NCBI RefSeq assembly: GCF_026409565.1
Contig: NZ_CP112881.1
Span: 1,039,501-1,103,500 of the forward strand
Direction: 5' to 3'
Source: Sneathiella aquimaris
GTDB lineage: Bacteria; Pseudomonadota; Alphaproteobacteria; Sneathiellales; Sneathiellaceae
Length of the DNA: 64,000 nucleotides
The notes below the pieces were generated by a model. That model was given only the letters and a program-made list of their open reading frames with translations. It was not told the DNA's origin and searched no databases. This document shows, one piece after another, positions 1 to 64,000 of this stretch (position 1 is its first letter; every line of letters starts with the position of its first letter). A program made the translations under genes and the position numbers.

Positions 1-1
1 G

Positions 2-1459
2 ACAATTCGGGAGAATATTGATCAGCTTATTGATCCGGGAAGTTTGTCTGAATATGGCAGTTTGAACGTGGCGGCCCAAAGATCCCGGCATAGTGTTGAG
101 ACGCTTGAAAAAATAAGTCCGGCAGATGGTATGGTTGCGGGCACCGCCAGCATTAATGGCGATCATTTTGATGAAGAGCACTCTGCCGCTGTTGTTCTGG
201 GATACGACTATATGGTCTTTGCCGGAACGCAGGGTGTCATGAACCATAAGAAAACTGACAGGCTTTTGCACCTTGCTGAGGCACGGAAGCTGCCTATTGT
301 ATTTTATGGGGAGGGAGGCGGCGGACGCCCCGGTGACGTGGATATCAACGCGGCATCCACCCTTGATGTGCCAACTTTTCAGACCTATGCGCGCTTGTCC
401 GGGCTGGTCCCTCGGATCGGTGTGGCTTCGGGACGATGTTTCGCTGGAAACGCAGCCCTTATGGGGGTGAGTGATATTCTGATCGCAACGGAAGATACAT
501 CTATTGGCATGGGGGGGCCTGCAATGATTGAAGGCGGCGGTCTTGGCGTGTATACGCCAGAAGAAGTGGGCCCCGTTTCTGTTCAGGCGCCCAACGGCGT
601 TATTGACGTGGTTGTTAAAGACGAGCAGGAGGCAACAGAAGTTGCCCGCAAGGCATTGTCTTATTTTCAAGGAACAATTGGGGATTTTGAAGTTGCTGAT
701 CAGCGTCTGCTGCGGGCTTCTATCCCTGAAAACAGGCTGCGGGTCTATGACATACGGTCAGTAATTGAAATTCTGGCGGATAAAGGATCTGTTCTGGAGT
801 TGCGGCGGGATTTTGCTAAAGGCATGATTACCGCGTTCATTCGTCTTGAAGGCCGACCCGTTGGTCTGATCGCAAATAATCCAATGCATTTGGGCGGGGC
901 AATTGATGCGGACGGCTCTGAAAAAGCCGCCCGTCATATTCAGCTTTGCGATGCATTTGATATTCCTATCCTGACTTTGTGTGACACCCCTGGATTTATG
1001 GTGGGCCCGGATGCTGAGAAAACCGCGTTGGTTCGTAAAACGGCCCGGCTGTTTGTCGCCGCGGGAAGCGCCACCGTCCCGTTTTTCACGGTAATTTTGC
1101 GTAAAGGGTATGGATTGGGCGCGCAAGCTATGGGCGGTGGTTCAATGCATGCGCCTTTTGCTTGTTTCTCTTGGCCAACCGGTGAAATGGGACCGATGGG
1201 TTTGGAAGGGGCTGTCAGGCTCGGCTACAAAAAGGAACTCGCTGCGATTGAGGATATGGAAGAGCGAGAGCACTTGTTCCGTACTATGGTGGACGAGGCA
1301 TATTTGCGCGGAAAGGCAGTGAATGCGGCGGCCTTTATGGAAATAGATGATGTCATAGATCCGGCGGATACACGCCAGCGTCTCTTGCTGGCACTGCAAG
1401 CGGCGGCGCTTCCAACCCGGGGAAAAGGAAGGAAGCGCACATTCGTGGACACCTGGTAA
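2..1459 (+). CDS. Biotin-dependent acyl-CoA carboxylase, carboxyltransferase part (5' end outside window)
   Basis: The open frame runs to the left edge without a start: codons 2-46 read T-I-R-E-N-I-D-Q-L-I-D-P-G-S-L, the usual N-terminal region of carboxyltransferase domains, so the gene begins upstream. The protein carries both halves of a crotonase-like carboxyltransferase, with Gly-rich segments in the N-half (GEGGGGRPGDVD) and in the C-half (PGFMVGPDAEK, GYGLGAQAMGGG). Such enzymes move CO2 from carboxybiotin to acetyl-, propionyl- or similar acyl-CoA in the cytoplasm. About 485 residues are visible, close to a stand-alone beta subunit, but in some proteobacteria this domain is the C-terminal part of a long fusion with biotin carboxylase and a biotinyl domain; the window cannot decide. 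The acyl-CoA specificity is not readable from sequence alone. It ends at TAA and no T-tailed hairpin follows. Confidence 0.85.
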   Translation, partial: TIRENIDQLIDPGSLSEYGSLNVAAQRSRHSVETLEKISPADGMVAGTASINGDHFDEEHSAAVVLGYDYMVFAGTQGVMNHKKTDRLLHLAEARKLPIVFYGEGGGGRPGDVDINAASTLDVPTFQTYARLSGLVPRIGVASGRCFAGNAALMGVSDILIATEDTSIGMGGPAMIEGGGLGVYTPEEVGPVSVQAPNGVIDVVVKDEQEATEVARKALSYFQGTIGDFEVADQRLLRASIPENRLRVYDIRSVIEILADKGSVLELRRDFAKGMITAFIRLEGRPVGLIANNPMHLGGAIDADGSEKAARHIQLCDAFDIPILTLCDTPGFMVGPDAEKTALVRKTARLFVAAGSATVPFFTVILRKGYGLGAQAMGGGSMHAPFACFSWPTGEMGPMGLEGAVRLGYKKELAAIEDMEEREHLFRTMVDEAYLRGKAVNAAAFMEIDDVIDPADTRQRLLLALQAAALPTRGKGRKRTFVDTW

Positions 1460-1651
1460 GGGGGCAGGGGAACGCCGCCTTACAACAGGAAAATCAAAGC
1501 CACTGATATCAAGCCGCCTTTTTATCGTTGGTCGGCGAGGGATGCACCGATCATCGGCCTGATATAAGGTATATAGGGCGTGGCGGACGCCAGTTAAATC
1601 TACATCTTTTCAACTTTGATCAAGCATCGGTGAGATTGCCGTGAAACATTG

Positions 1652-2545
1652 CTAGGGCAAGCTGTAGGGTTCCAGCCTTTTTCGAAAATGCTTGATGAAG
1701 TCCTGCAGAAGGAGAGATCTGGGATGATATTTTGGGCAAAGAATGTCGAGACGGAACGGGATTTGTGGTTCGAACGGACGGGTGATCAAACCATTTCCCA
1801 CATATTCGGCGGCATCAATAGAACTGACAACCGCAGCCCCGGTTCCATGTTTGGCCAGAAGACATGCTGTGGCAAACTGACGGACTTCAACCCGCGAAAC
1901 AAGTTCCGCACCAGCCTCATCGAAGGCCGCTTTCAACTGGTGAAAGAAACGATTGCTGCGATCCTGAACAATCATCGGCATTCCGCTTAAATCAGCTGCT
2001 GAAATGGATTTTTGTGATGCCAGCGGATGTTGCGGTGAGAGTGCGCAGACTGTTCGGATATCCACTGACTCGTGCAAAACCGCGCTATGCCCCTCAAATT
2101 CGTCGGCGACACCAATATCAAACTGTTGTGCAGCAATCCATTCCCGAACTCTCTTTGACGAGCGGGTCTGAATTGTCAGTGTCACGTCTTGTCTGTCCCG
2201 CAAAAACTCAGCCATCACCAAAGGCATGAGGGAGGTTGCAAAACCTGGGAGACAGGCGATCCGCAAATGTCCTGCTTTCTGGTTTCGAATATCGTCAGAC
2301 AATTGTGTAATATGTTCAAGATTTACAATCGCCTGCTCGACTTCTCCTAACAAGAAATTCGCTTCATAGGTCGGATGTAGCCGACCCTGCCGCCGCTCGA
2401 AGAGCGGGATTCCCATGCCTTCTTCGAGACTTGAAATCAGCCGACTCACTGCTGGCTGAGAAATATTCAGCATATTTGCGGCCGCTGTGACGCCACCGGT
2501 AATCATCACAGCACGAAAAGCTTCCAATTGTCGCAGGCGAATCAT
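1652..2545 (-). CDS. LysR-family transcriptional regulator divergent from ugpBAEC
   Basis: 297 residues, the normal LysR length. Residues 1-60 form the winged helix-turn-helix (LRQLEAFRAVMITGG, then NISQPAVSRLISSLE); the remainder is a periplasmic-binding-protein-like effector domain. It is transcribed away from the ugp transporter, with 246 bp between the starts, and a perfect ATAAC-N5-GTTAT dyad lies about 30 bp upstream of its own start. Divergent LysR genes commonly autoregulate and activate the neighbour, so control of ugp is the natural inference. Glycerol-3-phosphate uptake is more often controlled by PhoB or a DeoR protein, so a LysR protein here is somewhat unusual. The effector is unknown. 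Confidence 0.9.
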   Translation of the reverse strand: MIRLRQLEAFRAVMITGGVTAAANMLNISQPAVSRLISSLEEGMGIPLFERRQGRLHPTYEANFLLGEVEQAIVNLEHITQLSDDIRNQKAGHLRIACLPGFATSLMPLVMAEFLRDRQDVTLTIQTRSSKRVREWIAAQQFDIGVADEFEGHSAVLHESVDIRTVCALSPQHPLASQKSISAADLSGMPMIVQDRSNRFFHQLKAAFDEAGAELVSRVEVRQFATACLLAKHGTGAAVVSSIDAAEYVGNGLITRPFEPQIPFRLDILCPKYHPRSLLLQDFIKHFRKRLEPYSLP

Positions 2546-2575
2546 AAATTTTCTTCTGTCCGAATGTAGGTATCC

Positions 2576-2611
2576 ATAACATCATGTTATTTATACATTC
2601 ACATTTGTTAT
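2576..2611. promoter_or_regulatory. Candidate LysR operator: perfect dyad plus a phased half-site
   Basis: Positions 2576-2590 form a perfect palindrome, ATAACAT-C-ATGTTAT, which contains the T-N11-A pattern typical of LysR boxes. The half-site GTTAT recurs at 2607-2611, 21 bp (two helical turns) after the GTTAT at 2586-2590. The site sits between lysR and ugpB. Binding is inferred, not shown. Confidence 0.55.
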
Positions 2612-2697
2612 GACAAGCGAAGAAAAATGAACCTCAAACCGCCAGAACGGTATTTTGTCATTAAACGGTCATTGATGAGAGGATAAATCCTTTTATT

Positions 2698-2730
2698 GTT
2701 AACGGAGGGAGGATGGTTGTCTCCGTTAAC
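2698..2730 (+). promoter_or_regulatory. Perfect 10-bp inverted repeat in the ugpB leader
   Basis: GTTAACGGAG at 2698-2707 is exactly complementary to CTCCGTTAAC at 2721-2730, with a 13-nt loop. It ends 61 nt before the ugpB start. There is no U-tract after it, so it is not a standard terminator. It could be an operator, or a 5' mRNA stem-loop affecting stability or translation. Confidence 0.5.
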
Positions 2731-2791
2731 TAAATAAAGATTCTGGAATTGAATTCCTCAAATTCAGGCTATCAACCAATAGGGAAGAACA

Positions 2792-4105
2792 ATGTCTATA
2801 ATGAAGAAATTCATCGCGCCAGCAGTGCTGGCCACACTGGCAGGAAGCACAGCACTCGCTTCTGCTGCAACAGAAATTCAGTGGTGGCACGCTATGGGCG
2901 GTGCCAACGGTGAACGCGTCAACAAAATTGCTGACGATTTCAACAAAACTCAATCAGAATTCAAAGTTGTACCGACCTTTAAAGGGAACTACACCGAAAC
3001 AATGACGGCTTCTATCGCTGCGTTCCGCGCGAAAAAACAGCCGCATATCGTGCAGGTTTTTGAAGTCGGTACTGCAACCATGATGGCCGCAAAAGGCGCC
3101 ATTTATCCGGTTGAACAGGTTATGAAAGATGGCGGCGAGAAGTTTGATAAGTCAGACTATCTGCCAGCTGTGATCAGTTACTATCAGACATCTGGTGGTG
3201 AACTGCTGTCCATGCCGTTCAACAGTTCTACACCTGTTTTGTGGTATAACAAAGACGCGTTCAAAAAAGCCGGTATTTCGAAAGTACCTGCAACCTGGAC
3301 AGAAATGAAAGACGCTTCTGATAAGCTTCGCGGAGCGGGCTATAAGTGCGGTTTCTCTTTTGGTTGGCAGTCATGGGTCATGATTGAAAACTTTAGCGCA
3401 TGGCATAACCTGCCAATGGGCACAAAGGAAAATGGTTTCGCCGGTATTGATACCACTTTCACTTTCAACAACGATTCCGTTAAAAAACATTTCAACAACC
3501 TAGCGTCCTGGACCAAAGACGGCACGTTCGTTTATGGCGGTCGCCGCGGTGACAGCTTGCCACTTTTCATCAACCAGGAATGTGGCATGTGGATGAACTC
3601 CTCAGCCTATTATGGTTCTATCAAAAAGCAGGCCAAGTTTGAGTTCGGTCAGTCCATGCTGCCTCATTACGAGGATGTGATTGCAAAACCACAAAACTCA
3701 ATCATTGGCGGCGCAACTCTTTGGGTTCTTAAAGGTCGTGACAAAGGCGATTACAAAGGTGTTGCACAGTTCATGACATATTTGTCTTCTCCTGAAGTGC
3801 AGGCATGGTGGCATCAGGGAACAGGGTATGTTCCGATCACAAATGCGGCTTATGAACTGTCCAAGAAACAGGGTTTCTACGACTCCAACCCTGGTACAGA
3901 CACAGCTATTAAACAGCTTAGCCTGAATACACCAACGCCAGCGTCACGCGGTATTCGTTTCGGTAATTTCGTACAGGTAAGGGATATCATTAACGAAGAA
4001 ATGGAAGCCATCTGGTCAGGTGATAAATCAGCGGATGAGGGTATTGACGCCGCTGTTGAGCGCGGAAATAAACTTCTTCGTAAGTTTGAAAAAGCGAACA
4101 AGTAG
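2792..4105 (+). CDS. ugpB: sn-glycerol-3-phosphate ABC transporter, periplasmic binding protein
   Basis: 437 residues, the same size as UgpB. A Sec signal peptide occupies roughly residues 1-26 (basic start, hydrophobic stretch, A-S-A cleavage region), followed by the mature start ATEIQWWHAMGG that is characteristic of UgpB. The segment QVFEVGTATMMAAKGAIYPVE and the C-terminal NTPTPASRGIRFGNFVQVRDI are also typical. It binds glycerol-3-phosphate or glycerophosphodiesters in the periplasm and delivers them to UgpAE. A purine-rich GGGAAGAA lies just upstream of the ATG; an ATG three codons later is an alternative start. First gene of ugpBAEC, separated from ugpA by a strong stem-loop. Confidence 0.95.
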   Translation: MSIMKKFIAPAVLATLAGSTALASAATEIQWWHAMGGANGERVNKIADDFNKTQSEFKVVPTFKGNYTETMTASIAAFRAKKQPHIVQVFEVGTATMMAAKGAIYPVEQVMKDGGEKFDKSDYLPAVISYYQTSGGELLSMPFNSSTPVLWYNKDAFKKAGISKVPATWTEMKDASDKLRGAGYKCGFSFGWQSWVMIENFSAWHNLPMGTKENGFAGIDTTFTFNNDSVKKHFNNLASWTKDGTFVYGGRRGDSLPLFINQECGMWMNSSAYYGSIKKQAKFEFGQSMLPHYEDVIAKPQNSIIGGATLWVLKGRDKGDYKGVAQFMTYLSSPEVQAWWHQGTGYVPITNAAYELSKKQGFYDSNPGTDTAIKQLSLNTPTPASRGIRFGNFVQVRDIINEEMEAIWSGDKSADEGIDAAVERGNKLLRKFEKANK

Positions 4106-4120
4106 TTTCCTCCCGGAAGT

Positions 4121-4155
4121 ATCTGTCGCGCGAGAGATCGCGCGGCAGATTTTTG
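4121..4155 (+). terminator. Stem-loop with U-tract between ugpB and ugpA
   Basis: ATCTGTCGCGCG at 4121-4132 pairs with CGCGCGGCAGAT at 4139-4150 (12 pairs, one T-G wobble), loop of 6 nt, followed by TTTTT. It has the form of an intrinsic terminator but lies inside an operon, after the binding-protein gene. The likely role is partial termination or protection of the ugpB mRNA 3' end, giving more binding protein than permease. Confidence 0.8.
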
Positions 4156-4175
4156 CATATATCAGGTAATCCCAT

Positions 4176-5057
4176 ATGTTGAAACGTGTGCATTTCAGGC
4201 CATCCGTGCTGCCCTATCTGCTAGTGGCACCACAGATTCTGATCACCATAATATTTTTTATCTGGCCCGCTAGTCAGGCCTTATACCAGTCATTGATTGT
4301 AGAGGATGCCTTCGGATTGAGTTCGGAATTCGTCTGGTTTCAGAATTTTGAAGAACTATTCGAAGATCCACATTATTGGGGATCGTTTCAAAGAACTTTT
4401 GTTTTCTCATTTCTTGTCGCCAGTGTTTCGATGGGAAGTTCCCTTATTCTGGCTGTTATGGCTGACCGCGTTATCAAAGGCTCCGGCGTTTATCGGACGC
4501 TGTTGATCTGGCCTTATGCTGTCGCCCCTGCAGCGGCTGGCGCACTGTGGTTTTTCATTTTTGATCCAACCATCGGTATCGTGCCTTATGCCTTGCAATT
4601 CATAGAATATAACTGGAACCATAAATTGAACGGCAACGAAGCCATGGCGCTTGTGATCCTCGCATCAGCGTGGAAACAGATTGCGTACAACTTCTTGTTT
4701 TTCCTCGCCGGTTTGCAGTCCATTCCAAAATCGCTGATCGAAGCCGCAGCCATTGATGGGGCGGGACCGGTCAGGCGTTTCTGGACAATTATTTTTCCAT
4801 TATTATCGCCAACGACGTTCTTCCTGTTGGTCATCAACGTGGTTTACGCTTTCTTTGAAACCTTCGGTATCATTGACGCGGTAACCTCGGGCGGACCGTC
4901 CAACGCGACGAATATATTGGTGTATAAAGTGTATAATGACGGCTTTGTCGGGCTTGATTTGGGCGGCTCTGCTGCTCAGTCAGTGATCCTCATGTGCATC
5001 GTCGTTGGTTTGACTGTTATTCAGTTCCGGTTCGTTGAGAAGAAGGTGTCTTACTGA
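4176..5057 (+). CDS. ugpA: Glycerol-3-phosphate ABC transporter permease UgpA
   Basis: 293 residues with about six hydrophobic membrane segments beginning at residue 14. The cytoplasmic EAA loop that contacts the ATPase is visible as [20 protein letters not shown] near residues 189-208. The length and the sequence [27 protein letters not shown] are typical of the MalF/UgpA group. Forms the inner-membrane channel with UgpE. Its TGA overlaps the ugpE ATG by one base, so the two are probably translationally coupled. Confidence 0.94.
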
Positions 5058-5905
5058 TGATTGAAAACAGACCTCTTCTAACTGTTGTGTCTCACCTGAT
5101 CCTGATCTTCGGGGTCGTTATGGTGGCCTTTCCACTCTGGATCACTTTTGTTGCGGCAACCCATGACGAAATCAGGATGACGCAATTACCGTTGCCCTTG
5201 CTGCCGGGTAGTCACTTTTTTGAAAATCTGGACATTGCTCTAAATAAGGGTTTGTGGGGCGGAGACGGTTCTGGCGTCGGCTATATGCTGGTCAATAGCT
5301 TCATCATGGCCTTTATGATCGCAGCGGGTAAAATTGCCATCTCGATTATTTCCGCATTTGCCATCGTCTATTTTCGTTTTCCTTTCCGGATGGCGTTTTT
5401 CTGGATGATTTTCATCACCCTGATGCTCCCTGTAGAGGTCCGCATTTTGCCAACCTTCGAAGTGGTTGCGAATTTGGGGATGCTGAACAATTATTGGGGA
5501 CTAACGGTTCCCCTTATCGCGTCGGCTACGGCAACCTTCATGTTCCGTCAGGTGTTTCTGACGGTTCCTGATGAGCTACTGGAGGCGGCCCGAATTGACG
5601 GCGCCGGACCGCTCCGGTTCTTCAAGGATATTTTGCTTCCGATGTCGCAGACCAATATTGCGGCCCTGTTTGTCATCCTGTTCATTTTTGGCTGGAACCA
5701 ATATCTTTGGCCTCTGCTGGTTACAACAGATCAGGATATGTACACCATCGTTATGCAGATCGGGAAAATGCTTGAAGGCGGTGAAGAAGCCCCTCAATGG
5801 CATATCACTATGATGACAGCTTTGTTGTCGGTACTCCCGCCTGTCGCGATTGTAATTTTTATGCAGCGGCTTTTTGTTCAAGGCCTGACTGAAACCGAAA
5901 AGTAA
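5057..5905 (+). CDS. ugpE: Glycerol-3-phosphate ABC transporter permease UgpE
   Basis: 282 residues, MalG-type permease. Hydrophobic segments start near residues 10, 75, 110, 145, 190 and 250; the EAA loop reads EAARIDGAGPLRFFKDILLP. The phrase WITFVAATHD near the N-terminus and the final RLFVQGLTETEK are close to known UgpE. It pairs with UgpA as the transmembrane dimer. Starts at the last base of ugpA; ugpC follows after 16 bp with its own purine-rich site. Confidence 0.94.
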   Translation: MIENRPLLTVVSHLILIFGVVMVAFPLWITFVAATHDEIRMTQLPLPLLPGSHFFENLDIALNKGLWGGDGSGVGYMLVNSFIMAFMIAAGKIAISIISAFAIVYFRFPFRMAFFWMIFITLMLPVEVRILPTFEVVANLGMLNNYWGLTVPLIASATATFMFRQVFLTVPDELLEAARIDGAGPLRFFKDILLPMSQTNIAALFVILFIFGWNQYLWPLLVTTDQDMYTIVMQIGKMLEGGEEAPQWHITMMTALLSVLPPVAIVIFMQRLFVQGLTETEK

Positions 5906-5921
5906 GAAGTGAAGGTAAGAA

Positions 5922-7010
5922 ATGGCAAGTGTAAAACTTGATAATCTCCAGAAGACTTATCCCAATGGTTTCAAGGCCATTCATGGCGTGGATGTCGATA
6001 TCAAAGATGGAGAATTCCTCGTCCTGGTAGGACCGTCTGGTTGTGGTAAATCCACTTTGCTTAGGATGATAGCCGGGTTGGAAAGTATCACCGAAGGTGA
6101 ATTGAAGATTGGTGACCGCATGGTCAATAATCTGGAACCTTCCCAGCGTGATATCGCGATGGTGTTCCAGAATTATGCGCTTTATCCGCATATGACTGTG
6201 TATAACAACATGGCCTACGGTTTGAAAATCATGGGTCTTCCCAAGTCTGAAATCGACGAGCGGGTCCGTAATGCCGCGAATATTCTGGAGCTGACAGATG
6301 AGCAGCTTACCAGAAAACCACGTCAGTTAAGTGGTGGTCAGCGGCAACGCGTGGCCATGGGGCGTGCCATTGTTCGTAAGCCCAGCGTGTTTCTGTTCGA
6401 TGAACCTTTGTCTAACCTCGATGCTAAATTGCGGGTGCAGATGCGTATCGAGATCAAACGTCTTCAGGAAAATCTGGGCATCACAAGTGTCTATGTGACG
6501 CATGATCAGGTGGAAGCGATGACACTGGGCCATCGATTGATGGTCCTGAACGGGGGAAATGTAGAACAACTTGGGACGCCCATTGAATTATACGAGCGTC
6601 CTGCTTCTTTGTTCGTTGCCGGTTTTATTGGCTCTCCTGCCATGAATATGATGACCAAGACAATGAGTAAAGATGGTCAGTCCATTATGATTACGGATCA
6701 GATCACACTGCCATTGGGCGGTACTGGTTTGCCCGACCGGGCAGGGCAGAAAGTCGTACTCGGTGTGCGGCCTGAGCATCTGGAACTTGCCGAAGGTCAC
6801 GTGGATAGCTTTCCATTAACGGTGACCCTTGTTGAGCATCTTGGCGCAGATACCTTGATCCATGGTCATATCGGGGATGATCAAACGGATATGACGGTCC
6901 GGATGAGCGGTATTCAGCAGGTCAAATCAGGCGATATTCTGCCTGTTGTTATTACCCGCGATCATATTCACCTCTTTGATCCTGCGACTGAAAAGCGGAT
7001 CGATCTTTAA
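5922..7010 (+). CDS. ugpC: Glycerol-3-phosphate ABC transporter ATP-binding protein
   Basis: 362 residues, MalK/UgpC type. Walker [10 protein letters not shown] near residue 37, Q-loop [12 protein letters not shown], signature [14 protein letters not shown], Walker B VFLFDEP and the H-loop THDQVEAMT are all intact. The C-terminal third is the OB-fold regulatory domain ([14 protein letters not shown]). It hydrolyses ATP to drive import through UgpAE. Last gene of the operon; it converges on the isomerase gene with only 28 bp between stops. Confidence 0.95.
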
Positions 7011-7038
7011 TCCAGTGCCGTTTAAGCCGGGGAGAGGC

Positions 7039-7662
7039 CTAGTCTATGGGCCATTTCCCGGCAAACGGTTTTTTTAGTGCTCGGGCGACAAAATCCAGTC
7101 GGTCCTGACCATAAAACATATCATTTCCGACGATATAGGCGGGAGATCCGAAAAGTCCCAGATCGATCGCTTCTTTTGTGTTTTTCTCATACGTGTTTTT
7201 AACGCTTTGTGTCTCTACAGCTAAAAACAGAGGCTCTGGATCTATATCCACAGTTTGACAGATTTTTCGCAGATCTTCAGGTGACGCAACGTCTGCATCA
7301 TCAACCCAGTGGGCGCGTAGCATTTCTTCGGATAGACGGTTAATATCCTGATCGGTCTGATCCGCAGCGATCAACAAGCGGTTCGCCAAGTGAATTTCAT
7401 TGGCATGATGCGTTGGAATTTTCGACATCACAGGAATTTCTCTATATTCCGCCCACCGGCTTATCTCCCGATTAAAGAAATAGTCGATATGCGCCTTGCT
7501 ACGGTTAGTCATGGGCATGGATCCAGATGCAGGCATTACGACCCGCAAGTCCATAGGTTTATGAACAATCGTTGCACCGGCTTCTTTCGCGATACGATAG
7601 AGTTCCGCCGCGCCGAGATAGGCGTAGGCAGAATGGGCCGCGTAATAATAATCAATATGCAT
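7039..7662 (-). CDS. 2-hydroxychromene-2-carboxylate isomerase-like protein (DsbA/kappa-GST fold)
   Basis: 207 residues. The N-terminal strand and loop YYYAAHSAYAYLGA places Ser11 where the family has its glutathione-activating serine, and the C-terminal FGSPAYIVGNDMFYGQDRLDF is the family signature (cis-Pro region and GQDRLD). Proteins of this fold catalyse glutathione-dependent isomerisations; the founding member acts in naphthalene breakdown, but no naphthalene genes are nearby, so the substrate is unknown. It starts 2 nt after the glpK stop on the same strand and is probably co-translated with it. That coupling is the most informative context. Confidence 0.85.
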   Translation of the reverse strand: MHIDYYYAAHSAYAYLGAAELYRIAKEAGATIVHKPMDLRVVMPASGSMPMTNRSKAHIDYFFNREISRWAEYREIPVMSKIPTHHANEIHLANRLLIAADQTDQDINRLSEEMLRAHWVDDADVASPEDLRKICQTVDIDPEPLFLAVETQSVKNTYEKNTKEAIDLGLFGSPAYIVGNDMFYGQDRLDFVARALKKPFAGKWPID

Positions 7663-7664
7663 GT

Positions 7665-9152
7665 TTATTTACTCAAAGTTCGTGAAACAGCATCCTTCCA
7701 ACCGGCATAGGAAAGATCCCGTTGGTCGTCTGCCATATCTGGTGTAAAGCGGCTTTCCAGTTTCCACAACTTCGAAAATGCCTCGGGTTCCGGGTAAAAG
7801 CCGACGTGAAGCCCAGCAAGATAAGCCGCGCCGAGGGCTGTTGTCTCAAGAACAGACGGGCGATCCACGGGCGCTCCCAATAGATCGGCCAGACGTTGCA
7901 TTGTCCAACTGGAAGAAACCATCCCACCATCAACTCTCAAAACAGTTTCAAGATCTTCCCCTGCATCTGCTTTCATGGCCTCCAGCAGGTCGCGCGTTTG
8001 ATAACAAACTGCCTCCAGCGCAGCCTTGCAAAGTTCAGACGGGCCGGTTGCCCGGGTTAAGCCGTATATCGCACCGCGGCATTCAGCATCCCAGTAGGGT
8101 GCGCCAAGCCCGACGAAAGCCGGAACCATGATAACATTTTGTTCTGGGTCAGCCTGATCTGCAAGGGTACCGGACTGAGAGGCTTCTTCGATAATACCCA
8201 GCCCGTCCCGCAACCATTGTACGGCAGATCCTGCAACAAAAATGGAGCCTTCCAGAGCATAGGTTGGTTGCCCGTTCAGTTGGTAGGCAATGGTGGTTAG
8301 CATTTTGTTTTTTGACAATACGGGTTTGTCACCGGTATTCAAAAGGGCAAAACAGCCGGTTCCATAGGTCGATTTCATCATGCCGGGTTTAAAACAAGCC
8401 TGTCCAACGACAGCAGCTTGCTGGTCACCCGCAATTCCTGCGATTTTTGTCGTCCCGCCAAAAATGTCGGGGTCCAGATCGCCAAAGTCGTCGGAGCTAT
8501 TTTTGACTTCGGGCAGCAACGAGCGCGGGATGTTTAGAATGTCCAGCAGTTCTGATGACCATTCGCCTTTGTGAATGTCGTAGATCAAGGTTCGGCTTGC
8601 ATTTGTTGCATCCGTCGCATGGACTTTCCCTCCTGTCAGTTTCCAAAGAAGAAAACTGTCAACGGTCCCGAAAGCAAGTTTTCCGGCCTCTGCTGCCGCG
8701 CGGGCACCATCCACATTGTCCAAAATCCACGCAATTTTTGTCCCGGAAAAATAAGGGTCGAGCAAAAGACCGGTTTTTTCCTTAAAAACAGCCTCATGTC
8801 CCGCGTCTTTTAAGGACTGGCAAAAAGAGGCCGTTCTGCGATCCTGCCAGACAATAGCATTGTAGATCGCTTCGCCCGTTTCGCGGTCCCACAAAACCGT
8901 TGTTTCGCGTTGATTGGTAATCCCGATTGCGGCAATGTCCGAGATGCTTGCATTGCCTTGCTTCAACGCTGATTTACAGGTCGCGATTGTGCTTTCCCAT
9001 ATGTCCACTGGATCATGTTCCACCCATCCGGAGCGAGGAAAATGTTGGGGAAATTCCTGCTGGCCAATAGCGGTGATCTTGGTGGACTGTTCAAACAAAA
9101 TGGCGCGTGATGAGGTTGTACCCTGATCAATGGCCAGAACATATCGGGACAT
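7665..9152 (-). CDS. glpK: Glycerol kinase
   Basis: 495 residues, normal for GlpK. Conserved features seen are the phosphate loop [14 protein letters not shown] near residue 8, the glycerol-contact segments [11 protein letters not shown] and WQDRRT, the FGGY signature [14 protein letters not shown], and the ATP-site segment [15 protein letters not shown]. It phosphorylates glycerol to glycerol-3-phosphate, the same compound that UgpBAEC imports. No glycerol-3-phosphate dehydrogenase gene is in the window, so the next step must be encoded elsewhere. The RBS GGAAGGAAG lies just upstream of the ATG, and a tandem DeoR-type repeat is found 64 bp before the start. Confidence 0.96.
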
Positions 9153-9213
9153 AGTATCGCTTCCTTCCCTGTGGGGCGTTTTTCATTGCCCCAAATTTAA
9201 CAGAAAGGGTTCT

Positions 9214-9236
9214 TTAAATGAAACAAAATGAAAAGA
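9214..9236 (-). promoter_or_regulatory. Candidate DeoR/GlpR operator upstream of glpK
   Basis: On the minus strand the motif TTTCATTT occurs twice with a 10-bp period (plus-strand AAATGAAA at 9216-9223 and 9226-9233). Tandem TTTC-containing repeats with helical phasing are typical of operators of several DeoR-family repressors such as AgaR. A DeoR gene lies directly upstream. Binding is inferred. Confidence 0.5.
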
Positions 9237-9247
9237 GAATGAATATG

Positions 9248-9266
9248 CTGACCTTCGAAAGGTCAG
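9248..9266 (-). terminator. Perfect hairpin after the DeoR gene
   Basis: CTGACCTT at 9248-9255 and AAGGTCAG at 9259-9266 form a perfect 8-bp stem with a CGA loop, 11 bp beyond the DeoR stop codon. Read on the minus strand the downstream bases are only moderately T-rich, so it may be a weak terminator or attenuator between the regulator and glpK. Confidence 0.45.
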
Positions 9267-9277
9267 ATTAGAGAATT

Positions 9278-10069
9278 TCAGGGGGTGTGCCGGGGAAGGC
9301 TGGTTTTGTCGGTTACTTTAACGATGACATCATGCTCGTCGCACAGGTTCTTCAGTTTTCGCGGAAGTGGTTGATCTGTCACAATGAAGTCCATCTGGGA
9401 TAAATGTCCGATGCGAACCGGGGCAGAGCGTTCAAGTTTCATGCTATCCGCGACCAAAATCGTTTGCCGGGCATTTTCAATAATCGCCTGCGCAACTTTT
9501 ACTTCCCTGTAATCATAATCCAGTAATGATCCGTCTTCATCAATAGCGGACGTTCCGATTACAGCATAATCCACTTTAAATTGTTTAATGAAGTCGACGG
9601 TTGCTTCGCCGACGACACCGCCATCGGTTGGCCTGACAACCCCGCCGGCGACGATAACTTCAAAATTCGGCGTCCCGGATAAAAGGTTTACAACATTGAT
9701 ATTGTTCGTGATCGCCAGCATTCCTTCGCGCCCTCGCAAGGCAATGGCGACCTGTTCTGTGGTCGTGCCGATATTGATCAGCAAAGTGCAATTATCGGGA
9801 ATGAGCGAGGCGGCAAGCACACCAATCCGCCGTTTTTCCTCAACAGCCAATAATCTGCGGGCTTCATATTCGAAGTTTTTGACGCCGGACGATAAAACAG
9901 CGCCGCCATGGACCCTTTGAAGAAGGTCCTGATCCCCCAATTCGTTCAGATCTTTACGAATGGTTTGCGGGGATACTTTAAAGAGCTCGGCTAGTTCTTC
10001 AACACCAACCCGACCATCCTGTCGCAGCATATTCATGATATCTGTTTGTCGTGGGCTGATGATATCCAT
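9278..10069 (-). CDS. DeoR-family repressor, GlpR-like
   Basis: 263 residues. N-terminal DeoR winged helix-turn-helix (RQTDIMNMLRQDGRVGVEELAELF, then VSPQTIRKDLNEL) with the family's HGGAV turn near residue 56, followed by a sugar-phosphate sensor domain containing INIGTTTEQVAIAL and the D-Y-x-x-I-G-T-S-A-I segment. GlpR-type members repress glycerol genes and release DNA on binding glycerol-3-phosphate. Position immediately upstream of glpK on the same strand fits that role. Assignment to GlpR rather than another DeoR member rests on context. Confidence 0.88.
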   Translation of the reverse strand: MDIISPRQTDIMNMLRQDGRVGVEELAELFKVSPQTIRKDLNELGDQDLLQRVHGGAVLSSGVKNFEYEARRLLAVEEKRRIGVLAASLIPDNCTLLINIGTTTEQVAIALRGREGMLAITNNINVVNLLSGTPNFEVIVAGGVVRPTDGGVVGEATVDFIKQFKVDYAVIGTSAIDEDGSLLDYDYREVKVAQAIIENARQTILVADSMKLERSAPVRIGHLSQMDFIVTDQPLPRKLKNLCDEHDVIVKVTDKTSLPRHTP

Positions 10070-10183
10070 GCGCTGCGTTTCCTTATCAATTCTATTTTAG
10101 TTAATGTTAGGGGAAATTACTAAAAGGTTCAATAGGTTGGGATTAAATTTCGCAATTTGCCAAACGAGAGAAATCTGAAGTTT

Positions 10184-10212
10184 TTGACGACCTAAAAGGG
10201 AGTTTGTATGAT
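10184..10212 (+). promoter_or_regulatory. Near-consensus sigma-70 promoter for the aldo/keto reductase gene
   Basis: TTGACG at 10184-10189, a 17-bp spacer, and TATGAT at 10207-10212: five of six matches in both boxes at ideal spacing. It would start transcription near 10219, giving a leader of about 70 nt before the ATG at 10289. Confidence 0.65.
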
Positions 10213-10288
10213 GGGTTTCATGAACTCGAATAATAAATTCATTTGCCTTGTTTAAAGGCCTCTCAACTGAAAAAGAAAGATAATAACC

Positions 10289-11278
10289 ATGCGTACTCGT
10301 AAGATCGCAGAATTTGACGTCTCTAGAATTGGCTTTGGGTGCATGAGTCTCTCGTACGGATATGCACCTTGCCCGGAAGAGAACTATGCCATCAGACTGC
10401 TGAATGAGGCGCTGGACAACGGTTATACTTTTATGGATACAGCGGCGCTTTATGGTTTTGGCGAGAATGAGAAGCTGGTGAATAAGGCCATCGGGCACCG
10501 CCGGGATGAATTTTTTCTGGCCAGTAAATGCGGCTTGCGGAGAAACAATGAAGGGGTCCGTGAAATCAATGGACGTCCTGAAGTGCTAAAAGAAACCTGC
10601 GATCAATCTCTTTCCCGTCTGGGCGTTGATGTCATTGATCTTTATTATCTCCACCGTCCTGATCCAAATGTCGAGATTGAAGAAAGCATGGGGGCATTGG
10701 CAGATTTGGTGAAGGAAGGAAAGATCCGGACAGTTGGTTTGTCAGAGATGTCAGCAGAGACTATTTTACGGGCACATGCGGTTCATCCTGTCGCAGCGGT
10801 TCAGACAGAATATTCTCTTTGGACGAGAAATCCCGAGATCGCAGTATTGCAAGCCTGTAAAGATATTGGCGCGGCGTTTGTAGCCTTTGGGCCTGTGGGC
10901 CGAAAATTCCTGACGGGCAAATTACAAGATGTTCACGCGTTGCCAGACGAAGATATGCGAAAAACCATGCCACGTTTTCAGGATGGTGTTTACGAGAAGA
11001 ACCTGGAGCTGTTGGAAGAGTTTGCCAATCTTGCAGAAGAGAGCAACTGTTCGATGGCTCAATTGGCGCTTGCCTGGCTTTTGGCCAAAGAGGAGCATAT
11101 CATTCCAATTCCGGGAACGTCTTCTATTGAGCATATGATTGAGAATACCGGGGCTGACGAGGTGGGTGTGAGCGATGATGTAATGAACTGTCTGGAAAAG
11201 CTGATTAACCAGGATACTGTCATAGGCGAACGCTACGATGCGCGCGCCCAAAAATCGGTAACCACAGAGCAGTTCTAG
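10289..11278 (+). CDS. Aldo/keto reductase
   Basis: 329 residues forming a TIM-barrel oxidoreductase. The catalytic tetrad of the superfamily is complete: Asp50 and Tyr55 in DTAALY, Lys80 in ASKCG, His122 in LHRPDP. The cofactor-binding stretch near the C-terminus, IPIPGTSSIEHMIEN, indicates NADPH. These enzymes reduce aldehydes and ketones in the cytoplasm; the sequence resembles the general AKR group used for detoxification and does not reveal a substrate. It is a single-gene unit with its own promoter and a strong terminator, divergent from the DeoR gene. Confidence 0.93.
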   Translation: MRTRKIAEFDVSRIGFGCMSLSYGYAPCPEENYAIRLLNEALDNGYTFMDTAALYGFGENEKLVNKAIGHRRDEFFLASKCGLRRNNEGVREINGRPEVLKETCDQSLSRLGVDVIDLYYLHRPDPNVEIEESMGALADLVKEGKIRTVGLSEMSAETILRAHAVHPVAAVQTEYSLWTRNPEIAVLQACKDIGAAFVAFGPVGRKFLTGKLQDVHALPDEDMRKTMPRFQDGVYEKNLELLEEFANLAEESNCSMAQLALAWLLAKEEHIIPIPGTSSIEHMIENTGADEVGVSDDVMNCLEKLINQDTVIGERYDARAQKSVTTEQF

Positions 11279-11312
11279 AAAAAAGGCGGCGACCGTTCGC
11301 CGCCTTTTCTTT
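11279..11312. terminator. Bidirectional intrinsic terminator
   Basis: GGCGGCGA (11285-11292) pairs with TCGCCGCC (11297-11304) around a CCGT loop, flanked by an A-run on the left and TTTTCTTT on the right, so it can serve both the aldo/keto reductase gene and the converging phoX gene. Confidence 0.92.
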
Positions 11313-11323
11313 AACCAAGGGAT

Positions 11324-13321
11324 TTAGGTGCCGATTACACCCCCTCCTTGTTTACGGACGACAACAACCGACGGTCGGGGAGGGATGCTGGGCTTAAAGT
11401 CCGGCCAACGTGTTGCGGGATCTTCAAAGGTTGAATTTCTTTCAAATCCCGGAAAGGCTTTCGCACCATCTGCTGCGGGATGCTGGACAGCAAGAAACAA
11501 GGCACTATCGTCGCTTGAGAAACAAGGTCCGCACATTTCCGCGCCGATTGGGACCCGGAAAAACATCTTTCCAGTTCCTCTTTGAGGCCCTTCAGTTTCC
11601 AAAGCCCAAATACCATCAGCGGTCCCCGTTTTCGGCCAATTTGATCCTTGGTCAGTTGCAATCCAAAGGCGTCCCTTGCCATCCACAGCGGCATTATCCG
11701 GGGAGCCAAACCACCCGTTTTCAGATGTTGCCTTATTAAAAACGGCACCTTGATCGGGCTTGGTTGGGTCGCCGCCCTGAACCAGAATATTCCAGGTCCC
11801 GGCCGAGGCAGCATGATCATTGTTTTCCGGGCTGATTTCGACAATATGACCAAACGGGTTTTTCGTTCGCGGATTGGCGGCATCAACCGGATGCTTGCTA
11901 CCGCGATGTTTGTTATTTGTCAGGCAAACATACACTTTATTGGTTTTGGCATTTGGTTGAACATCTTCCGGGCGATCCATTTTCGTCGCGCCGAGCAGAT
12001 CCCCGGCTTTGCGGGCGAAAACCAGAACCTCCGCCTGATTGTTGAAGCCATTGTCCGCCGTGAGCGGCCCTTCACCATGGACCAGCGGTAACCAGTGAAC
12101 TGTTCCATCGGCATCGAAGCGTGCAACAAAAAGTGTCCCTTCATCCAGCAAATTCATGTTTGCTGCACGATTGACTGGGTCATACTTCCCTTTAGAAACA
12201 AATTTATACAGATAGTCTCCCCGTTCATCATCGCCGGAATAGACGGTTATCCGTCCGTCTTTGTTCAGGATTGTTTCGGCACCTTCATGTTTAAAGCGTC
12301 CCATGGCGGTACGTTTTTTCGGTGGCGAGGTCGGGTCCATGGGGTCGACTTCTACGATCCAGCCAAAGCGGTGAATTTCGTTCGGTTCTTTGGCAATATC
12401 AAACCGATCATAATAGGCGCCCCAGTTATACCACTGACCCGGTGCTCCATAGCGTTTCAGCATATCGGCATTGGGGTGGCTGCTAACGGCGTCCTTGTTC
12501 CAAAAATAGCCATTAAAGTTTTCTTCGGCCATCAGGTAGGTGCCCCATGGCGTGATGCCGCCTGCACAATTGTTCAGGGTACCAAAGACCTGTTTACCGG
12601 TTGGATCTGCCTTGGTTTTAACGAAAGTACTGCCCGCAACCGGACCGCTTAATACCATTTCGGTTGTTGCTGTAATCCGGCGATTAAAGTGTGATCCGAT
12701 TACGGCTTTCCATTTGCCAGCTTCTTTTCTGATCTCAACAATACTGCCGCCATGTGCGGCCATTTCAACATCGACAATTTCCTGGGTCATGCCCGCATAT
12801 TTCGCTTTGTCCTGACGGCCAAGGCCCGGGAACATAAGCTCTTCATTCGTATATTCGTGATTAACACATAACAACGCACGATCGTTTGAGCTGCCTAAGG
12901 GGATAAAACCGATGAAATCATTATTATAACCAAACTGCTTTTCTTGGGCGGCTTTGCTTTGGTTCATCGGATCAAACTGTGGTGCGTCTTTGAATAATGG
13001 ATCGCCCCACCGCAGTAGAATGTCTGCATCGTAACCCTTTGCAACATGATGTTTTTCATCCACACCGTGCTGGATTTCTTCAAATTTAAAATGTGTCAGT
13101 GCTTCGGCAGAGGCGGGCGCCGCTGAAATCGCGGTCCCAAGAATGCCGGTCGTGCTACTGAGCGCCGTTACTGCAAGCATCCCCTTCAGGGCATCCCGTC
13201 GGCCCAATCGTTTATTGACAACATCGCCAAAGGTCGTATTTGCTGAAGGGTTGTTTAGGGTGTCTTCGGCCACTTCCATTTTATAAGCGCGCGTTTGTTT
13301 GAACACAGTTTGCTCAGACAT
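11324..13321 (-). CDS. phoX: PhoX-family alkaline phosphatase, Tat-exported
   Basis: 665 residues of the PhoX (DUF839) family. A twin-arginine signal is visible with Arg41-Arg42 in GRRDALKGMLAV, a hydrophobic core and an A-P-A-S-A cleavage region near residue 72; the unusually long region before it is common in this family. Conserved blocks include CVNHEYTNEE, NNCAGGITPWGTYLMAEEN and YSGDDERGDYLYKFVSKGKY. PhoX enzymes are Ca/Fe-dependent monoester phosphatases acting in the periplasm to release phosphate from organic esters. It fits with ugpBAEC as phosphorus acquisition, but I saw no convincing PHO box in the 72 bp upstream. AAGGAAA lies 7 nt before the ATG. Confidence 0.9.
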   Translation of the reverse strand: MSEQTVFKQTRAYKMEVAEDTLNNPSANTTFGDVVNKRLGRRDALKGMLAVTALSSTTGILGTAISAAPASAEALTHFKFEEIQHGVDEKHHVAKGYDADILLRWGDPLFKDAPQFDPMNQSKAAQEKQFGYNNDFIGFIPLGSSNDRALLCVNHEYTNEELMFPGLGRQDKAKYAGMTQEIVDVEMAAHGGSIVEIRKEAGKWKAVIGSHFNRRITATTEMVLSGPVAGSTFVKTKADPTGKQVFGTLNNCAGGITPWGTYLMAEENFNGYFWNKDAVSSHPNADMLKRYGAPGQWYNWGAYYDRFDIAKEPNEIHRFGWIVEVDPMDPTSPPKKRTAMGRFKHEGAETILNKDGRITVYSGDDERGDYLYKFVSKGKYDPVNRAANMNLLDEGTLFVARFDADGTVHWLPLVHGEGPLTADNGFNNQAEVLVFARKAGDLLGATKMDRPEDVQPNAKTNKVYVCLTNNKHRGSKHPVDAANPRTKNPFGHIVEISPENNDHAASAGTWNILVQGGDPTKPDQGAVFNKATSENGWFGSPDNAAVDGKGRLWIATDQGSNWPKTGTADGIWALETEGPQRGTGKMFFRVPIGAEMCGPCFSSDDSALFLAVQHPAADGAKAFPGFERNSTFEDPATRWPDFKPSIPPRPSVVVVRKQGGGVIGT

Positions 13322-13393
13322 TAGATTTTTCCTTATATGTTATTCGAATTTAGAGGACAGCGCCCCTGCGATCAACATTAGGAAAAGGCTGTT

Positions 13394-14413
13394 TCAGTTA
13401 GATGACGACAGCTTAAACGCATCAGCAAGAAGCTCGTATGAACGGCGTCGGGCTTTAACATCATGGGTGATGGTTACAATCACAGCCTCATTGACCTGAT
13501 AGGTTGCCAACAGAGACGAAAGCCGCTCTTTTACCTGTTCAGGCGTACCAACAATATGACGCCGGGCATGATAACGTCTTCGGGTTTCTTCAGCCTCGCT
13601 ATACTGGTAGGACAGCGCTTCCTCGACCGTTGGAACGGGTCCGATGCTACCTGTATCGAGACGGGTGCGCCAAAGATCACGGCTGGAGGCAAGCTTGATT
13701 GCCTCTTCTTCTGTATCCGCACAAATGACAAATATGCCTATGTTGGCGTCAGCTTCACTGTAAAGCGCCGAAGGCGAGAACTGGCGCCGATATAAGGACA
13801 TGATTTCGGGACCGTTTTCATCTGTGATGAAATGAGCGAATGAGAAAGGGGTTCCGAAATGCGCCGCCAATTGCGCTGACTGGTCACTGCTTCCGAGCAT
13901 CCAAAGCTCAGGCGGCGCGGCGGGTATAGGGGTGGCGTGCACTGCTTGTAGCGGATGTTCTTTGTCTACACTGTCCTGAAGGAACGCCATTAAATCATGG
14001 ACCTGTGTCGGGTATTCTCGTGGTCCTCTTGGTTGATTGCCGTAGGATAATGCATGCGCTGTAATCTGGTCGCTTCCCGGCGCTCGACCTATTCCAAGAT
14101 CGATCCGTCCTGGATGAAGGCTTTCCAGTATATTGAAAATTTCCGCGATCTTGTACGGAGAATAGTGTGACAGCATTACGCCGCCTGACCCAATCCGCAT
14201 CCGTTTTGTTTGCGCGGCCAAATGAGCGATCAGAATTTCAGGGGCAGATCCTGTGAGACCTGTAGAGTTGTGGTGTTCGGCGACCCAGTAACGATGATAT
14301 CCGAGCCTGTCCGTTAATTTTGCAAGCTCGACGGTTTCTGCCAAGGCTTCTTTAGCCGTGAAACCTGCCCGTACCGGAGACTGATCGAGGACTGAAAGGC
14401 GAATTTTTTTCAT
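13394..14413 (-). CDS. LLM-class flavin-dependent oxidoreductase (luciferase-like)
   Basis: 339 residues. The protein opens with SVLDQSPVRAG and contains YWVAEHHN, the hallmark of the single-component luciferase-like monooxygenases of the MsnO8 group, then SGGVMLSHYSPYKIAE and IDLGIGRAPGSD. Such enzymes bind reduced FMN and oxygenate small organic molecules; the substrate is not deducible. It lies 72 bp upstream of phoX on the same strand and divergent from olsB. No partner flavin reductase gene is visible nearby. Confidence 0.88.
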   Translation of the reverse strand: MKKIRLSVLDQSPVRAGFTAKEALAETVELAKLTDRLGYHRYWVAEHHNSTGLTGSAPEILIAHLAAQTKRMRIGSGGVMLSHYSPYKIAEIFNILESLHPGRIDLGIGRAPGSDQITAHALSYGNQPRGPREYPTQVHDLMAFLQDSVDKEHPLQAVHATPIPAAPPELWMLGSSDQSAQLAAHFGTPFSFAHFITDENGPEIMSLYRRQFSPSALYSEADANIGIFVICADTEEEAIKLASSRDLWRTRLDTGSIGPVPTVEEALSYQYSEAEETRRRYHARRHIVGTPEQVKERLSSLLATYQVNEAVIVTITHDVKARRRSYELLADAFKLSSSN

Positions 14414-14582
14414 GATGCTTTTCTTCTTTTATGGGCGCCGCTCATACCATCGAACGAGGGCCCGCCTGTGTCAAGGCCAGCCTGTATATTGCTGTCATCA
14501 AATGTTCATCCGGTTGAAAATAAAATGACCATTAGCGGCCTTAAGTTCCTGAAAGATCGGATTGCCCCACAGGAGAGGTTTC

Positions 14583-15386
14583 ATGGATCCAAGAACTGTT
14601 TCGAACTTAACAATTGGCCTGGCGACGACACGCGAAGAAATTATTCGTGCCCAAGAATTGAGATATCGGGTTTTCTATCAAGATATGGGGGCAAGTCCGT
14701 CTGCATCGATCACGGTACTGGGCCGGGATTACGATGCATTCGATGATGTTTGCGACCATCTTGTTGTTATTGATAAGGCCAGGTCTTGGCCGGGGCGAAC
14801 CTGTGTTGTTGGAACCTATCGAATGCTTCGAAAATCCGTGGCGATCAGGCACGGCGGTTTTTATTCAGAAAACGAGTTCAACTTAGGTAAGCTGGATCAT
14901 TATCCGGGGGAAATGGTGGAACTGGGACGGTCATGTGTGGATCCTCAGTATCGCGGGAAGGCGATCATGCAGCTTTTGTGGCAGGGGATAGCAGAGTACA
15001 TCGCGGCGCATGATATTTCTCTTCTGTTTGGCTGCGCCAGCTTTCCGGGGACCGATTTGAGCCAGATGTCATCAGCGCTTTCTTTTCTGCATTATAAAAA
15101 CCGGGCGCCGGTGGACTGGAGGCCGAAGGCTTGCGGGCCTGGCTATGTTGCGATGGATATTCTGGAGGAAGAGCAGATTGACTTCAGGACAGCGATGCGG
15201 GAAATGCCGGCCCTGATAAAAGGCTATCTGCGTGTTGGGGGTGTCATCGGTGACGGTGCTGTTAAGGACAACGCTTTCAATACAACGGATGTCTGTTTAC
15301 TCGTCGAAACCTCGAATATTACGGCTAAGTATCAACGCCATTTCCTTGAGAATAAAGTGTCAGAGAGAATGCAGCTTACTGCCTGA
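14583..15386 (+). CDS. olsB: Ornithine lipid biosynthesis acyltransferase OlsB-like (GNAT fold)
   Basis: 267 residues from the ATG at 14583, chosen because AGGAGAGG lies 7 nt upstream; an in-frame TTG at 14562 would place the Shine-Dalgarno inside the coding region. Recognisable blocks are RAQELRYRVFYQDMGA, CDHLVVID, ELGRSCVDPQYRGKAIMQLLW and FGCASFPGTD, all found in the hemolysin-like GNAT proteins that N-acylate ornithine with a 3-hydroxyacyl group from ACP. The product, lyso-ornithine lipid, would be completed by OlsA, which is not in the window. Phosphorus-free ornithine lipid is often made under phosphate limitation, which would match the neighbouring phoX and ugp genes. Confidence 0.78.
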   Translation: MDPRTVSNLTIGLATTREEIIRAQELRYRVFYQDMGASPSASITVLGRDYDAFDDVCDHLVVIDKARSWPGRTCVVGTYRMLRKSVAIRHGGFYSENEFNLGKLDHYPGEMVELGRSCVDPQYRGKAIMQLLWQGIAEYIAAHDISLLFGCASFPGTDLSQMSSALSFLHYKNRAPVDWRPKACGPGYVAMDILEEEQIDFRTAMREMPALIKGYLRVGGVIGDGAVKDNAFNTTDVCLLVETSNITAKYQRHFLENKVSERMQLTA

Positions 15387-15421
15387 GGAATGCTTGACAT
15401 GTTTTAGTCTTGGCTGCGAGC

Positions 15422-15433
15422 GGGGAATTCCCC
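15422..15433. repeat. Perfect 12-bp palindrome upstream of the secreted-protein gene
   Basis: GGGGAATTCCCC at 15422-15433, 35 bp before the ATG of the small secreted protein. It could be an operator; the arms touch, so a hairpin is not possible. Confidence 0.4.
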
Positions 15434-15468
15434 TATTATTTGGAAAACATATAATTAGGGGAATATGC

Positions 15469-16011
15469 ATGCGGCGAATTTTTGGGCTGGCGATCGTTGT
15501 TTTTGGAATATCAACAATGGCTCTGCCAGCGATGGCTGAAGTGGGTTTAAAGGCTTTTGAGGGTGTCTGGGAGGGAACAGCAATCTCTGAAAGTAACACG
15601 AGTTTGAATTTTGCCCTGACAAGTCGGGATATGGATGTTGAAATCCGTCCAACTGCGGATCGTGGTTTTATGATCAACTGGCGCACCTTGTTGCGTCAAG
15701 ACGGAGAGCCCGGGAAACCTGATGAGGTTGTTAGAGAAACCAAGCGTCAATATGTGCCAACAGAGAATAAGAAAATCTGGCATGCGACTGGAAAATCCGA
15801 TTTGCTGTCCGGAGATACGGTTTCGTGGGCCGTGCTGAAAGGCCAGAAGCTAACGATTTATTCTGTAGCGATGAATAAATCCGGTGGATACGATATGCTG
15901 GTTTATGATCGGACCCTGACGGGGCTTGGCATGAAGCTGGAGTTCAAGGCTTTGCGGAATGGCAACCTGCGACGAACTGCAAGCGGTACCTTGATCCGTA
16001 GCGGAAAATAG
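15469..16011 (+). CDS. Hypothetical exported protein
   Basis: 180 residues from the ATG at 15469, which is preceded by AGGGGAA at good spacing. The frame stays open further upstream inside olsB, but those codons carry no plausible start. A clear Sec signal peptide occupies residues 1-23 (M-R-R, hydrophobic core, A-M-A cleavage). The mature part is predicted beta-rich (FEGVWEGTAIS, SWAVLKGQKLTIYSV, YDRTLTGLGMKLEF), looking like a small lipocalin-like or beta-barrel domain. I do not recognise the family. It follows olsB after 82 bp and converges with the scfR-like gene with 2 bp between stops. Confidence 0.75.
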   Translation: MRRIFGLAIVVFGISTMALPAMAEVGLKAFEGVWEGTAISESNTSLNFALTSRDMDVEIRPTADRGFMINWRTLLRQDGEPGKPDEVVRETKRQYVPTENKKIWHATGKSDLLSGDTVSWAVLKGQKLTIYSVAMNKSGGYDMLVYDRTLTGLGMKLEFKALRNGNLRRTASGTLIRSGK

Positions 16012-16013
16012 GC

Positions 16014-17630
16014 CTACCATTCTCCAATACCAGGAGAAATGTTTCTGCTGTTCTGTGAAGTATTGCTAGGCTGGGCGGGTGGTGGCGCCGCGCGATGGGC
16101 GCAGTTCTTCCGGTCGCATAATCGACAGGTGATGCCAACGGGCATTACTGTTCTGGGGGCGGAAAGGACCATCCCGTCAGAATAGACCAGTCGTTGTGCC
16201 TGAGAGATATCGCAGCCAATACTGATGGCGTAATGGCGCTTTGGGTGGGCATAACCAAGACTGGGTTTTGTAACCGTTCTCGCAATTGAAAAGAACCGCT
16301 GTCCGTCTGGCAGCTCTGATATCTGTGTTGCAATATGCCCCGGGGTCAGAAGGCAATGGTGGACGACCCATCGCGGGCAGGCACTTCCATATCTTGGGAT
16401 GCGCAAACCGGATGCGCTGAATTTCTTGGAAATATTCCCTGCGATATCTGTTCGTATCAGGTGAAAAGGAATGCCGCTTTGCTCTGGCCGTTGTAGTGTT
16501 GTGAGGCGATGGCAGATCTGTTCGTAGCTTGCGCCGAATTGCTGCTGTAACAGTTCGATGTCGTACCGATTGTTTTCAGCGGCGTTGTAAAAATCCTCAT
16601 AGGGAAACAGGCAGGCCCCAGCAAAGTAATTCGCGAGCGCATCAAGGCCTTTCCCGCGGGCGCTTGTATTATTAAGGGGCGATTTTGAAAGAAGCGCGTC
16701 GAACACATCGGAGTAATTCAGTTTTCCAATCATAAGCGCCAGATGAAAACGGATCGTGGATGGTGGTAGTGCACGGGAAATTAAAAGAGTGTTTTGCTCT
16801 TCATTGAAAAGTGTTGTCTCCTGCGCCTGCTCATTTTTAGACGTATAGCGAATTTCAATGCCATGATGCTCAATAATATAGTGGCTTAAATCGTTTACTT
16901 CGAGGGCTTCGTCTTTAGGGAAAAATTGGCGGGCACGTGTCGCGGCCTGTTCGATTTCTTCGAAATAATTGTTCTTCGCCTGAATGTAATCCATGACGGC
17001 ATCAGAGGGCGAGGGGTTTAGTTCTTTTCCCGCTAGATGAGAGCCGCCCATAAACCCCAACATTTCGTTTACAGTATCGGCGAGGTTGCCACTGTCTTTC
17101 AAGATGATGTCGAGAAATTCCTGCCGTTGTTCCAACTGCATGTCGTTATTGTCGTGAATGATCTCTGACAAAGTGACGATGGAGGTGACAAGGGTTCTTA
17201 GTCGAAAAGAAGAATCTGCCAGCACAGAATCCTGTGACAACCGTTCCTGCAAATACTGTAAGTCATTTTGCGTTGCCTTATAGGCTTTATAAAGATCGAC
17301 AAGTTGCGTGCATAACTCTGGAAATTCGGTGGCAACCGTACCTAATTCAGTATTTTCATAATTGGTTTCAGAGAAGAGCGGGTCCTGGAGAACTTCGGTC
17401 AGGTCGGCGGTCAGCTGATTGTCGCGTTGAGCCGCAAAAATCAGGGGGTCAACTTTCAGAATTTGGCTAATTCTAAGGAGGAGAGGCACCGTCAGGTCGC
17501 GCCGTTCATGCTCAATCAAATTGAGGTAGCTGGCAGAAATGCCGAGTTCAGATGCAAGCTCCATCTGTGAAATTTTCCGGTCTTTTCGGAGCTTTCGGAT
17601 GCGCGATCCGATATACGGTGTTTTTGCCAT
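16014..17630 (-). CDS. ScfR/RamB-type XRE regulator of short-chain fatty acid metabolism
   Basis: 538 residues. Residues 7-62 are an XRE helix-turn-helix (RIRKLRKDRKISQMELASEL, then ISASYLNLIEHERR). The middle contains an IrrE-like segment (RFHLALMIGKL, ALANYFAGACLFPYEDF) that lacks the HEXXH zinc motif, as usual in this subfamily, and the C-terminus has the Cys-rich CRLCDRKNCAHRAAPP motif of the short-chain fatty acid regulators (DUF2083). Relatives such as RamB and ScfR control acs, glyoxylate-cycle or propionate genes. It is divergent from the Liv-type transporter and 5 kb from acs. Three ATTTACA repeats lie directly before its start, suggesting autoregulation. Confidence 0.85.
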   Translation of the reverse strand: MAKTPYIGSRIRKLRKDRKISQMELASELGISASYLNLIEHERRDLTVPLLLRISQILKVDPLIFAAQRDNQLTADLTEVLQDPLFSETNYENTELGTVATEFPELCTQLVDLYKAYKATQNDLQYLQERLSQDSVLADSSFRLRTLVTSIVTLSEIIHDNNDMQLEQRQEFLDIILKDSGNLADTVNEMLGFMGGSHLAGKELNPSPSDAVMDYIQAKNNYFEEIEQAATRARQFFPKDEALEVNDLSHYIIEHHGIEIRYTSKNEQAQETTLFNEEQNTLLISRALPPSTIRFHLALMIGKLNYSDVFDALLSKSPLNNTSARGKGLDALANYFAGACLFPYEDFYNAAENNRYDIELLQQQFGASYEQICHRLTTLQRPEQSGIPFHLIRTDIAGNISKKFSASGLRIPRYGSACPRWVVHHCLLTPGHIATQISELPDGQRFFSIARTVTKPSLGYAHPKRHYAISIGCDISQAQRLVYSDGMVLSAPRTVMPVGITCRLCDRKNCAHRAAPPPAQPSNTSQNSRNISPGIGEW

Positions 17631-17633
17631 AAA

Positions 17634-17658
17634 ATTTACATCAATTTACAAATTTACA
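17634..17658. promoter_or_regulatory. Three direct ATTTACA repeats upstream of the ScfR-like gene
   Basis: ATTTACA occurs at 17634-17640, 17644-17650 and 17652-17658, beginning 4 bp upstream of the regulator's start codon and lying in the interval shared with the divergent transporter operon. Likely operator, inferred from tandem repetition and position. Confidence 0.5.
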
Positions 17659-17820
17659 AAATTAATTTTTCAATATTGACACAAAAATTGCTTACAATCC
17701 AATGTTTTATTGGAAAATCTAATGGTCATGTGAAATTTTTACTTTGCTTTAATTAAATCTAATGCCGTGTCCTCGTTAACAGGGGGGAGAAAGCGGTCAA
17801 TGAAGTGGTGGAGGAAACAC

Positions 17821-19167
17821 ATGACTAAAGACAATCGACTAGATTTTTCTCGGCGTGGATTGCTGAAGACCGGTGCAGCGACGGGTCTGATTGCAGCAAC
17901 TCCTGCGTTTTTCATGCGAGATGCATGGGCAGAGGAGTTCCGCAACAATCCAGGGTCAGCCGGTGAAATCAAGCTTGGCTTTAACGTCCCGCAAACGGGC
18001 CCCTATTCTGAAGAAGGTAAAGACGAACTTCGTGCCTTTCAGTTGGCGGTAAAGCATCTGAACGGTGAGGGCGACGGTGGCATGCTGAACACCTTCAAGC
18101 CTTCAATGCTTAAAGGAAACGGTGTTCTAGGCAAAAAAGTAACTTATGCTACGGGTGATACACAGACGAAATCAGACGCCGCGCGTGCGTCTGCAAAACG
18201 GATGATTGAGAAGGATAAAGTTCTCATGATTTCCGGTGGCTCCTCTTCCGGTGTGGCGGTTGCGGTTCAGTCTCTTTGCCAGGAAGAAGGCGTTATCTTC
18301 ATGGCCGGCCTTACTCACTCAAATGATACAACGGGTAAAGACAAGCGCCGCTATGGCTTCCGTCACTTCTTTAACGCTTATATGTCCGGTCGTGCCTTGG
18401 GTCCCGTGCTGAAGAAAGAATATGGTACCGAACGCCGGGCGTACCACCTGACAGCTGATTATACCTGGGGCTGGACACAAGAAGAATCCATGAAAAACAC
18501 AACTGAAGAACTCGGTTGGCAAACAGTGAATACCGTCAAAACCCCAGTGGGTGCCGGCGATTTCTCGCAGTATATTACGCCAGTTCTGAACTCCGGTGCA
18601 GATGTGTTGATCCTCAACCACTATGGTAAGGATATGATCAACTCTCTGACGCAGGCAGTTCAATTCGGTCTGCGGGACAAGCAGGTTAATGGTAAGAATT
18701 TTGAAATTGTTGTACCGCTTTTCTCACGTCTGATGGCACAGGGTGCTGGCGATGCCATTAAAGGTATTCTTGGCTCTGCAAACTGGAACTGGTCTTTGCA
18801 GGATGAAGGATCTCAGGCGTTTGTGAAATCTTTTGGTGCTGAATATGGTACGCCTCCGTCAATGGCGGCGCACACCTGTTATGTGCAGACTCTTCTTTAT
18901 GCCAATGCCTGTGAAATGGCGGGTACTTTCTATCCACCAGAAGTGATTAAGTCTCTCGAAGGCTTTAAGTTCGATGGAACCGGAAACGGTCCGACAGAAT
19001 ATCGTGCTGAAGACCATCAGTGCTTTAAAGATGTTCTGGTGGTGCGAGGCAACGACAATCCGACAAGTCAGTTCGACCTGCTGGAAGTGGTTGAACAAAC
19101 CCCTCGCGCGCAAGTGGAATACGACTGGAAGATCTTTGGTGGTGAACTCGGTCCATACAAAGTCTGA
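17821..19167 (+). CDS. Liv-type ABC transporter substrate-binding protein, Tat-exported
   Basis: 448 residues from the ATG at 17821, preceded by GGAGGAAAC; in-frame GTG 17767 and ATG 17800 are possible but less well placed. The N-terminus has a twin-arginine signal (SRRGLLKTG at residues 10-18, A-W-A cleavage near 37). The mature domain starts GEIKLGFNVPQTGPYSEEGKDEL, the standard opening of family-4 (branched-chain amino acid/urea/amide) binding proteins, and contains ISGGSSSGVAVAVQSLCQEE. The ligand is unknown. First gene of a five-gene operon and the only one separated by stem-loops. Confidence 0.9.
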   Translation: MTKDNRLDFSRRGLLKTGAATGLIAATPAFFMRDAWAEEFRNNPGSAGEIKLGFNVPQTGPYSEEGKDELRAFQLAVKHLNGEGDGGMLNTFKPSMLKGNGVLGKKVTYATGDTQTKSDAARASAKRMIEKDKVLMISGGSSSGVAVAVQSLCQEEGVIFMAGLTHSNDTTGKDKRRYGFRHFFNAYMSGRALGPVLKKEYGTERRAYHLTADYTWGWTQEESMKNTTEELGWQTVNTVKTPVGAGDFSQYITPVLNSGADVLILNHYGKDMINSLTQAVQFGLRDKQVNGKNFEIVVPLFSRLMAQGAGDAIKGILGSANWNWSLQDEGSQAFVKSFGAEYGTPPSMAAHTCYVQTLLYANACEMAGTFYPPEVIKSLEGFKFDGTGNGPTEYRAEDHQCFKDVLVVRGNDNPTSQFDLLEVVEQTPRAQVEYDWKIFGGELGPYKV

Positions 19168-19179
19168 CAGTAACTTGAA

Positions 19180-19218
19180 GGCGGGCTGCTGGTTTTTGAC
19201 CGTGGTCCGCCCTTTTTT
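19180..19218 (+). terminator. Terminator-like hairpin after the Liv-type binding protein
   Basis: GGCGG at 19180-19184 pairs with CCGCC at 19207-19211, with imperfect pairing in between, followed by six T residues (19213-19218). It lies inside the operon and probably limits read-through into the permease genes. Confidence 0.6.
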
Positions 19219-19227
19219 AGAGAAAAT

Positions 19228-19250
19228 ATTGGGCCGATTATCGGCCCAAT
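19228..19250 (+). other. Perfect 10-bp stem-loop without U-tract
   Basis: ATTGGGCCGA (19228-19237) and TCGGCCCAAT (19241-19250) are exactly complementary around a TTA loop. It follows the terminator-like hairpin and ends about 30 nt before the permease start. With no T-run it is more likely an mRNA processing or stabilising element than a terminator. Confidence 0.65.
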
Positions 19251-19280
19251 CCCCTCAAAATCCATTTCCAAAGGTACGAT

Positions 19281-20300
19281 GTGATGGATGCCATATTTCT
19301 GCAAGTTTTGAACGGTCTTGATAAAGGTGCTGCCTACGCGTTGATTGCACTTGGTTTGACACTTGTTTTCGGTACTTTGGGTATCGTAAATTTCGCCCAT
19401 GGCGCGCTCTTTATGCTTGGCGCTTTTTGCGCAGTTTCTTTCAATAAGATTCTAACAATTTCCACGAAAGTGGAAGATAAAGGCGTTACCCTTTTTAAGG
19501 CATTCAAAGAAAAGCCCTATCTTGAAATCTGGTTCCCTGATGCAGGGCCGGTTTTGTTAGATTTCGCGGTCCCCCTTTCCATATTAATGGCCATACCGGT
19601 GATGTTGCTGATTGGTTATGCGATGGAACGCGGGTTGATCAAGCATTTCTATAAACGACCTCACGCTGAACAGATTCTTGTCACCTTCGGCCTGGCCATT
19701 GTCATACAGGAAGTCATTAAGGCTTATTTCGGCGCAAATCCCATTCCTCAATCCGCCCCGGAAGTTCTATCAGGAAGCGCCGCTATTGGCAGCTGGATTG
19801 GATTGGGCGACAGTGTTGTCTATCCGTGGTGGCGTCTGGTGTATCTGCTGTTTTCCGGAGGTATTATTTTTGCCGTCTTTGCGTTCTTACAATTCACTAC
19901 CTACGGCATGGTCGTTCGGGCCGGGATGCGCGACCGGGAAACGGTTGGACTGCTCGGTATCAATATTGAACGGCGCTTTACAATTGTTTTTGCCATCGCG
20001 ACCGTCGTCGCTGGTTTGGCGGGCGTAATGTATACACCTGTCCTGCCTCCTGATTATCACATGGGTATGGACTTTCTTGTTCTTTCTTTTGTCGTTGTTG
20101 TTGTTGGGGGCATGGGATCCCTGGGCGGCGCCGTTATGGCAGGCTTCCTTCTTGGAATTGTGCAGTCATTCGCGTCTATGACGGAAGTCAAAGAAATCCT
20201 GCCTGGAATTGATCAGATCGTCATTTATCTGGTTGCTGTAATTATTTTGCTCACGATGCCACGCGGCTTGTTGGGTCGTACTGGTGTGATGGATGACTAA
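19281..20300 (+). CDS. Liv-type ABC transporter permease (LivH-like)
   Basis: 339 residues with about eight hydrophobic segments. The N-terminal block [40 protein letters not shown] is the LivH/UrtB signature, and [17 protein letters not shown] contains the conserved ATPase-contact loop. A hydrophilic insert of about 30 residues ([17 protein letters not shown] and following) sits between the first membrane segments, longer than in typical LivH. GTG at 19281 or ATG at 19284 can both serve as start. The stop overlaps the next gene by 8 bp. Confidence 0.92.
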
Positions 20301-21444
20301 AATGAAACTCTTTCAAATGAACGACCTTACCCGACTGCTTTTATTTGCGGCTGTAATTCTGACAATGCCGATATGGCTGGCACCCCTCGGGGGCGCGTAT
20401 CCTGATCTGCTTCAGAAGTTTGCAATTTACGGCATTTTTGCGATCGGCTTTAACATCCTTTTTGGCCTGACCGGCTATCTGTCTTTCGGTCATGCCGCCT
20501 TTTTGGGTGTCGGGTCTTATGCTGCGGTCTGGTCCTTTAAACTTTTCACCATGAACGCTATTCCTGCCGTATTTTTTGGCGTTATTTTTGCCGGGTTACT
20601 GGCCCTTATTATAGGGTTCCTGAGCCTGCGCCGGTCCGGGATCTATTTCTCCATCCTGACTTTGGCGTTTGCCCAGATGTCTTATAATCTGGCCTATTCC
20701 GTTCTCACGCCCATTACAAATGGGGAAACGGGATTACAATTAAGCCAGCAGGATCCCCGAATAATCGATAATCTTTTCACAGAAGCATCAGCTGGATTAC
20801 CCTCAACGACACTCTTTGGGATTAAGATGAGTGGCTATCCCGGGTTCTACTTCTGCGCCGCTTTGCTGATATTGTGTTTCTTTATTTCATTGCGGATTTT
20901 CAGGTCTCCGTTTGGTTTGATGTTGAAGGGCATTAAATCCAACCAGAACCGGATGCGGTATACGGGGCTGAATACCCGCCCTTATATGCTGACAGCCTTT
21001 GTAATTTCGGGCATGTATGCCGGGCTTGCAGGGTCTCTTCTGGCGGTTACGGATCCGTTGGCGGGTGCGGAACGTATGCAATGGACCGCATCTGGTGAAG
21101 TGGTTCTTATGACAATTCTGGGGGGCGTTGGAACTCTGGTTGGTCCAATGCTGGGCGCCGGGTTGATCAAGTATTTCGAAAATATCTTCTCAGGTTTTGA
21201 TAACAACGTTCTTTTTGATGCCTTTTCTTTTCTTCCGGATGCGGTCGCTGAATTTATCGTTCCGATTGTCGGACTTTTTGTTGGTGGCGGTTGGCATCTC
21301 ACATTGGGCTTATTGTTTGTCATTATTGTTATTTTCCTCCCGGGCGGCATCGTCGAAGGGGTTCAAAAGCTGGTGGATTTGATCCGCAAGCGACGGGAGC
21401 CTGTGAATAACAACATGTCCCCACAAGATCAGCCTGGTGAGTAA
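20293..21444 (+). CDS. Liv-type ABC transporter permease (LivM-like)
   Basis: 383 residues, strongly hydrophobic, with the LivM core [30 protein letters not shown] near residue 52 and the loop [20 protein letters not shown]. It forms the inner-membrane channel with the LivH-like protein. The hydrophilic tail after the last membrane helix (about 30 residues) is cytoplasmic. Starts inside the end of livH, so the two are translationally coupled; livG follows after 11 bp. Confidence 0.92.
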
Positions 21445-21455
21445 GGAGTTTTACA

Positions 21456-22214
21456 ATGGATAATCTTGTCCTTCATTTGGATAATATTCAAAAAAGTTTT
21501 GGCGGGCTGAAAGCACTGTCGGATGTCAATCTGGCGGTTGAAGAGGGAACAACCCACGCTATCATTGGTCCCAACGGCGCTGGAAAATCAACCTTGTTGA
21601 ACGTTTGTGTCGGGCGACTCAAGCCTGATATGGGGCATGTCACGTTTGATGGTCAGGAGTTGACCGGACGCGAGCCGCACGAGATCGCGCAGATCGGGGT
21701 TGCCAGGGTGTTTCAGACGCCGGAAATTTTTCCGGAAATGACTTTGCTTGAAAATGTGATGCTACCGGCTTTTTCCAAAAGAGACGGCGCGTTCAAGTTC
21801 AATGCATACACAAAGCTGACGTCTCAGGGTGAGATCAGGGATGAGGCTGAAAGCATTCTTGAAGATGTGGGCCTTGAAGGTCAGATGATGAGCGAAGCCG
21901 GTTCTTTGTCCCGGGGTGATAAGCGGCGGTTGGAGCTGGGAATGTGTTTGATTTTACGGCCACGCCTGCTGTTGCTGGATGAGCCGACAGCAGGAATGTC
22001 CCGCCATGATACAAACCGGACTATTGATCTGCTGAAGAAAATCAAAAGCCGGGGGATGACCAAGGTTATTATCGAGCACGATATGCATGTTGTGTTTAGT
22101 CTTGCTGATAAAGTCAGTGTTTTGGCGAGAGGACAGATCATTGCAGGCGGTTCTCCTGAAGAAGTCCGCGAAGATAACAAAGTAAAAGAAGCATATCTTG
22201 GAGGGGCGCACTAA
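21456..22214 (+). CDS. Liv-type ABC transporter ATPase (LivG-like)
   Basis: 252 residues. Walker A GPNGAGKST near residue 38, Q-loop FQTPEIFPEMTL, Walker B LLLLDEPTAGM and H-loop IEHDMHVVF are intact. The ABC signature reads LSRGDKRRLELGM instead of LSGGQ, a divergent form found in some LivG/UrtD-like proteins. It should energise import together with the LivF-like ATPase. AAGGAG precedes the ATG. The stop TAA shares its last A with the ATG of livF. Confidence 0.92.
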   Translation: MDNLVLHLDNIQKSFGGLKALSDVNLAVEEGTTHAIIGPNGAGKSTLLNVCVGRLKPDMGHVTFDGQELTGREPHEIAQIGVARVFQTPEIFPEMTLLENVMLPAFSKRDGAFKFNAYTKLTSQGEIRDEAESILEDVGLEGQMMSEAGSLSRGDKRRLELGMCLILRPRLLLLDEPTAGMSRHDTNRTIDLLKKIKSRGMTKVIIEHDMHVVFSLADKVSVLARGQIIAGGSPEEVREDNKVKEAYLGGAH

Positions 22215-22930
22215 TGACTGAGAATTCTGCATTTTTCAGTGTTCGGGACATTCACGCTTACTATGGCGAGTCCTATATTGTGCAAGGCGTTTCTTTCGAT
22301 GTGGAAGAAGGCGAAATCGTCGCGCTTCTTGGCCGAAATGGGGCTGGGAAAACATCAACTTTGCGCGCTTTGGCGCGTGTGGATGATCCTGTTTTGACAA
22401 AGGGCGAGATTTATCTGGAAGGGAAGTCCGTCCACGATATGAAAGCTTATCAAGCAGCGCAGGCGGGCATTCAGCTTGTTCCGGAAGATCGCCGTATCAT
22501 TGGCGGACTGACTGTGGAAGAAAACCTTCTTTTGTCACAGGTTTCTGAGCCACGCGGGTGGGAAATTGAAAAAATATACGATCATTTTCCCCGTCTGGGT
22601 GAACGCCGCAATCAGGACGCGACCACAATGTCAGGCGGCGAACAACAAATGCTGGCCGTTGCTCGTGCGCTTGCCCGGGATATTAAAATCCTGTTTCTGG
22701 ATGAGCCTTATGAAGGATTGGCGCCGGTTATTGTAAAAGAAATCGAGAATATTTTGATGGAAGTGCGGAAACTCGGCATTACAACAATCATTGTAGAACA
22801 GAACGCTGTTGCGGCGCTGCAGCTTGCTGATAAGGCACTCATTTTGGATATGGGAAAAATCGCGTTTCGGGGAACGGCTCAGGAAGTGCTGGACGATCAG
22901 GCACTGCGTCACGAATATCTGGCGATTTAG
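22214..22930 (+). CDS. Liv-type ABC transporter ATPase (LivF-like)
   Basis: 238 residues. Walker A GRNGAGKTS near residue 39, FVPEDR-like block VPEDRRIIGGLTVEENL, canonical signature MSGGEQQMLAVARAL and Walker B ILFLDEPYEGLAP. Second ATPase of the transporter. Last gene of the operon; 163 bp separate it from acs and I see no T-tailed terminator there, so some read-through into acs is possible. Confidence 0.92.
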   Translation: MTENSAFFSVRDIHAYYGESYIVQGVSFDVEEGEIVALLGRNGAGKTSTLRALARVDDPVLTKGEIYLEGKSVHDMKAYQAAQAGIQLVPEDRRIIGGLTVEENLLLSQVSEPRGWEIEKIYDHFPRLGERRNQDATTMSGGEQQMLAVARALARDIKILFLDEPYEGLAPVIVKEIENILMEVRKLGITTIIVEQNAVAALQLADKALILDMGKIAFRGTAQEVLDDQALRHEYLAI

Positions 22931-22958
22931 TCATACTTTTGTCTGGAATATTCTAATG

Positions 22959-22999
22959 ATTTGCCTTTTAGGCAAATATTTGATTTGCAGCATTTGACA
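22959..22999 (+). promoter_or_regulatory. acs upstream region: dyad and -35-like box
   Basis: ATTTGCC (22959-22965) and GGCAAAT (22971-22977) are perfectly complementary around 5 nt, followed by TTGACA at 22994-22999. No good -10 box lies at 16-18 bp from it, so an activator-dependent promoter is possible. The dyad contains TTTGC/GCAAA half-sites, which resemble sites reported for RamB-type regulators. Confidence 0.4.
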
Positions 23000-23093
23000 A
23001 AGGGTTGCGAATTGTTTGGAATATAGGCCGCGAATAAAAATTCATATGTTGTGGTGGGAGGAAACTACCACATATCCACAGGGAAAGAATACG

Positions 23094-25034
23094 ATGTCTA
23101 CGAAAGAACTTTACCCGGTTCCAGCTGATCTCGCTTCCTCCTCCTGGATTGATAACGCCGGATATGAGGCCATGTATAAGGCCTCCATTGAAAATCCGGA
23201 AGCATTCTGGGCAGAGCATGGCAAGCGCGTTGATTGGATAAAACCTTATACGGAGGTCAAAGATGTTTCTTTTGACAAGGAAGATCTTCATATCAAATGG
23301 TTTTATGACGGTACATTAAACGTTAGTGCCAATTGTATTGACCGTCATTTGGCAACGAAAGGCGACCAGACAGCCATTATCTGGGAAGGTGACGAGCCGA
23401 CTGACGACACCAAGCTGACCTATCGCGAATTACACGAACAGGTTTGCCGCTTTTCAAATGTGTTAAAAGCGCAGGGCGTGAAAAAAGGGGACCGTGTCAC
23501 AATTTATATGCCGATGATCGTCGAGGCGGCAATTGCGATGCTTGCCTGTACACGGATTGGTGCAGTTCATTCAGTTGTTTTTGGCGGATTTTCACCTGAC
23601 GCGCTTGCCGGGCGTATTCGGGACTGCGAGTCAAATTGCATCATTACCGCGGATGAAGGCGTGCGCGGCGGAAAAATTGTGCCGCTAAAAGTGAACACAG
23701 ACAAGGCGTTGGAAAATTGCCCTGATTGCAATACTTCGATTGTTGTAAAACGGACAGGCAACCCGGTCAATTGGGTTGAGGGACGCGATGTGTGGTATCA
23801 CGAGGCGATGGCGGCGGCGTCTGCGGATTGTCCTCCTGAGGAAATGAACGCGGAAGACCCGTTGTTCATTCTTTATACGTCTGGTTCTACCGGGCAACCC
23901 AAAGGCGTCATGCATACAACAGGGGGCTATATTGTTTATGCATCGATGACCCATCAATATGTTTTTGATTATCATGATGGCGATGTCTACTGGTGTACGG
24001 CGGATGTTGGCTGGGTGACTGGCCATAGCTATATCCTTTACGGACCTTTGGCTAACGGTGCAACAACGTTAATGTTTGAAGGGGTGCCCAATTACCCAAC
24101 CGTCTCTCGGTTTTGGGAAGTGTGCGACAAGCATCAGGTCAATATTTTCTATACGGCCCCAACCGCAATTCGCGCGTTGATGCAGTCAGGGGACGATCCG
24201 GTCAAGGCAACGTCTCGTTCGTCAATCCGGCTTTTGGGATCTGTTGGTGAACCCATTAATCCGGAAGCCTGGCGCTGGTATTACGAGGTTGTTGGGGAAA
24301 GCCGATGTCCGGTTGTTGATACATGGTGGCAAACAGAAACAGGCGGTATTCTGATTACACCGCTGCCCGGGGCGACTGATTTGAAACCCGGGTCCGCAAC
24401 ACGGCCGTTCTTTGGTGTTGATCCTTTGATGGTTGACAATGATGGCAAAGAACTTGAAGGAGAATGCGAAGGTGTTCTTTGTATCCGGGATAGTTGGCCT
24501 GGTCAGATGCGCACGGTTTACGGTGATCATGAGCGTTTTTATCAGACCTACTTTGCGACATTCCCGGGGCGGTATTTCTCCGGTGATGGGGCTCGCCGCG
24601 ACAAAGACGGATATTACTGGATTACCGGGCGCGTGGACGATGTGATCAATGTTTCAGGTCACAGAATGGGAACCGCTGAAGTGGAAAGTGCGCTGGTAGC
24701 CCATCCGAAAATCTCTGAAGCTGCTGTAGTTGGTTATCCTCATGATATCAAGGGACAGGGTATTTATGCTTATGTCACTCTCAATCTGGGGCAGGAACCA
24801 ACGGAGGAACTGCGAAAAGAACTGGTCAAGTGGGTCCGTACGGAAATAGGGCCGATCGCGGCGCCCGATCTTATCCAATGGGCCCCGGGGTTACCCAAAA
24901 CCAGATCCGGAAAGATCATGCGGCGGATCCTAAGAAAAGTTGCTGAAAATGAATTCGGGAACTTGGGTGATACCTCCACATTGGCGGATCCGAGTGTCGT
25001 TGATGATTTGATCGATAATCGGATGAACAAGTAG
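23094..25034 (+). CDS. acs: Acetyl-CoA synthetase
   Basis: 646 residues from the ATG at 23094 (AGGGAAAG upstream); this gives the standard Acs length, whereas the longer frame from 23016 adds unrelated residues. The AMP-binding P-loop [55 protein letters not shown] and the C-terminal [15 protein letters not shown], whose lysine is the catalytic and acetylation-controlled residue, are all present. It activates acetate (and propionate more slowly) to the CoA ester through an acyl-AMP. It is followed by a strong terminator and by two-component genes that probably govern it. Confidence 0.96.
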
Positions 25035-25074
25035 GGCACTGCCCCCTTTTGTATCTGAAATATCTGAGAGTATG

Positions 25075-25117
25075 ATGCTATGCGCCGAAATGAAAATGGC
25101 GCATAGCATTGTTTTTT
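25075..25117 (+). terminator. Intrinsic terminator of acs
   Basis: ATGCTATGCGCC (25075-25086) and GGCGCATAGCAT (25098-25109) form a perfect 12-bp stem, 11-nt loop, followed by TGTTTTTT. Confidence 0.92.
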
Positions 25118-25238
25118 GAATTACAGTACAATCGGCAGAATTAAAGACTTGCAGCTCATAATTGCCGGCGATATCACTAAAAAACAATGATCGGTCAAAG
25201 AGCTTGTCTGTCATACTTTGGGAGGAGTAGACGACACA

Positions 25239-25616
25239 ATGTCGTATACAGTGCTTGTTGTGGAGGACGAGCCGAATATTGTTCTGTCGCTGCAATTTAT
25301 AATGCGGCAGGTCGGTTTTACGGTTCGAGTAGCATCTGATGGGGATCAGGCAATACGAGCTGTGGAGGAATACGTTCCTGATCTGGTATTGCTGGATATT
25401 ATGTTACCGAAGCAGGACGGTTTCGCCGTTTGTGAAAATATTCGAAATAACCCTGCCTGCCGAAATGTCAAAATTATCATGTTGTCCGCTAAAAGCAGGG
25501 ATGCTGATCGGGAGAAGGCGTTGGAGCTAGGAGCCGATGAGTTTATTACCAAGCCTTTTTCAACGCGCGTCCTTGGCGAAATGGTCAAGCGCCTTATGGG
25601 CCTGGAGGCTGGGTGA
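25239..25616 (+). CDS. Single-domain response regulator (CheY-like)
   Basis: 125 residues from the ATG at 25239, which has GGAGGAG 11 nt upstream. A receiver domain only: acidic pair near Glu9-Asp10, phosphoacceptor Asp53 in LLDIMLP, Ser83 and Lys105 in ITKPF. There is no output domain, so it must act through protein contacts or as a phosphate shuttle. It heads a cluster with a small membrane protein and a symporter/histidine kinase that is its likely partner. Confidence 0.9.
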   Translation: MSYTVLVVEDEPNIVLSLQFIMRQVGFTVRVASDGDQAIRAVEEYVPDLVLLDIMLPKQDGFAVCENIRNNPACRNVKIIMLSAKSRDADREKALELGADEFITKPFSTRVLGEMVKRLMGLEAG

Positions 25617-25653
25617 ATAAGGTGTTTGAGAGGAACGACCGGGATAAACTGGG

Positions 25654-25932
25654 ATGAAACGGACCGGGCGAAAAAAAGAATGGTCTATTTTGGTTTTTTG
25701 CATATTCCTGCTTGGAATATTTCCGCCAGTGCTGTTTGTCTTTGATAAAAATCTTTTGGTTGCAGGCCTTCCGCTTGGGTTTCTTTATCTCTACGGATTT
25801 TGGGCGGTCATGATATTATTTATGGCGATCGGTGCGCGGCGTCGAAACATTCCGGATACACCGGTTTCACCAGTGCCAACAATATCAGATCGGTCCAACA
25901 CGATTGTCAGAAACGACCATCGTGATGTCTAG
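25654..25932 (+). CDS. Small two-helix membrane protein
   Basis: 92 residues: a basic start (KRTGRKKEW), two hydrophobic segments at about residues 11-29 and 34-55, and a polar tail. Small proteins of this kind often precede sodium:solute symporter genes and may be accessory subunits; the exact family is not clear. It overlaps the next gene by 8 bp, with the ATG of the kinase inside its last codons, so it is part of the same translated unit. Function unknown. Confidence 0.75.
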   Translation: MKRTGRKKEWSILVFCIFLLGIFPPVLFVFDKNLLVAGLPLGFLYLYGFWAVMILFMAIGARRRNIPDTPVSPVPTISDRSNTIVRNDHRDV

Positions 25933-28678
25933 CGGTCTGGTCATAACCGTTTCGTTCCTGTATCTGGGCCTGCTCTTTGCTATCGCCCATTATGTGGATA
26001 CCCGGGCTGGTTTAAAACGCATCCTTTCCCGTAACCCCTATATTTATACACTTTCCATCGCCGTTTTCTGTACGTCCTGGACGTTTTATGGCAGCGTCGG
26101 GCGCGCGGCGACGACAGGGCTGGACTTTTTGCCCATCTATCTGGGGCCTACCTTGGTGTTCGTTCTGTGGTCGTTTGTCTGGATCAAGATTATCCGCATT
26201 TGCAAGCAACGGCGCATCACCTCGATTGCTGATTTTATTGCCTCCCGGTACGGGAAAAGTACCATGCTGGGCGGATTGGTTACGATCATCGCTGTGGTCG
26301 GGATCATGCCTTATATCTCTCTACAGCTTAAATCGATTGCAACCAGTTTCCGGATCCTGATTACATCCTCAGGTGGTCTGTTACCAACAACGCCAGTTGA
26401 GCCTTTGTTTTTTGTCGATACGACGTTGGTGGTGGCTGTTGCGCTGGCATTATTCGCCATCCTTTTCGGAACACGTCACATTGATGCCAGTGAACACCAT
26501 GAGGGTTTGGTCGCGGCGATTGCTTTTGAAAGTGTTGTAAAGTTGCTCGCTTTTTTGACGGTCGGTGGCTTTGTAACATATGGGATTTTCAACGGCTTCA
26601 CGGATATTTTTCAGCGGGCGTCGGTTGATCCTTCTTTATCGCAACTCTTTACGGTCAGTCAGGGGCAGGGGTATAGCTTGTGGATGACCATGACGTTACT
26701 GTCTATGGCGGCGATCATATGCTTGCCCCGGCAATTTTATATAACGGCTGTCGAAAATCCCGATGAAGGATATGTTCGGAAAGCCACATGGTTGTTTCCT
26801 GCCTATCTTCTGGTCATTAATATTTTTGTTCTTCCCATCGCAATCGGGGGGCGCCTTGCCTTTGCGGGTACACCAGCCGATGCTGATATGTTCGTTCTGA
26901 CTGTACCGCTTTATTATGATCACGGGTTTATTGCTCTTTTTGCTTTTCTTGGGGGGTTGTCAGCCGCGACCTCCATGGTGATTGTTGCGTCCATTGCGCT
27001 GAGCACCATGGTGTGCAATGACCTTGTTATGCCAGTTCTGTTGCGCTGGAAATGGTTGAATATAAGCCGGAATGCTGATTTGACCGGACTTTTGCTGTTT
27101 ATCCGGCGCGCCAGCATTCTTCTTATCCTTGTTCTGGGATATGGCTATTATCTGTTTGCCAGTGAAAGCCATTCTCTTGTGACCATCGGCTTGGTGTCCT
27201 TTGCCGCAGCGGCGCAGTTTGCGCCAGCGATTATTGGGGGCATCTTTTGGAAGGACGCCAACTTTAAAGGCGCACTGACCGGATTGCTCGGTGGGTTCAT
27301 CCTTTGGGTATATACGTTGCTGCTTCCCTCTCTTGCTCAGTCCGGGTGGCTTCCGCTCAGTTTTATCGAGGAAGGGCTCTTCGGTATCAATCTCCTTAAG
27401 CCCTATGCCTTGTTTGGTCTCGAAGGGTTTGACCGACTAACCCATGCCCTGTTCTGGAGCATGTTCTTCAATATCGGTTGTTACTGGATCATTTCATTAT
27501 TGACCCAGCAGACCGCGCTGGAGCGTATTCAGGCCAAATTGTTTGTTGATGTTTTCGAGTATTCGGAAGGGGAGCGCGACAACAGTTATTGGAAAGGGTC
27601 TGTTACGATTGGAGATTTGCAGCAACTGGTTGGCCGCTTCGTTGGAGTAAAAAAGGTGGCGGATGCTTTTGACAGTTTTGCTCGGGATAAAAAAATAAAT
27701 CTCCGTAAAAGTCAGATTGTGGATGTTCAGTTCCTGAATTTTGCGGAAAAGCTTCTTGCGGGATCCATTGGTTCAGCCACCGCAAGGGTGATGGTCGGAT
27801 CAATCGTAAAGGGCGAAGTCGTCAGCCTTGACGAGGTATATCGGATTCTGGATGAGACAAGCCAGGTTATTGAATATAGTCATAAGCTCGAACAGAAATC
27901 GACTGAACTTGAGGAAGCGACGGCACAGTTGCAGATGGCAAATGCCCGGCTGAAAGAACTGGATTCTTTGAAAGATGATTTCCTGTCGATGGTTAGCCAT
28001 GAATTGCGGACACCCTTAACAAGTTTGCGGGCATTTGGCGAGATTTTACAGGACAATCCCAACGTGTCATTGGCGGAGAGAAAGCAGTTTCTGGGGATCA
28101 TCATTAATGAAAGTGAGCGGCTTACCCGTTTGATTGATCAACTTCTTGATCTTGCCAAGATGGAAGCGGGACGGATGGATTGGTCGCTGGCTGATGTAGA
28201 TGCGTGCCAGGTCATCCGGGAGGCTGTCGGTACACTGGATGCCTTGATACTTGAAAATAACATCAGGTTAGATCTTCAATTGGCGCCGGGGTTGCCAAAA
28301 ATTCGGGCGGATCGGGATCAATTGATGCAGGTGATTATTAATCTGGTCTCGAACGCGATCAAATTTTGTGACCAAGACGCGGGCGAAATTCTGGTTGCTG
28401 CCAAAGAACAGGAGACGGGCCTGCTTATTTCGGTGGAGGATAACGGCATTGGTGTGCCCGCACCGCTTAAGGAAAAAATCTTTGAGCGCTTCCATCAATC
28501 CCATTCCGTGGCGCAGGAAAAGCCGCAAGGGTCGGGGCTTGGGCTTGCGATTTGTCGGCAGATTGTCACCTATCTCGATGGACGTATCTGGGTTGAAAAT
28601 AAAACCGAGGGTGGCGCGCGGTTTTATTTTACAATTCCATTTCAGCAGGATGAAGAGTTACGTCAAATAGCTGAGTAA
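25925..28678 (+). CDS. Sodium:solute symporter-histidine kinase fusion (CbrA/CrbS type)
   Basis: 917 residues from the ATG at 25925; the open frame extends upstream but only over the preceding gene. Residues 1 to about 520 form a multi-helix SSF transporter domain (PRQFYITAVENPD is the typical internal block), then a STAC-like linker (GDLQQLVGRFVGVKKVADAF), a short coiled coil and a histidine kinase: His692 in MVSHELRTPLTSLR, N-box NLVSNAIKFC, DNGIGV and GSGLGLAI. Relatives CbrA and CrbS couple transport or sensing of histidine or acetate to gene control; CrbS activates acs. Location just behind acs supports an acetate-related role, by inference. There is no receiver domain. Confidence 0.92.
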   Translation: MSSGLVITVSFLYLGLLFAIAHYVDTRAGLKRILSRNPYIYTLSIAVFCTSWTFYGSVGRAATTGLDFLPIYLGPTLVFVLWSFVWIKIIRICKQRRITSIADFIASRYGKSTMLGGLVTIIAVVGIMPYISLQLKSIATSFRILITSSGGLLPTTPVEPLFFVDTTLVVAVALALFAILFGTRHIDASEHHEGLVAAIAFESVVKLLAFLTVGGFVTYGIFNGFTDIFQRASVDPSLSQLFTVSQGQGYSLWMTMTLLSMAAIICLPRQFYITAVENPDEGYVRKATWLFPAYLLVINIFVLPIAIGGRLAFAGTPADADMFVLTVPLYYDHGFIALFAFLGGLSAATSMVIVASIALSTMVCNDLVMPVLLRWKWLNISRNADLTGLLLFIRRASILLILVLGYGYYLFASESHSLVTIGLVSFAAAAQFAPAIIGGIFWKDANFKGALTGLLGGFILWVYTLLLPSLAQSGWLPLSFIEEGLFGINLLKPYALFGLEGFDRLTHALFWSMFFNIGCYWIISLLTQQTALERIQAKLFVDVFEYSEGERDNSYWKGSVTIGDLQQLVGRFVGVKKVADAFDSFARDKKINLRKSQIVDVQFLNFAEKLLAGSIGSATARVMVGSIVKGEVVSLDEVYRILDETSQVIEYSHKLEQKSTELEEATAQLQMANARLKELDSLKDDFLSMVSHELRTPLTSLRAFGEILQDNPNVSLAERKQFLGIIINESERLTRLIDQLLDLAKMEAGRMDWSLADVDACQVIREAVGTLDALILENNIRLDLQLAPGLPKIRADRDQLMQVIINLVSNAIKFCDQDAGEILVAAKEQETGLLISVEDNGIGVPAPLKEKIFERFHQSHSVAQEKPQGSGLGLAICRQIVTYLDGRIWVENKTEGGARFYFTIPFQQDEELRQIAE

Positions 28679-28684
28679 ACGGGA

Positions 28685-29461
28685 CTAAAAAAACAGATGA
28701 CCCGCTGACCTGTAGACCATCGATAAACCGACAAGCAGGATCAGAACAAGAACCACTTTTTTGAAGAAAACCGGATCAACCCGCCTGCGCAGAACGGTGC
28801 CAATCCATATACCCAACAGAATGGGAACCATACCCGCAAGCCCATAAAAAGCTTCTATAGGGCCAAGAATATCTGTTCGTTGCAGGGAGATTGCCAGAAC
28901 CAGACTGCCTGAGAATAACAGGACACTGACGACAGAAACAAACCGTTCTTTTGTTAAACCAAGGGACACAAAGAAAAAGATGGGCATGATACCGAAAAGG
29001 GACGTCATGCCTCCTATAATGCCAGATGAAACACCGATAATCGGAGCGATAATTTCCTGCTGTTTTTTCAGGACCGTTAGTGATTTTCCCATTAAATCCA
29101 GAGACGTAACAATGAGAAGAATGATCCCCAGCATGATTGTCAGGATATCAGTATTTACCACGGCCAGAAAATAGGCCCCCACGGGAAGCGTCACCAATAA
29201 GGGAACCAGTAAGGTCCAATGACGCCGGATAGATCCTTTTACATCCCCAGAGATAGTCATTTGAACGAGATTGCTGAGGGTCATGGGAATGGCCAGCACC
29301 GAAATGGCAAATGGCAGGGGCAGGACGAGAATTATGATCGGAATTGATACCGTCGGCAATCCGAAAGAGGAAACCCCTTTCACAAAGCCACCAAATAACA
29401 AGGCCGCGCAGATAACAGCAAAATGAAGACTATTAAAGTCCTGGATGATTTGTTCGATCAT
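28685..29461 (-). CDS. TauE/SafE-family membrane permease
   Basis: 258 residues, about eight hydrophobic helices. The opening FGGFVKGVSSFGLPTVSIPIIILVLP and the mid-protein repeat SSGIIGGMTSLFGIMPIFFF are the two internally related halves of TauE/SafE transporters. Members export sulfite, sulfoacetate or other organic anions; the substrate here is unknown. Its start overlaps the GST stop by 4 bp (ATGA), so the two genes are coupled. Confidence 0.88.
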   Translation of the reverse strand: MIEQIIQDFNSLHFAVICAALLFGGFVKGVSSFGLPTVSIPIIILVLPLPFAISVLAIPMTLSNLVQMTISGDVKGSIRRHWTLLVPLLVTLPVGAYFLAVVNTDILTIMLGIILLIVTSLDLMGKSLTVLKKQQEIIAPIIGVSSGIIGGMTSLFGIMPIFFFVSLGLTKERFVSVVSVLLFSGSLVLAISLQRTDILGPIEAFYGLAGMVPILLGIWIGTVLRRRVDPVFFKKVVLVLILLVGLSMVYRSAGHLFF

Positions 29462-30099
29462 TCTTTTTTCTTATGTGATGTCGGGATATCATTGACGAAG
29501 CTCGGAACATGATAGCCCTTTTTTACAGCGGGTCGTTGAGCGATGGTTTCGTACCATCTTTGGACATTGGGATAGTCAGACAGAGCCATCCCCTGCCATT
29601 CAAATCTGGAAATCCACGGCCAGACTGCCATATCTGCAATCGAATAGGTAGTGGCAATATAATTTTTCCCGGCCAATTGTTTGTCCAAAACGCCGTATAA
29701 ACGTTCGGCTTCCGCCTTGAATCGGGTTTGTGCATAATCTGAAACGCCTGGATTGAAATGACAAAAATGATGGACTTGTCCAAGTATTGGGCCGGCTCCA
29801 CCCATTTGCCACATCAGCCATTCAATGGCCTTCCAGTAGAGGTTTCCTTCCGGTAGAAATTGCCCCGACTTTTGAGCCAGATAAAGTAATATGGCGCCGC
29901 TTTCCATCAAGGATATTCCCGTGTCATGGTCGTGAATAGCGGGTATCTTATTATTCGGGCTAATAGCAAGGAACTTAGGATCGAATTGTTCGTTTTCTCC
30001 AATATTTACGGGATGGACGGTGTAGGGAAGAGACGTTTCCTCCAACATGATTGATACTTTTCGTCCGTTTGGCGTGCCCCAAGTATAAAGGTCGATCAT
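29458..30099 (-). CDS. Glutathione S-transferase-like protein (YfcG/Nu class)
   Basis: 213 residues. N-terminal thioredoxin-fold domain with TPNGRKVSIMLEE, the active-site region typical of YfcG/YghU proteins, and the glutathione-binding ESGAILLYLA; helical C-terminal domain with YSIADMAVWPW. YfcG-type enzymes act mainly as glutathione-dependent disulfide-bond reductases. Overlaps the downstream permease gene by 4 bp and is divergent from the oxidoreductase operon across a short promoter region that contains a palindrome. Confidence 0.88.
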   Translation of the reverse strand: MIDLYTWGTPNGRKVSIMLEETSLPYTVHPVNIGENEQFDPKFLAISPNNKIPAIHDHDTGISLMESGAILLYLAQKSGQFLPEGNLYWKAIEWLMWQMGGAGPILGQVHHFCHFNPGVSDYAQTRFKAEAERLYGVLDKQLAGKNYIATTYSIADMAVWPWISRFEWQGMALSDYPNVQRWYETIAQRPAVKKGYHVPSFVNDIPTSHKKKE

Positions 30100-30146
30100 A
30101 AATCTGACTCCATTCCTGCTTTTGCATTGAATTTAATTTCTTTTAC

Positions 30147-30159
30147 TCTGATTATCAGA
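30147..30159. promoter_or_regulatory. 13-bp palindrome between divergent GST and oxidoreductase genes
   Basis: TCTGAT-T-ATCAGA is perfectly symmetric and lies centrally in the 102-bp divergent promoter region. Candidate operator shared by both units. Confidence 0.4.
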
Positions 30160-30201
30160 AATGGCGCAGACTGCAAATCAGCATAAGAAAAGGTAGCAAT
30201 A

Positions 30202-31209
30202 ATGAAAGCGTATGTAATCGGGGAAGGTTCCGGATTAGAGGCCCTGACGTTAATCGAGAGAGATGTTCCCAAGCCCGGTCCCGGAGAAGTTCTTGTTCGA
30301 ATGAAAGCCAACTCGATTAACTACCGTGATTTGTTGACCATAAAAAATGCGGGTGCCAGAGGTATCACAGATCAACGCATTCCAAATTCGGATGGCGCGG
30401 GCGTTATTGAAGCCGTGGGTGAAGGTGTCACACGCTATCAGGCCGGCGACCGGGTGGTTGGCTGTTTTTTCCAGAATTGGGTCAGTGGCCCCATTACAGA
30501 AAAAACAATGTTGTCCGCATTAGGCGGCCCGATTGACGGGGTGCTGGCAGAATATGTTGTGTTAAAGGAGCAGGGTGTCTTGCCTATTCCCGACAGCCTG
30601 TCATTTGAACAAGCCGCAACATTGCCTTGCGCGGCGGTAACCGCATGGAATTGCCTGATTGAAAAAGGGGAAGCGAAAGCCGGGGATACCGCTTTATTGC
30701 TGGGAACAGGCGGCGTTTCCATTTTTGCACAGCAAATCGCCAAATTTTGCGGTATTCAGACGATTGTAACCTCCAGTAGCGATGAAAAACTTGCACGCGT
30801 GAAAAAACTTGGGGCCCGTACCTTGATCAATTATCGGGATCAGCCAGAATGGGAAAATGCAGTATTGGACGCGACAAATGGAAGAGGCGTCGATGTCGTG
30901 ATTGAGGTAGGAGGTGCCGGTACGCTGGCGAAATCAGTGGAAGCGGTTCGGATCGGCGGTACTGTGTCGTTGGTCGGCGTACTCACCGGCGGCACGATTG
31001 ACCCGACTTCCATCATGCGAAAATCTGTAAAACTTCAGGGGATTTATGTTGGCCCCCAAGATATGTTTGCCAGGTTGATCCGGGCGATCGACTATAATGA
31101 ACTCAACCCCGTTATCGAGGAAACTGTAGCGTTTGATGAAGCAAAAGATGCTTATCGATTAATGGAAAGTGGTCAGCATTTTGGGAAAATTGTTATTGCC
31201 TTTTCTTAA
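30202..31209 (+). CDS. Zinc-independent medium-chain alcohol dehydrogenase/quinone oxidoreductase
   Basis: 335 residues. N-terminal catalytic domain with NSINYRDLLTIKNAG and PNSDGAGVIEAVGEGV, then a Rossmann domain with LLGTGGVSIFAQQIAKFCG for NAD(P) binding. The structural-zinc cysteine cluster and the catalytic Cys/His ligands of classical alcohol dehydrogenases are absent, which points to the zinc-less quinone-oxidoreductase branch. Substrate unknown. First gene of a three-gene operon with 26 bp to the next start. Confidence 0.88.
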   Translation: MKAYVIGEGSGLEALTLIERDVPKPGPGEVLVRMKANSINYRDLLTIKNAGARGITDQRIPNSDGAGVIEAVGEGVTRYQAGDRVVGCFFQNWVSGPITEKTMLSALGGPIDGVLAEYVVLKEQGVLPIPDSLSFEQAATLPCAAVTAWNCLIEKGEAKAGDTALLLGTGGVSIFAQQIAKFCGIQTIVTSSSDEKLARVKKLGARTLINYRDQPEWENAVLDATNGRGVDVVIEVGGAGTLAKSVEAVRIGGTVSLVGVLTGGTIDPTSIMRKSVKLQGIYVGPQDMFARLIRAIDYNELNPVIEETVAFDEAKDAYRLMESGQHFGKIVIAFS

Positions 31210-31235
31210 CTGAAAAACGGCAAGGAGGAAGTTTT

Positions 31236-32087
31236 ATGAAGTTATTACGCTATGGCCCAACAGGCTCAGAGAAACCCGCGTTGCTTGATGACGAGGGGAA
31301 CGTTCGGGATTTGTCTTCTGTAATCAGTGATGTTAATGGCAGCTCTCTCACAGATGATGCACTGGCTTCTTTGAAGGCAGTGGATCCAGGCAGCCTCCCG
31401 ATTGTGAACGAGACCGGCCGCATCGGGCCTTGTGTCGCAAATGTCGGGAAGTTGATTTGCATTGGTCTGAATTATTCAGATCATGCTGAAGAAACGGGCA
31501 ATCCAATTCCTAAAGAACCGATTGTTTTTATGAAGGCGACCAGTTCAATTTGTGGACCCAATGATGATATCGAAATCCCACGGAATTCGGTCAAAACAGA
31601 CTGGGAAGTGGAACTGGGTGTTGTGATCGGAAAGCGGGCGAAATATGTTTCAGAAGCAAATGCACTGGATTATGTCGCTGGTTATTGTGCTGTAAATGAT
31701 GTTTCAGAACGGGAGTTCCAGACAGAGCGTTCCGGGCAATGGGTCAAAGGTAAAAGTCATGATACTTTTGCGCCATTGGGTCCATGGATGGTTACAAAAG
31801 ACGAAGTGCCCGATCCGCAGAATGTATCTATGTGGCTGGATGTTGACGGGCATCGGTTTCAGGATGGATCAACAAAAACAATGATTTTCGGTGTTCAGGA
31901 AATCGTTTCTTATTTGAGCAATTTTATGACCTTGGAACCAGGTGATATTATTTCCACCGGAACACCTCCTGGTGTGGGGATGGGGCAAAAACCTGATCCT
32001 GTTTACCTGAAGGTAGGTCAGGAGATTCGTATGGGGGTTGAAGGACTGGGCGAACAATCTCAGAAAACAATCGCAGCCAGAGACTAA
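31236..32087 (+). CDS. Fumarylacetoacetate hydrolase-family protein
   Basis: 283 residues. The FAH core starts at CIGLNYSDHAEETGNPIP; metal ligands are expected in DWEVELGVVIG and in GYCAVNDVSERE, both present, and GDIISTGTPPGVGMGQ near residue 245 is a family landmark. Members cleave C-C bonds in 2,4-dioxo or acylpyruvate compounds or decarboxylate oxaloacetate. The length and WVKGKSHDTFAPLGPW suggest the acylpyruvase/2,4-diketo-3-deoxysugar-acid hydrolase group. Middle gene of the operon; AAGGAGGAAG precedes its ATG. Confidence 0.9.
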   Translation: MKLLRYGPTGSEKPALLDDEGNVRDLSSVISDVNGSSLTDDALASLKAVDPGSLPIVNETGRIGPCVANVGKLICIGLNYSDHAEETGNPIPKEPIVFMKATSSICGPNDDIEIPRNSVKTDWEVELGVVIGKRAKYVSEANALDYVAGYCAVNDVSEREFQTERSGQWVKGKSHDTFAPLGPWMVTKDEVPDPQNVSMWLDVDGHRFQDGSTKTMIFGVQEIVSYLSNFMTLEPGDIISTGTPPGVGMGQKPDPVYLKVGQEIRMGVEGLGEQSQKTIAARD

Positions 32088-32109
32088 GCAGACACTAAAA
32101 GAGGAAAGA

Positions 32110-33327
32110 ATGGAAAAGACCTGTACACCTGAAGCTCTGGGATTTTCGTCCGCGCGCTTGGATTATATTACGGACTGGATGAAACGCTATGTCGATGCGG
32201 GTAAGTTACCCGGTGCCCAGACCGTTGTGATGAGAGGCGGCGAAGTTGCCTATTCAGGCTGGACAGGCTTTTCTGACGTAGAGAACAAAGTTCGCTGGCA
32301 GGAAGATACAATCGCCCGGTTTTATTCCATGACCAAACCGGTTTCTTCATTGGCCTTGATGACATTGTATGAGCGGGGTCTTTTTCATCTGGATGATCCG
32401 ATTGAAACCTTTATTCCGGCTTTTAAGGACATGCGGGTCTTGCGGAAAAATGCTCAGTCTGTTGATGATACGGAACCGTGCAAAACAAAGCCGACAGTCC
32501 ATCATTTGCTAACGCATTGTTCTGGTTTGACTTACGATTTCAATCTTGGGGTTCTGGAAACCCTGTATGGCGAAGAAAAAATGGACTTTGGTCCCCGGCG
32601 CGGAACGCTGGAAGACCAGATTGACCGCTTGGCTCAAATGCCTTTGAAATTTGAGCCTGGCAGCCGATGGAATTATGGGGTTTCAACAGATGTTGTTGGC
32701 CGCCTTGTGGAGATTATTTCGGGGCAAAGCCTTGATCAGTATTTTAACGATACATTTTTTGAGCCTCTGGGTATGAAGGATACCGCTTTTGATTTCGGGC
32801 CTGAACAGCAAGGCCGGGTTGCTGCCAGTTATACACCGAACACGGATGGTTCTCTTAAGCTGGTCGAAAATGCATCGAACAGTGTTTATGCGAAAGGGAA
32901 TGTTCAAGGTCTTTCTGGCGGGGGCGGATTGCTTTCTACCGCTGGAGATTACTTGAAATTTGCCGATATGATCCGGCGTCGCGGCAGGTTTGGCGATCAG
33001 CAGATCCTTGGAACCCGCACCATGGACTTTATCATGCAGAATCATATGCCGGGGGATCTTGCTTCGATGGGGCAGCCGGTGTTTTCAGAAGTATCGTTTG
33101 CCGGGGTCGGGTTTGGCCTCGGCGGTTGGGTGATGCTCGATCCAACGAAGGCTCAGATGATGGGTAGCCCCGGTGACTTCGGATGGGGCGGGATGGCGAG
33201 TACAGTCTTTTGGGTTGACCCTCTTGAAGATATGGTTGTGCTGTTCCTGACCCAGTTACTTCCTTCCAGCTATTATCCGTTGCGAAAAGAACTACGCGCG
33301 CTGGCCTATCAGGCGATGATAGACTAG
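32110..33327 (+). CDS. Serine hydrolase of the class C beta-lactamase/esterase family
   Basis: 405 residues from the ATG at 32110 with GAGGAAAG upstream. Catalytic Ser73-x-x-Lys76 in RFYSMTKPV and the tyrosine motif WNYGVSTDVVG are visible. There is no export signal, so it is cytoplasmic and more likely an esterase or peptidase (EstB-like) than an antibiotic-resistance enzyme. It follows the FAH gene after 22 bp and ends the operon. A weak hairpin follows. Confidence 0.88.
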   Translation: MEKTCTPEALGFSSARLDYITDWMKRYVDAGKLPGAQTVVMRGGEVAYSGWTGFSDVENKVRWQEDTIARFYSMTKPVSSLALMTLYERGLFHLDDPIETFIPAFKDMRVLRKNAQSVDDTEPCKTKPTVHHLLTHCSGLTYDFNLGVLETLYGEEKMDFGPRRGTLEDQIDRLAQMPLKFEPGSRWNYGVSTDVVGRLVEIISGQSLDQYFNDTFFEPLGMKDTAFDFGPEQQGRVAASYTPNTDGSLKLVENASNSVYAKGNVQGLSGGGGLLSTAGDYLKFADMIRRRGRFGDQQILGTRTMDFIMQNHMPGDLASMGQPVFSEVSFAGVGFGLGGWVMLDPTKAQMMGSPGDFGWGGMASTVFWVDPLEDMVVLFLTQLLPSSYYPLRKELRALAYQAMID

Positions 33328-33364
33328 GTATTTTCAACGGCCTGCAAGGCCTGCTTATCTAAGG

Positions 33365-33388
33365 TTCCAAGAAGCCTTTGGAATTTTT
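33365..33388 (+). terminator. Weak hairpin with T-run before zwf
   Basis: TTCCAA (33365-33370) and TTGGAA (33378-33383) with a 7-nt loop, followed by TTTTT. A short stem, but it is correctly placed to end the serine hydrolase operon. Confidence 0.4.
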
Positions 33389-33412
33389 AACTTCTTTAAA
33401 ATCGAGGCACGA

Positions 33413-34891
33413 ATGAGTATTGCGCTTGGGGTGGATCCTTTTAACTTTGTCGTATTCGGCGGAACGGGTGATCTTGCTATCCGTAAGTTGATGCCCGCGC
33501 TTTTGTTCAGTGAATGTGATGATCGATTGCCGGATGAGGCCTCTATTATTGCGCTTGGCCGGACTGAGTTGAGTCAGCAGGAATATGCAGACATTGTTCG
33601 TGCCGGTTGTAAAAAATATATGGCGGATAACCTGTTCAGTGAGGAGAAGTGGGAAGCCTTCGCGAAGCGTCTGTGCTACTTCAAACTGGATATTGATGAA
33701 AAGCAGGACTTTTTAAAACTGGCTGAGCATCTTGATAAAACGGCGGACCGTGTTCGTGTTTTTTACCTGGCCACACATTCTTCCTTATTTGCGGCGGTTG
33801 GCGAAGGACTTCATGACGCTAACGCTATTCATGACCAGTCCCGGATTGTCCTTGAGAAGCCGCTCGGCATGGATCTGAAATCGGCGAAGGAAACCAACAG
33901 CCAGATCGCCCGTTTTTTCAAAGAAGATCAGATTTTCAGGATTGATCATTATCTTGGAAAGGAAACTGTCCAGAACCTGATGGTTTTGCGTTTTGGAAAT
34001 TCAATTTTTGAGCCCGTCTGGCATCACGGCATGATTGACCATGTACAGATAACCGTCGCTGAAACGGTCGGCGTAGAGGGACGCGGCGGGTATTATGATA
34101 AAAGTGGTGCCTTGCGCGATATGGTGCAAAACCATCTGGTCCAGCTATTGTGCCTTGTGGCGATGGAACCACCGGCACAATTCGATCAGGATGCAGTGCG
34201 GGATGAAAAATTAAAGATCCTGAAAAGTCTTCGACCGATCATGGGCGATCATGTGGAAAAAAACACAGTACGCGGTCAATATGCCGAAGGTGCGATTGAT
34301 CGCACGGCAACTCATAGCTATCTGGAAGACAGCGGGATTGAAGAAAGCAATACGGAAACGTTTGTTGCTATCAAGGCCGAGGTGGATAACTGGCGTTGGA
34401 CCGGTGTTCCCTTTTACTTGCGAACAGGCAAGCGTTTGCGGCAGCGATTTTCAGAGATCGTGATCGATTTCAAACCCGTTCCTCATCAGATTTTTCCTTC
34501 GCCGGGACAGGGAATGAAGCCAAATCGATTGATTATTCGTCTTCAGCCAGATGAAGGCATAAAATTGATCATGACAAGTAAGGTGCCGGGGCCGGGAGGG
34601 CTTCGTTTGCAACAGACACCCTTGAACTTGTCTTATTCCGATGTTTTCCGAAAACGCGCGCCGGATGCCTATGAGCGATTGATTTTGGATTCTGTTCGCG
34701 GGAATTCTACATTGTTTATGCGGCGCGATGAATTGGAGGCGGCCTGGAGCTGGGTTGAACCTATTCTGGAGGAATGGGAAAAAAGCGAAGAGGCCTTGGT
34801 TGACTATCCCGGCGGCACCATGGGGCCAACGGCGTCCACTGCATTAATTGCCCGGGATGGTCGGTCATGGCACGACGGCGGAGAGACTTAA
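33413..34891 (+). CDS. zwf: Glucose-6-phosphate 1-dehydrogenase
   Basis: 492 residues. NADP site FVVFGGTGDLAIRKLMPAL near the N-terminus, and the active-site signature RIDHYLGKETVQN in the middle with the catalytic His of DHYLGKE. The latter part has RTGKRLRQRFSEI, a substrate-binding segment. It oxidises glucose-6-phosphate to 6-phosphogluconolactone, the entry to the Entner-Doudoroff and pentose phosphate routes. pgl begins 3 bp after its stop. Confidence 0.96.
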   Translation: MSIALGVDPFNFVVFGGTGDLAIRKLMPALLFSECDDRLPDEASIIALGRTELSQQEYADIVRAGCKKYMADNLFSEEKWEAFAKRLCYFKLDIDEKQDFLKLAEHLDKTADRVRVFYLATHSSLFAAVGEGLHDANAIHDQSRIVLEKPLGMDLKSAKETNSQIARFFKEDQIFRIDHYLGKETVQNLMVLRFGNSIFEPVWHHGMIDHVQITVAETVGVEGRGGYYDKSGALRDMVQNHLVQLLCLVAMEPPAQFDQDAVRDEKLKILKSLRPIMGDHVEKNTVRGQYAEGAIDRTATHSYLEDSGIEESNTETFVAIKAEVDNWRWTGVPFYLRTGKRLRQRFSEIVIDFKPVPHQIFPSPGQGMKPNRLIIRLQPDEGIKLIMTSKVPGPGGLRLQQTPLNLSYSDVFRKRAPDAYERLILDSVRGNSTLFMRRDELEAAWSWVEPILEEWEKSEEALVDYPGGTMGPTASTALIARDGRSWHDGGET

Positions 34892-34894
34892 GGC

Positions 34895-35590
34895 ATGGTA
34901 TTGATCAGCGAGTGTCTGTTTTCAGATGCAGAAAAGCTGGATGAAAATCTGGCAAAAAAGGTGGGGGAACTGCTTTCGGTCGCCATTGCCGAGCGGGGCG
35001 CCGCCGTATTGGTTGTTTCTGGCGGAAACACACCTAAGAACATGTTTCGTAAATTGAGCCAAGAGAAACTTGATTGGGACAAAGTGACAATTTTGTTGGC
35101 AGACGAGCGCTGGGTTGAGACGGATAGTGATCGAAGCAATGAAAAAATGGTGCGCGCTTGCCTTCTGCGACATGCCGCTGCAGAGGCGCGCTTTATTGGC
35201 TACTATCATCCGGATAAAGCGGCAGAAGAAGCGCTGCCGGTTTTAAATGAAATGCTGGTGATGCTTCGCCAGCCGATTGATGTGCTGCTTCTGGGCATGG
35301 GGGAGGATGGACATACGGCATCGTTATTTCCCTGTGCCCCGAATGCCGCCGGTTTACTGAACCCGAATGAGCCATTGAAACTGGTTATTGTCGAACCAAT
35401 CTCTGCACCTGATAAACGAGTGAGCCTGTCGTTTCCGGTTCTTTGTCAGGCGCGTTCAACTGTTTTGCATATAACCGGTGAAATGAAGAAAGAAGTTTTA
35501 CAGAAGATCACCTCCGGGACGATTGATGCGCCCATCGGCGAAGTTTTGGCATCGGGTGATGGTCTCAAAATGTTGTACTGGTCGCCCTAG
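34895..35590 (+). CDS. pgl: 6-phosphogluconolactonase
   Basis: 231 residues, DevB/Pgl family of the NagB fold. Conserved blocks are [24 protein letters not shown] and [15 protein letters not shown]. It hydrolyses 6-phosphogluconolactone to 6-phosphogluconate. Located tightly between zwf and edd in pathway order. The start ATG directly follows the zwf stop. Confidence 0.94.
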
Positions 35591-35603
35591 AAAGGGAAAT
35601 GTC

Positions 35604-37412
35604 ATGCCTATTCCTCAAATTCAACGCGTGACGGATCGCATTATCGCGCGAAGTCAGGAAAGTCGGCGCGCTTACTTGGATGCTATACGCACTGCGAAGG
35701 ATCAGGGCCCTCATCGAACGAGCCTGTCCTGCGGCAACCTTGCGCATGCCTGCGCGGCGTCGCCCGATCAGGAAAAATCTGAGTATCAGGAGCAGGCGAT
35801 GGTCAATATCGGCATCATTACCGCCTATAATGATATGTTGTCGGCCCATCAACCATTTGAAAGCTATCCGGCTCTGATCAAAGAGGCGGCTAGAGAAGCC
35901 GGTGGGATGGCTCAGGTGGCGAGCGGCGTACCCGCCATGTGCGATGGCGTAACACAGGGGCAGGACGGCATGGAGTTATCGCTGTTTAGCCGCGACGTTA
36001 TTGCTATGGCCACCGCCATTGGCCTAAGCCATAATGTCTTTGACGCTGCATTGTGCCTGGGCGTGTGCGATAAAATCGTCCCGGGTTTGTTGATCGGCGC
36101 ACTTTCCTTTGGCCATTTGCCCGTTTTATTTGTACCAGCAGGACCGATGCCTTCCGGATTGCCAAATAAAGAGAAAGCCCGTATCCGTCAGGAATTTGCC
36201 GCAGGGAAAATAGGTCGCAAAGAATTATTTGAGGCGGAAAGCGCCTCTTACCATAGTGCAGGAACCTGCACATTTTATGGGACAGCAAATACAAACCAAA
36301 TGCTGATGGAATTGATGGGGCTTCACTTGCCGGGGGCGGCGTTTGTCAATCCGGGAACCGAACTGCGCGAAGCTCTTACTCAGGAAGCCGCCCGAACAGC
36401 GTGCAAACTTGCGCACAATTCGGACGTTGTGCCCCTTGGCGAACAGATTGACGAAAAGACGATTACAAACGCGATTGTCGGTCTGCTGGCGACAGGTGGT
36501 TCGACGAACCTGACCATTCATTTGATAGCGATTGCCAAGGCGGCGGGTATTCAAATCAGTTGGCAGGATTTTTCTGATTTGTCCGAAGTTGTTCCCTTCA
36601 TAACGCGGATCTATCCCAACAGTCAGGCCGATGTGAACCATTTTCACGCGGCAGGGGGCTTCGCTTATCTGGTTTCCACGTTGTTGGAAAATGGATACCT
36701 CCATGAAGATGTTAATACGGTTGCGGGCAGAGGCCTTCGCCGGTATGCGCAAGAGCCGTTTCTAGAGGGTCACGCCTTAAAATGGCGGGCCGGTGCACAG
36801 CAATCGCTTGATCCGGATATTTTGAGACCAGCGGATAATCCTTTCAGCCCGACCGGGGGCTTGAAATTGTTAGACGGAAATATCGGCCGGTCAGTTATTA
36901 AATACTCAGCCGTGGACGAGGCGCACCATATTGTAGAGGCACCAGCTGTCATTTTTAACGATCAAAATGCGTTCTTGAAAGCATTCGAAAAGGGTGAGCT
37001 ACACCGCGATTTTGTTGCTGTATTGAAAGAGCAGGGGCCAAAATCCAATGGGATGCCTGAGCTGCATAAATTAACCCCGGCACTGGGGATTTTGCAGGAT
37101 CTGGGCTATCGCGTGGCCCTTGTGACGGATGGCCGGATGTCGGGAGCATCGGGAAAAGTGCCGGCGGCCATTCATATGTCACCAGAGGCAAAGGATGGGG
37201 GTAATATTGCCCGGCTGCGGGATGGGGATTTGCTTCGTCTGGATGCCAAAGCCGGCAGTCTTACTGTTGCACTGACGGATGAGGAATTAGCGGGTCGGGA
37301 TGTCCGTTTGTCCGGTACCAATATGTCTCATCGTGGGTCTGGCCGGGAAATCTTTGCGGCTATGCGAAAAAATGTCAGTTCTGCAGAAGAAGGGGCATCC
37401 AGTCTGTTCTAA
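35604..37412 (+). CDS. edd: Phosphogluconate dehydratase
   Basis: 602 residues from the ATG at 35604 (AAAGGGAAA upstream); the frame upstream overlaps pgl and is not coding. IlvD/Edd family with [20 protein letters not shown]-like and [11 protein letters not shown] signatures supplying iron-sulfur cysteines, and [21 protein letters not shown] near the C-terminus. It makes 2-keto-3-deoxy-6-phosphogluconate. The aldolase gene eda, often next in order, is missing here. Its stop overlaps that of the converging histidine kinase by 4 bp. Confidence 0.95.
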
Positions 37413-40204
37413 CCGTCTTTGTGGCTGGGAAGCAAAATCGTTACAAGCGTTCCTTCCCCGGTTTGGCTGTCGATGCGCACTGTTCCGTTTGATTGTTTGG
37501 CAAAGCCGTAAACCATGCTTAAGCCAAGGCCAGTTCCTTTTCCAACTTCCTTGGTTGTGAAAAACGGCTCAAAGGCATGCTTAAGCACCTTCTCAGGCAT
37601 GCCCATCCCTGTATCTTTTACAGAAAGGCTGGAATATTGCCCGGGTGCCAGATCGGGATAGAGGCTCGAATTATATTGGTTTATGTCGATATTGCCTGTT
37701 TCGATAGTGAGGCTGCCGCCCTTGGGCATGGCATCGCTGGAGTTGATGCAAAGGTTCATTAGCGCATTTTCAATCTGACTGTGATCGGCAAAGACATCTC
37801 GCGCATTTCCGTCGGTTTTTACGTCGACAGCGATGGTCTCACCAAGCAGGCGGTCGATGAGTTCAAGCATTTCAGCAACCAGACTGTTCAATTCAACCCG
37901 TTGGGGCCGTAGTGCCTGTTTGCGAGAATAGGCTAACAAGCGTTGTGTCAACTGCGCGCCTCTCGTTGCAGATCGTTCGATGGCGCGGGTATGCGCGTAA
38001 AGCGGACTGCTTTCAGAGAGTTCATCTTGCAAAAGGTCGATGTTGCCCAGAACGATTGCCAATATGTTATTAAAGTCGTGGGCTATCCCGCCGGTCAACT
38101 GGCCGACAGCTTCCATTTTCTGGGCTTGCTGTAGTTGTTGTTCTGCTTTTAATGCCCGTTTATCGGTTTCAATCTGTTCCGTAATGTCGCGTCCCGCGCC
38201 CCGAAATCCTTTGAAATCGCCTTTTTCATCGAACATTGGTGAGCCGCTGACAGTCAGATGTAAAACCCGACCATCTTTGTGTTTTAAGTCATAGCGAAAA
38301 TCACGAAAGGGTTTCTGTTCGAAAAAAGTTTGTTGATGGTCGCGCCAATCTTCGTCGATCAATCGGCTGTTATCGTTCCGCCAAGGGGGGGATCCGATCA
38401 ACTCCGTTGGTTTTAGTCCTGTGACTTCTTCAAGCCGTTCTGAGAATGTGATGAAGTTATGATTTTCATCGGTTCCCCAGAACCAATCTGACGCAGAGTT
38501 TGCTGAGGCTTCAAACTGCGCCTCCCGCAGGCGTAACGCCTCTTCTACTTTTTTGCGATCATTTATCTCTTTTTCAAGTTCGGCGGTTCTGCGTTGTACG
38601 CGGCGCTCCAATTCTTCGTTGGCTTCTTTAAGGATCGTTTCGGCTTCTTTGATTTTACTAATATCATTGACCCAAACCACCAGGCGATGATCGCCATCCA
38701 GATACAGCTTTTTCCAACTCAGCAGTCCGATGAAACAGGACCCATCTTTGCGTTTGAACTCAACTTCTTGGTTGAGTACTTCACCCGTTTTTTGAAACTC
38801 CTTCAGAAGAACAGCACGTTTGTTCGGTGTTTTCCAGAATTCTTCTGGACGGGATTGAAAAATTTCTTCTTCGGTCAGTCGGAAAAGCTCCAATAACGCT
38901 TTGTTTGAAAAAATAAACTTGGTATCTGAGATATTATAGATACCAACGCCGACAGGACTGGACGACAGCAGATTTCTGAGTTCAGCCTCTGTTTCGGTCA
39001 GCTCTGCCTCAGCAAGTTTCCGGACTTTAATCTCTTCTGATAATTCCCGGGTTCTTTTCTTTACCTGTTTTTCCAGTTCAAGGGAGGCGTTTTTCAGCTT
39101 TTCTTCGGCTTTCAGTAGCGCACTGATATCAGTGGCAATTCCGGCGACGCCTTTAAGGGCGCCATTTGCATCAAAGAGAGGGAATTTGACAGCAAGATTA
39201 GTGATTTCAATATTATCAAAATTGAAGCTTTCCTGCTCAGAGATCGCCTTTTTCTGTTCCAGAACTTTTTTATCATTGTCTCGAAGAACAGTGGCTATTT
39301 CATCCGGAAACAGTTCGTAATCTGTTTTTCCCAGCAAGTATCCATTTGGCCATCCAATACGCTGCGTGAATTTGTTGCCGGCGACAATATATTTGCCTTC
39401 CAGGTCTTTGACGAAAATATATGAAGGGCAATTGTCAATAATTGCCTGAAGGAGCTCTTGATTTTCCTTTAGTTCGTCTTCGGCTTTTTTGCGATCTGTG
39501 ATGTCGAGAATGATGCCGATTAAACCGGCAGGTTCGTTGTCGGGGCCATAAAAAATCGATTTATGAAAGACAACATCATGAAAGGACCCGTCGAAATATT
39601 TGATTGTTGTCTCATATATCTGCCGCCCTCCATTTTTGAACAACTCCTCATCGGCTTGACGGTAAGTGTCAGCATTTCGGCTAGGCGCAACATCATAAAC
39701 GTTCCGTCCGATGAGTTCTTCCCTGGTTAAACCAAGGATTTTGGCGAAATCATCATTAACCGCCGTGTATATGTGATCTTTGTTTTTACAAAATACAGGT
39801 GCCGGGATAACGTCGAGGAGGAGGCTATTAAAAAGGTGTTCTGCCGTATTTACGTCGGCGTGTGAAGAGGCCTCTGACGTTCGAATAGATAAAATGAACG
39901 TGTTCTCTACACAGACACATTTGATTAACGCAGGAACATTTTGTTGACGATCTGAGGTGATGCGGGCTTCAACTAGTTCAAGGGTTGTTTGCGCAGGTGC
40001 GTGCAGAAAACGTAATATTGACGCATGGGAGTGTGCGTCCAGTAAATCCTCCAAAGATTGTTTGCCTTGGGCATTTGATGGAAAGTCAGCCGTCCATCGT
40101 TCATTTTGAGAAAGAACAGTACCGTGATTGTCAAGAATGCAGGCTGGCTCACTGATAATCGCCAGCATTGCGTCTGTCATGCGACTTCGTTTCTGAAGAG
40201 ACAT
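37409..40204 (-). CDS. Cytoplasmic multi-PAS hybrid-less histidine kinase
   Basis: 931 residues if it starts at the ATG ending at 40204; a further ATG at 40231 adds nine residues but has no recognisable Shine-Dalgarno. An N-terminal sensory region of about 125 residues is followed by four PAS domains joined by coiled coils: ASSHADVN.. to [24 protein letters not shown] to [21 protein letters not shown] to [11 protein letters not shown], and [12 protein letters not shown] to GRDITEQIE. The kinase core has His near residue 709 in [18 protein letters not shown] and [16 protein letters not shown]. No membrane segments and no receiver domain were seen; the partner is not encoded nearby. Confidence 0.9.
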
Positions 40205-40586
40205 ATTCTCTTTGTCGGAGGGTGTTAACATGTTTAGACTAACGTCATAAAAATAATCTTGAACTGTTCTGATTGGTACAATTTATAAAACGGAAATGGT
40301 TTTAGAATGTTTAAGGCTTCCACCCACGCTTGATATTAGACGTAAAATTACACAATTTGCCCCATAAGTGAAAGAAGAATGCGAGAAGACTTCTTTTTCG
40401 TGAAAAAAGCCGTTGCTTTGAATTATCTACTTGACGGCAGGCAAAGCTAATTTAGGGTTGTACCTTCGTGGAACCGCTCGATTAAGAGTGGGAAAAGAAG
40501 TAAGTGGCCAATGTCCTAAATACTGGCGGGCCGAAAATTACTCACAAAAATTTACAATCCAGACTTGCAATTAAGGGAGGCAAGGA
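40205..40586. other. Intergenic region between the PAS kinase and the dipeptide operon
   Basis: A 382-bp divergent region without a credible gene. It is AT-rich and must hold promoters for both directions. TTGACG at 40431-40436 with TAGGGT 16 bp on is a poor plus-strand candidate. GGGAGGCAAGGA precedes the dppA-like start. No strong dyads or RNA motifs were recognised. Confidence 0.6.
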
Positions 40587-42140
40587 ATGAGGAAGATTTT
40601 TACAGCTGTAGCCGCAGCTGCTATTTGCGTGGGCGCTGCTGCTGGTGTTCAGGCAAAAACATTGAAAATGGCTTATGACGCCGATCCGGTATCACTTGAT
40701 CCACATGAACAATTATCCGGTGGTACACTACAAATGTCCCACATGTTGTTTGATCCATTGGTCCGCTGGACAAAGGATCTGGGCTTTGAAGGACGTCTGG
40801 CTGAAAGCTGGGAGCGTGTTGATGAGAAAACAATGCGCTTTAAATTGCGGGAAGGCGTAAAGTTTCATTCTGGAAATGAAATGACATCTTTGGACCTGGT
40901 TTGGACTTTTGATCGTTTGAAGAAAAGCCCGGATTTTAAAGGTCTTTTTGCACCGTTTGAGGCAATGAAAGTTGTCGATAAAAACACAATTGATCTGGTA
41001 ACGACAGAGCCATATCCGCTTGTGCTTCATCAGGCGACCTATATTTTCGCCATGGACAGTAATTTTTACACCGGTTTTGATAGCAATGGAAAATCAAAAG
41101 CCGCGATCGTGAAGCATGGCGATGCGTTCGCATCGACAAATGTTTCCGGAACTGGGCCATTTACGGTTGCCTCTCGTGAGCAGGGTGTGAAAGTGGTTTT
41201 CAATCGTTTCGACGGTTACTGGGATAAGAAATCCCCGGGGAACGTGACTGAAATCATCATGACACCGATTAAAGAAGGCCCAACGCGGGTTGCCGCTCTT
41301 CTTTCCGGTGATGTTGACTTCATTGCGCCTGTTCCACCAACCGACCTGGACCGCATCGAAAAAAATGCGGATACAAATCTAGTGACCATGGGTGGTACAC
41401 GGATCATTACGTTCCAGCTCAATCAGGAACGTGTCGCGCATTTTAAAGACAAGCGGGTGCGTCAGGCTATTGTTCATGCAATTAACAATGATGGTATTGT
41501 TAAGAAAATCATGAAAGGGTTTGCTACCGTTGCCGGTCAGCAGGGACCAAGTGGATATGCTGGATATTCTCCTGATCTTAGCCCCCGGTACGATCTTGCG
41601 AAGGCAAAAGAGCTGATGAAGGAAGCCGGACTGGAAAAAGGTTTCTCCGTAACAATGATGGCTCCGAATAACAGATATGTTAATGATGCCAAAATTGCTG
41701 AAGCCGTCGCCAGCATGCTGTCAAAAATCAATATTAAAGTTGATTTGAAAACCATGCCAAAAGCACAATACTGGCCAGAATTTGATAAACGCTCTGCTGA
41801 TATGATGATGATTGGCTGGCATTCAGATACAGAAGATTCTGCCAATTTCTCAGAATTTCTGACAATGACGCCAAGTGCTGAAACTGGCTATGGTCAATAT
41901 AACAGTGGCAATTATTCCAATGCAAAAGTGGATGAACTGGTCTTGAAAAGTCAGAGCATGACGGATCCAGTCGAACGGTCCAAGGTTTTGCAGATGGTTG
42001 AAAAAATCCTGTATGATGACGCTGCATTTGTTCCGCTTCATTGGCAGAATCTGGCTTGGGCCGCCCGTAAGGGAGTGAATATCGAGCCAATCGTCAATGT
42101 GATGAACTTCCCATATCTGGGCGATCTAGTCGTCGATTAA
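40587..42140 (+). CDS. Dipeptide-type ABC transporter substrate-binding protein
   Basis: 517 residues, SBP family 5. Sec signal peptide at residues 1-23 ending A-G-V-Q-A, then KTLKMAYDADPVSLDPHEQLSGGTLQMSHMLFDPL, the usual opening of DppA/OppA/GsiB proteins. Also visible are FKLREGVKFHSGNEMTSLDLVWTFDRL and the C-terminal ILYDDAAFVPLHWQN. Ligand may be di- or tripeptides, glutathione or another solute; it cannot be told from sequence. Separated from the permease genes by a strong stem-loop. Confidence 0.93.
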   Translation: MRKIFTAVAAAAICVGAAAGVQAKTLKMAYDADPVSLDPHEQLSGGTLQMSHMLFDPLVRWTKDLGFEGRLAESWERVDEKTMRFKLREGVKFHSGNEMTSLDLVWTFDRLKKSPDFKGLFAPFEAMKVVDKNTIDLVTTEPYPLVLHQATYIFAMDSNFYTGFDSNGKSKAAIVKHGDAFASTNVSGTGPFTVASREQGVKVVFNRFDGYWDKKSPGNVTEIIMTPIKEGPTRVAALLSGDVDFIAPVPPTDLDRIEKNADTNLVTMGGTRIITFQLNQERVAHFKDKRVRQAIVHAINNDGIVKKIMKGFATVAGQQGPSGYAGYSPDLSPRYDLAKAKELMKEAGLEKGFSVTMMAPNNRYVNDAKIAEAVASMLSKINIKVDLKTMPKAQYWPEFDKRSADMMMIGWHSDTEDSANFSEFLTMTPSAETGYGQYNSGNYSNAKVDELVLKSQSMTDPVERSKVLQMVEKILYDDAAFVPLHWQNLAWAARKGVNIEPIVNVMNFPYLGDLVVD

Positions 42141-42151
42141 GTTGATGTAAA

Positions 42152-42189
42152 AAAGCTGATGCCGGGGAACCGGCGTCAGCTTTCTTTTT
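42152..42189 (+). terminator. Strong stem-loop between the binding-protein and permease genes
   Basis: AGCTGATGCCGG (42154-42165) pairs with CCGGCGTCAGCT (42170-42181), one T-G wobble, GGAA tetraloop, followed by a T-rich run. It has the form of an intrinsic terminator but lies inside the operon. Confidence 0.85.
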
Positions 42190-42193
42190 AAAG

Positions 42194-43186
42194 GTGATCG
42201 GTTTGGACTATCTTTATTTTGCCATTCGACGATTATTGCAAGCCGTGCTTGTTATGTTTGTAATCAGTCTGATTGGCTTTTCAATTCAAGACAATCTTGG
42301 AGACCCGCTGCGCGAACTGGTGGGGCAGTCCGTTTCTGAAGATGAACGGCAAGCCATGCGCGAAAGAATGGGCCTTAATGATCCCTTCCTGATTCAATAT
42401 GGCCGGTTTCTGGGCAATGCGGTTCAAGGGGATTTAGGGAACTCCTATTTCTTCAAAAAGCCGGCTTTGGAGGTTATCGCCGCCAAATTTCCAGCTACAT
42501 TGGAGCTGGTTATTGGCGCGACCATCATTATTATTACGTTCGCTGTTCCATTAGGTATCTATTGTGCAATCCGACCGAAAAGTTGGCTTGCAAGATTTGT
42601 TATGGGTTTCAGTATCGTCGGAATTTCTGTTCCTGTTTTTCTGACTGCTATTTTTTCCATATACATTTTTTCAGTCGAGCTGGGCTGGATGCCCTCTTTC
42701 GGGCGCGGCGAGACATCAGATTTGCTAGGGTGGAACTCTGGTTTTCTAACGGTTGACGGACTGGTTCATCTGGTCTTGCCCAGTTTGTCCCTGGCATCCA
42801 TCATGATGCCACTCTTTATTCGATTAATTCGCTCTGAAATGATGGAAATTCTTCAGATGGAATATATTCGATTTGCATGGGCAAAGGGTTTGTTCCCGAA
42901 GCGTATCTGGTTTTTGCACGCCTTTAAAAATACGCTTCTACCCGTTATTACCGTCGGTGGGGTACAGGTGGGAACAATGCTTGCCTATACGATTTTGACA
43001 GAGAGTGTCTTCCAGTGGCCCGGTATGGGATTCCTGTTTCTGGAAGCGGTTAATCGGGTGGATACGCCCCTTATCATCGCTTATATCATCGTCGTTGGTC
43101 TGATTTTTGTCGTAACAAATACGTTCGTTGATCTGATCTATACCTGGGTTAATCCGACCGTCAAACTGGTGGGGCAGAAATCATGA
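42194..43186 (+). CDS. Dipeptide-type ABC transporter permease (DppB-like)
   Basis: 330 residues from GTG at 42194; TTG at 42203 is an attractive alternative because AAAGGTG then has proper spacing. About six membrane helices, with the first at residues 15-33. The segment MEILQMEYIRFAWAKGLFPKRIWFLHAFKNTLLPVIT is the ATPase-contact loop of DppB proteins, and VFQWPGMGFLFLEAVNRVD is also typical. Overlaps the next permease gene by 4 bp. Confidence 0.92.
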   Translation: MIGLDYLYFAIRRLLQAVLVMFVISLIGFSIQDNLGDPLRELVGQSVSEDERQAMRERMGLNDPFLIQYGRFLGNAVQGDLGNSYFFKKPALEVIAAKFPATLELVIGATIIIITFAVPLGIYCAIRPKSWLARFVMGFSIVGISVPVFLTAIFSIYIFSVELGWMPSFGRGETSDLLGWNSGFLTVDGLVHLVLPSLSLASIMMPLFIRLIRSEMMEILQMEYIRFAWAKGLFPKRIWFLHAFKNTLLPVITVGGVQVGTMLAYTILTESVFQWPGMGFLFLEAVNRVDTPLIIAYIIVVGLIFVVTNTFVDLIYTWVNPTVKLVGQKS

Positions 43187-44103
43187 GCGTTTTATCAGGG
43201 ATTCTGAATTCTGATCTGGTCTTTCGGTTTAAGCGGGACAAAGTTGCCGTTGTCAGTTTGACAATCGTTCTCTTTCTGGTGATGGCGGCGGTTTTTGCGC
43301 CGCTTATCGCCCCATATGATCCTTATGATCTCACTACAATTGACATAATGGATAGTGAACTTCCACCAGCCTGGAATGAAGGGGAAGGGGATCCGCGCTT
43401 TCTTTTGGGAACAGATCCCCAAGGCCGCGATATGTTGAGTACCATTCTTTATGGAATGCGTATTTCGCTGACGATCGGTTTTCTGGCCGTTTGTCTGCAA
43501 GCTGTCATTGGTGTCACCATCGGGTTGCTGTCCGGATATATAGGAGGCCGTGTTGACGCGTTCTTTATGCGGCTGGCTGATATCCAGCTGTCACTTTCCA
43601 CTTTGATGGTCGCGATTATTACCCTGGCTGTCTTTCAGGCGGGCTTTGGTGCTGAATTATACAGTGAACTTGCGATTGTTATGTTGGTCCTGGTTATCGG
43701 CATTGCGGAATGGCCGCAATATGCACGTACCGTTCGCGCATCCGTTCTTGCGGAAAAGCATAAGGAATATGTCGATGCCGCACGGGTCATGGGGATGAGT
43801 TCCCGTCGGATCATGGTGCGTCATATCCTGCCAAATACCATTTCACCTATTTTGGTTATTTCAACCATTCAGGTGGCAAACGCTATTATTTCAGAAGCGG
43901 CTTTATCCTTCTTGGGGTTGGGAATGCCGGTTAACAAGCCCTCCCTTGGCTCTCTTATCTCGAGTGGTTTCGAATTTATTTTTAGTGGTTCATGGTGGAT
44001 TACCGTAATCCCCAGCATTGTGCTGATCGTATTGATCCTGAGTATTAATCTGCTCGGTGACTGGTTGCGCGACGTTTTGAATCCAAAGTTATATAAGGAT
44101 TGA
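43183..44103 (+). CDS. Dipeptide-type ABC transporter permease (DppC-like)
   Basis: 306 residues. N-terminal helix VVSLTIVLFLVMAAVFAPLIAPYDPY, then LLGTDPQGRDMLSTILYGMRISLTIG, the classic DppC block, and the contact loop EYVDAARVMGMSSRRIMVRHILPNT. It pairs with the DppB-like permease in the inner membrane. Overlaps dppB at its 5' end (ATGA) and is separated from the ATPase gene by 2 bp. Confidence 0.93.
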   Translation: MSVLSGILNSDLVFRFKRDKVAVVSLTIVLFLVMAAVFAPLIAPYDPYDLTTIDIMDSELPPAWNEGEGDPRFLLGTDPQGRDMLSTILYGMRISLTIGFLAVCLQAVIGVTIGLLSGYIGGRVDAFFMRLADIQLSLSTLMVAIITLAVFQAGFGAELYSELAIVMLVLVIGIAEWPQYARTVRASVLAEKHKEYVDAARVMGMSSRRIMVRHILPNTISPILVISTIQVANAIISEAALSFLGLGMPVNKPSLGSLISSGFEFIFSGSWWITVIPSIVLIVLILSINLLGDWLRDVLNPKLYKD

Positions 44104-44105
44104 TA

Positions 44106-45104
44106 ATGGCTTTATTGGAAGTAAAAGACCTTGAAGTCCAATTCCCACTCGGGCGAAAAACCCTTCAAGCCTTGTATGGTGTTAATTTTACCTTGGATAA
44201 AGGGGAAAGGCTGGGGATTGTTGGGGAAAGTGGCGCGGGTAAATCGGTTGCCGCCTTTGCAATTCTGAACTTGCTGAGTAAGCCAGGCCGTATTTCAGCT
44301 GGCGAAATTCTGTTTGAAGGACGGGATATTAGCAAATTGAGTGATACAGAAATGCGCACTCTGCGCGGAAATCGGATTAGTATGATCTTTCAGGATCCGA
44401 TGATGACCCTAAACCCGGTCCTGACAATCGGAACTCAGATGATCGAGTGTTTGAAAGCACATCGCGATATTTCAGATGAAGAGGCAACCCGGGTTTCTGT
44501 GGCCAAGTTAAGAGAGGTCATGATCCCGTCGCCTGAAAATCGCATGGATAGCTATCCCCATGAATTGTCCGGCGGGATGCGCCAGCGAGTGGTTATTGCG
44601 ATCGCGCTTCTGACCGATCCTGCAATTATTGTTGCAGATGAGCCAACCACGGCATTGGACGTTACCATTCAGGCCGAAATCATGGAGTTGATGTTGGAGC
44701 TCTGCAAAAACCATAATGTTGGATTGATCCTGATTACCCACGATCTGGCTGTCGTCAGTCAAGTAACCGAACGCATCATGGTGATGTATGCTGGCCGTGT
44801 GGTTGAAGAGGGGCCGACACAAGAGGTTATTCAGCGGCCGCAACATCCGTATACACGAGGCTTGATCAAGGCATTGCCTCAGGAAAATGTTCCGGGTGCG
44901 CGGCTTAACCAAATTCGCGGGGCGATGCCGTCCCTGGATGCGATCCCACAAGGATGTGCATTTAATCCGAGATGCGATTTTTGCAGTGAAGACTGCTTGA
45001 AAAATATTCCTGACCTCATTGGAAAGGGCGACCATCATGCAGCCTGTTTCAAGCTTGATGAAATGGTTGCTTTCCAGTCCAATCAGATTGGGGGGAACTC
45101 ATGA
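44106..45104 (+). CDS. Dipeptide-type ABC transporter ATPase (DppD-like)
   Basis: 332 residues from the ATG at 44106; a TTG two codons earlier is less likely. Walker A GESGAGKS near residue 38, signature LSGGMRQRVVIAIAL, Walker B IIVADEPTTALDV and H-loop THDLAVVSQ. The C-terminal oligopeptide-transporter domain has Cys residues (GCAFNPRCDFCSEDCLK) as in relatives that bind an iron-sulfur cluster. Works with the DppF-like ATPase, with which it overlaps by 4 bp. Confidence 0.93.
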   Translation: MALLEVKDLEVQFPLGRKTLQALYGVNFTLDKGERLGIVGESGAGKSVAAFAILNLLSKPGRISAGEILFEGRDISKLSDTEMRTLRGNRISMIFQDPMMTLNPVLTIGTQMIECLKAHRDISDEEATRVSVAKLREVMIPSPENRMDSYPHELSGGMRQRVVIAIALLTDPAIIVADEPTTALDVTIQAEIMELMLELCKNHNVGLILITHDLAVVSQVTERIMVMYAGRVVEEGPTQEVIQRPQHPYTRGLIKALPQENVPGARLNQIRGAMPSLDAIPQGCAFNPRCDFCSEDCLKNIPDLIGKGDHHAACFKLDEMVAFQSNQIGGNS

Positions 45105-46087
45105 CGAACCCTCAAGGCCTTGTTGATATTCAGAATGTGGAAAAAAAATTTGGCGGCGGTGGCGGCTTTTTGTCGACAAAACAGCCTGTTGTCAGCGCAC
45201 TGAACGGGGTCTCCTTGACGATCAACAAAGGAGACAAATTCTGCCTGGTCGGCGAAAGTGGTTGCGGAAAATCGACCCTTGCGCGGACTGTCATTGGGCT
45301 TCATCCGCCAAGCTCAGGGGAGATTTATTATGCAGGGCAGCGAATAGATGCGCTTTCCGCAAAGGAGAGACGTCCTTACACTCTGAAGATGCAGATGATT
45401 TTTCAAAATCCTTATGCATCGCTTAATCCGCGCATGACTGTTTTGCAGGCTCTGGAAGAGCCCTTGCAAATTCACTGTCCTGAGTTGTCGAAAAAACAGG
45501 TTCGGGAAAAAGTTGAAGAGGTCATGTTGTCGGTTGGGAACGACCCGGCTTGGGGGGATCGGTATCCGCATGAATTTTCAGGAGGACAGCGGCAACGTAT
45601 CAGTATCGCCCGGGCGCTTATGCTGGATCCGGAGTTTGTTGTTGCTGACGAACCTATTTCTGCGCTTGATGTTTCAATTCAGGCTCAAGTCCTGAACGTA
45701 ATGATGGATGCGCAGGAACAACGGGACCTGACCTATCTTTTTATTACACACGACTTGTCTGTTGTTGAGCATTTCGGGAGCCGCGTCGCCGTGATGTATC
45801 TTGGGACCGTCTGTGAGCTTGCAGATACCAAGTCGCTGTTCGCAACGCCGCGTCATCCCTATACACAGGCTTTGCTCAGCGCAATTCCGAAAATGGGCGG
45901 CGGCGATGACGGCAAACATGTGAAAATGACTGGGGAAGTACCGACAGCCATGGATCTGCCAGAAGGCTGTGTGTTCCATCCCCGGTGTCCGTTTGCCAAT
46001 GACCGGTGCCGGAAAGAAGTTCCGAAACTTCTGCACAACGGAGAGACTGAGACAGCGTGTTTTGCGGTTGAAGAGGGGCGTATCTGA
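45101..46087 (+). CDS. Dipeptide-type ABC transporter ATPase (DppF-like)
   Basis: 328 residues. Walker A GESGCGKST near residue 48, Q-loop FQNPYASLNPRMTV, signature FSGGQRQRISIARAL, Walker B FVVADEPISALDV and H-loop THDLSVVEHF. C-terminal domain GCVFHPRCPFANDRCRKEVP is typical of DppF/OppF. Last transporter gene; a cyclase-family gene follows after 60 bp. Confidence 0.93.
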   Translation: MTNPQGLVDIQNVEKKFGGGGGFLSTKQPVVSALNGVSLTINKGDKFCLVGESGCGKSTLARTVIGLHPPSSGEIYYAGQRIDALSAKERRPYTLKMQMIFQNPYASLNPRMTVLQALEEPLQIHCPELSKKQVREKVEEVMLSVGNDPAWGDRYPHEFSGGQRQRISIARALMLDPEFVVADEPISALDVSIQAQVLNVMMDAQEQRDLTYLFITHDLSVVEHFGSRVAVMYLGTVCELADTKSLFATPRHPYTQALLSAIPKMGGGDDGKHVKMTGEVPTAMDLPEGCVFHPRCPFANDRCRKEVPKLLHNGETETACFAVEEGRI

Positions 46088-46147
46088 CAAGTCATGTGAT
46101 GAAGTGAATATCCGTCAAATCTATAAAAGCAAAAAAAGGAAACGACG

Positions 46148-47158
46148 ATGACCAGATGGAAAGTAAGACCTGAGGGATCAAACTGGGGTGATTTTGGCGA
46201 GCAGGACCAAAATGGACGCCTTAATCTGATTACAGCAGAAACAATTCGGGAGGCAGCCAAAGAAATTCAAACTGGCGAGCGGTTTTGCCTAAGCTTACCG
46301 CTGGACCTTCCGGGTGGGAACCTGTTGAATGCAGGGCGGTTCCCACCGGAAATCCGACCAACGCTACGCAATGGAAAAGCAAATGCCAGCTATGCACTTT
46401 CCAATGATTTTCCCGATTTTACTGATGTGATCAGTGACGATGCTGTCCTGATCCATATGCAATATTCCTCGCAATGGGATGGTCTGTCGCATGTGGGACA
46501 TGAATTCGATGTCATGGGAACCGGGCAAACCGAGAAAGTTTATTATAACGGTTTCAAGGCGGGGCAGGATATTCGGGGGCCGGAAGACGAAGGAGGCATG
46601 TATGCACATGCTCTGGGTATTGAGACAATGGCCGCGAAGGCTGTTCAGGGCCGAGGCGTGTTGATTGATCTGTATTCCCGGTATCGCAATGATCCTGTCT
46701 CTGTGGGATACGACGATCTTATGTCCATTATGGAGGAAGACGACATATTGGTAGAGCCAGGTGATATGGTTTGCCTTCATACAGGATTCGCACAGCTTAT
46801 CGTGGATATGAAAGGGCAGCCGGACGCACATAGGCTGCATCATTCCTGTGCTACCCTAAATGGGCGGGATGTGAAGTTGTTGAACTGGATAACGGATAGT
46901 GGTCTTTCGACGCTGATTGCTGATAACTATGCAGTTGAGACTTATCCTTCGCATAAAGGGGATGGGTGCTGCGCGGCGCTGCCTTTGCACGAACATTGCC
47001 TGTTCAAGCTGGGCATCCATCTTGGGGAGTTGTGGCATTTAACGCCCCTTGCACTATGGTTGAAAGAGAACGGGCGCAGCCGGTTCTTTCTGACAGCGCC
47101 ACCGCTTCGCCTGCCTGGGGCGGTGGGTTCTCCAGCAAATGCGATTGCAACGGTTTAA
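46148..47158 (+). CDS. Cyclase-family (KynB-like) metal-dependent hydrolase
   Basis: 336 residues of the long cyclase-family type. The core metal-binding region reads QYSSQWDGLSHVGHEFD, taking the place of the HxGTHxDxPxH motif of kynurenine formamidase. CLHTGFAQLI and HKGDGCCAALPLHEHCLFKLGIHLGE, with several His, likely complete the active site. Such enzymes hydrolyse amide or lactam bonds; the substrate is unknown. Its place directly behind a peptide/amide-type importer suggests it acts on the imported compound, by inference. Confidence 0.85.
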   Translation: MTRWKVRPEGSNWGDFGEQDQNGRLNLITAETIREAAKEIQTGERFCLSLPLDLPGGNLLNAGRFPPEIRPTLRNGKANASYALSNDFPDFTDVISDDAVLIHMQYSSQWDGLSHVGHEFDVMGTGQTEKVYYNGFKAGQDIRGPEDEGGMYAHALGIETMAAKAVQGRGVLIDLYSRYRNDPVSVGYDDLMSIMEEDDILVEPGDMVCLHTGFAQLIVDMKGQPDAHRLHHSCATLNGRDVKLLNWITDSGLSTLIADNYAVETYPSHKGDGCCAALPLHEHCLFKLGIHLGELWHLTPLALWLKENGRSRFFLTAPPLRLPGAVGSPANAIATV

Positions 47159-47275
47159 TTCGATCCCTTGCAACTGTCCTACTTGTATATATGTTAATGA
47201 TACCGCTTGCTCTTATGGCTGCAATTTGATAGCTCACTGTTTCAAGTAGGATTTTGTGATGTTTGGAGTCCCCTA

Positions 47276-48163
47276 ATGTTTATTCAGACCCAACCTTTGT
47301 CAGATGAAGACCGGATGCAGTTTTTCCCGGGCCGACAAGTGCTGCCAAACGGCAGTGTTTTATTTGACGATGCGGAAAAAGGGAAAGAAAAATCACCTTT
47401 GGCTGCGCGCCTTTTTGATATTCCAGGGGTTCAAGCAATTGAATTTGGCGAAGATGTCATCACAGTAACAAAGCTTTCTGCCGCGGAAAAAGGCCCGATG
47501 TGGATACAGCTGAAACCAATGGTTCTGGCGGCGATAATGGACCATTACATGACCGGAATGCCGGTGTTAAATGGCCCAATTTCAGAAGTGGGCGAGAATA
47601 GCTATTCTGATGAGGATCAAGCCATTGTTGATGCAGTAAGGGAGCTGGTCGAGGAAAGGGTGCGCCCGCAGTTACTGGATGATGGTGGCGATCTGGGATT
47701 TAAAGCCTATGATCCGACAACGGGACTTATTACCCTGGAAATGGATAGTTCCGGCCTCAGCACTCCTGCCTTTGGTACACAGATCAAAATCGAGAATACC
47801 ATCAAACATTTTGTGCCAGAGATTTCCCGGGTGAAGTTTGATCGGATGGTTCAGGAAACGGAAGTAGAAGACGGTGATCGTCCGGGCTTGCGGACACCCG
47901 AAGCCGAAGCAATCCGCATTTTGCTGGAAACGCGTATTAATCCTGCAATTGCAGCACATGGGGGATATATTGACTTGATCGATATTCAGGAAGATGTAGC
48001 CTATGTGGAGATGGCTGGCGGGTGTCAGGGGTGCGGCATGGCCGATGCAACCCTGAAGCAGGGTGTTGAAGTCGAAATTAAAAAAGCCGTCCCATCAATC
48101 GGGCAGGTCCTTGATGTAACCGATCATGCGGGCGGAACTAATCCGTATTATACCGGTTACTAA
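47276..48163 (+). CDS. Nfu-type iron-sulfur carrier with tandem NifU C-terminal domains
   Basis: 295 residues from the ATG at 47276; no strong Shine-Dalgarno is visible, but upstream codons look non-coding. An Nfu N-terminal domain (about 1-90; FPGRQVLPNGSVLFDD, MAGMP-like MTGMPVL) is followed by a first NifU domain (about 115-190) in which the usual CxxC is replaced by S158-S-G-L161, and a second NifU domain (about 205-275) with intact Cys250-x-x-Cys253 in GGCQGCGMADATLKQG, resembling the NfuA C-terminus. Nfu proteins carry Fe-S clusters to target enzymes in the cytoplasm. The degenerate first domain is the odd feature. Confidence 0.88.
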   Translation: MFIQTQPLSDEDRMQFFPGRQVLPNGSVLFDDAEKGKEKSPLAARLFDIPGVQAIEFGEDVITVTKLSAAEKGPMWIQLKPMVLAAIMDHYMTGMPVLNGPISEVGENSYSDEDQAIVDAVRELVEERVRPQLLDDGGDLGFKAYDPTTGLITLEMDSSGLSTPAFGTQIKIENTIKHFVPEISRVKFDRMVQETEVEDGDRPGLRTPEAEAIRILLETRINPAIAAHGGYIDLIDIQEDVAYVEMAGGCQGCGMADATLKQGVEVEIKKAVPSIGQVLDVTDHAGGTNPYYTGY

Positions 48164-48165
48164 GT

Positions 48166-48381
48166 TTATTCCATCAATTCGACGGCTTTTATGACAAAGC
48201 CTCGGTCTGCCCGGTATTTGCGCTTGGCGATGGACCATGCTTCTTCGATATTCTCGGCAACGATTTCGAAATAGTGTGTATCTGCCCACTCGTCATTTAG
48301 GTGTTTGTGATGCTCTCCGTCTTGTAGAGCCTGTAAAACCTCTTGATTGAAAACAGCTGCTTCAAAATTTTTCGGCATCAT
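48166..48381 (-). CDS. Conserved small hypothetical protein
   Basis: 71 residues from the ATG at 48381 (a second ATG follows directly). Sequence opens MMPKNFEAAVFN and contains HHKHLNDEWADTHYFEIVAEN and AKRKYRADRGFVI, a compact alpha/beta protein rich in His and acidic residues. I believe similar proteins of unknown function are found in other alphaproteobacteria. It converges on the Nfu gene with 2 bp between stops. Nothing in it indicates an activity. Confidence 0.7.
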   Translation of the reverse strand: MMPKNFEAAVFNQEVLQALQDGEHHKHLNDEWADTHYFEIVAENIEEAWSIAKRKYRADRGFVIKAVELME

Positions 48382-48575
48382 GTCGTGTCCGCTTCGATTA
48401 AATACTCTACACACTTTTGGCAGATAACGGTTAATAGAGTATTATTATTGTGGTGCAGATCGAAAAATCATTGGATGTACCTCACGTTTTTGCGAGATAG
48501 TGTGGCGGCCCCTTACATGTTTTTTTATTTTGGATTAAGCATGTAGGTCAAATTTACAGCTTTTTAGAGTTTGCA

Positions 48576-49187
48576 ATGTTCGACGCAGCCCTTCGCCATA
48601 TTATCAATCCACCGTTAAACATGCTGGGTGCACGGCTTGCGGCTATTGGAGTATCAGCCAATTCAGTCACTTTAACCGGTTTTGTCGTAGGCCTGCTTGC
48701 AGTCCCCTGCATTATTTACGAGTCTTACCTACTGGCGCTTATCCTTATTGTCGTGAATCGGTTGTTGGATGGTCTCGATGGTGCCGTCGCGCGTCAATCA
48801 TTGCTAACCGATTTTGGCGGTTATCTTGATATCGTATGCGATTTTATTTTTTATGGGGCTATTGTCTTTGCATTTTCCTTTGCAAGTCAGGGCAATGCCC
48901 AGGCCGCGTCCTTCCTTATTTTCAGTTTTATCGGCACCACGTCGACATTTTTGACCTATGCGATTATGGCGGAAAAACACAAGATCACTACGGATATTCG
49001 CGGTCTGAAATCACTGTATTATCTTGGTGGCCTGACGGAAGGGGCAGAGACAATTGCAACCTTTGTCCTATTTTGCTTGTTTCCCCAGTTTTTTGTGCAA
49101 ATCGCCCTGATCTTTGGTGCGATGTGCTGGATAACAACAGGAACCCGCATCTATGCGGCCTGGGTTACTTTCAAAAGAAAAGGGTGA
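48576..49187 (+). CDS. CDP-alcohol phosphatidyltransferase, YnjF-like
   Basis: 203 residues with several hydrophobic helices. The active-site motif reads DGAVARQSLLTDFGGYLDIVCD; the spacing between AR and G is one residue shorter than the classical eight, the same as in E. coli YnjF, and YYLGGLTEGAETIATFVLF is also a YnjF-like block. These enzymes join a CDP-linked lipid head to an alcohol in the inner membrane; which alcohol is unknown for YnjF. No clear partner gene. The start has a weak ribosome site. Confidence 0.87.
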   Translation: MFDAALRHIINPPLNMLGARLAAIGVSANSVTLTGFVVGLLAVPCIIYESYLLALILIVVNRLLDGLDGAVARQSLLTDFGGYLDIVCDFIFYGAIVFAFSFASQGNAQAASFLIFSFIGTTSTFLTYAIMAEKHKITTDIRGLKSLYYLGGLTEGAETIATFVLFCLFPQFFVQIALIFGAMCWITTGTRIYAAWVTFKRKG

Positions 49188-49199
49188 CCAGAAGCCGGC

Positions 49200-49682
49200 C
49201 TATTTGGCGCGGCTTGTCCAGCTTATCAGGTCTTTTTCAAGAGCTTCGATCACGTCATCACTCAAAGTTTCCAGCCAAAGCTGAAAACCGCGCTGCAGGT
49301 CTTTTGCCGTCAGGTCCTCATCATAAGCACCAAACAGAATTTCCTTGAATTCATCGAGTGTATCGCATTCGAATTCATTGTCATCCGGATCAAAAGCATC
49401 AATCTTTTCAAGTGCTTCTGGAGAGGATGTGGCCGCGAAATATGGAATTTCTTCTTCCAGGGAATAACCGCCCCATTCCAGCCACCAGGCCTCACTCTTC
49501 GGAGTGCCCAGATCCCATGCATAGGTTACTTCAGCTTCGATTTCCTTTGCGGTTTCTTTCGCAGCGAGTTCAAGCTGTTTCGCATCTCCAGTGACCGAAA
49601 GTTTGATTGGAGCAACTTTGAAATATCCGGTTTGTCCGTCATTCCAAGCGGTGAAAAATTTGTCGAGTTTTGTTACTGACAT
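49200..49682 (-). CDS. Hypothetical cytoplasmic protein
   Basis: 160 residues from the ATG at 49682, which has AAGGAAG 8 nt upstream; a start seven codons earlier is possible but lacks such a site. Acidic, with Trp-rich patches (KSEAWWLEWGGYSLEEE) and a helical C-terminus. No motifs of known enzymes or DNA binding were recognised. It is the last gene of the minus-strand group that includes the Hsp15 and helicase genes, 38 bp downstream. Confidence 0.75.
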   Translation of the reverse strand: MSVTKLDKFFTAWNDGQTGYFKVAPIKLSVTGDAKQLELAAKETAKEIEAEVTYAWDLGTPKSEAWWLEWGGYSLEEEIPYFAATSSPEALEKIDAFDPDDNEFECDTLDEFKEILFGAYDEDLTAKDLQRGFQLWLETLSDDVIEALEKDLISWTSRAK

Positions 49683-49720
49683 TGGTCTGTCTTCCTTGTT
49701 CAAACCCTAGGACGGTTTGG

Positions 49721-50134
49721 TTAGTCTTGTATGTCTGCGTCTTGCCGGAATTTGTCAAGTGCCCGTCGGTCTGCCTTTGTCGGCCGACCAGCACCTTTCT
49801 CTCGTTTAGGTGTCGTGCTTGAACTTTCCGGTTTTTTAGGGGCATCTTCAGGGGGCGCAAGATCTTCGTAAAGCGCTTGCGCCTCTGGCGCGGGGCCTCT
49901 GCGTTCACCGATAGACAGTATTTTTATAACCCTGATATTCTTCGCTTGCGGAAAAGTCAGGATATCACCCGCACGGACCGAAACGCTTGGCTTTGCAAGT
50001 ATAACACTGTTCAGTCGGACTTTTTTCGACTGAACCAGTTTGGTTGCCAGATTTCTGCTTTTAAAAAATCTGGCAAACCAAAGCCATCTGTCAACGCGAA
50101 TAGTGTCTTCGGTATTCGCAGGTTGTGTTGTCAT
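49721..50134 (-). CDS. Hsp15-like S4-domain RNA-binding protein
   Basis: 137 residues. The S4 domain is clear at residues 11-75: IRVDRWLWFARFFKSRNLATKLVQSKKVRLNS. The tail is basic and low in complexity (PKREKGAGRPTKADRRAL). Hsp15 proteins bind stalled 50S subunits carrying nascent chains and help recycle them. The gene begins 3 bp after the helicase stop; the pairing of these two genes is common in alphaproteobacteria. Confidence 0.88.
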   Translation of the reverse strand: MTTQPANTEDTIRVDRWLWFARFFKSRNLATKLVQSKKVRLNSVILAKPSVSVRAGDILTFPQAKNIRVIKILSIGERRGPAPEAQALYEDLAPPEDAPKKPESSSTTPKREKGAGRPTKADRRALDKFRQDADIQD

Positions 50135-50137
50135 TCG

Positions 50138-53086
50138 TTACTTCGTGTTCAAGGTTTTCAGAATAGCAAAGGGCGAATCTGGATCAATCTGCTTTGCCTT
50201 TGGCGCCTGTTTTGGATGGTTGGGCTTGAACTTCTTGCCATCCGGTTTCTTTTTCTGACCCTTGTGAGGTTTCTGACCAGCGGCAGGCCGTTTACGTTTT
50301 TTGAACGGAACTTTCTGGTATGTCAGCTCATCCCCTTCACCTTTGGCGCCATAACCAAGATTTTCCAGGATCAGCGTGAACTGCTCGCGGGTTGTTCCGA
50401 CTAAAGACAACATCTCGTGGGTTGGTTTGAAAGGCAGGTTACGAGGTTTGTCCTTTTTGGACGTTTCGCTGCTTGTGTCTGGACTGCTTGGCTGCGTTTC
50501 CTTAGCGTCCGCCTTTGCGACCGACTTATCCTCGGCTGTGTCGTCCTGAACAGGTGGCGTGGCTTCCTCATCCGCAGTGCCTTCGGTCTCAACCGGCTCG
50601 GTTGAGGCGTCAGTAGTACCAGTGTCCGCGTCAGCGCCAGAGTCAGTGCTGGTATCAACGGCTTCGCCTTGTACATTTTCTGATGTGGCAGGCGCAGTTT
50701 CAGTAAGGTCCGGATCGGTATCATCAGATTTCGGTTCGGCCTCTGGCTTTTCGGTTTTGTCCGCCGTATTGCCATTGGAGGCAGTATCCGTTTCCAGAAG
50801 GCCCCGAGATGCCCGCCTTAAAAGGCCGGCAAGCCGATCCAGCATATCGAGACGGATCGCCAGGGTATCAAAAAGCGCATAACCTGCGGTCAGATAAAAG
50901 TTTCTTGGTAGTTTTTCCGTCACTTCAAAAGAAACACGGCCTGCAGGCGGTGGCGCCGGAATAGTGGAACGTTCCTCATGGATCGCCCATAACAGACACC
51001 GAAGGGCGGTTGGATCCGGTTTTAGCAGAATGGGCATGAAAACATGTTCGTAGCCAACACGAAGGCCCCCAAATTTTAACCGGCCAAAATCTTTTTTATC
51101 CAGATTGCGGATCTGGTCGTTCACCCGAAAGCGGGGAAGGGCGCCCAGATTTTCGCTGACCTGAAACGCAATACCGCGTGCGGCCCCGACCAATGGAAGG
51201 TCCGCCAGTTTGACGAGTGGGTTCAATCGTTTTTCGATCTCAGCAGTGACCCAATCGTTTAACCGCTTGGTACTCTGTTCCAGAGAAACGCCGTTCAGTT
51301 GTTCACTTGCCAGAAGCGTCACTTTTGGCCGCAGCACGGATTCTCCTTTTGACAACCGTCCGACGGTCATCTCTTTCCAGATGATTTCGCCCTGATCGCT
51401 CAGGGAGAATTCTTCATCTTCAGAAGAGGAAATTGCTTGTGCTCTCGCGGTTATTTCGCGGGCGACGGCTTTATTGCCTGCGTTACGCAATGTGCGTCCA
51501 TCGGAATTTCCCGATGACATATCTGCTGTGAAACGCAAACCTGTTAAAGTACCGACAAAGTGTCCTTCAACGTGAACTTCGCCTGTGTCGTTTATTACTG
51601 CTTCCAATTGACCAGTGTCTCTCAGTTTACGCACCAAAACGGCGGTGCGGCGATCTACAAATCTTTGCGTCAGGCGCTCATGCAGAGCATCTGACAGGTT
51701 ATCTTCTATTCTACGGGCAACATTCTGCCAATGCTTATAATCATCTACCCAGTCAGAAATATGCGAAATATACGTCCAAGTCCGAGTATGAGCAATGCGT
51801 GTTGCAAGAGTATCAATGTCACCGTCACTTTTTTCAAGTTTTCGAAGGTGCCCAGCGATCCAATCTGTTGGCAGCGTACCACTTCTATCTTGCAGATTCA
51901 TGAAAATCTGCTTCAAAAGTCGTACATGAACATCATGCATGGTTCTTCGAAAGTCAGGAACTTGACAAACTTGCCATAACTGACGGACTTTCGACGCGTT
52001 CTGTGAATACCGTTGAATGTCGGGATCCGCAGCCAGCGCCTTTAGAGTTCTATAGTCGTCTGGATCGCGAGGGGAGACAAGCCCTTTATATTTTGGCGGT
52101 TGTTCCAAAGCCCGGATCAGATCACGGGTTGTATTGAACGGTAAATCGCGGTTGCGCCAGCATAGATGGCGTAGTTTTTCAAACCGATGATCTTCAATTT
52201 GTTCGACCAATTCATCGTCCAACGGTTCTACATTGGCGGTTACGCCGAAGCTGCCGTCGTTCATATGACGTCCGGCACGGCCTGCTATTTGCGAAAATTC
52301 AGCCGCATTCAGATGCCGTCCCATCAAGCCATCAAATTTATAAGTGCTGGCAAAAGCGACATGGTCGATATCCATGTTGAGGCCCATGCCGATTGCATCC
52401 GTAGCGACCAGATAGTCAACGTCTCCAGACTGGTATAACTCTACCTGAGCGTTGCGCGTTCTGGGCGACAGGTTTCCCATGACAATGGCGGCACCGCCGC
52501 GCTGACGGCGTACAAGCTCTGCGATGGCATAAACATCCCCGGAAGAAAAAGTAACAATCGCGCTTCGTGAGGGAAGACGCGACAGTTTTTTAGGTCCGCG
52601 ATAGCTCAGTTTTGAAAGGCGTTCCCTGCTTGTAAAATTTGCATCGGGCACCAGCTTTTTTATCCAGTCCCGAATGATGTCCGAGCCCAGAAACATTGTT
52701 TCCTGACGACCGCGTGCATATAGCAGGCGGTCAGTGAAAATATGGCCACGTTCCGGATCAGCGGCAAGTTGGATCTCGTCGATTGCAATAAACTGAAAAG
52801 GACGGTCTAGCGGCATCGCTTCAACAGTACAGATATAATAGGCGGCATGAGGCGGGATAATTTTTTCTTCCCCGGTAACCAAGGCTACGTTAGCAGCGCC
52901 TTTCTGTTTGACAATCCGGTCATAGACTTCGCGCGCTAAAAGCCGAAGGGGAAGCCCGATCATGCCATCACTATGGCCCATCATTCGTTCGACGGCCAAA
53001 TGGGTTTTACCCGTATTGGTCGGACCAAGGACTGCGGTCACGCGGCCATGAAATCCAGTGGTGTTTTGGGAAGAGGAAGAGAACAT
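50138..53086 (-). CDS. SUV3-like DEAD/DEAH-box RNA helicase
   Basis: 982 residues from the ATG at 53086 (AAAAGG upstream); an ATG at 53161 would add 25 residues with no homology that I can see. Walker A GPTNTGKT at residues 21-28, motif II DEIQLAADPERGHIFTDRLL, and motif VI SQIAGRAGRHMNDG place it with the mitochondrial SUV3 helicases that unwind RNA for degradation. Residues about 765-882 form an acidic Ser/Thr/Glu/Asp-rich low-complexity region, and 918-965 a Lys-rich tail, both unlike human SUV3. Expected role: RNA turnover in the cytoplasm. Confidence 0.87.
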   Translation of the reverse strand: MFSSSSQNTTGFHGRVTAVLGPTNTGKTHLAVERMMGHSDGMIGLPLRLLAREVYDRIVKQKGAANVALVTGEEKIIPPHAAYYICTVEAMPLDRPFQFIAIDEIQLAADPERGHIFTDRLLYARGRQETMFLGSDIIRDWIKKLVPDANFTSRERLSKLSYRGPKKLSRLPSRSAIVTFSSGDVYAIAELVRRQRGGAAIVMGNLSPRTRNAQVELYQSGDVDYLVATDAIGMGLNMDIDHVAFASTYKFDGLMGRHLNAAEFSQIAGRAGRHMNDGSFGVTANVEPLDDELVEQIEDHRFEKLRHLCWRNRDLPFNTTRDLIRALEQPPKYKGLVSPRDPDDYRTLKALAADPDIQRYSQNASKVRQLWQVCQVPDFRRTMHDVHVRLLKQIFMNLQDRSGTLPTDWIAGHLRKLEKSDGDIDTLATRIAHTRTWTYISHISDWVDDYKHWQNVARRIEDNLSDALHERLTQRFVDRRTAVLVRKLRDTGQLEAVINDTGEVHVEGHFVGTLTGLRFTADMSSGNSDGRTLRNAGNKAVAREITARAQAISSSEDEEFSLSDQGEIIWKEMTVGRLSKGESVLRPKVTLLASEQLNGVSLEQSTKRLNDWVTAEIEKRLNPLVKLADLPLVGAARGIAFQVSENLGALPRFRVNDQIRNLDKKDFGRLKFGGLRVGYEHVFMPILLKPDPTALRCLLWAIHEERSTIPAPPPAGRVSFEVTEKLPRNFYLTAGYALFDTLAIRLDMLDRLAGLLRRASRGLLETDTASNGNTADKTEKPEAEPKSDDTDPDLTETAPATSENVQGEAVDTSTDSGADADTGTTDASTEPVETEGTADEEATPPVQDDTAEDKSVAKADAKETQPSSPDTSSETSKKDKPRNLPFKPTHEMLSLVGTTREQFTLILENLGYGAKGEGDELTYQKVPFKKRKRPAAGQKPHKGQKKKPDGKKFKPNHPKQAPKAKQIDPDSPFAILKTLNTK

Positions 53087-53275
53087 AGAACCTTTTTCAG
53101 TAGCCTGTCGGCAGTCCTTAAAAAGCCTCCGAAAATACGGTTCACCTGAGACTGTCTTCATACAAATATAATGTGGTGCTATCGGTTTCCACTTTTTTTT
53201 ATACTTTTTTGAACCGATCCGCGTTTACCGGCGACCCACTGTGTATACAGACAAACTTAAAAGGGATCTGGCGTT

Positions 53276-53515
53276 ATGAAAAAAATTATTATTATGACAT
53301 TGCTGTGTACGATTGGTTTTTCATCAAATCTGTTGGCCCGTGGGGGGGATGGCGGGGATTGCCTGGAATGTGATGGTAGCGGATATTTCCCGGACGCCGG
53401 TCCATCAGGCACCGCGGATCAGGCGGATGAGGGCGCAGAAGAAGCCGCCAAGCCAGTCTGTGAGATGGTCACTTTTTCAGGGTCGGAAAAATTTTGTCTC
53501 GATCCAAGGCTGTAG
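53276..53515 (+). CDS. Small secreted cysteine-containing protein
   Basis: 79 residues with AAGGGA 9 nt before the ATG. A Sec signal peptide is clear (MKK, then hydrophobic to L-L-A near residue 21). The mature part of about 58 residues starts RGGDGGDCLECDGSGYF, is Gly/Asp/Ala rich, and holds four cysteines (two in CxxC), ending CEMVTFSGSEKFCLDPRL. No family was recognised. It lies divergent from the helicase gene. The combination of export signal, ribosome site and paired cysteines argues that it is real. Confidence 0.6.
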   Translation: MKKIIIMTLLCTIGFSSNLLARGGDGGDCLECDGSGYFPDAGPSGTADQADEGAEEAAKPVCEMVTFSGSEKFCLDPRL

Positions 53516-53653
53516 ACCAGGTTTTCGCTTATTTCGAAGATCAAATTTCTATGACGAGCCAAACGTTTGTTAGATTTAGTTGCTGAAATCGGCGTATGCT
53601 GATAAAAAATGAGGCAGCAAAGCAATGATACGGGCGGCAAAACACATCCAAAA

Positions 53654-53683
53654 TTGACATTCAGATGTGGTGCGGTGCACAAT
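53654..53683 (+). promoter_or_regulatory. Candidate promoter of the mutase gene
   Basis: TTGACA at 53654-53659, an 18-bp spacer and CACAAT at 53678-53683, about 40 bp before the ATG. The -35 box is perfect and the -10 box has four matches. Confidence 0.45.
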
Positions 53684-53724
53684 CTTGCAAAAAAATACCG
53701 CACGATAATAGAGGAAGTGACGAA

Positions 53725-55869
53725 ATGAGCGAGTTTCCAAAACCGGACCGGACAGAATGGGACGCCTTGGCGGAGAAAGAACTTCGAGGCCGGAGCGTTG
53801 ATGACCTGATTTGGGATACCCCGGAAGGAATTGATGTTAAGCCGCTTTATACGTCCGAAGATGTTTCTGGACTGGAGCTTGAACAGGAACTCCCGGGTTT
53901 TGCTCCCTTCAAACGCGGTGTTCGGGCGACCATGTATGCCAACCGCCCTTGGACGATCCGTCAATATGCGGGTTTCTCCACGGCTGAAGAATCAAACGCG
54001 TTCTATCGCAGAAATCTAGCAGCTGGTCAAAAGGGTCTGTCCGTTGCGTTCGATCTTGCGACGCATCGCGGATATGACAGCGACCATCCAAGGGTTGTGG
54101 GCGACGTTGGTAAAGCCGGGGTGGCGATCGATTCTGTTGAGGATATGAAAATCCTGTTTGATGGAATTCCGCTCGATAAAATGTCTGTTTCCATGACGAT
54201 GAACGGAGCCGTTCTTCCCATTCTGGCAAGCTATATTGTCGCAGCCGAGGAGCAGGGTGTATCACCGGACCAGCTTGCAGGAACGATCCAGAATGACATT
54301 CTGAAGGAATTCATGGTTCGGAATACCTACATCTATCCTCCGGCGCCGAGCATGCGGATTATTGGAGATATTATCGGCTATACGTCTCGTAACATGCCGC
54401 GTTTTAATTCTATTTCGATCTCCGGCTATCACATGCAGGAAGCTGGTGCGACGCAGGTTCAGGAATTGGCTTTTACAATCGCTGATGGCCTTGAATATGC
54501 CCGTGCAGCGATTGCTTCGGGTCTGAAGATTGATGATTTTGCCCCGCGGTTGAGCTTCTTCTTCGCCATTGGCATGAATTTCTTTATGGAAGTTTCCAAG
54601 CTGCGCGCCGCTCGTGTTCTTTGGGCTCGGGTAATGAAACAGTTCGATCCGCAAAATCCTCAATCCCTGATGTTGAGAACCCATTGCCAAACTTCCGGGG
54701 TCAGTCTGACCGAGCAGGACCCTTATAACAATGTGATCCGGACAGCCTATGAAGCGATGGCTGCTGTTTTGGGTGGAACCCAAAGCCTGCATACCAATGC
54801 ATTGGACGAAGCGATTGCGCTACCGACAGATTTTTCTGCAAGAATTGCAAGGAACACCCAGCTTATCTTGGCCGAAGAAACAGGCGTAACCAATGTAATC
54901 GATCCATTGGGCGGTAGCTATTATGTGGAAAGCCTTACGAATTCGCTGGTTGAGGACGCCTGGAAAATCATCCAGGAAGTCGAGGCCTTGGGGGGGATGA
55001 CGAAGGCGGTGGAAAGTGGCATGCCTAAGCTTCAGATTGAAGAATCTGCGGCGAAGCGCCAGGCGCGTATCGACTTGGGTGAAGAAACGATCGTCGGTGT
55101 GAACAAATATGGTCTCGAAAAAGACGATAGCAATATTGAAATTCTTGATGTGGATAACACCGAAGTTCTGCGTCAGCAGGTCGCCCGTCTTGAAAAAATT
55201 CGTTCCACACGGGATGAGACCGCATGTCAGGCAGCGCTTGATGCATTGACGGAAGGCGCAAAAGGCGAAGCCAATCTTTTGGATCTGTGTGTAAACGCCG
55301 CCCGTGTACGGGCGACGGTTGGGGAGATTTCAGACGCTATGGAAAAAGTTTTCACCCGCCACCGTGCCGAAATACGATCCATTTCAGGGGTTTATGGCGC
55401 CGCCTATGAAGGGGATGAAGGGTTTCAGAAAATCCAAAAGGATATCGAGGAATTCGCACAGGAACAGGGACGCCGCCCTCGTATGCTGGTTGTAAAACTG
55501 GGGCAGGATGGGCATGACCGAGGGGCAAAAGTTATTGCCACAGCCTTTGCTGATATCGGATTTGACGTTGATGTCGGTCCACTGTTTCAAACACCGGCGG
55601 AGGCTGCAAAAGACGCGATCGAAAGTGATGTGCATGTTATCGGAATTTCTTCTCAGGCAGCAGGGCACAAAACGCTGGTCCCGCAAATTATTGCGGAACT
55701 GAAGGCGGAAGGCGCTGACGATATCCTCGTTGTTTGTGGCGGGGTTATTCCCGCGCAGGATTATGATGCCTTGTATGATGCTGGTGTTGCCGCCATTTAT
55801 GGACCGGGCACCAATATTCCAGCCGCGGCGGCGGAAGTACTGGAATTGATCCGCAAGCAAAATAGCTGA
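53725..55869 (+). CDS. scpA: Methylmalonyl-CoA mutase
   Basis: 714 residues from the ATG at 53725, with GAGGAAG 7 nt upstream. N-terminal TIM-barrel substrate domain with [11 protein letters not shown] and [16 protein letters not shown], which separate it from ethylmalonyl-CoA mutase, and the active-site GYHMQEAGA. The C-terminal B12 domain has the cobalt-ligand motif GQDGHDRG (His597). It interconverts methylmalonyl-CoA and succinyl-CoA, the last step of propionate assimilation. Length matches the single-polypeptide homodimer form, so no small subunit is needed. Its chaperone meaB lies downstream beyond two opposite-strand genes. Confidence 0.95.
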
Positions 55870-55880
55870 TATTCAGGATA

Positions 55881-55919
55881 TATGGGGGACCGGGGCAGAC
55901 GGGCTTCTGGCCTCCCATA
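55881..55919. repeat. Inverted repeat between mcm and cdd
   Basis: TATGGGGGACC (55881-55891) pairs with GGCCTCCCATA (55909-55919), one mismatch and one G-T pair. It lies 12 bp after the mutase stop. No T-run follows on either strand. It may protect mRNA ends between the converging genes. Confidence 0.45.
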
Positions 55920-56091
55920 ATCTCAGCGGCCATGACTTGCGCGGCTATACAGCCGTGTCAGGTAATGGTATGAGCCCACTAAGCTGTGTTTTTGGTTTTG
56001 TATCTACGCGGCAGGCCTAACGGTTATTTATCCGGTTTCAGGCCATCTTTCTTTTATGGAAACACTCTTGGACCGGCGTTCATGCTATCGG

Positions 56092-56496
56092 TTAAAAACG
56101 AAAACTGTCTGGTAGCAGTTGTTCCATGGAAACCCGAATGTCAGTTTGTTTCCCGCGATACTGAATTGCGGTTTGAGGATGCGAAAATTCAGCAATTACC
56201 TGACGGCAGGCCCCGCACGGCGAGCAGGGAATTGATTTCCCATCCGCATTTTTATTGGTGACGACAATTTCCTCCAGTTTGATGGATGGACCTTCAGCGG
56301 CAACCGCCTGCGCAATGGCATTTCTTTCGGCGCAGATGGTTAAGCCGAAAGAAACATTTTCAACATTGCAGCCAACATAGATATTACCCGAACTGGTTAG
56401 AACGGCGGCGCCAACAGAGAAGTTGGAATAAGGCGCGTAAGCCTGCGCCATAATGGATGTGGCCCTTGCAAGGAGCTCGTTTGTCTTTGGTGTCAT
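56092..56496 (-). CDS. cdd: Cytidine deaminase
   Basis: 134 residues, the tetrameric Cdd size. Zinc and catalytic residues are in CAERNAIAQAV (Cys55, Glu57) and SPCGACRQVIAEF. The substrate pocket YAPYSNFSVGAAV near residue 20 is typical. It deaminates cytidine and deoxycytidine to the uridines in salvage. The gene follows the hydroxyproline dehydratase after 9 bp on the same strand, an odd pairing. Confidence 0.92.
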   Translation of the reverse strand: MTPKTNELLARATSIMAQAYAPYSNFSVGAAVLTSSGNIYVGCNVENVSFGLTICAERNAIAQAVAAEGPSIKLEEIVVTNKNADGKSIPCSPCGACRQVIAEFSHPQTAIQYRGKQTDIRVSMEQLLPDSFRF

Positions 56497-56505
56497 CTTT
56501 TTTTC

Positions 56506-57507
56506 CTATCGCAATAAGAAGCCGCTGCCGAGCATATCATCATCCTCAACAGTGAATTCTGCTGTCCCAGAGTAGTGGGCTCTACCGCTGACTTCAACTG
56601 TTACGCCTTTGTATCGATCAACCGTCGTATGGCTTTTTACCGTCGCCTTGAAAACAGATCCTGTGATGCTTTCAAAATGGTAATCCTGATTTTCGTCAAG
56701 ACCGCCTTTTGCGGCCATAATTGCAAGCCTTGCGGCGTTTCCTGATCCTGTGGGGCTGCGATCCAGCTGACCGTCGGCAAATACACAGATATTTTTGGAC
56801 GGTTTTGGTCCGGCTCCCGTCTGACCATCCGTGAAAATAACGCCATACAGATAATCGAGCTCGGGCTCGACAGGGTGGATGATCTCGATCTCTTTACTGA
56901 TGGCATTTTTTAAGATATTTGCCGCCGCGATAAAGTCCTGCACCGGAGTGCTGCTAATATTCAGCCCAATAGAGGCTGCATCCAAAATGCCGTAAAAGAC
57001 GCCACCAAATCCGATATCCAGTTCGACCGGCCCATAGGGCGCGGTGTTTACGAACTGGTCTGTTTTGAAGGCAAACGATGGCGCACTTTCGAAACGGACA
57101 GCCGTTGAGTGACCGTCATGAATATCCACCGTTGCTTTGATCAGGCCGCTAGGGCATTGAAGTGTTACATGGGCAACGCCGTTGATTGGCTCAACAATTC
57201 CATGGTCAACCGCATAGCGTCCGAGGGCAATAATCGCATGCCCGCACATGAAACCATATCCTTCACTATGCATGAAAATAACGCCAAAATCGGCATCGTC
57301 GGTGTCTGCGGGGACGAGTAACGCGCCGTACATATCCCGGTGACCTCTGGGTTCGAACATCAAAAAGCGGCGGTAATGATCGGCTTCGTCTCTCAGGTAG
57401 CCCCTTTTTTCTGCTAAGGTTAAGCCGTCCGGTAACGGAACCCCTTCGGTAATGATGCGAAGCGGTTCTCCTCCAGTGTGCATTTCAACTGTTTTAATCG
57501 GGTTCAT
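56506..57507 (-). CDS. trans-3-hydroxy-L-proline dehydratase (proline racemase family)
   Basis: 333 residues of the proline racemase family. The first catalytic Cys is present (Cys88 in FMCGHAIIALG), while the second is Thr253 in DRSPTGSGNAAR. The Cys/Thr pair marks the trans-3-hydroxy-L-proline dehydratases, which lose water to give a pyrroline, rather than racemases or 4-hydroxyproline epimerases with Cys/Cys. It supports growth on collagen-type hydroxyproline. Usual partners such as a pyrroline reductase or transporter are not adjacent. Divergent from meaB by less than 80 bp. Confidence 0.85.
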   Translation of the reverse strand: MNPIKTVEMHTGGEPLRIITEGVPLPDGLTLAEKRGYLRDEADHYRRFLMFEPRGHRDMYGALLVPADTDDADFGVIFMHSEGYGFMCGHAIIALGRYAVDHGIVEPINGVAHVTLQCPSGLIKATVDIHDGHSTAVRFESAPSFAFKTDQFVNTAPYGPVELDIGFGGVFYGILDAASIGLNISSTPVQDFIAAANILKNAISKEIEIIHPVEPELDYLYGVIFTDGQTGAGPKPSKNICVFADGQLDRSPTGSGNAARLAIMAAKGGLDENQDYHFESITGSVFKATVKSHTTVDRYKGVTVEVSGRAHYSGTAEFTVEDDDMLGSGFLLR

Positions 57508-57586
57508 CAGATGTTCCTTGGATTATGAGTGAAATAGCGTGGCAAAATTCTTGACGGATGCGTCGTATTTTCCGATACCTGATAGG

Positions 57587-58603
57587 ATGACAATAAAGAA
57601 ACTAAAAGTCGGTGCCAATACCGAAGAAATGGCCAGAAAAATCCGGGAGGGCAACCGTCGGTATCTGGCTCGAGCCATCACCCTTGCTGAATCAATCCGT
57701 TCAGACCACCAGGAGCAGGCCCAGAGCTTACTGACGTCTTTGCTGCCAGACACAGGGAACTCTATCCGAATTGGTATTTCGGGAACTCCTGGTGTTGGAA
57801 AGTCGACCTTCATTGAGGCTTTTGGAAAGTTTCTGACGGCGAAAGGCCACAAAGTTGCGGTCCTGACCATTGACCCGTCTTCCAAGCGGACAGGGGGCTC
57901 CATCCTGGGCGATAAGACGCGTATGGAAGAACTTTCCCGGGACCCCAATGCTTTTATCCGCCCTTCCCCCTCAGGAGGCTCTTTAGGCGGTGTTGCGCGG
58001 CGTACAAGAGAGGTCATGTTGCTATGTGAAGCCGCAGGCTTTGATGTGATCCTGATCGAGACGGTAGGGGTCGGGCAATCAGAAACGACGGTTGCTGATA
58101 TGGTCGATATGTTCATGCTGTTGCTCGCACCGGCGGGCGGAGATGAGTTGCAGGGCATTAAACGGGGGGTGATGGAGCTTGCGGATATCATCGTCATCAA
58201 TAAGGCAGATGGCGATCTCGTGCCGGTTGCGAAGCGCGCGGCGGCGGAGTACCGCGGAGCGGTTGGGCTGATGCGTCCAAAAAGTAAACATTGGATGCCC
58301 ACGGTGCTTATGACATCTGCGTTAAAGAAAACCGGGATAGAAGAATTATGGGAAACCATCGGGAAATATCGGGAAGCTCGTGAAGAGCATAATGAGCTTG
58401 ATCAGCAGCGGAAGGATCAGGCTTCAGCTTGGATGTGGGCGGAACTGGATGAATCGTTAATGAATCGGTTGAAATCCCATGAACAGGTCTCGGCGGATCT
58501 TGTCGGAATGGAGCAGGCGGTGAAGGCTGGTGAACTTAGTCCAACCGCTGCGGCGCAGCAACTTCTGGCTACTTTCCTAGGGAATTCGGGGCGGGGTCAG
58601 TAA
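57587..58603 (+). CDS. meaB: Methylmalonyl-CoA mutase-associated GTPase MeaB
   Basis: 338 residues from the ATG at 57587, chosen by the family's usual start ([19 protein letters not shown]); a GTG at 57539 would add 16 residues. P-loop GTPGVGKST, switch region [27 protein letters not shown] and the NKAD specificity motif are all seen. MeaB protects and repairs the B12-dependent mutase by gating cofactor loading. It lies 1.7 kb from the mutase gene with two opposite-strand genes between. Confidence 0.94.
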
Positions 58604-58630
58604 AAAAGTCTTAAAATGAGTCAATTAGGC

Positions 58631-58659
58631 TTGACGGAAGCGGCTCCATTCCGTAAAAG
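58631..58659 (+). promoter_or_regulatory. Candidate rpmB promoter
   Basis: TTGACG at 58631-58636, 17-bp spacer, TAAAAG at 58654-58659, some 60 bp before rpmB. An ACCGGC/GCCGGT hairpin at 58671-58688 would lie at the start of the leader. Confidence 0.4.
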
Positions 58660-58719
58660 CCCTCAATCGCACCGGCTATAACGCCGGTATTTCTAATTCT
58701 TGTTCGAGTGAGGTGCACT

Positions 58720-59007
58720 ATGGCCCGTCGTTGTGAATTGACAGGTAAAGGTGTTCAGGCTGGCAACAATGTCAGTCATGCCCATAACAAAACCCGTCGC
58801 CGTTTTCTGCCTAACGTGCAGGATGCTCGGCTGATGTCCGACGCTCTTGGCCGTTCTTTCAGTCTGAAAGTTTCTGCCGCTGCATTGCGCTCTGTTGAGC
58901 ATAATGGCGGTTTGGATAACTTTCTTTTGAAAGCACGTGACGAAAAACTGTCACTTCAGGCACGTCGTGTTAAGCGGGATGTCAAAAAAGCGGTCGCAAC
59001 AGCGTAA
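58720..59007 (+). CDS. rpmB: 50S ribosomal protein L28
   Basis: 95 residues, the alphaproteobacterial L28 length. Starts [32 protein letters not shown], the family signature, and is rich in Lys/Arg throughout. GAGGTG lies 5 nt before the ATG. It binds 23S rRNA in the large subunit. Monocistronic, with a strong terminator behind it. Confidence 0.97.
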
Positions 59008-59030
59008 CTGTTTTTATTACAATATTCGAG

Positions 59031-59062
59031 AAAACGGACTGCCTTTGGCGGTCCGTTTTTTT
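59031..59062 (+). terminator. Intrinsic terminator of rpmB
   Basis: ACGGACTGCC pairs with GGCGGTCCGT around TTT (one T-G wobble), preceded by A-residues and followed by seven T. Confidence 0.93.
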
Positions 59063-59159
59063 ATGCCTCATTTCAAGGAATTGGTGTTCACCAGTTGCCC
59101 TGTGCAAAACTACTCCTATTTGATTCCTAAGGCGCTTGTTTTAACTTGGGAAATACAGA

Positions 59160-59924
59160 ATGTATGCACGACGGGAAATTTTGAAATCATTGGGTGCGGT
59201 GCCACTTGCTACTATTCTTGCAAGCCCTGAGCTTGCAAAGGCAGCCGCGTCAACGCTTGAAAATCAAACCTTAAAGCTGGACAACGGAAAGTCTGTTTCT
59301 GCCGCTCTTGCCCTGCCTGACGGGGGTCCTGCACCTGCCGTCATGCTTATCCATGAATGGTGGGGGCTGAATGATCAGATTAAGTCGGTGGCTGCCGAGT
59401 TCGCGAAATCCGGTTATGTGGCTCTCGCAGTTGATCTGTATGGTGGTAATGTTGCGACAGATCCGGAGGAGGCCCGCAAATATATGCAGGCGACAGAGGC
59501 GAAAGAAGCGACCGAGACCCTGCAGAAATGGAACGGCTGGTTACGGGGGCATCAAGCAACAACAAACCACTTAGGCACGGTCGGGTGGTGTTTCGGGGGT
59601 GGTTGGTCCTTGAACGCGTCAATCGCGTCCCCTGTGGATGCTACGGTTGTTTATTATGGTAATGTGACGCGCAGCCCGGAAGAACTTGCAAAGTTACAGG
59701 GACCCGTTCAGGGGCACTTCGCGACCCAGGACAAATGGATCAATCAAGAAATGGTGGATGGGTTTGTCGCGAATATGAAACAAGCAGGGCAAAAAGATCC
59801 TGAAATATATTGGTATGAGGCCGATCACGCTTTTGCAAACCCTTCTGGCGGGCGGTATGATCAGGAAGACGCGCAATTGTCCTGGCAGAGAACGCAGGCC
59901 TTCCTGAAAATGCATTTAGGATAG
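59160..59924 (+). CDS. Dienelactone hydrolase-family protein, probably exported
   Basis: 254 residues. An N-terminal Tat-like signal (ARREILKSLGAVPLATIL) ends in L-A-K-A near residue 29. The alpha/beta hydrolase triad is visible: Cys144 in VGWCFGGGWS, Asp in ATQDKW and His in EADHAF. Family members hydrolyse dienelactones or related esters; a periplasmic location is unusual and suggests hydrolysis of an environmental compound. Converges on cobT with 2 bp between stops. Confidence 0.87.
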   Translation: MYARREILKSLGAVPLATILASPELAKAAASTLENQTLKLDNGKSVSAALALPDGGPAPAVMLIHEWWGLNDQIKSVAAEFAKSGYVALAVDLYGGNVATDPEEARKYMQATEAKEATETLQKWNGWLRGHQATTNHLGTVGWCFGGGWSLNASIASPVDATVVYYGNVTRSPEELAKLQGPVQGHFATQDKWINQEMVDGFVANMKQAGQKDPEIYWYEADHAFANPSGGRYDQEDAQLSWQRTQAFLKMHLG

Positions 59925-59926
59925 GG

Positions 59927-61798
59927 CTACCAGCCCATCGGGTTCTTCTTTTGAGCGCCTGTTTTGTTTTCGTCAAAGAGATCAGCGAGTTGTTCCATCA
60001 TAACGCCGCCCAACTGTTCGGCGTCTATGATGGTGACAGCTTGCTGATAATATCGGGTGACGTCATGACCGATACCAATGGCGATTAACTCAACCGGTGA
60101 TTTTTTCTCGATCCAGGCAATCACATCGCGCAGATGACGATCAAGATAGTTGCCGGGATTGACCGACAGGGTGCTGTCATCGACCGGAGCGCCATCTGAG
60201 ATCACCATCAGGATGCGACGTTGTTCAGGGCGGCCCAACAATCTGTTATGCGCCCACAACAGGCCCTCGCCGTCGATATTTTCTTTCAACAGACCTTCTT
60301 TCAGCATAAGTCCGAGTGATTGCCTCGCGCGCCGGTAAGGGTAGTCTGCTGGTTTGTAAATAATGTGACGCAGGTCGTTTAGACGTCCCGGATTGGCTTC
60401 TTTCCCCTGTTCAAGCCATTTTTCCCGAGATTGTCCGCCTTTCCACGCACGTGTTGTAAAGCCAAGAATTTCTACCTTCACAGAACACCGTTCCAGTGTT
60501 CTGGCCAGAATATCTGCTGAAATAGCGGCAATAGAAATTGGCCGACCCCGCATGGAGCCAGAATTGTCGATCAATAACGTTACGACAGTATCGCGGAAAT
60601 CCGTGTCCTGTTCCTGTTTAAAGGAGAGGGGGAGGAGGGGATCAACAACAATACGGGATAACCGTGCGGCATCCAGAATGCCTTCTTCCAGATCAAAGTC
60701 CCAGGATCTGTTTTGCTGAGCCTGCAATTTCCGTTGAAGACGGTTAGCAAGTTTGCTGACCAACGCATGCATATTAGAGAGCTGCTGATCAAGTTGCTGT
60801 CGCAATCGGCTTAGCTCTTCATGCTCACACAGATCATGTGCCTGAACCACTTCATCAAACTCGGTGGTAAACGCTTTGTAGGGTGGGCCCTCCAGAAAGT
60901 TCCGGAAGTCGTCTGGATAAGCAGGCTGTTTGTCTTTGCCAGCTTCTTCGCCATCACTGGCACTTTCCTGTTCAGCGCTTTCACCAGCCTCTGTATCCGT
61001 GCTGTCTTCACCAGCGCCTTCTTGGGCAGCCGCATCTTCTGCAGCACTTGCCTCTTGGGCTTCATCATCTCCTTCAGCGCCACTGCTTTCGGCTTCGGGC
61101 TCCTGTTCGCCTTCATCGCCATCACCGGTTTCGTCGCTTTGCGAGTCAGCGCCTTCTGCATCGTCATACAGATCAAGGTCTTTCAAAAGCTGCTTGGCCG
61201 CCTTTGCAAAATCTTCCTGGCTAGCTGCGGTCTCAATCAGTTCATTGAAATCCTGTTCGCCTTTTTCTTCCAGCTCATCGCGCCATAGATCAACCATATG
61301 GCTGGCGCTGGAAGGCACTGGCGTTCCAGTTAATTTTTCGCGAACCAGCAATCCGAGGACTTCGGCTAGCGGAGCGTCTTCTTTACTGTAAATACGATCA
61401 AAACCGGATTCTTTGCAGCGGGTATCCAGCTGTCGGTACAGGTTGTCTGCGACCCCCTTCATCCGGTTGGCGCCTAAAGATTCTACCCGGGCCTGTTCAA
61501 TTGTGTCGAAAACAGTTTTTGCGTCCCCGCCAGCCGGCACCAATTTAGAATGCAGGGCATCATCATGATACCGCTGGCGAAGGGCAAGACTATCCGATTT
61601 GCCACGTACTTTGTGGATGTCTTCAACAGGAAGGTCCCGCGCAGGGTTCGGTAATCGGGCACGATGAGCCGCAAGTCCAGGCTGGTCATTGCCATAAATG
61701 ACATCCAGTTCCTTGTCTTGTGACATGGCTCTCATGGTGGCGGTGACAGCACGTTTGAACTTTTCCGCAGGAGCCTCTTTATCCTTTGATAGAGACAC
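59927..61798 (-). CDS. cobT: Aerobic cobaltochelatase subunit CobT
   Basis: 623 residues. The C-terminal third is a von Willebrand A-type domain with the MIDAS motif [11 protein letters not shown] (Asp411). An acidic low-complexity spacer, roughly residues 215-305, is normal for CobT. With CobS it forms the ATP-driven complex that inserts cobalt with CobN into hydrogenobyrinic acid diamide during aerobic B12 synthesis. cobS lies 2 bp upstream in the same operon. CobN is not in the window. Confidence 0.95.
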
Positions 61799-61800
61799 GG

Positions 61801-62799
61801 TTAGGACGTCACAATATTTGCCGCAGATTCAGGGAGCTCTTCACCGAAGCTTCGCTGATAGTATTCTGCAACAATCGGGCGTTCCATTTCATCGCATTTG
61901 TTCAGGAACGTGACCCTGAATGCAAATCCAACATCCCCGAAAATCTCTGCATTTTCAGCCCAGGTAATCACTGACCGGGGACTCATGACAGTTGAAATGT
62001 CACCAGAGATGAAACCAGACCGGCTTAATTCGGCGCAAGCGATCATCGAGCGAATTGTCTTGCGCCCTTCTTCTGTGTCGTAAGACGGCAATTTGGCGAT
62101 AACAATTTCCGTTTCGTGGGCTTCTGGCAGATAGTTCAACGTCGTAACGATGTTCCAACGGTCCATCTGGCCTTGGTTTAACTGTTGTGTGCCATGGTAA
62201 AGCCCGGTTGTATCACCCAAACCGATTGTATTTGTGGTCGCGAACATGCGGAAAGCGGGATGCGGACGGATAACCCGGTTCTGATCGAGCAAAGTCAGTT
62301 TGCCTTCTACCTCAAGAACCCGCTGAATAACGAACATAACATCAGGGCGGCCAGCGTCATACTCATCAAAAACAATGGCTGTTGGTGATTGTAGTGCCCA
62401 TGGAAGAATACCTTCGCGGAATTCCGTGATCTGTTTGCCATCTCGCAACACGATGGCATCTTTACCAACCAGATCGATACGGGAAATATGACTATCAAGA
62501 TTAACCCGGATGCAAGGCCAGTTCAGTCGGGCGGCTACTTGTTCGATATGGGTCGACTTGCCGGTTCCGTGATAGCCCTGAACCATAACGCGGCGATTAA
62601 AAGCAAATCCCGCCAGAATGGCCATGGTTGTGTCATGGTCGAAAACATAAGTTGGATCCAGGTCAGGAACCAGATCTGAAGTTTGACTGAAAGCCGGGAC
62701 TTCAAGGTCCGTGTCAATCTTAAAGACCTCACGGGCTGAAACCGTAGTGTCGGGAAGATTTATTTCCGGTGCGCTTCCGGCAAGTTCTAATGGCGTCAT
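61801..62799 (-). CDS. cobS: Aerobic cobaltochelatase subunit CobS
   Basis: 332 residues, AAA+ ATPase. Walker [11 protein letters not shown] with Lys81, Walker [16 protein letters not shown] and sensor region [19 protein letters not shown]. The N-terminal stretch with [18 protein letters not shown] is typical. It hydrolyses ATP in the CobST complex. Coupled to cobT (2-bp gap) and 45 bp behind the J-domain gene. Confidence 0.96.
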
Positions 62800-62844
62800 A
62801 ACGTTTCCGTATCTTGAGTTTGGACTTTTTTCTTAACGGCTGAA

Positions 62845-63441
62845 TTAGGAATTACCGTATGAAAGAAGGTGTGTATAGGCCTGATTGATTTTTTTTAATA
62901 TTTCTTCTGCCTGTTTATCCCCGCCGTGAAGATCGGGATGGAATTTTTTGGCGAGCTCTTTATGCCGGCGTTTGATGTCTTTTATTTGGCAGCCCGGCTC
63001 AAGGTTGAGAACAGCAAAGGCTTCTCTATCTTTTGCATCAAAAGAAACCTCTTCTGTCGATCGACGCCGATTGGCATCGCGTTCATTGAAGTGATCATGC
63101 CCTGTTTCGCGCCTGAAATCAAATGGATCATCATACTTAAATTCGGTCTTTGAATTGTTCGCAGGAGCTCCCATTTTCCAGGTCGGGCGATGCCCGGTGA
63201 TATCCTCGTCTTTATATTTGAGAATTTCATTATCCGACATTCCTTCGAAGAAGTTCCAGGATTTGTTGAATTCCCGAATATGGGCCAAACAAAACCACCG
63301 ATAATCGTTGGGTGTTCCCCTGTCCATTAAGCGCGACTTGGGTGCCCGAAATTCGCCGGGCTCCTGACATTGCTGATGATCGCAAATCCGTTGCTGGGAA
63401 ATGTCGTCGGCCATGGAGTGTTTAAAATCATACTTCTTCAT
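62845..63441 (-). CDS. J-domain protein with N-terminal Cys/His motif
   Basis: 198 residues. The C-terminal 65 residues are a J domain (AFAVLNLEPGCQIKDIKRRHKELAKKFHPDLHGGDK) with the HPD that activates DnaK. The N-terminus has Cys20-x4-Cys25 and Cys51-x-x-His54, a possible zinc site (ICDHQQC, FCLAHIREFN). Proteins of this form are widespread next to cobS in alphaproteobacteria. It probably recruits DnaK to a special client; which one is unknown. Confidence 0.87.
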   Translation of the reverse strand: MKKYDFKHSMADDISQQRICDHQQCQEPGEFRAPKSRLMDRGTPNDYRWFCLAHIREFNKSWNFFEGMSDNEILKYKDEDITGHRPTWKMGAPANNSKTEFKYDDPFDFRRETGHDHFNERDANRRRSTEEVSFDAKDREAFAVLNLEPGCQIKDIKRRHKELAKKFHPDLHGGDKQAEEILKKINQAYTHLLSYGNS

Positions 63442-63573
63442 AGCACTATTATGGGGCCGCTGCCCAGTGGAGGCAAGGCTAAGAGCTTCGAATCCGCGAA
63501 ATTATGTCAGCTTTGTCACAAAAGATAAGCGCGTCTTTTAATTTTGGTACCCGGCGTAATGCTGTGGGGGCAG

Positions 63574-64000
63574 TTAGACCTTTTCCGTCGTGTCTTCTGT
63601 ATGTTGGGAAAGGGCACGCGCCAGGTGGCTGAGCGCATCCTGATATTTTTCATTTTTGATTTGCGCAAAATTGCGGGCCATTTCAAGGCACATTCTTTGC
63701 CGGCTGGAGGTTTCAGCTGTGTCCGTCGCCTGTAGATTATCAAAGAAATAGTTGATCGGTACATTTAGCGCACTGGCGATGCTGTATAATCGACCGGCAG
63801 AAATCCGGTTGATACCACGTTCATATTTATGCGCCTGCTGGTAGGTGACACCGATAAGATTAGCCATTTGTTGCTGGGTATAACCCATTAGAATGCGTCT
63901 TTCGCGAATGCGGTTTCCGACGTGAACATCAATATGGCGGGTAAGAGGCTCTTCTTCAGACTTGCTGGAATTCGAGACGACTTTTACATGCTTTCTTACC
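63574..64000 (-). CDS. XRE-family transcriptional regulator (5' end outside window)
   Basis: The frame is open to the right edge: upstream of the ATG at 63888 it reads on through HIDVHVGNRIRERRILMGYTQQQ, which completes the helix-turn-helix, so the start lies beyond the window and the shorter 104-residue reading is a truncation artefact. The DNA-binding domain (MGYTQQQMANLI, TYQQAHKYERGINR) is followed by SAGRLYSIASALNVPINYFFDNL, the usual form in alphaproteobacteria, and a helical tail with a Thr/Glu-rich end. Targets are unknown. Confidence 0.87.
   Translation of the reverse strand, partial: VRKHVKVVSNSSKSEEEPLTRHIDVHVGNRIRERRILMGYTQQQMANLIGVTYQQAHKYERGINRISAGRLYSIASALNVPINYFFDNLQATDTAETSSRQRMCLEMARNFAQIKNEKYQDALSHLARALSQHTEDTTEKV

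Follow-up and report, generated by a model that had tools for sequence, protein, structure and literature searches.

A double-domain Nfu protein of Sneathiella in which a cysteine-free NifU domain precedes an intact NfuA-type domain

Proteins of the Nfu class differ in the domains that accompany NifU, and a classification of Nfu types was reportedly given by Py et al. in 2012. Type II Nfu proteins, found in alphaproteobacteria and mitochondria and including human NFU1 and plant NFU4/5, have an N-terminal Nfu_N domain followed by a single NifU domain with a CxxC motif. NifU proper carries its NifU domain at the C-terminus, together with an IscU-like scaffold part and a ferredoxin part. NfuA of E. 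coli and Azotobacter has a degenerate A-type domain that does not bind a cluster and targets NfuA to apoproteins; both of its domains are needed in vivo (PMC8593673). The degenerate NifU domain of plant NFU1-3 has a role that has been called as yet unclear, and mitochondrial NFU proteins hold their cluster as homodimers (PMC8825329). In human NFU1 it is the two helices of the C-domain that bind LIAS and ISCA1 (PMC8991016). In yeast, changing the CxxC of Nfu1 to AxxA had an effect like that of deletion, with no detectable interaction with Aco1 and an impaired one with Lys4; the C-domain by itself sufficed to rescue the deletion, the N-domain did not, and Nfu_N is therefore dispensable there (PMC5014551). 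Plant NFU1-3 were the only two-domain case found in a search of the literature for double or tandem NifU. The wording “two NifU”, considered as a possible pointer to others, meant two separate genes or homologues in two papers that use it.

The protein described here is encoded in the window, a stretch of 64,000 nucleotides from Sneathiella aquimaris (NZ_CP112881.1, positions 1,039,501 to 1,103,500). Its features are the following.

47276..48163, + strand: double-NifU Nfu gene (type A), 295 aa with no internal stop (Pfam, relatives)
47276..47560, + strand: Nfu_N domain, residues 1-95 (PF08712 at 3-94, 64.5 bits; human NFU1 N-domain 2ltm by sequence)
47603..47845, + strand: domain 1, degenerate NifU fold without cysteine, residues 110-190 (PF01106, 35.3 bits; human NFU1 C-domain 2m5o aligned to 110-187; model)
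47747..47812, + strand: rebuilt former cluster site and helix 2 of domain 1, residues 158-179 (alignment; pN/pS of helix 2)
47897..48118, + strand: domain 2, intact NfuA-type NifU, residues 208-281 (PF01106, 76.4 bits; partial TIGR03341 match at 209-292; trees)
48023..48034, + strand: CQGC motif, C250 and C253 (translation; CxGC kept in 102 of 103 double proteins)

Pfam placed Nfu_N at residues 3-94 of the 295-aa protein and NifU in two stretches, the better one at 214-278. In the genome-wide scan with PF01106 domain 1 scored 35.3 bits (E 4.6e-8) and domain 2 76.4 bits; each stretch taken alone exceeds the curated NifU cut-off of 27 bits, so neither is a chance match. The two NifU-like domains in one chain described in an earlier sequence-only reading are thereby upheld; the N-terminal Nfu_N domain was not named there. 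Domain 1, said to be without CxxC, has no cysteine at all, and the sole CxxC of the protein is the CQGC at 250-253, which provides the Cys250 and Cys253 reported for the second domain.

Having one NifU domain with CxxC (C250/C253), the protein belongs to the Nfu class in the wide sense. Like type II Nfu it begins with Nfu_N (PF08712, 64.5 bits) followed by a NifU domain, the counterpart of the C-domain of human NFU1, and domain 1 clusters with the single domain of that type; it differs from type II in lacking CxxC in this domain and in having two NifU domains. With NfuA it shares an intact C-terminal NifU domain of the same type preceded by a degenerate, non-binding domain (PMC8593673), but that domain has the A-type carrier fold in NfuA and the NifU fold, behind Nfu_N, in the window protein. 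The A-type carrier family was absent among the three Pfam families that matched the window protein at E up to 1, and the NfuA model TIGR03341 gave 96.8 of 269.35 bits, below the equivalog cut-off, residues 209-292 matching the C-terminus of the profile. The C-terminal NifU domain is also common to NifU proper, whose scaffold and ferredoxin parts are missing here: TIGR02000 gave 39.7 of 273.3 bits, with only the C-terminal part of the profile matched. As in plastid NFU1-3, one of two NifU domains is without CxxC (PMC3721309, PMC8825329; 2z51), but there the intact domain comes first and the degenerate one second, the reverse of the order in the window protein, and no Nfu_N is described (PMC3721309, PMC8825329). 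The component parts are known; what appears to be new is their arrangement (Nfu_N, an emptied type II NifU domain and an NfuA-type NifU domain), its spread, its paired paralogues and the PLP fusions described below. The literature searched yielded none of these, nor any experiment on a double Nfu built in this way; Py et al. 2012 may mention them.

Structure prediction, proposed in the sequence-only reading as a check on both folds, gave for the window protein an AlphaFold model (47-sequence alignment; mean pLDDT 88.0, pTM 0.42) in which domain 1 consists of a helix (112-135), two strands (139-146 and 151-157), a helix (165-179) and a strand (185-190). Domain 2 has the same order of elements (208-226, 230-238, 241-248, 255-271 and 277-280). 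Residues 101-107 and 193-199 fall below a pLDDT of 50, and together with the pTM of 0.42 this means that the model fixes no mutual arrangement of the domains. The best PDB matches in a Foldseek search with the whole model were the human NFU1 N-domain (2ltm), Arabidopsis CnfU (2z51), a yeast NifU-like protein (2ltl) and the human NFU1 C-domain (2m5o). In the model of the second paralogue of the same genome, of type B (mean pLDDT 82.8), the helices and strands of domain 1 are kept, strand 137-143 passes straight into helix 144-160 and the cluster-site loop is gone; this model is weak (<50) at 224-230, the region of the domain-2 CxxC. The NifU fold of domain 1 is thus predicted for both paralogues, and in neither does the cluster site survive.

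The place assigned to the lost motif, SSGL at 158-161, was two residues early, the first cysteine of CxxC aligning with G160. A phmmer alignment with human NFU1 sets CxxC opposite G160 and T163 (GLST), with the next proline in register, and in the MAFFT multiple alignment the first cysteine falls on G160 and the second on a gap. The shift of register leaves the absence of CxxC in domain 1 unaltered.

The window genome has two NifU-domain genes, both double, the second at G000:C1:3613686-3614489 (- strand). The window protein was matched in 39 of 40 relatives; at least two full doubles are present in each of 22 of the 23 other members of the genus, and pieces in the 65%-complete G010. In an even sample of the class at least 268 of 289 members match, and a full double (a match from query residue 1 to at least 292) occurs in at least 23 of the 289, from at least 14 families. 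Across 397 genomes sampled from the phylum, a match over both domains at E up to 1e-20 was found in the window's own genome only. In each of the 31 others that match, 29 of them outside the class, the match is confined to domain 2; five such proteins were read and are NfuA-like by eye, their sources being, we assume, gammaproteobacteria.

Whether loss of the first CxxC is shared by homologues had been posed as a question, and alignment answered it: the loss is common to all doubles aligned. Among 113 distinct rows, 10 canonical single Nfu with CxGC and 103 doubles, CxxC in domain 1 was found in 0 of 103 doubles, the rows coming from searches seeded with the window protein, one of them its best 80 of 376 matches, which may favour window-like sequences. 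Three doubles (L056, L058, L130) have lone cysteines elsewhere in domain 1. CxGC in domain 2 is kept in 102 of the 103, the exception, L029, being cut by a contig end. Three more PLP fusions and the second paralogue of O. hippocampi, read separately, are also without CxxC in domain 1. A MAG with the label Nitrospira also shows a double Nfu, on a contig of 4.4 kb (L088:1191-2009, + strand), through either binning error or transfer. A frame of 361 aa is Nfu_N-like at G039:C92:55382-55657 but has no NifU domain. Frames in two alphaproteobacterial genomes from a single family (L149:1048-2424 and L152:1042-2466, both + strand) combine an N-terminus that is Nfu_N-like by eye with one NfuA-type NifU domain and, beyond it, a C-terminal extension some 200 aa long.

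Sneathiella carries two double paralogues, which differ at the former cluster site: in type A, that of the window, the site is rebuilt (GLSTPAF...), and in type B it is deleted. The 24 type A rows of the genus have a loop of the form MDSxGL(S/N)TPAFGTQIKIENT; L055, L057, L058, L061 and L116 have FSxPLF followed by a similar helix, and L091 has YKTPVF. Type B has no loop and in the alignment is seven columns shorter than the canonical form; L030, L122 and L124, with other loops, were counted with it. Outside the genus, each of the six genomes with type A (G077, G712 to G716) has a type B gene as well; the second paralogue was likewise of type B in all 12 genus genomes, the window's included, in which its sequence was read, and in the other members of the genus it was seen as present only. 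In a tree of 51 hand-chosen rows without the loop columns, a modestly supported branch (81/87) separates type A from the rest, and type B minus L122 and L124 is supported at 99/93. In the window genome the second double Nfu gene has a gene for a Cys/Met PLP enzyme, presumably metZ-like, at a distance of about 2.5 kb (L005:9080-10270, + strand), and similar genes are found in type B loci of other members of the genus.

An ancestral “fusion or duplication” had been suggested; the domain trees favour fusion, and tandem duplication fails, a tree that joins domains 1 and 2 being rejected (AU p 3.4e-5). In a tree of 51 domain sequences taken from 201 cut domains, with the PLP fusions left out, domain 1 and the canonical singles are split from domain 2 and the NfuA-type domains with support of 100/100, the alignments having only 89 columns and long branches being flagged; a tree of 113 rows agrees on the main split. 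The proposed likeness of domain 1 to mitochondrial-type Nfu agrees with its grouping with canonical alphaproteobacterial single Nfu, and that of domain 2 to the NfuA C-terminus with its place among NfuA-type domains and the partial match to TIGR03341. A single origin of domain 1 has support of 85/87, which suggests that this domain arose once. The favoured history is that an NfuA-type domain was fused onto the C-terminus of a type II Nfu, and that the older domain would then have lost its cysteines.

The pair of domains is also found without Nfu_N. In G281, G672, G258 and G179 it stands behind a PLP enzyme of Cys/Met metabolism, which replaces Nfu_N, and in G238 it stands alone, as the sole match of that genome to the window protein.

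L140:815-2578, + strand: PLP enzyme with degenerate and intact NifU, without Nfu_N
L208:2681-4393, + strand: the same
L209:2473-4353, + strand: the same
L210:2096-3925, - strand: the same
L133:1459-2004, + strand: free-standing pair of degenerate and intact NifU, without Nfu_N

The four fusion genomes represent two families, and a type B double is present in every one of them. Identity among the enzyme parts is 77-84%, and they keep the motif HSA(T/S)KY, presumably the site of the PLP lysine; the enzyme part of L140, which was the one scanned, matches PF01053 at 354.6 bits, and none of the best 25 of the 45 NCBIfam matches of L140 reaches a model cut-off. An AU test on a single clade of type A and the PLP fusions gave p 0.438. 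Around the free-standing pair, L133 has no further frame of at least 80 aa that matches the window protein. Among the literature matches listed, nothing relevant was found on a fusion of NifU with a cystathionine enzyme or on a link between a PLP enzyme and Nfu.

In a pair-bearing set of 25 genomes (24 of the class sample and G672; E up to 0.001; completeness 90 to 100%), 24 have no NifU-domain gene beyond the pair-bearing ones, so that the pair most likely does the Nfu job there. The exception, G077, with 5% contamination in its assembly, also has an intact single-domain NifU. In the host a stretch of about 5 kb contains a NifU_N (scaffold-type) gene beside two SufB/SufD genes, and a second, weaker NifU_N match lies elsewhere. 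Neighbours of type A are listed next; in GC-rich loci three families, the cyclase, a CDP-alcohol phosphatidyltransferase and bolA, were the only ones sought, by six-frame search.

46148..47158, + strand: cyclase-family gene (PF04199) upstream of the double Nfu gene (Pfam; synteny)
L055:6955-7302, + strand: BolA-family gene directly downstream of the type A gene (Pfam)
L057:2669-3016, + strand: BolA-family gene in the same place

The cyclase-family gene is upstream in all 24 type A loci of the genus and in O. hippocampi, and is a possible operon partner. The CDP-alcohol phosphatidyltransferase is downstream in 21 of the 24, the other three loci being short. To our knowledge neither is an Fe-S gene, and the neighbourhood shared within the genus was set aside as a direct clue to function. 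Among the loci examined bolA adjoins the type A gene in just two, L055 and L057, which come from closely related MAGs. A promoter/terminator scan showed no excess over shuffles (3 against a shuffle mean of 2.6, and 1 against 1.7), and a plasmid search gave no match.

In 23 Sneathiella type A genes pN/pS was 0.214 for domain 1 (helix 1 0.351, former site at 158-165 0.181, helix 2 0.029) and 0.117 for domain 2 (CxxC loop 0.000, helix 2 0.069), values that are relative only, pS being near saturation at about 0.77. Mean identities between genera for type A (6 rows), type B (28) and singles (10) were 0.33, 0.43 and 0.74 in helix 1, 0.52, 0.50 and 0.77 in helix 2, and 0.51, 0.48 and 0.65 in Nfu_N; domain 1 is less conserved than the single Nfu domain, in part because the singles compared are closer overall. 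By these comparisons helix 2 is strongly held within the genus and is the better-kept helix between genera, and the rest of domain 1 is freer.

The reading that we favour by a slight balance of probability is of a [4Fe-4S] carrier made by fusion, in which domain 2 would hold the cluster and domain 1 would dock clients or partners. That domain 2 alone carries the cluster is very likely; that domain 1 is a docking module lies just on the probable side. Joining an NfuA-type NifU domain to the C-terminus of an alphaproteobacterial type II Nfu would have yielded an Fe-S carrier of the Nfu class. By analogy with known Nfu biochemistry, two chains would pair through domain 2 with one [4Fe-4S] cluster between four cysteines, and the cluster would be loaded from the host SUF system and handed to client apoproteins. 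Less surely, Nfu_N and domain 1 may form the docking module, its main surface being helix 2 of domain 1 and the remodelled loop, and the two paralogues may serve different clients or partners.

The host SufB/SufD and NifU_N genes count for a carrier, as does bolA beside the type A gene; Bol3 works with Nfu1 in yeast (PMC5014551). The double form is common to a group of alphaproteobacteria most of which have no carrier of the ordinary kind, and the empty domain has therefore probably acquired a different task, for instance partner recognition. Docking agrees with the strong constraint that helix 2 shows in the genus and with the helix-mediated binding of LIAS by human NFU1 (PMC8991016), and has a precedent in the degenerate domain of NfuA, which targets apoproteins (PMC8593673). 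Against it count the lower conservation of domain 1 between genera, which would also fit weak constraint, the low pTM of the model (0.42), which fixes no domain arrangement, and the loss of client interaction in yeast Nfu1 with AxxA, by which a NifU domain without cysteines may dock poorly (PMC5014551).

Helix 2, the best conserved element of domain 1 in the genus, adjoins the old site, which would also suit an internal pseudo-partner, domain 1 packing on domain 2 of the same or the other chain and controlling dimerisation or the form of the cluster. The two domains share one fold in the model, and mitochondrial NFU homodimers hold the cluster (PMC8825329). Such a role is nevertheless unlikely: with a linker (193-199) below pLDDT 50 and a pTM of 0.42 no fixed packing between domains is predicted, and in type B the site beside helix 2 has been deleted outright. 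Quite improbable, too, is a leftover role, in which domain 1, weakly selected ever since the fusion, stays on only as a spacer that stabilises the fold. Its conservation, below that of domain 2 and of single Nfu, and the several different states of the old site are what a leftover would lead one to expect, but domain 1 is retained even where Nfu_N is gone (L133 and the four PLP fusions), and pN/pS in helix 2 is 0.029 within the genus. That the cysteines vanished through sequencing or assembly error, or that the segment is not NifU, is practically negligible: no supporting point was found, type A domain 1 has no CxxC in any of the 24 genomes of the genus that were read, some of them from named cultured strains, and the Pfam score above cut-off and the NifU order of helices and strands in the model contradict a non-NifU segment.

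Beyond the docking reading lies a wider and doubtful proposal, that of a clade-wide redesign. The fusion may have split client recognition (domain 1) from cluster holding (domain 2), leaving domain 1 free to take on three or more site designs (a rebuilt, a deleted and a GSPGA form) that would serve different clients in one cell, one of them tied to a PLP Cys/Met enzyme that would feed sulfur to the carrier or be helped by it. How Nfu carriers choose their clients is an unsettled question. The fusions of a PLP enzyme with NifU point to a possible Nfu partner. With cluster holding and the ancestral client-facing domain separate in one chain, and two diverged paralogues in one cell, these proteins would offer a clean test of which part selects the client.
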